DNA of 22,265 bases from a virus, in the IMG/VR virus record IMGVR_UViG_3300031697_000026, positions 1 to 22,265 of that record. One strand, written 5' to 3'. The number at the start of each line of letters is the position of its first letter. Positions within the stretch are counted from its first letter, which is position 1. A program made the translations under genes and the position numbers. This document shows, piece by piece, positions 1 through 22,265 of this stretch. The notes under the pieces are model-generated. The model was given only the letters and a program-made list of their open reading frames with translations. It did not search any database and was not told the DNA's origin.

Positions 1-3
1 AAC

Positions 4-342
4 ATGACGACTCAAAGTAATTTAGTATTACCAGCAATAAAAGTGATTAACAAAGAGTATGGGTTACACTTGACCGATACTGATATATACATTAACGAGG
101 AAGTAATATACGTATCAACAACTAAAATAGCTGAACTCTTAAGAACCAGCCACCACAATTTCAGTAACCAGTATGCAAAGCCTTTAATGAAAAGTGGTGT
201 GGACAGGGTGGTACTCGGCAGGCATAAATACTATAACATACAACAGGTTTTAGATGTAATTGCCTGTTCGATCAAAAAACAAAAAACTATATTTGAAGTA
301 TGCGAGATAAAAATTAAAGCTAAAAAGAAAAGAAAGAGGTGA
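4..342 (+). CDS. small HTH-like DNA-binding protein (putative regulator)
   Basis: This 112-residue protein has a central stretch (about residues 39-68, TTKIAELLRTSHHNF onward) that looks like a helix-turn-helix followed by a wing-like segment (RVVLGRHKYYNIQQVLDVI). That arrangement is common in phage regulators and excisionase-like proteins. The extreme C-terminus is a Lys/Arg-rich tail (KAKKKRKR) encoded entirely by a 39-nt sequence that recurs at 530-568. The tail may help nucleic-acid binding, or it may simply be a by-product of that duplication. The ATG at 4 is the first in the window, and the frame is open to the window edge, so the true start could lie upstream. The small gene at 346 follows after 3 nt, so the two are probably co-transcribed. 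The coding call is fairly secure; the DNA-binding role is inferred from pattern only. Confidence 0.6.
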   Translation: MTTQSNLVLPAIKVINKEYGLHLTDTDIYINEEVIYVSTTKIAELLRTSHHNFSNQYAKPLMKSGVDRVVLGRHKYYNIQQVLDVIACSIKKQKTIFEVCEIKIKAKKKRKR

Positions 343-343
343 G
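305..343 (+). repeat. 39-nt direct repeat, copy 1
   Basis: An A-rich 39-nt segment that is identical to 530-568. This copy encodes the Lys/Arg-rich C-terminus of the upstream gene and its stop codon, and it carries the AGAGGTGA ribosome-binding site used by the gene at 346. Confidence 0.95.
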
Positions 344-345
344 CC

Positions 346-522
346 GTGGGCATGAGAGAATTAGAAAAAGCCATCTTGTCAGAGGCTAGATGTATAACTA
401 AAAAACCTAAACTGAAAATGGTGGATATACTTGAATGGTCAACAAGTAAAATTCAGAAGCACGAGGGGGAGACAATATATAAGTTGCCGGATATAGAAGT
501 TAATATATCAATCAAAGATTAA
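346..522 (+). CDS. small hypothetical protein between 39-nt repeats
   Basis: This is a short open frame of 58 codons from GTG 346, or 56 from ATG 352. I favour GTG 346 because it lies three bases after GAGGTGA. The same spacing occurs at the ATG of 571 and the GTG of 846. The ATG at 352, nine bases from the same site, remains possible. The product begins MRELEKAILS and ends NISIKD. It is charged, predicted soluble, with a helical N-terminal half and a beta-like C-terminal half, and it has no motif I recognise. It sits exactly between two copies of a 39-nt direct repeat (305-343 and 530-568), the first of which supplies its ribosome-binding site. This suggests that it was added between its neighbours by recombination. 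Confidence 0.55.
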   Translation: MGMRELEKAILSEARCITKKPKLKMVDILEWSTSKIQKHEGETIYKLPDIEVNISIKD

Positions 523-529
523 GTTGTTA

Positions 530-568
530 AGATAAAAATTAAAGCTAAAAAGAAAAGAAAGAGGTGAG
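530..568 (+). repeat. 39-nt direct repeat, copy 2
   Basis: A perfect copy of 305-343. Here the segment is untranslated leader, lying after the stop at 522, and it supplies the AGAGGTGA ribosome-binding site for the ATG at 571. The distance between copies is 225 nt. Confidence 0.95.
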
Positions 569-570
569 TC

Positions 571-792
571 ATGGCTGCTGATGCTGTAGTAGATGTTGTG
601 GTAAGATATAAGGGTATCAAATGCCCTAATCCAAATTGCGGATCGTTGGATAACTACAAAGGTGGTCAGAATCTAAAGACCACTGATTGTGTTACTCGCA
701 GGAAAGAGTGTAAGAATTGCGGCACTGTATTCACAACGGTAGAGGTGCCTGTAAAAGTGGTGGAGATAAAAAATAACCACACCACACAGTAA
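571..792 (+). CDS. NrdR-like zinc-ribbon protein (stand-alone)
   Basis: This 73-residue protein carries a zinc ribbon with Cys18, Cys23, Cys47 and Cys50. The segment TRRKECKNCGTVFTTVEV strongly resembles the N-terminal zinc ribbon of the NrdR repressor of ribonucleotide reductase genes (typically RRRREC..CG.RFTTYE). NrdR is about 150 residues long and has an ATP-cone after the ribbon. Here the protein stops just after the ribbon, so it could bind DNA but lacks the nucleotide sensor. The first Cys pair is spaced by four residues rather than the usual two. A role as a small phage transcription factor is inferred. The start at 571 has AGAGGTGA immediately upstream, within repeat copy 2. The 53-nt gap to the next gene (793-845) is AT-rich and holds its ribosome-binding site. 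Confidence 0.7.
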   Translation: MAADAVVDVVVRYKGIKCPNPNCGSLDNYKGGQNLKTTDCVTRRKECKNCGTVFTTVEVPVKVVEIKNNHTTQ

Positions 793-845
793 AAATGTAA
801 CCGAAACAAAATTAAAATAATAACTAAGAAAGGTAAAGGTGAAGC

Positions 846-1658
846 GTGGCAACATTAGCGGAACAAATAGCAGCAAAGAGAAACGCAGCAGGCATTACAG
901 CACAGCCCACAGCGGCTGGTGCTGGTGCGGCCCTCGGTGGGGGTGGTAAACTGGCCTCGGTCAGAGAGGCTCTACAGACGGCCTCAGTGGGTAACAGAAA
1001 GAACGATATGCCTATAGGCACAGGTATCTTTTTGTTGAAGTCTGGTAAGTACGTCGTTACCGATTCCGACAAGTACAAACTGTCGTCTTTCTCTTTCCTA
1101 TGCCTCAAAGGTGTAGTAGACGCTGCCGGGATCGCTCACGGTACGCCGGGGTATACAGGCCCGATACCTTTTGAGACTTACGAGACAGCAGTGTTTCAGG
1201 ATTTCAGTCCCAAGTATGTCAAAGGCACCATGTCTAAAAACCTGAGTGCTCTTAAGGCTTGCATGGGCTGGACTGCTGAAAAAATCAAAGAGTACCAAAA
1301 AACGGATGAGGGAGCAGACATACTTATGGGACTGCTCAAAGGTCTGATGTGTGTGGACATGGACAAAAATACGCCTACCGGAGAGCCTTGTATATTCTCC
1401 AATCAAGTCGTTATTCAAATGGTAACAAAGCCTTCTATTGTTGAGCAAAAAGACCCCACCACAGGAAAGCCTTTGTATACAGACGATAAAGGCACAAAAT
1501 CCGTTAAGACGTATATCAATAACTTTTGGGATAAGAAAATATCCCTAATGGAGTTGACGGATATCATCACGGATGATGAAATAGTTAAGGCTTTCGGAAC
1601 CTCGGAAGCTTTTGTAACCGCTGTTGAACTGGAAACACAGACAGCAGCAGCGGGGTAA
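846..1658 (+). CDS. unknown phage protein, possible ssDNA-binding protein by context
   Basis: A 270-residue protein starting at GTG 846, just after an AAAGGTGA ribosome-binding site. The first 35 residues are Ala/Gly-rich and probably flexible. The body (about 50-250) is mixed alpha/beta without predicted membrane segments, and the C-terminus is acidic then Ala-rich (ELETQTAAAG). I do not recognise a defined family. Phage replication modules that combine a family A polymerase, a RecB-like nuclease, an SNF2 helicase and a D5-type primase usually also encode a single-strand binding protein of about this size (for example DUF2815-type). This gene occupies that position, directly upstream of the primase. 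That role is inference only. A hairpin terminator follows the gene, so it may be expressed at a higher level than the genes downstream. Confidence 0.55.
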   Translation: MATLAEQIAAKRNAAGITAQPTAAGAGAALGGGGKLASVREALQTASVGNRKNDMPIGTGIFLLKSGKYVVTDSDKYKLSSFSFLCLKGVVDAAGIAHGTPGYTGPIPFETYETAVFQDFSPKYVKGTMSKNLSALKACMGWTAEKIKEYQKTDEGADILMGLLKGLMCVDMDKNTPTGEPCIFSNQVVIQMVTKPSIVEQKDPTTGKPLYTDDKGTKSVKTYINNFWDKKISLMELTDIITDDEIVKAFGTSEAFVTAVELETQTAAAG

Positions 1659-1673
1659 GGAGGCAGGAACTGC

Positions 1674-1715
1674 ATGGATGCTGTGCGGGAGGACTTAGGC
1701 TCTCCCGCTTTTTAG
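1674..1715 (+). CDS. possible 13-codon leader peptide overlapping a terminator
   Basis: A perfect TAAGGAGG ribosome-binding site (1656-1663) lies ten bases upstream of ATG 1674. The frame reads MDAVREDLGSPAF and stops at the TAG of 1713-1715, so the short frame runs through the whole hairpin and ends in the T-tract of the terminator at 1685-1713. The site also overlaps the stop of the preceding gene. Ribosomes on this frame would affect hairpin folding, which would be a simple form of attenuation control. Chance cannot be excluded for so short a frame. Confidence 0.3.
   Translation: MDAVREDLGSPAF
1685..1713 (+). terminator. Rho-independent terminator between 270-aa gene and primase
   Basis: A GC-rich 7-bp stem (GCGGGAG 1685-1691 with CTCCCGC 1702-1708), a loop of about ten bases and five T residues. 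It separates the first gene group from the primase operon. It may be partial, because no clear promoter is visible between it and ATG 1746. Confidence 0.8.
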
Positions 1716-1745
1716 AGAGACGAGAGAGACACCGGAGACAATAGT

Positions 1746-4334
1746 ATGTTAGGCGTTATGCCTTCAAAACTAGTTAAGGGATGCAACTCCCTACAGGGCA
1801 CTGAGAATCTTATACACTTTCAGAATAACTGTCAAGAAGTGATGTTGTTGAAAGATATGCTTTCTAGACAGTTCAGAACAGATGCCCATTTCACCAGCTA
1901 CAATCTAACAGGTATGCCACAATGGCCCCGGTTAAACATTTCTATCCTCCCAGAGATTAGAGAAGAGGGAGAAGATATCGTTTTAGCTTTCCTTACTTTC
2001 GATTGGGATAACGCCGATCATAGTGGGTGGACTGATGAACTTCTAAACGAATTTACAGACCTCCTAGTAAACTGTACCGATCCTGTTATATCTGCATGGT
2101 CTGCAGTATATACCACTAAACACGGTGTCCGTATTATATACACTATGTCTCAAAAAGTTCCTGTAGATGAGGCACAGCTACACCTCGCTTGGATGTTTAA
2201 CCACTTCAAAGAAAACGGTTTCAATAATATAGATGAAAGCTGTAGGGATTGGACTCGATGTATGCGGTGCCCTCAAGTAATTCGGGACGGTGTGCCTACA
2301 TGGGAACAGACTTATTATTCATGCACCACACAGGATGTTTTACTCAATATGGATTTAGTAGGTAAACGATCTGTGGTTACTGTGCCACGTAAAACATATT
2401 TTAATAAAGAGAAGCAGGAAATACCGGCATACGATCAACTCGAAAAACTCATAGTAGTAAAAGACGTTATCACAGGCCGTAATAAACAAACCGAGTTCAG
2501 TAAGAAAGCTAAAAAGGCTTTGAAGGATTCCGGCTATTTAGATATACTCTTCAATAACGCCGCACCTGATTGGGCCAAGGGAAGTCGTAACGATGAAATA
2601 GTTAAGATGATAGGTAGTGTCACACCCGTACTTTTGAGCCATACCAGAGCTTCTGTACAGCATATATTTGCACTTGTGATAGAGCCTCTCTTAACTTTAG
2701 AAAGCGATCAGGATTGGCTGGCTCACGGTTGGAACGCCCTTTTAGATATTTACGAAAGGGAAGTAAATAAAATAAACCTCGACAGGGAAGAAAAAGCCCA
2801 AGAGGTTTCTGATGGTATTTCTCTGCTGGATACTATGCGGGAGGGCATGAAAGAGTGGTGCAGTCACCCTGACTTAATAAACGATGAGCACAAAGGCCGA
2901 GAGTTTATTTTAGCTAATTGCATAGCGTCGGCTCAGGGCTATTTATATCTGATGGAAGCCGATGGTAGGTATTTAGATTTCGCTATAAATAAAGATCAGG
3001 TTATAAGCAGGATTAGACGCACATCCCTTGATAAGATTATCTCTACAACTAAAATAAACTATACCGGTGAAGAAAACGATGTGCCGATAAGTCTAGTACT
3101 AAACGACTTCTGCACACCTGTCGCTGAGGTTCACATGAAGCCCGTAGGAGGTGCCGGTGGGTACATAGATGATATAAATGGTGAGAAGCCTACACTCGTC
3201 CTGAGCACGTTCTGTAGAAACGATACGCTTATCCCTAAATTTGATCCTTTTGTGGATGAGTGGCTAAAGCACCTGTTTGGTGAGCACTACGATATAGGCT
3301 GCTCGTGGATAGGTAACGCACTGGCTTTCGAGGAGGGCCTTATCTGTGCCTTGAGTATTGAGGGGGCCTCGTCCGCCGGAAAGAAACTACTAACAGAGGG
3401 ACTGTCTGAGTGTTTGAAACGTCCTTACGTCGCAGGGCCAGAGGCTATGTATCACCAAAGTTCTGCTTTTCTGAAAACACCTTTCTTAGTAGTAAATGAG
3501 GCATGGCCCCGTATCAGTGGTGCTACCTCCCCGGCAGATAAATTTAAGTCTTTGACCGGTGGGGATGGTATAATAGTAAATGAAAAGTTTAAGCCTTCGG
3601 TCAGGGTACTTTGTCCTGTACGTTTGATTATGACGGCTAATGATGATGGAATTATTAAAGAGCTTATAAGCGGCAAGGACATGGGACTTGACAATAGAAT
3701 AGCTATCGGTGAAAGACTGTATCATATCAAAGCAACGTCCAAAGCTATGATCTACCTACAGAGTATCGGCGGTCGTAGTTTCACTGCAAGAAAAGGCCAA
3801 CGATGGATCAGACCTGACAGCGGTTCAGACGGTTCTAATTATGTAGTGGCCAGACATTTCCTGTGGCTGTATAAAAACAGGGACGTAGTAGACGCTACCC
3901 AAAGATTTCTGGTGATGGGCAACTGTGCTCCCGGTACCGGTACCGGCCAGTTAAATGTCTTAGAAAAACTACTGGCCGATAATAACTTTACGCCTACGGT
4001 AGCTCTGGCGATCATCGAAATGGTAGACAGTAAACAGGGGCAGTGGTCACAATATGTTAAAACAAACCAAGAGTTTACTAAAATATGGGTAACTCGGTAC
4101 GGTGTACATAAGTATGTTAAAGAAGTGCTTGAGGAAAGAGTTACCGAGAAGGATATTTATTCAGGTATGCTAAATCTGATGGAACGTGTAGAGCCTGATA
4201 AGTACAATGAGGTTCACTGGTATGAAATATCTGTAGAGATTCTATCTATGATAGCCACAGAGAGAGGCATTGCCCAGACTCACGTTAGAAATATTCAGAT
4301 CAACCGTATAGAGAAAGGCTTGGTGTCCGCATGA
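1746..4334 (+). CDS. primase-polymerase / SF3-type helicase
   Basis: This 862-residue protein combines primer synthesis and DNA unwinding at the phage fork. The N-terminal part has archaeo-eukaryotic primase signatures: an acidic pair Asp86/Asp88 in FDWDNAD, a T-x-H motif at 124-126 (TKHGVRIIY), and a DWTRCMRCP segment at 168-176 like the conserved Asp/Arg motif. The C-terminal part resembles D5/SF3 helicases: P-loop GASSAGKK at 540-547, a Walker B-like strand FLVVNEAW with Asn584-Glu585, and a sensor-like RLIMTANDD at 626-634. Two features are atypical: Lys rather than Ser/Thr follows the P-loop Lys, and Asn precedes the Walker B Glu. Architecture and length recall phage PrimPol-helicases such as that of NrS-1. 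GGAGA at 1733-1737 precedes the ATG. The stop overlaps the next start as ATGA. Confidence 0.8.
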   Translation: MLGVMPSKLVKGCNSLQGTENLIHFQNNCQEVMLLKDMLSRQFRTDAHFTSYNLTGMPQWPRLNISILPEIREEGEDIVLAFLTFDWDNADHSGWTDELLNEFTDLLVNCTDPVISAWSAVYTTKHGVRIIYTMSQKVPVDEAQLHLAWMFNHFKENGFNNIDESCRDWTRCMRCPQVIRDGVPTWEQTYYSCTTQDVLLNMDLVGKRSVVTVPRKTYFNKEKQEIPAYDQLEKLIVVKDVITGRNKQTEFSKKAKKALKDSGYLDILFNNAAPDWAKGSRNDEIVKMIGSVTPVLLSHTRASVQHIFALVIEPLLTLESDQDWLAHGWNALLDIYEREVNKINLDREEKAQEVSDGISLLDTMREGMKEWCSHPDLINDEHKGREFILANCIASAQGYLYLMEADGRYLDFAINKDQVISRIRRTSLDKIISTTKINYTGEENDVPISLVLNDFCTPVAEVHMKPVGGAGGYIDDINGEKPTLVLSTFCRNDTLIPKFDPFVDEWLKHLFGEHYDIGCSWIGNALAFEEGLICALSIEGASSAGKKLLTEGLSECLKRPYVAGPEAMYHQSSAFLKTPFLVVNEAWPRISGATSPADKFKSLTGGDGIIVNEKFKPSVRVLCPVRLIMTANDDGIIKELISGKDMGLDNRIAIGERLYHIKATSKAMIYLQSIGGRSFTARKGQRWIRPDSGSDGSNYVVARHFLWLYKNRDVVDATQRFLVMGNCAPGTGTGQLNVLEKLLADNNFTPTVALAIIEMVDSKQGQWSQYVKTNQEFTKIWVTRYGVHKYVKEVLEERVTEKDIYSGMLNLMERVEPDKYNEVHWYEISVEILSMIATERGIAQTHVRNIQINRIEKGLVSA
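3931..3946. repeat. 16-bp perfect palindrome in the primase gene
   Basis: CCGGTACCGGTACCGG reads the same on both strands and encodes part of a Gly-Thr-Gly-Thr-Gly run. It may be only a consequence of that repetitive peptide. Confidence 0.6.
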
Positions 4335-4389
4335 ACACACTAATAAAAAATAAGAAAAAAGCTTTACGAAAAGCTAAAGTGCTTAGACA
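4315..4389 (+). repeat. 75-nt direct repeat, copy 1
   Basis: Identical over 75 nt to 4584-4658, at an offset of 269 nt. It spans the last codons and stop of the primase gene, the ATGA overlap, and the first 19 codons of the next gene. Confidence 0.97.
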
Positions 4390-4603
4390 TACGATGAGCA
4401 GGTTTACTTTATCTGGGTTGGTAGCAGTATCCCGGTGTCTGACATGCGGCATGATGCTATACATTGCTGGTGCTCCTAGTCTTAGGCTATACAAAAAGAC
4501 AGTTTCGGGAGAAGCTTCAAGACAACAATGTTTAGGAAGGCACTACACAGTAGCAGAAGCAGTCGAGTATTACTATGAGCAGGAAGGCTTGGTGTCCGCA
4601 TGA
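4331..4603 (+). CDS. small chimeric protein bracketed by 75-nt repeats
   Basis: A 90-residue protein whose two ends are duplicated sequence. Its first 19 residues are identical to the N-terminus of the next gene, and its last residues (GLVSA) match the C-terminus of the primase. The unique middle (about residues 20-84) contains a hydrophobic stretch, a single CxxC (CLTCG) and a final YTVAEAVEYYYEQ segment. I recognise no family. An in-frame internal ATG at 4394 could be the original start of the inserted frame. The gene begins inside the primase stop (ATGA) and ends in an ATGA overlap with the following gene, so the inserted unit reproduces perfect coupling on both sides. It may be a functional small protein or a fortuitous fusion. 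Confidence 0.6.
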   Translation: MNTLIKNKKKALRKAKVLRHTMSRFTLSGLVAVSRCLTCGMMLYIAGAPSLRLYKKTVSGEASRQQCLGRHYTVAEAVEYYYEQEGLVSA

Positions 4604-4658
4604 ACACACTAATAAAAAATAAGAAAAAAGCTTTACGAAAAGCTAAAGTGCTTAGACA
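4584..4658 (+). repeat. 75-nt direct repeat, copy 2
   Basis: Identical to 4315-4389. It holds the last codons of the 90-residue gene and the first 19 codons of the 79-residue gene. The match stops sharply on both sides. Confidence 0.97.
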
Positions 4659-4839
4659 AAAGAATAAGAGAAAAAATCTAGCAGAGATATTTAGAGACAT
4701 GAAAATAGATTTTGATAAAAACCATAAACCAGAAACCCTACAGTCCGCAGGCTGTACGGGGCAATGTACAAACATGGGCGATTCTAGTAAGCCTAAGTGT
4801 GCTGACTGTCCTAATAAGCAAGAGGACTATATCTACTAA
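4600..4839 (+). CDS. small basic four-cysteine protein
   Basis: A 79-residue protein with a very basic N-terminal third (Lys/Arg/Asn-rich) and four cysteines near the end (Cys52, Cys56, Cys67, Cys70; CTGQC and CADC), suggesting a small zinc knuckle. It is probably a nucleic-acid-binding accessory factor, but I cannot assign a family. It overlaps the upstream gene by ATGA and the downstream nuclease by TAATG. Its first 19 residues recur at the start of the 90-residue protein upstream. Before the insertion of the repeat-bracketed segment, this gene would have followed the primase directly with the same ATGA overlap. Confidence 0.7.
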   Translation: MNTLIKNKKKALRKAKVLRQKNKRKNLAEIFRDMKIDFDKNHKPETLQSAGCTGQCTNMGDSSKPKCADCPNKQEDYIY

Positions 4840-6743
4840 TGGTAAATGTTGACGAAAAACATAAAGATATGTGGACAAGTGCTTCTGCTATTACGGACGC
4901 TTCAGATTGCTTCCGTAGATGGTGGTTTAATAAAGTAATTAAGATGCCGCAGGATCAACGCAAGGCCACTATACTTGGCGATGTATTCCATGCTGTCTTG
5001 GAAAGGTATTTTAGGGCTGATGATAGGGGCCTTGACGATAGAGGTAACTTAATAGAACTGTACCCTGCTGGCTGGAAAACCATGAAGAGTCGTTTTGGAA
5101 AAGACGATACGTTATACACTATCACAGACACAGAAGCTGCTCTAGTAAAAATTCTGATAACAGAGGCTATAACTCAGGGTATATTAGTAAGGGAACCGGG
5201 TAGGATAATCGAGCGAAGTATAGATATTCCTATACTCTCGCAGGGCAGGACTAAGGCTATACTAAAAGGATTTATCGATATCGATAGTCCAAGGTCTATT
5301 ACAGACCATAAGACCGCTAAGAATACAAACTATATCTTATCGAAAGCTAAGATTAAAAAAAGTATTCAGATGATGATTTATGGCTACGCTAAATATGTGG
5401 AAGGTCATAGAAATAATCTCTGGCTGACACATAATAATTTTATAAAAGATTTCGATAACCCTCAAGTGATCCAGAGATCAGTCGAAGTAACTGCGATGGA
5501 GATAGTAGAGTTTTTCCAAGAAACTATCGAGCCTATACTGAAAAGGATGCTCAACTATTATATTAAATATCCCAAGACTTCAATACATAAATGGAGAGAT
5601 ATACCGGGAGCCAATAACCCTAACCAAGCATGTAACCATCATTACGGTAAGCCATGCCCGTACATAGGAGTATGCACAGCCACATGCAGTATAGATAACT
5701 ACTTAAGAAAATACGGATTAACAGTAAATGAATTAGTCGGATACACCGACGAAACAGAGAAAGGACCGAAGAAAATGGGCTTAATGGAAAAAATCAGAGA
5801 AGAAAAAGCAAAGAAAGCGGCAGCGGCAGCAGCAGCAGGTATCTCGCAGCCAGCACAACCGGAACCAGCACAAGCGGCAACGGCGGTAGTAGAGACCGCA
5901 GAGCCTGTAGTAAAGTCGGGAGGTATGAAGGAACTCTTGGCCAGAATGGTGGGCAAGAAGACTGCAGCGGAGCCTGAGCAAGCAGCAGCCCCTGTAGTAG
6001 AGCCAGCGGCGGCGGTAGTACCAGAACCAGCACAGCCAGACTTATCGGGTAAGCAGGTAGCACCTTGGTACACAGACTACAACGGGCAACTGTGTGTAGC
6101 CTGCTCAGATAACGCTGTACCGGGCTACAATTCTGAGATGGAGCCTTGTCGAATTTGCGACATTCGTGCGAAAGAAGCAGGTAAGCCTACATCAGAAGAC
6201 TACAAGGTTGACGTAAACACAGATGGCTCGTTGACGTTCACTTATACAGGTGTGGCCAAAAGTGCCCCTGCGGGTGATACGACCGTCAAGGTAGTAGCAG
6301 AGAAGCCTGTAGTTAAGGTTGACATGCAACCGGTCAAGGATGCAGCGGAATTGAAAGCGGTCAAGGATGCAGCGGAGCAGTTCAAAGAGTCTGCGGCACT
6401 GCCTACAGCAAAAAAGGTAGAAGCAATGATGAAAGGCCCTCAGAGTTTTACTATGCTGATAGGTTGTACCTTCGCTAACGATCATACCGATCTTGTTATA
6501 TACGCAGATAGTCTGCTCGCCAGTGTGTTAAATGATGTCGCTACTGCAGCAGGTAAAGAAATAGCTTGTGTAGAACATTTCGCTTTAATGCAGGCTATAG
6601 ATGCGATGATTCCGTCGTTGCTTCCAGACCTGAAAGGCTTTACTGTTATATCTCTACCGCCCTCCAAGGGATCGGCACATGCCCGGCTCATCGATGGCTT
6701 GAGATTACACGCTACAACAATTATTTTTCCTTTTGCGGTATAA
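4839..6743 (+). CDS. Cas4/RecB-like PD-(D/E)XK nuclease with long C-terminal extension
   Basis: A 634-residue protein. Residues 20-290 show the Cas4/RecB nuclease pattern: GDVFHAVLE with His51, GFIDID with Asp147, DHK with Asp156/Lys158, and Q-x3-Y at 177-181. Cys24 together with Cys273, Cys279 and Cys283 (with a further Cys at 265) match the iron-sulfur arrangement of such nucleases. It likely resects DNA ends in phage recombination or replication. After residue 310 come an Ala/Pro/Val-rich linker (about 325-400), a second Cys cluster (CVAC 419-422, CRIC 437-440), a short internal repeat (KDAAEL / KDAAEQ) and a C-terminal domain of about 100 residues (533-634) that I do not recognise. Typical Cas4-like phage nucleases are about 200-400 residues, so the second half is an unusual addition. 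The start is coupled to the previous stop (TAATG). Confidence 0.75.
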   Translation: MVNVDEKHKDMWTSASAITDASDCFRRWWFNKVIKMPQDQRKATILGDVFHAVLERYFRADDRGLDDRGNLIELYPAGWKTMKSRFGKDDTLYTITDTEAALVKILITEAITQGILVREPGRIIERSIDIPILSQGRTKAILKGFIDIDSPRSITDHKTAKNTNYILSKAKIKKSIQMMIYGYAKYVEGHRNNLWLTHNNFIKDFDNPQVIQRSVEVTAMEIVEFFQETIEPILKRMLNYYIKYPKTSIHKWRDIPGANNPNQACNHHYGKPCPYIGVCTATCSIDNYLRKYGLTVNELVGYTDETEKGPKKMGLMEKIREEKAKKAAAAAAAGISQPAQPEPAQAATAVVETAEPVVKSGGMKELLARMVGKKTAAEPEQAAAPVVEPAAAVVPEPAQPDLSGKQVAPWYTDYNGQLCVACSDNAVPGYNSEMEPCRICDIRAKEAGKPTSEDYKVDVNTDGSLTFTYTGVAKSAPAGDTTVKVVAEKPVVKVDMQPVKDAAELKAVKDAAEQFKESAALPTAKKVEAMMKGPQSFTMLIGCTFANDHTDLVIYADSLLASVLNDVATAAGKEIACVEHFALMQAIDAMIPSLLPDLKGFTVISLPPSKGSAHARLIDGLRLHATTIIFPFAV

Positions 6744-6744
6744 A

Positions 6745-8901
6745 ATGGTAAGTTATTTGGATATACTAAACGGAGCCTCTCTCGCTCCTCTCTCACCGGT
6801 TAAGGCAGGGGTGGTCAGTCCCACCCTGCCCCCGGTGCCTCTTACCAGTAATCCGGTACTGGAGAGGTTTAGGACTGTCACAAGTAAGATGAGAACCACA
6901 GCACAAAATAGTATCAGGCAAGAGATCGAGAGGATTATAGCGTTGCCTATAATCGGTAACCCTACCGAACAAGAAATAGCAGAAGTAAGCGAGTACTATT
7001 GTCCTGACGGTAAAATCCTTCTATACCCTGAACAAGTCAAAGCTATAATGCAGTATCACGAGTATGGAGGCCAAATCGCCCCGGTCCCTGTCGGAGGTGG
7101 AAAAACTTTGATTAGTGTTATGATCGCTAATGATGCCTATAGTGTTTTTGGTAAACGTAAAATTTTACTTATGAATCCCCCTAACCTGATAGACCAACTG
7201 AGAGATACAGAGCTACCGTTTTATCGCAGGCACATAAGTATAAATGCTCCTTTCTACTGGCTGGCCGGTAGGACTGCTCCTAAAAGGATGCTTCTGGCCA
7301 AGTCTAAAAAGGCCGGGTGTTACGTAGTATCTTACAGTCTTTTAAGTGGTGCACAGGGAGCAGAGATAATAGACGCTATCGAGCCTGACCTTATTATAGG
7401 TGACGAAATACATTCGATTGCCTCTGCTAATGTGTCGGCCAGAGGTAGGAGATTCAAAGCCGCTGTAACTAAATTCGATCCTCAGTTGGTTGGCCTGTCT
7501 GGGACTATAACAAAAAAATCACCACGAGATTATCACCACCTTGTAACACATGCCCTGCAGGAAAACAGTTTTATGCCCCGGCCTAATGCTATAGCTGAGG
7601 AATGGGCTAAGGTGATCGACTGTAATGCGTCTAACTTAGATGAGTTTCATAGTAACTCTGTCCCTCAGCCCGGACCGATCAAGCCGTTAATAGAGTGGGC
7701 TAAAAAGAATTTTCCAGCAGAGAAATTCCCTAATAACTTGGTAGGCTTTAGGGCCGCATATAATAAACGCATGATTACATGCCCCGGTGTAGTGGCCTCC
7801 AACGGAGAGCAGTTAGGTGTATCGCTTAGAATATCTAACGTAAAGATAACCAAGGATGAAAAAGAAAATAGCAAAGGTTGGGATGAATTAAAAAGACTTG
7901 TTAAACAGCTTATCAATAAATGGATAGCTCCAAACGGTGACGAAATAGATCATGCTATGCACATCTGGCGATGGAGATATGAGTTAGAGGGTTTTGGTTT
8001 TTATAATAATTTATTCTGGCCTGAAGCTGAAAAGGTAGCCGCAAGAAAAAAGCTATCTATTCCCGACGCCACTGATATTTTAGATAGATCAAAACACCAC
8101 CACGAACTACATCAGGAGTATATGAAAACTCTAAGAAGGTGGATAGGCCGCAGAGCTACCAAAGGATTAGACACGCCTTTCCTCATCGCAGGTGATATGT
8201 TCAGGAACGCAGACAAGCATGTAGGGCACACACTCTATAAGTCTTGGAGCGATATGAGAGAAGCTAATTTCGATGGCATCTTAGAACGAGAAAAAGCAGT
8301 TGTACGGGTATGTGATTTCAGAATAAATAAAGTAATGGAGTGGGCTAAGGAATGGCATAAGAACAACCCGAATAAAGGTGCTATTATCTGGTTCCAGAAC
8401 AAGGGTGTATCTGAATGGTTAAAAGAGGCTTTCCTACATGCCGACTTACCTATGCTATACTGCCCTGCAGGTAAAGCGGGCAAGGCTAATTTAGAAGATC
8501 GTAAACAAGGAGACAAGTTTGCTATAGCCTCTATTAAGTCATACCACAAAGGATTAAACCTACAGTACCACCACGACACAGAATACTTTGCACAGTGGCC
8601 CAGAGAGGCCCACATAGCAGAGCAGTCGATAGGTAGGACTCATAGGAACGAGCAGCCATCGGACGAGGTGAGGGTGTTCCAGAGTATCTGCTCAGAGTTC
8701 GACAAAGTTTTGTTTGCAAGCTGTATAAATGACGCTGCATATATTCACCAGACATCACAAAAGCAGAAACTTATTTACGCAGACTACGACGAGAGACCTG
8801 CTATTTTACCGTACTCGGTTCTTATAGAATGGGGCACGATGGCACAGCAGTTAGATAGAAGTAGTGAGCAGTTACTTAAAGATAAATTTAAGGGAAAATA
8901 A
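6745..8901 (+). CDS. SNF2/DExH superfamily 2 helicase
   Basis: A 718-residue DNA-dependent ATPase. From ATG 6745 the motifs are: GGGKT at 117-121 (P-loop, Lys120), DEIH at 220-223, SGT at 252-254 and QSIGRTHRNEQ at 627-637 (motif VI of SNF2-type proteins). Between the two RecA-like lobes lies a long insert, as is usual in phage SNF2-like proteins. Such helicases accompany phage PolA and RecB-like nucleases and may remodel forks or recombination intermediates. An upstream in-frame TTG at 6733 would add four residues and overlap the nuclease stop, but I prefer ATG 6745, one base after that stop. No strong ribosome-binding site is visible, so expression probably depends on translational coupling. 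Strong potential stem-loops fall in codons 17-40. Confidence 0.85.
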   Translation: MVSYLDILNGASLAPLSPVKAGVVSPTLPPVPLTSNPVLERFRTVTSKMRTTAQNSIRQEIERIIALPIIGNPTEQEIAEVSEYYCPDGKILLYPEQVKAIMQYHEYGGQIAPVPVGGGKTLISVMIANDAYSVFGKRKILLMNPPNLIDQLRDTELPFYRRHISINAPFYWLAGRTAPKRMLLAKSKKAGCYVVSYSLLSGAQGAEIIDAIEPDLIIGDEIHSIASANVSARGRRFKAAVTKFDPQLVGLSGTITKKSPRDYHHLVTHALQENSFMPRPNAIAEEWAKVIDCNASNLDEFHSNSVPQPGPIKPLIEWAKKNFPAEKFPNNLVGFRAAYNKRMITCPGVVASNGEQLGVSLRISNVKITKDEKENSKGWDELKRLVKQLINKWIAPNGDEIDHAMHIWRWRYELEGFGFYNNLFWPEAEKVAARKKLSIPDATDILDRSKHHHELHQEYMKTLRRWIGRRATKGLDTPFLIAGDMFRNADKHVGHTLYKSWSDMREANFDGILEREKAVVRVCDFRINKVMEWAKEWHKNNPNKGAIIWFQNKGVSEWLKEAFLHADLPMLYCPAGKAGKANLEDRKQGDKFAIASIKSYHKGLNLQYHHDTEYFAQWPREAHIAEQSIGRTHRNEQPSDEVRVFQSICSEFDKVLFASCINDAAYIHQTSQKQKLIYADYDERPAILPYSVLIEWGTMAQQLDRSSEQLLKDKFKGK
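6794..6837 (+). other. large composite stem-loop at the helicase gene start
   Basis: The inner stem pairs 6804-6814 with 6821-6830 (GGCAGGG/CCCTGCC plus TGG/CCA, with one bulged G). An outer stem pairs CACCGG 6794-6799 with CCGGTG 6832-6837. No T-tract follows, so it is not a standard terminator. Confidence 0.6.
6845..6862 (+). other. second small stem-loop
   Basis: CCAGTA (6845-6850) pairs with TACTGG (6857-6862) around a six-base loop, seven bases after the larger hairpin. Confidence 0.5.
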
Positions 8902-8902
8902 A

Positions 8903-9397
8903 ATGCCATACACACAAATAGAATACACAAGTGGGCCTAGTGACGGGCCAAGTAACGCTAAAGAAGTAAAAGCTTTCGTCGGTGAGGTACCCCCATGTTC
9001 CGTATGCGGTGACTCAGGAGAGTTCGACGGAGAATATGGAATCGAGGGTTGCCCGACCTGCTGTTCTAGACTAATACCTTTTATAGATTTTGAGGGTCAC
9101 AGAGGCTGTATCGATTGGGGTGATACTGTTACAAGGCATAAAGATGGTTTGCGATTAATTACAAAGCGGAGTAAAGAGGACTCAAAAAAGGCTAAGAAAA
9201 TAGACGGCTACAAAAAAGGCGACGTAGTAAGAGTAGCACCTGAAAACCTAAAAGGTATTGTTGTCGGATTCAGGGGACCTCTACATATTCATGTTATTTG
9301 TTTAGATGGTATGAATTGTTTAGCAACTGTGCAGAATGTAGAAAGTATATCGGACTTAAATATTTTTGATATGCTAAAAGATCAAGGTATTATTTAA
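8903..9397 (+). CDS. zinc-finger protein with KOW-like segment, unknown role
   Basis: A 164-residue protein from ATG 8903, preceded by TAAGGGA at a good distance. A longer frame from GTG 8864 overlaps the helicase and is less likely. The N-terminal half has two CxxC pairs (Cys32/35 and Cys50/53; CSVCGDSG and CPTC), consistent with one zinc site of the DnaJ or rubredoxin-like knuckle kind. Around residues 103-125, GYKKGDVVRVAP..LKGIVVGF resembles a KOW/SH3-like small barrel. I do not recognise a named family. Its position between helicase and polymerase suggests a replication accessory or nucleic-acid-binding function, which is inference. Confidence 0.65.
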   Translation: MPYTQIEYTSGPSDGPSNAKEVKAFVGEVPPCSVCGDSGEFDGEYGIEGCPTCCSRLIPFIDFEGHRGCIDWGDTVTRHKDGLRLITKRSKEDSKKAKKIDGYKKGDVVRVAPENLKGIVVGFRGPLHIHVICLDGMNCLATVQNVESISDLNIFDMLKDQGII

Positions 9398-9420
9398 TAG
9401 GTAGGAAGGACGCTGATAAA

Positions 9421-9582
9421 ATGAAACTTATGACCACTAAAAAGTTTAACAAAATAATCGAGGCTACCAAAGTAGAAACACGAAAAGAGGATGCCAAGCT
9501 TGTACATGATACACTGTTTGAAAACGCCCGGTTAAGAGTAGCGTACACAGAACTACTTAATAAACTAAAGAGATTGAAATGA
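9421..9582 (+). CDS. 53-residue helical protein upstream of DNA polymerase
   Basis: A short frame (MKLMTTKKFN...NKLKRLK) with a strong AGGAAGGA site at 9403-9410, about ten bases before ATG 9421. Its stop overlaps the polymerase start as ATGA (9579-9582). The protein is basic and predicted fully helical, with a heptad-like Leu pattern near the C-terminus. No family is recognised. The good ribosome-binding site and the overlap argue that it is translated and drives coupled translation of the polymerase, which has no clear site of its own. Confidence 0.65.
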   Translation: MKLMTTKKFNKIIEATKVETRKEDAKLVHDTLFENARLRVAYTELLNKLKRLK

Positions 9583-12500
9583 GCGTATACGTAGATAGCC
9601 TAAATCTTTTTCAGCGTCCTGATAAAGCATATACTTCTAAGGTAGAAATAAATGTTATAAAGTCTTGTCATTTATTTGCCGACTCCAAAGAAGAGCTTGA
9701 AGGGTTTATAGAAGAGATTAACTATAGCCGTCCTAAGTATCAGCACGAATTAGCTATACCTCATTATGATCTACTGAAAGATGATCGTAAAAAAGCTATA
9801 GCTGCAGGGGCCATAACAGTTAGTACCTCTGATTTTAACGATAGATTATTGGGCATAGTCAGAGATAAACCCAGAGTATACGTAGATAGCCTAAAGCCGA
9901 GTATAAAAAACAAAAAGTGGAAGTACGATAAGAGTTGTCACATGGTATCCGACTCCTTAGAGGAACTCCACGCCTTCGGTAAAGAAATGAAACTTAACAT
10001 ACTGTGGTTTCAGAATCGCATAGGCTTGCCCCACTACGATCTTACCGAGGGTATGAGAGAAAAAGCCGTAGCTATGGGAGCCGAGGAAGTAAGCAACGCT
10101 TTTATAGTAGATATGATAATTAAAAACAGAAAGATTGAATCTAAACAGAAAGAGGAAAAAGCCATGCCGACCGAACCTGTTAACAAAGAAGCACCCGTAG
10201 TAGCTTTCGATACAGAGACTGATCTGATGTCTTACGAGAATCCTATATCGGAAGTTATGTGTATGTCGTACTGTAACGCAGGAGAACTAAAAGGATCACT
10301 TATAACACCTTGGGAGCACGACATATCAAAACAGTTGTCTGTTGCTTGGGCTATGTTGCAACACCATGTAGGACATAACGTAGCTTTTGATTTATCTGTC
10401 TTGGGCTACCATTACCCTGACCTGATGCCTCATATATTCGCTGCTCTGGATAACGGTATTATCCACGACACCCTGATAAGAGAAAAGCTTTTAATGCTCA
10501 CCCTACACGGTAGCATTGACTATATCGAAGTAAACGGCTGTACTGTCTGGCTTGATTATAGTTTGGCTGGTCTTGAAAATAAGTATTTACATATCGACCG
10601 ATCTGATTTGAAAGAAGATGCCGACGCTCCCCGGATGAATTATGTTATGTATAAGAATGTCCCTCTCGTAAATTGGGATGAGAAGTTTGTTACTTATGCT
10701 GTGGACGACTCGATAAATACCGGGCTTATCTATGAAGCTCAGGAGTTGGAGAGGGCCAAGTGTATTGAGATCACCGGGCATGATCCGTTTAAGGTTGAGA
10801 CTTTCAGGGTCAAGGTATCTTTTGCCTTGAGGCTCTTGGAGTGTATGGGTTCCAGAATGGACCCGGCTAAGGTCTTAGAAGTAGCTGAGAAATTCCGCAC
10901 AGAGTATAATCTCCCCAGACTCAGAGGCCCTCTGATAAAAGCAGGGCTGCTCATAGAGGCCGTACCAGCTACACCCTATGCCAAGGGTACCTTAGTTCAT
11001 ACAGAGGCTTGTAACGCTCTCAAGAAGGTTAAAGAGCATAAAGCATCACGTAAGGCTAAAACATGCGGTTGTCCACCTAAGATGAAAGGTGGTGTGAAAG
11101 AGAAAAGCCCTACAAAGCCTCTGTTTCAGTATATATGGGAATTAGCATATAAGAATCCAGATATCAAAGCATGGCCCTCGGATGGATGTGCCTCTGAACT
11201 TCGTAAAAGCGACACATATAATGCCGCTATCGAAGAGGGTGCCTTTATGCAGTATATCATAGGCATGGATATAGGTCATTTAGGACAGCCTGTGCTCCCC
11301 GACGATATCAAATTAAAGACAAATGAAGAATGGGCCTCTAACTTCGCTCATCTGGACCCTCTTCTGGCTATCTGGGCCGAGCGTAAGGCACTCAACAAGA
11401 TTATAACAGATTACCTGCCTAAAATGTTCTACACGGCACCTGACGGGACTGAGGTTCCTGCCGAGACTATCAGGGGGTCTTTCTACCCGCTATGCCTCAC
11501 AGGCCGCAGTAGCTCGTCAGCGAGTAAACTGTACCCTTCCAGAAACGAACAGAATGTCGATCCGAGGGTGCGGCCCTGTACGATCCCCAGAGACGGCAAT
11601 GTTATGGTCAGCACAGACTACAACGGTATGGAGTTAGGGACACTGGCTCAGAAATGCGTATCACTGTTTGGCCACTCGGTCATGGCCGACAATATAAATA
11701 GCGGCACAGATAACCATGCCTACCTTGCCGCACAGATAGCTGCTGCTCTGGACGAGCATTTTATCAACAATCTTTCGATACTTGGAATATTGCCAACAGA
11801 AAGAGATGCTGTATATAAAGTATTCTCTGAGTATAAAACTTTGAAAGAGCCTTGCGGGTCTGCGGTGTTCTGTGAGAACTTCAAGACTAAACATAAACAA
11901 GAAAATAGTGAGGACTTGGACCGCCCGGTACTATGGTCTGACTTCTTTGCGTACTATCGGTTACTGGCTAAACCAACCGGCCTCGGCTTCCCCGGTGGTC
12001 TCGGTGCCGCTACTATGGTAGCCTATGCCAAGGGCACATACAAAGTCACCCTGTCCTTTGATCTGGCTAAGAAGCTGAGAGACGTTTGGATGGAAACATA
12101 TCCTGAGATGAAGCAGTATCTTGATTGGATAAAAAAGCAATGCAAAGACCCTAACCATTCTCCTATAGATGTAGAGCAGGACGATGGCTCTGTGAAGAGT
12201 AAAACTTTCTTTGCTTACGATACCCCCAGAGGTATGCACCGGGCTAGATGTGGATTCTGTGAAGCAGCTAACGGTGCCGGGCTACAGGCTTTCTCAGCCG
12301 AGGGTGCTTTGGAGGGTCTCTACCAATTCCAGAAAACTACATGGCTGGCTAAAGAGGGTGATCTCTTATACGGCTCTTTCGCTATCAACTTTCTACATGA
12401 CGAAATAATCTGGGAGACTCCCGGCCCGATAGTCGATAAGCTCAAAGTACAGACAGTAGATAAGATAATGGTTGACGCTATGGAGGTGCTGACACCTGAC

Positions 12501-12623
12501 GTAAAAGCAGGCACAGAGTCAGCGGCTATGTTGAGGTGGTATAAAAAAGCAGAGCCTGTAATAGACGATAACGGAGACTTGGTGCCTTGGGTACCTGAGA
12601 TAGTTAAGAAAGGAGTAGTATAA
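9579..12623 (+). CDS. family A DNA polymerase with 3'-5' exonuclease and tandem DUF4031-like N-terminus
   Basis: The replicative polymerase, 1014 residues. Exonuclease motifs: DTE at 211-213, NVAFD at 267-271 and YAVDD at 373-377. Polymerase motifs: TGR at 641-643, motif A DYNGMEL at 680-686, motif B from Arg794 and Lys798 (RLLAKPTGLGFPGGLG) and motif C HDE at 940-942. Leu802 takes the place of E. coli Phe762, and Gly806 that of Tyr766. Residues 1-190 are two copies of a DUF4031-like domain with a 97-residue period: VYVDSL at 3 and 100, SCH at 29 and 119, PHYDL at 61 and 151, and GA at 77 and 167. Motifs A and B are about 114 residues apart, against about 45-50 in Taq or T7, so an insertion of some 65 residues lies between them. 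The start overlaps the previous stop (ATGA). Confidence 0.92.
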   Translation: MSVYVDSLNLFQRPDKAYTSKVEINVIKSCHLFADSKEELEGFIEEINYSRPKYQHELAIPHYDLLKDDRKKAIAAGAITVSTSDFNDRLLGIVRDKPRVYVDSLKPSIKNKKWKYDKSCHMVSDSLEELHAFGKEMKLNILWFQNRIGLPHYDLTEGMREKAVAMGAEEVSNAFIVDMIIKNRKIESKQKEEKAMPTEPVNKEAPVVAFDTETDLMSYENPISEVMCMSYCNAGELKGSLITPWEHDISKQLSVAWAMLQHHVGHNVAFDLSVLGYHYPDLMPHIFAALDNGIIHDTLIREKLLMLTLHGSIDYIEVNGCTVWLDYSLAGLENKYLHIDRSDLKEDADAPRMNYVMYKNVPLVNWDEKFVTYAVDDSINTGLIYEAQELERAKCIEITGHDPFKVETFRVKVSFALRLLECMGSRMDPAKVLEVAEKFRTEYNLPRLRGPLIKAGLLIEAVPATPYAKGTLVHTEACNALKKVKEHKASRKAKTCGCPPKMKGGVKEKSPTKPLFQYIWELAYKNPDIKAWPSDGCASELRKSDTYNAAIEEGAFMQYIIGMDIGHLGQPVLPDDIKLKTNEEWASNFAHLDPLLAIWAERKALNKIITDYLPKMFYTAPDGTEVPAETIRGSFYPLCLTGRSSSSASKLYPSRNEQNVDPRVRPCTIPRDGNVMVSTDYNGMELGTLAQKCVSLFGHSVMADNINSGTDNHAYLAAQIAAALDEHFINNLSILGILPTERDAVYKVFSEYKTLKEPCGSAVFCENFKTKHKQENSEDLDRPVLWSDFFAYYRLLAKPTGLGFPGGLGAATMVAYAKGTYKVTLSFDLAKKLRDVWMETYPEMKQYLDWIKKQCKDPNHSPIDVEQDDGSVKSKTFFAYDTPRGMHRARCGFCEAANGAGLQAFSAEGALEGLYQFQKTTWLAKEGDLLYGSFAINFLHDEIIWETPGPIVDKLKVQTVDKIMVDAMEVLTPDVKAGTESAAMLRWYKKAEPVIDDNGDLVPWVPEIVKKGVV
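9585..9604 (+). repeat. 20-nt repeat within the polymerase gene, copy 1
   Basis: A 20-nt stretch identical to 9876-9895 (distance 291 nt, 97 codons). It encodes the VYVDSL motif at the start of each DUF4031-like domain. Conservation at the DNA level suggests intragenic duplication. Confidence 0.8.
9876..9895 (+). repeat. 20-nt repeat within the polymerase gene, copy 2
   Basis: A perfect copy of 9585-9604, at the start of the second DUF4031-like domain. Confidence 0.8.
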
Positions 12624-12625
12624 GT

Positions 12626-12862
12626 ATGCTTACAGTAATGACAATTTATTTCATAGGACTAATCGTATGTATCGCCGGAGGTGTATGGATTACAGGCAAG
12701 TTGGTATTCTTAGCACTTAGTATCTGGTGGTGGGTATATAGGACTGTCAGAATATCCCCTAAACTGAGGGAGTTCATTAAGGCCGATCAAAAAATATATG
12801 AAGAAGCTCTTAAAGTAAGCGAAGAGGCTGCTGAGAAAATTAGAGAGGAAATCGAAAAATGA
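12626..12862 (+). CDS. small membrane protein with charged helical tail
   Basis: This 78-residue protein starts at ATG 12626, with AAAGGAG at 12609-12615. Residues 3-38 are strongly hydrophobic (FIGLIVCIAGGVW, then LVFLALSIWWWVY) and could form one long or two short membrane segments. Residues 45-78 are a charged, probably coiled-coil helix. The stop overlaps the start of the peptidase-like gene (ATGA). Size and layout are compatible with a holin, spanin-like or membrane-anchor protein, but there is no diagnostic motif and no endolysin next to it. The function is unassigned. Confidence 0.65.
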   Translation: MLTVMTIYFIGLIVCIAGGVWITGKLVFLALSIWWWVYRTVRISPKLREFIKADQKIYEEALKVSEEAAEKIREEIEK

Positions 12863-13392
12863 AACCAGTAAACCAAACTATAGTAACTAAAAGTAAAGGT
12901 GACTGTATTCGTGCGTGTGTGGCTTCTATGTTTGAGTTGGATATAATCCAAGTCCCTCATTTTCTACTATTCAAAAGTAATTGGTTTTCTATGTATTATT
13001 CTTTTATATGGTCTATGGGCTACGACTTAAGTTATATTATATATAATCCCAAAGACAAGAGTAAAAGAATATCCCGTAAGAATCTAATCAACGGCTGTAT
13101 CATGGCCAGTGTGTTGTCAAAAACGCACGAAGACACTACACATTTAGTGCTCTTGAATAGTGTAGGCAGGGTGATACATGACCCTAATCCCAATAAAAGA
13201 TGGGAAGGAAGAAATGTTGTCAAAACAGGTGATATCAGAGCATGGTATTCCCTACGCAAGTGTGAGCACGATAAACGAGACTATAGAGATGCTTTAGTTT
13301 CTATCGTTGAGGAAATCAACTCTGACAAGTGTAGTGTAAAAGTAATTGAAAACTATGCAAAATATGCTTTGCATGGAAAATTAGGTAAATAA
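12859..13392 (+). CDS. C39-like (papain-fold) cysteine peptidase-like protein
   Basis: A 177-residue protein. The N-terminus GDCIRACVASMFELDIIQVPHF (starting at Gly14, with Cys16) matches the pattern of phage and bacterial C39-like proteins, in which a Cys followed by an A-SL helix and VPHF forms the nucleophile site. His95 (THLVLLN) and Asp108 (GRVIHDPNP) sit where the other catalytic residues are expected, so a Cys-His-Asp triad looks intact. The protein is about the size of other stand-alone phage members. The substrate is unknown. Possibilities include processing of a phage or host protein, or amide hydrolysis. It is coupled to the membrane protein upstream by ATGA, which suggests that the two act together. 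There is no signal peptide, so it is probably cytoplasmic. Confidence 0.65.
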   Translation: MKPVNQTIVTKSKGDCIRACVASMFELDIIQVPHFLLFKSNWFSMYYSFIWSMGYDLSYIIYNPKDKSKRISRKNLINGCIMASVLSKTHEDTTHLVLLNSVGRVIHDPNPNKRWEGRNVVKTGDIRAWYSLRKCEHDKRDYRDALVSIVEEINSDKCSVKVIENYAKYALHGKLGK

Positions 13393-13395
13393 GAA

Positions 13396-13421
13396 AGGAA
13401 AATAAGACATGAGTAAAGAAA
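13396..13421 (+). repeat. 26-nt start-region repeat, copy 1
   Basis: Ribosome-binding site, ATG and first codons of the 65-residue gene. It matches 13949-13974 at 24 of 26 positions, including a run through ATAAGACATGAGTAAA. Confidence 0.8.
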
Positions 13422-13606
13422 ATGTAGATTTAAGATACGATGATTGGCGAGAGGCTATTATAAAAATAGCTACAGCAATGGAAGAAATTCAGTTGACTGA
13501 CCGAGCGTTGTCGCTGTTGATTGCAGATACATGCGGTGTGAAGAGAACTGAAGTGAGAAAAGTTTTAGCTGCCATCCCTGAGTTAGCTGCAAGGTATTTG
13601 AAATAA
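13409..13606 (+). CDS. small helical protein, unknown
   Basis: A 65-residue protein with AAAGGA upstream. It looks all-helical. The segment RALSLLIADTCGVKRTEVRKVLAAI could be a helix-turn-helix, and the end (PELAARYLK) is amphipathic. No family is recognised. It lies between the peptidase-like gene and the HNH endonuclease. The start region (13396-13421) nearly duplicates the start region of the RuvC-like gene downstream, so this gene and the HNH gene form a unit bracketed by repeats. Confidence 0.55.
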   Translation: MSKENVDLRYDDWREAIIKIATAMEEIQLTDRALSLLIADTCGVKRTEVRKVLAAIPELAARYLK

Positions 13607-13622
13607 GAAAGAGAGGTATGTC

Positions 13623-13955
13623 ATGTGCAACGAAAAAGAGACATGGGTTAGAGTTCAAGGCTACCCAAACTATTCTGTAAGTTCTCAAGGCAGAATCAGG
13701 AATAACTTTACTGAGAAGATTTTGAAGCATCAGAAATCTAAGCGTGGAGGATATTACCCTTTTGTTAATTTGTACAAAAAAGGTAAACGTAAAAATCTAA
13801 CAGTACATGGAATAGTTATGAGGTCGTTTATAGGTAAACCCCCGGTCGGATATGTGATACACCATAAAGATGCCGACTTAACTAATACCTCTGTGACTAA
13901 TCTTCAGTATATCACGATATCGGAAAATCTAAGATTACGAAATAAGAGAGGATAA
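13623..13955 (+). CDS. NUMOD4/HNH endonuclease (probable free-standing homing endonuclease)
   Basis: A 110-residue protein. Residues 8-30 (WVRVQGYPNYSVSSQGRIRN) are a NUMOD4 motif, and 60-99 are an HNH_3-type core with VHGIVMRSF and VIHHKDADLTNTSVTNLQYI: His80, His81, Asn88 and Asn93 are in place. Such proteins cut DNA and often insert between phage genes, spreading by repair. It starts after AGAGAGGT, 16 bases after the preceding stop, and ends six bases before the RuvC-like gene. No intron or split gene is visible around it, so it appears free-standing. The coding frame is intact. Confidence 0.88.
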   Translation: MCNEKETWVRVQGYPNYSVSSQGRIRNNFTEKILKHQKSKRGGYYPFVNLYKKGKRKNLTVHGIVMRSFIGKPPVGYVIHHKDADLTNTSVTNLQYITISENLRLRNKRG

Positions 13956-13974
13956 TAAGACATGAGTAAAAAAA
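13949..13974 (+). repeat. 26-nt start-region repeat, copy 2
   Basis: Ribosome-binding site, ATG and first codons of the RuvC-like gene. It matches 13396-13421 at 24 of 26 positions, 553 nt away. Confidence 0.8.
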
Positions 13975-14561
13975 TCTACATAGGTATCGATCCCGACTTG
14001 AGGTTACTAAACGCCGCTATCGTCACATACGACAAAAGACCGCTGCAGGTATTCGCCCGACGTAACCCGTTGGGCATCGATGGTCAGGCCGTAGTAAACG
14101 CTTCACGAGCAGCCTGCAGACTCATCGAAGATGTTATATCCTACTTTGTTGTCCATGAGGAACTATCACAGTGCGAGACTGTTCTGGTGATCGAGGATCA
14201 GAACATGATGCACGTTAAGAAGATGCGGGAGAAGGGTAAAAAGATAAACTACAAAGATATAAAAACACTCGCTCAGGTAACGGGCTGTCTCATGGGTGCC
14301 TTTAGTAACATGAGTAATTCTTCGTATCTGGTACAGGCTATCGATTGGAAGGGTACCCTCCCTAAAGACATATCACATGAAAGATATTACACGGCTTTGG
14401 GGCTGGAGTCCGACGAGACCAAGAAACTAAAAAACATATATCCTAAAAGCCTCAAGGCCCTAAGCGAGTGGTCCCACGATAAAATAAACCCCGGTGATTT
14501 TATGGATATTAACGATAGTCTGGGGCTGGCACTGTACGGGGCTAAGAAAGGTTTGATATAA
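13962..14561 (+). CDS. RuvC-like Holliday junction resolvase
   Basis: A 199-residue protein with an RNase H-type fold. GIDPDLR gives Asp10, VLVIEDQ gives Glu78, and DINDSLGLALYG gives Asp182 and Asp185. These match the four acidic metal ligands of RuvC. The segment AIDWKGTLPK (126-135) is also typical of phage and bacterial RuvC-like proteins. The expected role is cleavage of four-way junctions and branched replication intermediates before packaging. Length is close to that of bacterial RuvC (about 170-190). It begins with a good AGAGAGGA site. The last codons lie one base from the next start. Confidence 0.85.
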   Translation: MSKKIYIGIDPDLRLLNAAIVTYDKRPLQVFARRNPLGIDGQAVVNASRAACRLIEDVISYFVVHEELSQCETVLVIEDQNMMHVKKMREKGKKINYKDIKTLAQVTGCLMGAFSNMSNSSYLVQAIDWKGTLPKDISHERYYTALGLESDETKKLKNIYPKSLKALSEWSHDKINPGDFMDINDSLGLALYGAKKGLI

Positions 14562-14562
14562 T

Positions 14563-14754
14563 ATGAAAATAGCATCTAAAATGAAACGCTTAATTAAAAA
14601 GATGAATAAACTGGACGCCAGATACTCCGCCAAGCGAGGCAAACTATCCGCAGATGTAATGAAGCTGCAGAAGCTGTGCAACCACACCGAAACTGTAGGG
14701 AAGGAACGTAGTTGGCATGGTGCTTGGTGCTGTGCCTGTGGTGCCAGAATATAA
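14563..14754 (+). CDS. small coiled-coil/zinc-ribbon protein
   Basis: A 63-residue protein. The first half is a basic helix (MKRLIKKMNKLDARYSAKR), and the second half carries C-x-H (Cys39, His41) and C-x2-C (Cys56, Cys59, in CCACGARI). These could form one zinc site of the kind seen in many short phage proteins. It starts one base after the resolvase stop and is the last complete + strand gene before the convergent junction. The function is unknown; nucleic-acid binding is plausible. Confidence 0.6.
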   Translation: MKIASKMKRLIKKMNKLDARYSAKRGKLSADVMKLQKLCNHTETVGKERSWHGAWCCACGARI

Positions 14755-14785
14755 AAAGAAAGGCCCCCTCCCGACTAAGGGGGCC
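14751..14785 (-). terminator. Rho-independent terminator of the - strand structural operon
   Basis: A seven-base-pair stem of G and C only (GGCCCCC 14762-14768 with GGGGGCC 14779-14785). Read on the - strand it is followed by TTTCTTTTTAT, a good T-rich tail, just past the portal stop at 14825. On the + strand no T-tract follows, so it is mainly a terminator for the - strand, although the hairpin lies at the end of both operons. Confidence 0.8.
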
Positions 14786-14806
14786 AATCATGGAAAGAGG
14801 TAAAAC

Positions 14807-14860
14807 ATGCCTATAGTGCTATTCTTAGTCTTTCACACCCTCACTAAAATCTCTATCTGA
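14807..14860 (+). other. 17-codon start fragment at the convergent junction
   Basis: GAAAGAGGTAAAACATG (ATG at 14807) has the same style of ribosome-binding site as other genes of the + block. The frame (MPIVLFLVFHTLTKISI) stops after 17 codons, antisense to the end of the portal gene. It may be the head of a gene cut off when the two blocks were joined, or a tiny hydrophobic peptide. Confidence 0.3.
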
Positions 14861-16369
14861 CCCTGTGGCTTCTTCTTTTGCCCTGCCTACCGTATCCAGC
14901 CCGGTTATATCGAATTGGCTGGTGATCGTTCTAAGTCTGAAGTCCTCCGGCGAAAGCCCTTTTACGCCGTCTGACTCACTCCCTAGTGTCCTTGCAAGAG
15001 TTTTCTGTATAATTGTTTGGTACGGCCCCACTACGAGTAGCTGGAAGCTCACAAGAGCCTGCACCGCCTCATTAGTAGCCCCAAGTTTACCCGGTATCAG
15101 AATATTGGCCAAGACAGGTGGTACTCTGTGTGCTGATACGATGTTCTGGGCCACCACTTCCATATCGAGAGAGAACTGCTTTTCAGTCTTATCTGAGGAG
15201 GCCAGCTTATCTACCTGTACTTTACCTTTAGGATCATCTATATTGATTGCTATACTCTTAAAATTGTTACCGCCTCCTACAGAGCCTTGTACGTTATCGG
15301 CTAATTCCTTAAACTTATCATCGGGCATTGGGCCAAGGACGGATAAGATATAAGCCAACACACCCCGGTTAGTATAAAAGTCGGACTTATGCTGCACAGC
15401 CATCGCCACCAGAGCCACCAGAGAGGATGCCGATAGCCATTCAGGATAGCCATAATATTTACATCTGTTCGACGGTACTGTAAAGGGGATCACCTCGGAT
15501 ATTTGTGTTATGTTCAAGGCACCGTTGGTCAGGGGATCACCGGCTACTTTATTACCTGCATCATCTAGTATGTCTTGCTCCCCGGCATCTTCGGCATAGA
15601 AAGTATCCCACACCCACTGTTTGTTTTCCTTACCGAAAAGACTATAGAACCGTGTTCCCACAGCACCAAAAGCATTGCCCATGTATCTGTAGATATAACG
15701 ATTTTTCCCGTCAACATCTTTGATATGTACCACACGTATATCTTCGTAAGGCAACCAGTTTATACCTACTATAACACCGTCTGCATTTCTATTTATTTCC
15801 AGATACCCTGTACCTCCGTCAAGAAAATCCTCTATAGACTTATAGAGCACATCCATAAAACCATGCAATGTCAGAGGGCCTAACATGGTATCTACTTTGG
15901 ACTCAATAAAAGACTCACCGGTCAGGAGGGACGTTACTTTATTCTCGGTGCCTTTAACATCCGTAGGCGTTGTTTTTTTACTATCTTCAACCTCACCGGC
16001 ATCGCTTATGAAACCAAGGCCGAGTATGCTGTATTTCTTAGACTGAATACATGACGCATGGTGAGGTGAGATATCTTTCAGTTTGCGAATAAATCCTATA
16101 TCAACTGGCGGTGGTACACCTTGATTAGAAAACCCTATAGAGGTCTGCTGATTAGAGGGCTGTGCTTCCGTACCCTGCTCTTTTTGAATCTTCAAAAGTT
16201 CCGTACTTAGATCAACTATCACAGCCGAATCAGTACTATCTTTAAGAATATTGGAACAGTCTTTGTGTAGTAAATTAATATCCCCGAACATCTGAGGGTA
16301 GTCTATTCCAAAACTTTTGACTTTTGGGTTGCCGTCTAGTATTTTATCTGCCGGGTTTACTTCACTCAT
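14825..16369 (-). CDS. phage portal protein, PBSX-type
   Basis: A 514-residue portal protein. It forms the dodecameric ring through which DNA enters and leaves the head. Typical portal segments are visible: SPHHASCIQSKKYSILGLGF (101-120), YYGYPEWLSAS (305-315), QHKSDFYTNRG (326-336) and VSAHRVPPVLANI followed by GKLGATNEAV (411-436). The start is supported by AAAGAAAGGT upstream of ATG 16369. About 90 residues precede the usual portal core. Part of that region (about 28-60) faintly recalls the entry segment of N4/N6 adenine-type methyltransferases, without the catalytic DPPY. The gene lies downstream of the tail fibre gene and is last in its operon, with no terminase or capsid gene beside it in the window. 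Confidence 0.85.
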   Translation of the reverse strand: MSEVNPADKILDGNPKVKSFGIDYPQMFGDINLLHKDCSNILKDSTDSAVIVDLSTELLKIQKEQGTEAQPSNQQTSIGFSNQGVPPPVDIGFIRKLKDISPHHASCIQSKKYSILGLGFISDAGEVEDSKKTTPTDVKGTENKVTSLLTGESFIESKVDTMLGPLTLHGFMDVLYKSIEDFLDGGTGYLEINRNADGVIVGINWLPYEDIRVVHIKDVDGKNRYIYRYMGNAFGAVGTRFYSLFGKENKQWVWDTFYAEDAGEQDILDDAGNKVAGDPLTNGALNITQISEVIPFTVPSNRCKYYGYPEWLSASSLVALVAMAVQHKSDFYTNRGVLAYILSVLGPMPDDKFKELADNVQGSVGGGNNFKSIAINIDDPKGKVQVDKLASSDKTEKQFSLDMEVVAQNIVSAHRVPPVLANILIPGKLGATNEAVQALVSFQLLVVGPYQTIIQKTLARTLGSESDGVKGLSPEDFRLRTITSQFDITGLDTVGRAKEEATGSDRDFSEGVKD

Positions 16370-16408
16370 ATTTTACCTTTCTTTTCTACCATCCTATTGC
16401 TTTTCTTT

Positions 16409-17221
16409 CTAATCCAAAGTTATGTAATAAGCACTGACGGGTGTATTATCTTCTACTCTAAAATACCATCCTGCTGGCACATATATCATCACAGTCTCTT
16501 TGTCAGCTGTATCATTACTATTAGTTTTAGCGACTACTACTGTTGGAGGTGATACAATTCCAAGTTTAATGGATGTCCCTGGATTTCCTGCTGTTAGTTG
16601 TATAAGAAATAAAAACGCATTTTTTGTCGTAGATACTTGATAAGTAGTATCCTTGACCACAGTTATATCTGTCGGGCCAGCAGGGAATTTTTTGGGGATA
16701 GGCAACAATAAAACAAAAGCCCCGTCAACATCGAGTGTATGATCGTATCTTACATTATAGTACTTTCCTGCTTCTACTTGACTCACGGGTATGTCAGTCG
16801 TACCGTCCTCCATAAATAAGGGTTGTGCACCAATCAGAGTACATACAGTCTGCCCTACGTTTGCCGTCATATTACCTATGTTGGTAGCGTTGGCCTTAAA
16901 GCTGAATATGGCCCCATCCAATAAACTATAATCCTTTATCACAGGAGTAGCAACACGCAAACCAGAGGCCCCGGTAACAGGTGTCAGTACTACTGTGTTC
17001 GCCGCACCGCTGTCTAACATACTCTGAGCACCCACAGCATTTGCAAACGATGCTTTAGCTAATTGTGTAGGATCGGCAGCATCCAACGCTTGCCCTGAGT
17101 CAGTTACGGCTCCTTGAAGTTCTGCTCTCCTGTCGTTATATTCAGACGCTGCATGTACCTCTGTAGCCGGAGCAGGGGTTGTAGTTCCGTCATAATCTGT
17201 TTTTGTTGTTATATTATCCAT
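16409..17221 (-). CDS. tail fibre-like protein
   Basis: This 270-residue protein is probably a receptor-binding or adaptor part of the tail tip. The N-terminus (EYNDRRAELQGAVTDSGQALDAADPTQLAKA, about residues 27-57) resembles the conserved N-terminal segment of phage tail fibres that attaches to the baseplate. A second familiar stretch, DYSLLDGAIFSFKANATNIGNMTANV (about 96-121), occurs in the same families. The remainder is beta-rich with a hydrophobic Tyr-containing end (GWYFRVEDN). It follows the gp48 homologue, as the fibre gene does in phage Mu. At 270 residues it is short for a complete fibre, and no chaperone gene is next to it. The ribosome-binding site GAGGT (about 12 bases upstream) is moderately placed. 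Confidence 0.65.
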   Translation of the reverse strand: MDNITTKTDYDGTTTPAPATEVHAASEYNDRRAELQGAVTDSGQALDAADPTQLAKASFANAVGAQSMLDSGAANTVVLTPVTGASGLRVATPVIKDYSLLDGAIFSFKANATNIGNMTANVGQTVCTLIGAQPLFMEDGTTDIPVSQVEAGKYYNVRYDHTLDVDGAFVLLLPIPKKFPAGPTDITVVKDTTYQVSTTKNAFLFLIQLTAGNPGTSIKLGIVSPPTVVVAKTNSNDTADKETVMIYVPAGWYFRVEDNTPVSAYYITLD

Positions 17222-17236
17222 AAGCCTATTATACCT

Positions 17237-17248
17237 CTAATCGATTAG
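17237..17248. repeat. 12-bp palindrome upstream of the tail fibre gene
   Basis: CTAATCGATTAG lies in the 39-nt gap between the gp48-like and fibre genes and overlaps the region of the ribosome-binding site. It could be a protein-binding site or chance. Confidence 0.4.
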
Positions 17249-17260
17249 TATAGCTACAAT

Positions 17261-18790
17261 TTAATCAAAAACTATTACGACATTCGCTGGTGTTACTTTT
17301 CTAAATACACACTTCAAAATATCAGTCCTGAATGATCCGGCAAAAGGATAACCGGGAAATACTGTAGCGGCATCAAATATATACTGAGTGTTTGCAGCCA
17401 AAGCGACTATCTGTGCTTGATCTATTCCGAAAGTTACTGTAATTGTTCCAGTAGCAGAGACATCCACCCCCGTACTGGCATAAGTAAAAGTATTTCCTGT
17501 AGGTATAGATACCACTGTAAACGTACCGTTAAATCCTGCCTCCACAGCCCCCGCTATAACTACCTGCCCTTCGCTAACCATAGTGGATGTGTCGGTTACT
17601 GTAGCAGTCACCACGTTTGTTACTCTGGTCAAAGATACTCCAGACTCAAAGCCGCTACCAAACGGGTAACTGAAAGCCCCTGCCGTTACCGTAGGGGGAG
17701 ACACCAGCAATACAAATCTATTCAAAGGGTCGTCAGCTGCTTCCGTTCCTGCACCTCCATTATATATGTTGGAAACAACCGTATCTGTTATTAACTTATT
17801 ATACGCACGAACATCGTCAATTTGTCCATCAAAAGTAAAGTCACTTGCCGACCTATTTCCTAAATATAGAACGCTACCAGCATCTGAGTCGGCTGTTCCT
17901 GTAGGTATTGAAACCTGTGTAACTACCACAATCAAATTGTTTACATATATCGTTGGTATGTTGGAAACACTACTATTATCGTAAACAACGCAGATATTGT
18001 TATATTGGCCAGAAGGTACAGGAAACGTCCAAATGCCATCAGTGCCTGTGAATGTATGAACAAATCGCATGGTCGTGTCGTTAGTACTCATAGAGCAGTA
18101 CCATTGCGTCTTATCCAAAAATCTACCGAATGTGCCTTCGCCAGAAGTAGAGGCATTTAGCCATCCACATATACTACCTCCTCCTACAAAAATGTTATCG
18201 AGTATAGCAGGGGATGCTATGTTTATTTTAGAATCGGCCCCGTCAAAGTCTCCGGCTAAACTTATTTTTCCTGTACTATAAGACATAGTGGTATCAGACC
18301 CGTCATTACCATTGGCCGTACTATCTATAGAATCCCCGTTCATTTTCCAGTGGCCAACCAATCCCTCATCCAACAAACCTTGACTGCCGGGCCTTATATC
18401 CCACTCAGCCGCAGGCACACCCGTTACACTCTCAGCCAAAGCCCCATAATCAGCTATTGTTATTATATGTATCTTTTTGAGCTTATCAAGAACGTCCGAT
18501 CTTCTGGTTATTATATCCTCGGCAGCACTTCTGCACTCGTCAGGAATACCTACAGCAATTTCCCACTCTGATATCAGTTGTAGGGTGTCATTGATATTCC
18601 ACTGTACAACCATCTCATATATCTTTTCCTCTAAAGCATTAATCTCTGTAGATAGACTGAGCAACAGTTTATAGAAGGTGGACTCCTTATCCCCCTTGGA
18701 GTTCCACACCATTCCTTGCGGCAGGCACTTAGAAAACAACCCTGTTTGTTGTTCGTTTGTTATCGGTTTATAATCGGATGCTTTACGCAA
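17261..18790 (-). CDS. Mu gp48-like (DUF2313) baseplate protein with LamG-like and beta-module insertions
   Basis: A 509-residue protein; the gp48/YmfQ family is usually about 190-200 residues. Residues 13-135 match it: LFSKCLPQGMVWN, LLLSLSTEINALEEKI, LISEWEIAVGIPDEC and then ITRRSDVLDKL. Residues 138-346 form a LamG/concanavalin-like domain (LVGHWKMNGDSIDSTANGNDG, FDGADSKINI, GQIDDVRAYNKLI). Residues about 361-384 (YPFGSGFESG) and 487-509 (LKCVFRKVTPANVVIVFD) look like the gp48 C-terminal part, interrupted by another module (385-456, VVTATVTD...GFNGTFTVVSI). That module is also found twice in the neighbouring J-like protein. The start is TTG 18790, placed three bases after GGTGA and overlapping the J stop by 8 nt. 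It probably caps the baseplate wedge and may bind glycans through the LamG domain, which is inference. Confidence 0.8.
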   Translation of the reverse strand: MRKASDYKPITNEQQTGLFSKCLPQGMVWNSKGDKESTFYKLLLSLSTEINALEEKIYEMVVQWNINDTLQLISEWEIAVGIPDECRSAAEDIITRRSDVLDKLKKIHIITIADYGALAESVTGVPAAEWDIRPGSQGLLDEGLVGHWKMNGDSIDSTANGNDGSDTTMSYSTGKISLAGDFDGADSKINIASPAILDNIFVGGGSICGWLNASTSGEGTFGRFLDKTQWYCSMSTNDTTMRFVHTFTGTDGIWTFPVPSGQYNNICVVYDNSSVSNIPTIYVNNLIVVVTQVSIPTGTADSDAGSVLYLGNRSASDFTFDGQIDDVRAYNKLITDTVVSNIYNGGAGTEAADDPLNRFVLLVSPPTVTAGAFSYPFGSGFESGVSLTRVTNVVTATVTDTSTMVSEGQVVIAGAVEAGFNGTFTVVSIPTGNTFTYASTGVDVSATGTITVTFGIDQAQIVALAANTQYIFDAATVFPGYPFAGSFRTDILKCVFRKVTPANVVIVFD

Positions 18791-20372
18791 ATGTCACCGT
18801 CCCTAAAACTCCCATACTCCCATTACCTACCGCCACATCAGCGGATGGTGTGTCCAATGAAAATACATCTACAAATTGTCCGGTCTCCAAGTCTTGTGTG
18901 TTCTGGATAGCCGCCACTAATTGATTCACTTTTATACTCTCAGCAAACCCTGCACTATCTTCAAAAGATGCAGATAAACTGTTTTCTATAGCGGTACGCA
19001 TACCTGTAGTATCTGGAGACAATCCACTGATGGTAATATCCACGCTACTAAAGAAAGGCCCTGACACTATCACACTATCTTCTGTAGAATGAGCAGGCAG
19101 CTTTTCTATTATCTTTGCTTTCACATTAGTTAAAGTGGTTGCACTCGGAGTAGGAGGAGAATTGTTATCTTCTAAAATAAATACATAGACAAAACCGGGT
19201 TGAGGTATATTTTTCAACCTATCCAGACTAACTGTGATAGTGCCTCCTGCTGGAGAGCCTGTAGCAATAGGAACAGCAAATGTAAAAGATGTATTAGCAA
19301 CTATACTGATGATCTCCCAATCGGCATTGTAGTCCGTATCTGTGGCCCCTGCTATAGTTATCACAGAGCCTGCATACAGATTACTTGTGTTTGTGATAAG
19401 TGCTGTAGCCGTACCACCGGCCTGTGTGATGGAGGTGACACTTCTTGCTGCCACATCGGTATTATCTGTAGTATAGTCGAGGGATGGATTAGTTATAAAA
19501 ACACGAGTGGCTGTAGGGATAGAAAGAGCGTCCAATCTTATCTGGGCATTAGTGAATACACCGGGATCGATGGAGTTGGCCAGCAACACCCTTTCCCTCA
19601 AACTCTCATCGCCCTCAACATCAGAACCTCCTGTTAAGCCATCCCTATTAACCGTTCCTTGTGTGCCAGCATCAAGACCGGGCACAGTAGACTGTAAAGT
19701 TAGTAAAGCACCCACACTTAAATTTTTATCTGTGCCTATGGACACACTCTCGATAGGAACATCTGCAAACTCTGAGCTATAACTACCACTATCAGCAGCC
19801 GCTGCAGGTTCAGACAAGGCTGTGTACTGAAAAGTATTTTCATCCAAGACAGTTATGGCAAAAGTGCCGTTATAGTCAGTATCTACAGCCCCTGAAATCA
19901 CAGTAGATAAACCGTCCACGAGACTGTGGACTACCGGCGTAACTGCTGTAATGGTTGTACCACTTTTAGTAAGAGCTACTGATCCTGTCTGTGCCGAAAT
20001 GATTGCAGCGGACGTACTGGAATACGAACTATCCAGAGGGGCGGATGAGGCAAATACTGAGCCTAATGGTATGATAGTAGCTAAAGTCCCTGTGACAGCT
20101 ATACGACCCTCTGCTACTGTGCCCGACACTCTGGTCAAAGCGTTTATGCCTGCCCAGAAATCCAAAAACTCTCCGCTGGCGGTCTGAGGGAAAAAGTCGT
20201 TTAACGCCGCTTCTATATTCCTTTCGGCGGCATATATGAGTATAGAGTTGGCTGCTACCAAAGTCCTTATAAAACTGCCGTCTATGGACGGGTCCAACTC
20301 AGGCAGGTTAGTTGTTACAGCAGCATTACCTATACTATTTAATTCTTCTATGGAATATAATTCAATCGGCAT
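18783..20372 (-). CDS. baseplate J/gp47-like protein with two inserted beta modules
   Basis: A 529-residue baseplate wedge protein. The N-terminus (YSIEELNSIGNAAVTTNLPELDP, ASGEFLDFWA at 65-74) and the later DESLRERVLLAN (255-266) are typical of the Mu gp47 / P2 J family. Family members are mostly about 300-400 residues. The extra length comes mostly from two related beta-rich modules at about 131-198 (ITAVTPVVHSLVDG...DYNGTFAITVLDENTFQY) and 310-384 (TATALITNTSNLYAG...DYNADWEIISIVANTSFTF). The start ATG 20372 has TAGGAAA upstream and overlaps the gp46-like stop by 11 nt. The stop overlaps the next start by 8 nt, so the wedge genes are tightly coupled. Confidence 0.85.
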   Translation of the reverse strand: MPIELYSIEELNSIGNAAVTTNLPELDPSIDGSFIRTLVAANSILIYAAERNIEAALNDFFPQTASGEFLDFWAGINALTRVSGTVAEGRIAVTGTLATIIPLGSVFASSAPLDSSYSSTSAAIISAQTGSVALTKSGTTITAVTPVVHSLVDGLSTVISGAVDTDYNGTFAITVLDENTFQYTALSEPAAAADSGSYSSEFADVPIESVSIGTDKNLSVGALLTLQSTVPGLDAGTQGTVNRDGLTGGSDVEGDESLRERVLLANSIDPGVFTNAQIRLDALSIPTATRVFITNPSLDYTTDNTDVAARSVTSITQAGGTATALITNTSNLYAGSVITIAGATDTDYNADWEIISIVANTSFTFAVPIATGSPAGGTITVSLDRLKNIPQPGFVYVFILEDNNSPPTPSATTLTNVKAKIIEKLPAHSTEDSVIVSGPFFSSVDITISGLSPDTTGMRTAIENSLSASFEDSAGFAESIKVNQLVAAIQNTQDLETGQFVDVFSLDTPSADVAVGNGSMGVLGTVTFA

Positions 20373-20817
20373 CGGTTAGGTTTCCTAAATCTGTAAGTAA
20401 CCAATAATCAAATTTTTTAGTTTCGCCTTCTTTTACATTTATTTCTATATTTAATTGCATACCACGAGCATCTATTTTTGTCGTACTTACATCTATCTCT
20501 GATGCTACCTGATCGTCTATCAAAGGCTGTAAAGAGTTCTCGGCCCAATTAGCTATTTTATTCCTTATCTCTTGAGTGTTTCGTACCTGAGACGCTAACC
20601 ATATCATACCACCTAACTCGGTATCACGCAAGATGTTTCCTATCCATCCTCGTCTTCGAGAAGGATCGCTAACCTCAGAGGGGGCTGCTCTGGCATCCGT
20701 AAATAGTAGTACAGCCACTGTCGTCTCTAATCCGTCAACAGTCTCCAAATCCTGTTCGCCTACCACAAGATCAAAACACCCTTGATCGTTTTGTTTTACA
20801 AGCAAGTCCTGAGCCAT
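20362..20817 (-). CDS. Mu gp46-like baseplate protein
   Basis: A 151-residue protein of the phage GP46 family. Diagnostic segments are LETTVAVLLFTDARA (30-44), RRRGWIGNIL (54-63), GGMIWLASQVRNTQEIRNKIANWAE (69-93) and LIDDQVASEIDV (98-109). In Mu-like phages gp46 is part of the baseplate wedge together with gp47 and gp48. The length is normal. ATG overlaps the stop of the spike gene (TAATG) and is preceded by a strong AGGAGG. It functions in virion assembly. Confidence 0.88.
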   Translation of the reverse strand: MAQDLLVKQNDQGCFDLVVGEQDLETVDGLETTVAVLLFTDARAAPSEVSDPSRRRGWIGNILRDTELGGMIWLASQVRNTQEIRNKIANWAENSLQPLIDDQVASEIDVSTTKIDARGMQLNIEINVKEGETKKFDYWLLTDLGNLTDAD

Positions 20818-21362
20818 TACGACGGTCCTCCTGTGTTAGCCCCACCTGATGTTACCCCTGAGTGTGTGTGGACGTCATAGCTTGCCACAGAAGGCGTTAT
20901 GAGGTCGTTGGCATCTACATCACCTGTTACATCTACATCGCCTGTAACATCCACATCACCGGTGATATTAACTTTTCCCACAGCATTGATTATAGGGGCC
21001 GTTATATCTACCCTGACAGGACTATCCACTGCGATGCTCCCGTCCGCTTTGAAATATACTGAAGCACCGGTTAAATAATTACCTATTTTAACTTCGCCCT
21101 CTTCCAACCCGGTAAACCTCAGATCGGGCCGATCCACCATAACAAACGTACTATTGCCATAGCCATTAGCACTAATAGCCACACCAAAAGAGGACCGCAC
21201 TGGCAGGCCATTGACGATGGCTCCGGGGGGATTAAAACTGATACCGTACATACCGAGGACTCTTAAATCCTGCGTCTTACCAAAAAACGAGCATCTTATT
21301 TTTTGAAATAATCCTGTGTCTTTTGTGAACAACACCTTTACCAGTTCTATAAGACTAGTCAT
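20817..21362 (-). CDS. Mu gp45/V-like baseplate spike protein
   Basis: A protein of 181 residues from ATG 21362. It overlaps the preceding stop by 8 nt and follows GGGGTGGA at a suitable distance. The upstream in-frame ATG 21383 has no ribosome-binding site. The N-terminal part resembles the gp45/V OB-fold region (LVKVLFTKDTG, LRVLGMYGISFNPPGA). Three hexapeptide repeats, V-D-V-T-G-D, follow, as in the triple beta-helix of contractile-tail spikes. The end is DVHTHSGVTSGGANTGGP. His-x-His near the tip is known to bind a metal ion in such spikes. The trimer is expected to pierce the host membrane. Confidence 0.85.
   Translation of the reverse strand: MTSLIELVKVLFTKDTGLFQKIRCSFFGKTQDLRVLGMYGISFNPPGAIVNGLPVRSSFGVAISANGYGNSTFVMVDRPDLRFTGLEEGEVKIGNYLTGASVYFKADGSIAVDSPVRVDITAPIINAVGKVNITGDVDVTGDVDVTGDVDANDLITPSVASYDVHTHSGVTSGGANTGGPS
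20911..20964 (-). repeat. three tandem 18-nt repeats coding the spike beta-helix
   Basis: Units 20911-20928, 20929-20946 and 20947-20964 differ at only a few positions each and code for the hexapeptide repeats of the spike. Slippage could change their number. Confidence 0.85.
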
Positions 21363-22265
21363 TGATCCACCCCAATCCAGCATCTGATTGTTGTGCGTCT
21401 CTCAAACTTATAGCAGCCTGTGTAGTGTAGGCATCCTTGTTAGTTATAGTGAGTTTGGTAGTCCGGCCTTTGCTATTATCTATTTTATACTTAACAGCCT
21501 TTATTAAAAACTCTCCACTTATGCCCGACCTCTCATCCCTTACTGTAACAAACTGATTAGTACCCCACAACAGCCTATCGCCAAATCCCTGCACAACAAC
21601 TCTATACTCAAAACCTCTGGCCCGCCGAACATTAGACTCCTCCTGTGCTCTTTTTTTACACTCAGCAGAACTGCTTGACTCTTCCTCCATTTTTATTTCC
21701 AACACCCTATGACCTGTAATAGACAAGTCCACAGTACTACCCTCAGCGTCTACCTCATTATTGCCCCAACCGTCAGCACTTTGAGCTTTACACGTATACA
21801 AGCCGAACCTGCTGGAGATGTCGTATTTAGTTCTGTAGTCTATAACATTATTTCTGTTGCTGCCTGCACTATCAGAGAATAGATTAATTAGATTATTGCC
21901 TGTCTTGATTCCTGCTGCTTTGAAAAAAACCAAATTACCTACGTTATCCGTATTCAAAAACAGTTGTCTCTTGCGGCAATACTTTTGTAAAAAAGATATG
22001 GCGGTCTGGCCTGTTTTACATGCAACTATTTCCTCTTCAGTAAAAGGTTCTATCTTGCTCCCAGAAGAATTTATAACTCCTATTTGGTTTGACAGTCCCA
22101 TAGACCGTATTATCTTTCCTGCGATATCAAAGATATTAACACCCTCGCTATATACCTTACTATCGTCCGGCACCGTACTGTCTATCAAATCCCCTGTAAT
22201 ATCCCTACCGGCTATTGTTATATCGTCTGAAAAAGCATCCCCCTCTAATGACGTTGTATAACAAT
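21355..22265 (-). CDS. Mu gp44/P-like baseplate hub protein, 5' part outside the window
   Basis: The reading frame is open to the right edge of the window, so the protein is incomplete at its N-terminus. 303 codons are visible. The segment DDITIAGRDITGDLIDSTV (just before and after codon 22188) and FDIAGKIIRSMGL match the P/gp44 and gpD-like hub family, in which an SGR-T-DLVD motif is conserved. The C-terminal part (WGTNQFVTVRDERSGISGEFLIKAVKYKI) is also typical. In Mu this protein forms the hub that holds the spike, and the spike gene follows here with an 8-nt overlap. An in-frame TTG at 22188 is not the true start, because family-like sequence continues upstream of it. Confidence 0.85.
   Translation of the reverse strand, partial: CYTTSLEGDAFSDDITIAGRDITGDLIDSTVPDDSKVYSEGVNIFDIAGKIIRSMGLSNQIGVINSSGSKIEPFTEEEIVACKTGQTAISFLQKYCRKRQLFLNTDNVGNLVFFKAAGIKTGNNLINLFSDSAGSNRNNVIDYRTKYDISSRFGLYTCKAQSADGWGNNEVDAEGSTVDLSITGHRVLEIKMEEESSSSAECKKRAQEESNVRRARGFEYRVVVQGFGDRLLWGTNQFVTVRDERSGISGEFLIKAVKYKIDNSKGRTTKLTITNKDAYTTQAAISLRDAQQSDAGLGWIND

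Follow-up and report, generated by a model that had tools for sequence, protein, structure and literature searches.

Two tandem DUF4031 domains in one open frame with a phage family A DNA polymerase

DUF4031 is a domain family common to many phages, among them the T4-like ones, and to prophages. At the viral locus described here, a DNA polymerase frame opens with two copies of this domain, which raises the question of whether a replicative enzyme has gained an accessory head or whether neighbouring genes merely share a frame. The stretch of DNA analyzed (the window) is an IMG/VR virus record of 22,265 bases. Its replication module lies on the plus strand, in the order of an unassigned 270-aa protein, a primase/helicase-like 862-aa protein, a Cas4/RecB-like nuclease, an SNF2/DEAD-type helicase and the fusion frame. 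The nuclease matches PF12705 and the helicase matches the ResIII/DEAD and PHROG DNA-helicase profiles. Structural genes (portal, GP46) occupy the opposite strand from approximately 14.8 kb. A sub-threshold NrdR-like zinc ribbon is present in the small protein at 571-792, and no ribonucleotide reductase was seen among the scanned ORFs, a subset of those on this 22-kb fragment. The features of the locus are as follows.

4839..8901, plus strand: Cas4/RecB-like (PD-(D/E)XK) nuclease and SNF2/DEAD-type helicase of the replication module, from profile matches
9421..9582, plus strand: 53-aa ORF, the stop of which overlaps the ATG of the fusion (ATGA)
9579..12623, plus strand: single open frame of 1014 aa, DUF4031, DUF4031, linker, 3′-5′ exonuclease, family A DNA polymerase
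9579..9866, plus strand: DUF4031 copy 1, residues 1-96; PF13223 at 42 bits, model pLDDT 82.4
9585..9604, plus strand: first arm of a 20-nt exact repeat, coding for VYVDSL at the gene start
9873..10130, plus strand: DUF4031 copy 2, residues 99-184; PF13223 at 62.6 bits, model pLDDT 93.5
9876..9895, plus strand: second arm of the VYVDSL-coding repeat (20 nt, exact), where copy 2 starts
10131..10199, plus strand: charged linker from copy 2 to the exonuclease domain (about NRKIESKQKEEKAMPTEPVNKEAP), read from the sequence itself
10151..10166, plus strand: Shine–Dalgarno-like AGAGGA, 7 nt and ATG (M196), a candidate internal start for an 820-aa polymerase
10191..10778, plus strand: 3′-5′ exonuclease domain, with motifs D211/E213, D271 and Y373/D377 invariant or nearly so among relatives
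11256..12563, plus strand: family A polymerase domain, with motif A D680/E685, motif B R794/K798 and motif C HDE 940-942

The initial annotation had proposed that the front of the frame is a tandem pair of DUF4031 domains with common conserved positions and a period of 97 residues. This is borne out by the profiles. Residues 28-89 and 100-180 match PF13223 (DUF4031) at 42 and 62.6 bits, against a curated cut-off of 25.6 bits (jointly E 1e-26), and phrog_4887 is matched by both copies over almost the whole profile. The copies align to each other with 37% identity (E 6e-17), and both retain every conserved position of the family: VYVD, [SC]H, D, EL, Q, HYD, R, A and GA. Among approximately 230 distinct DUF4031 sequences, E-L, Q, H.D, R, A and G-A are near-invariant; the conservation of VYVD and H...D in that set is imposed by the search pattern itself. 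One AlphaFold model was built per copy with homologues from the fetched loci, and the two predicted structures have a common order of main elements (strand, strand, helix, strand, helix, helix). Both halves thus match the family above its cut-off and share a predicted fold, the two points on which the assignment could have failed. In these models, DUF4031 has a compact alpha/beta fold that bears a set of conserved polar residues, and neither copy has decayed.

Behind this head, residues 203-1014 form a complete phage family A polymerase that retains every catalytic motif, the motifs being near-invariant across relatives. The polymerase part matches PF00476 at 36.2 bits, over the cut-off, and phrog_17 at E 4e-35; the exonuclease part lies just below the cut-off for PF01612. 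A profile of the polymerase and its relatives aligns to the E. coli Klenow fragment through FDTET, motif A (DY..EL), motif B (R...K) and motif C (HDE). Leu802 falls at the E. coli 762 position (R794..K798...L802 aligned to RRSAKAINF762). No stop interrupts the 1014 codons, and the coding composition is normal on either side; the fusion of two tandem DUF4031 domains ahead of the exonuclease of a phage polymerase is seen as one frame.

The enzyme can be placed among known systems. A Leu762 type of PolA, accompanied by a RecB-like nuclease and an SNF2-like helicase, has been linked mainly to temperate phages (PMC6302109). The window has both the leucine and the nuclease and helicase just upstream; the relatives found here begin at the exonuclease domain, whereas the window polymerase bears the N-terminal DUF4031 pair. 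A lack of ribonucleotide reductase is another trait of that group; the scanned subset of ORFs in the window shows none. Bacterial DNA polymerase I has the same exonuclease–polymerase core (the Klenow part) but carries a 5′-3′ nuclease where the DUF4031 pair stands, and no Pfam 5′-3′ nuclease match was found anywhere in the 1014-aa protein. A parallel in layout is the fusion of uracil-DNA glycosylase (UDG) to PolA, described in phage PaBG (PMC7412058) and found here in two further loci (L379 and L058). In these, as in the window, a small accessory domain lies N-terminal of the exonuclease–polymerase. Their accessory domain is the glycosylase, with DUF4031 a separate gene alongside in L379 and L058, whereas the window has DUF4031 twice. 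The window protein itself has no UDG match with the same profile library that detects UDG in L379 and L058.

Polymerase relatives were gathered from IMG/VR and named phages, giving 95 polymerase frames including that of the window. A search for other DUF4031-headed polymerases among the remaining 94 returned none, and nearly all frames with a clear exonuclease motif I begin a few residues ahead of it. Two relatives have their polymerase in one open frame with something else upstream: an N6/N4 DNA methylase (L285:3143-6217) and a region lacking a Pfam match (L330:3188-6115). Searches of whole records (ctsHD2 and 12 + 50 polymerase-bearing records) gave a single DUF4031 above the cut-off, encoded by a separate gene of the syntenic relative G022.

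The family itself was sampled through approximately 255 frames found by pattern and homology, together with 79 more (about 330 in total). In agreement with the expectation that DUF4031 is normally a separate protein, nearly all are single proteins of approximately 80-125 aa. These stand-alone members have in common with the window copies the sequence profile (PF13223 / phrog_4887), the near-invariant residues and the predicted fold; they are single and separate, whereas the window copies are tandem and joined to a polymerase. No other tandem and no other polymerase-joined DUF4031 occurs among the roughly 330 frames, and two apparent double matches proved to be single domains split by an insertion. 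A few frames join DUF4031 to DUF4326 or DUF6247. DUF4031–DUF4326 fusions were noted in actinobacterial sequence (L245:6620-7282 and L165:7169-7825, both on the minus strand; L165 is Nostocoides), and DUF4326 genes elsewhere also neighbour DUF4031. When bacterial genomes were scanned, a T4-like profile found no DUF4031 and a DNA pattern found many. As judged from sequence, the arrangement in the window is real and, on its one metagenomic contig, unique so far within a known kind of enzyme.

The reading that we favour, with a probability of about 0.55, is that this phage replicative polymerase carries an accessory head of two complete DUF4031 domains, which probably acts on nucleotides or DNA. 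The head would take the place held by the 5′ nuclease in bacterial Pol I or by uracil-DNA glycosylase in some phage polymerases, and would be tethered beside the proofreading domain. In each copy the polar site (D, H, D, E, Q, H, D, R) looks intact, which suggests a small ligand-binding or enzymatic domain for nucleotides or nucleic acid. The literature searched names DUF4031 only as a table entry and describes no activity for it; the family matches no model among the NCBI named families, and a PADLOC search for defence systems gave no match.

A more specific version, which we regard as speculative and rather unlikely as it stands, is that DUF4031 serves as an enzyme for, or a sensor of, nucleotides or damaged or modified DNA and acts together with the replicating polymerase, two such domains being wired in cis here. 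If so, this widespread phage family would gain its first functional placement, in parallel to the UDG–polymerase fusions, beside which stand-alone DUF4031 also occurs. Few accessory domains are known at the front of family A polymerases, and DUF4031 is now among them. As its fusion partner is well understood, the arrangement also gives direct access to function: the polymerase supplies the assay and the conserved residues supply the mutants.

The alternative that survives best, possible and yet on the unlikely side, is an accidental one-frame pair. Here a DUF4031 gene would have lost its stop, the polymerase would be made mainly from the ATG at 10164, the long product would be rare or neutral and DUF4031 would have nothing to do with replication. 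The read-through frames of L285 and L330 are similar cases. The internal ATG has a predicted anti-SD pairing of -6.0 kcal/mol, as against -2.9 at the first ATG of the frame, and its AGAGGA-N7-ATG resembles the other starts of this phage. M196 lies 14 residues ahead of FDTET, inside the range of relatives' starts. A good ribosome-binding site and an ATG at the point where relatives begin mean that a plain 820-aa polymerase may be made too, and should the internal start dominate, the long form is possibly a minor product. Against this, about 5-7% of random positions reach the Shine–Dalgarno strength of 10164, which leaves that start merely suggestive. The ATGA overlap with the 53-aa ORF suggests that the weakly led fusion start may be translationally coupled, which favours the long form. 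The open linker and the retention of all conserved residues in both DUF4031 copies likewise speak against an accident. On the favoured reading, coupling to the upstream ORF would start translation of the fusion at 9579, and the plain 820-aa form would start at 10164, so that the polymerase probably comes in two forms, as far as these start signals indicate.

The genome context of DUF4031 bears on both readings. In favour of a link to replication, a stand-alone DUF4031 next to polA was sought in phages and found directly after a UDG-polA in L379, where it begins on the stop codon of the UDG–exonuclease–polymerase (L379:838-3740, plus strand). It lies one gene from a UDG–polymerase in an overlapping gene run in L058 (2941-6856, minus strand), a run in which one further gene, read from its sequence, probably encodes a sliding clamp and another probably a clamp loader. 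In L130 it is found 2.4 kb after the polymerase and overlaps a helicase-like gene. The stand-alone gene of G022 sits just upstream of the primase in the same module. This protein (L355; G022:C1:12025-12354), encoded downstream of a ThyX-like gene, has other residues in place of the conserved H, D and HYD; it is possibly an inactive or re-purposed member, and the active site would be non-essential there.

Against such a link, 75 further viral contigs with DUF4031 were sampled without regard to polymerase linkage; a family A polymerase is over the cut-off in nine, and lies within 1 kb of DUF4031 in only one of these. A rough estimate puts the chance probability of at least one such case in nine at about 30%. 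DUF4031 is therefore not dependent on a family A polymerase, and the idea of a dedicated polymerase partner was rejected, since polA is rare in these contigs and adjacency does not exceed chance. Stand-alone copies have mixed neighbours (DUF5131, DUF3297, DUF4326, ASCH, MT-A70, HipA-like) that point to no clear function. The link to replication thus rests mainly on the fusion itself. A role at the replication fork, as put forward initially, is still suggested by the fusion; it is weakened by the absence of a family A polymerase from most sampled DUF4031 viruses, which also favours the accidental pair, and by the internal start, which could uncouple the two parts.

A further proposal was that the pair duplicated recently and works at the fork like a clamp or by recruiting proteins. 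We consider this very unlikely. It has in its favour the tandem position ahead of the exonuclease domain and the 20-nt identity between the two VYVDSL-coding sites. That identity is genuine: the block extends to 22 of 23 identical nt (9582-9604 and 9873-9895) at a spacing of 291, or 97 codons. It is beyond chance (P ~4e-4 for seven identical codons), and shuffles expect no such exact repeat. Outside the block, the evidence runs the other way. The copies have a DNA identity of 53.7% over 82 aligned codons, and the 27 residues that are identical outside VYVDSL use the same codon in 10 cases, against 10.7 expected from codon usage. The synonymous codons are thus saturated, and the copies either diverged long ago or arrived separately. 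GC3 is 0.271 in copy 1, 0.469 in copy 2 and 0.476 in the polymerase (copy 1 against polymerase, P 1e-4). A tree places both copies near T4-like DUF4031 proteins; with long branches and a p-AU of 0.44, it does not resolve them as sisters. A recent duplication was therefore rejected, and the copies could not be taken as proven sisters.

The structural searches give no help to a clamp either. Sequence search returned no relatives of DUF4031 with solved structures, Foldseek with the DUF4031 models gave no match at E<=0.001 in PDB or BFVD, and no clamp-like fold was found. The best VIA-align structural alignments of both copies were to TrmE N-terminal / GcvT-like folate-binding domains, with Z of 6.0 and 6.6, below the value of 8 at which such alignments are trusted. 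These domains, at most a lead, have no sequence similarity to the copies, and the likeness may be a mere common alpha/beta arrangement. The invariant polar residues point to a ligand or reaction site and not to a passive clamp.

For the accessory head, the composition suggests an order of events. Copy 2 appears to have been paired with the polymerase for longer, and copy 1 to be a later addition. Most probably, a small DUF4031 gene beside polA, the present copy 2, was joined in frame through loss of its stop. In L285, too, a polymerase shares its frame with an upstream gene, there the DNA methylase. A second DUF4031, the present copy 1 with its AT-richer third positions, would have been added later at the gene start, an event that may have left or renewed the 20-nt repeat. 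The identical block itself likely goes back to recombination or conversion acting locally at the start of the gene.

A sequencing or assembly error that removed a true stop or frame change between two genes is highly improbable, for although there is one contig and single-protein searches retrieved no near-identical record or close relative of the exact locus, the 1014 codons are open with normal coding composition either side, copy 2 and the polymerase have the same GC3, and a stop-to-sense substitution at exactly that place is unlikely.

The repeat at the start of the fusion frame is one of four short-range exact direct repeats in the window (305-343/530-568, 4315-4389/4584-4658, 9585-9604/9876-9895 and 13401-13417/13954-13970; 39, 75, 20 and 17 nt, respectively). 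All lie at or just before gene starts, and shuffles yield none. Most include a ribosome-binding site and/or a start codon, with small cassettes between the arms. The pair at 4315-4389/4584-4658 belongs to two genes that are identical in their first 19 codons and then diverge. Together, the repeats look like a recombination route for the gain and loss of small genes at gene starts, and are a likely way for this phage to acquire small cassettes. Between the repeats at 13401 and 13954 lies an HNH endonuclease with a NUMOD4 motif (13623-13955), and its neighbour at 13962-14561, which has no Pfam match, reads like a RuvC-type resolvase.
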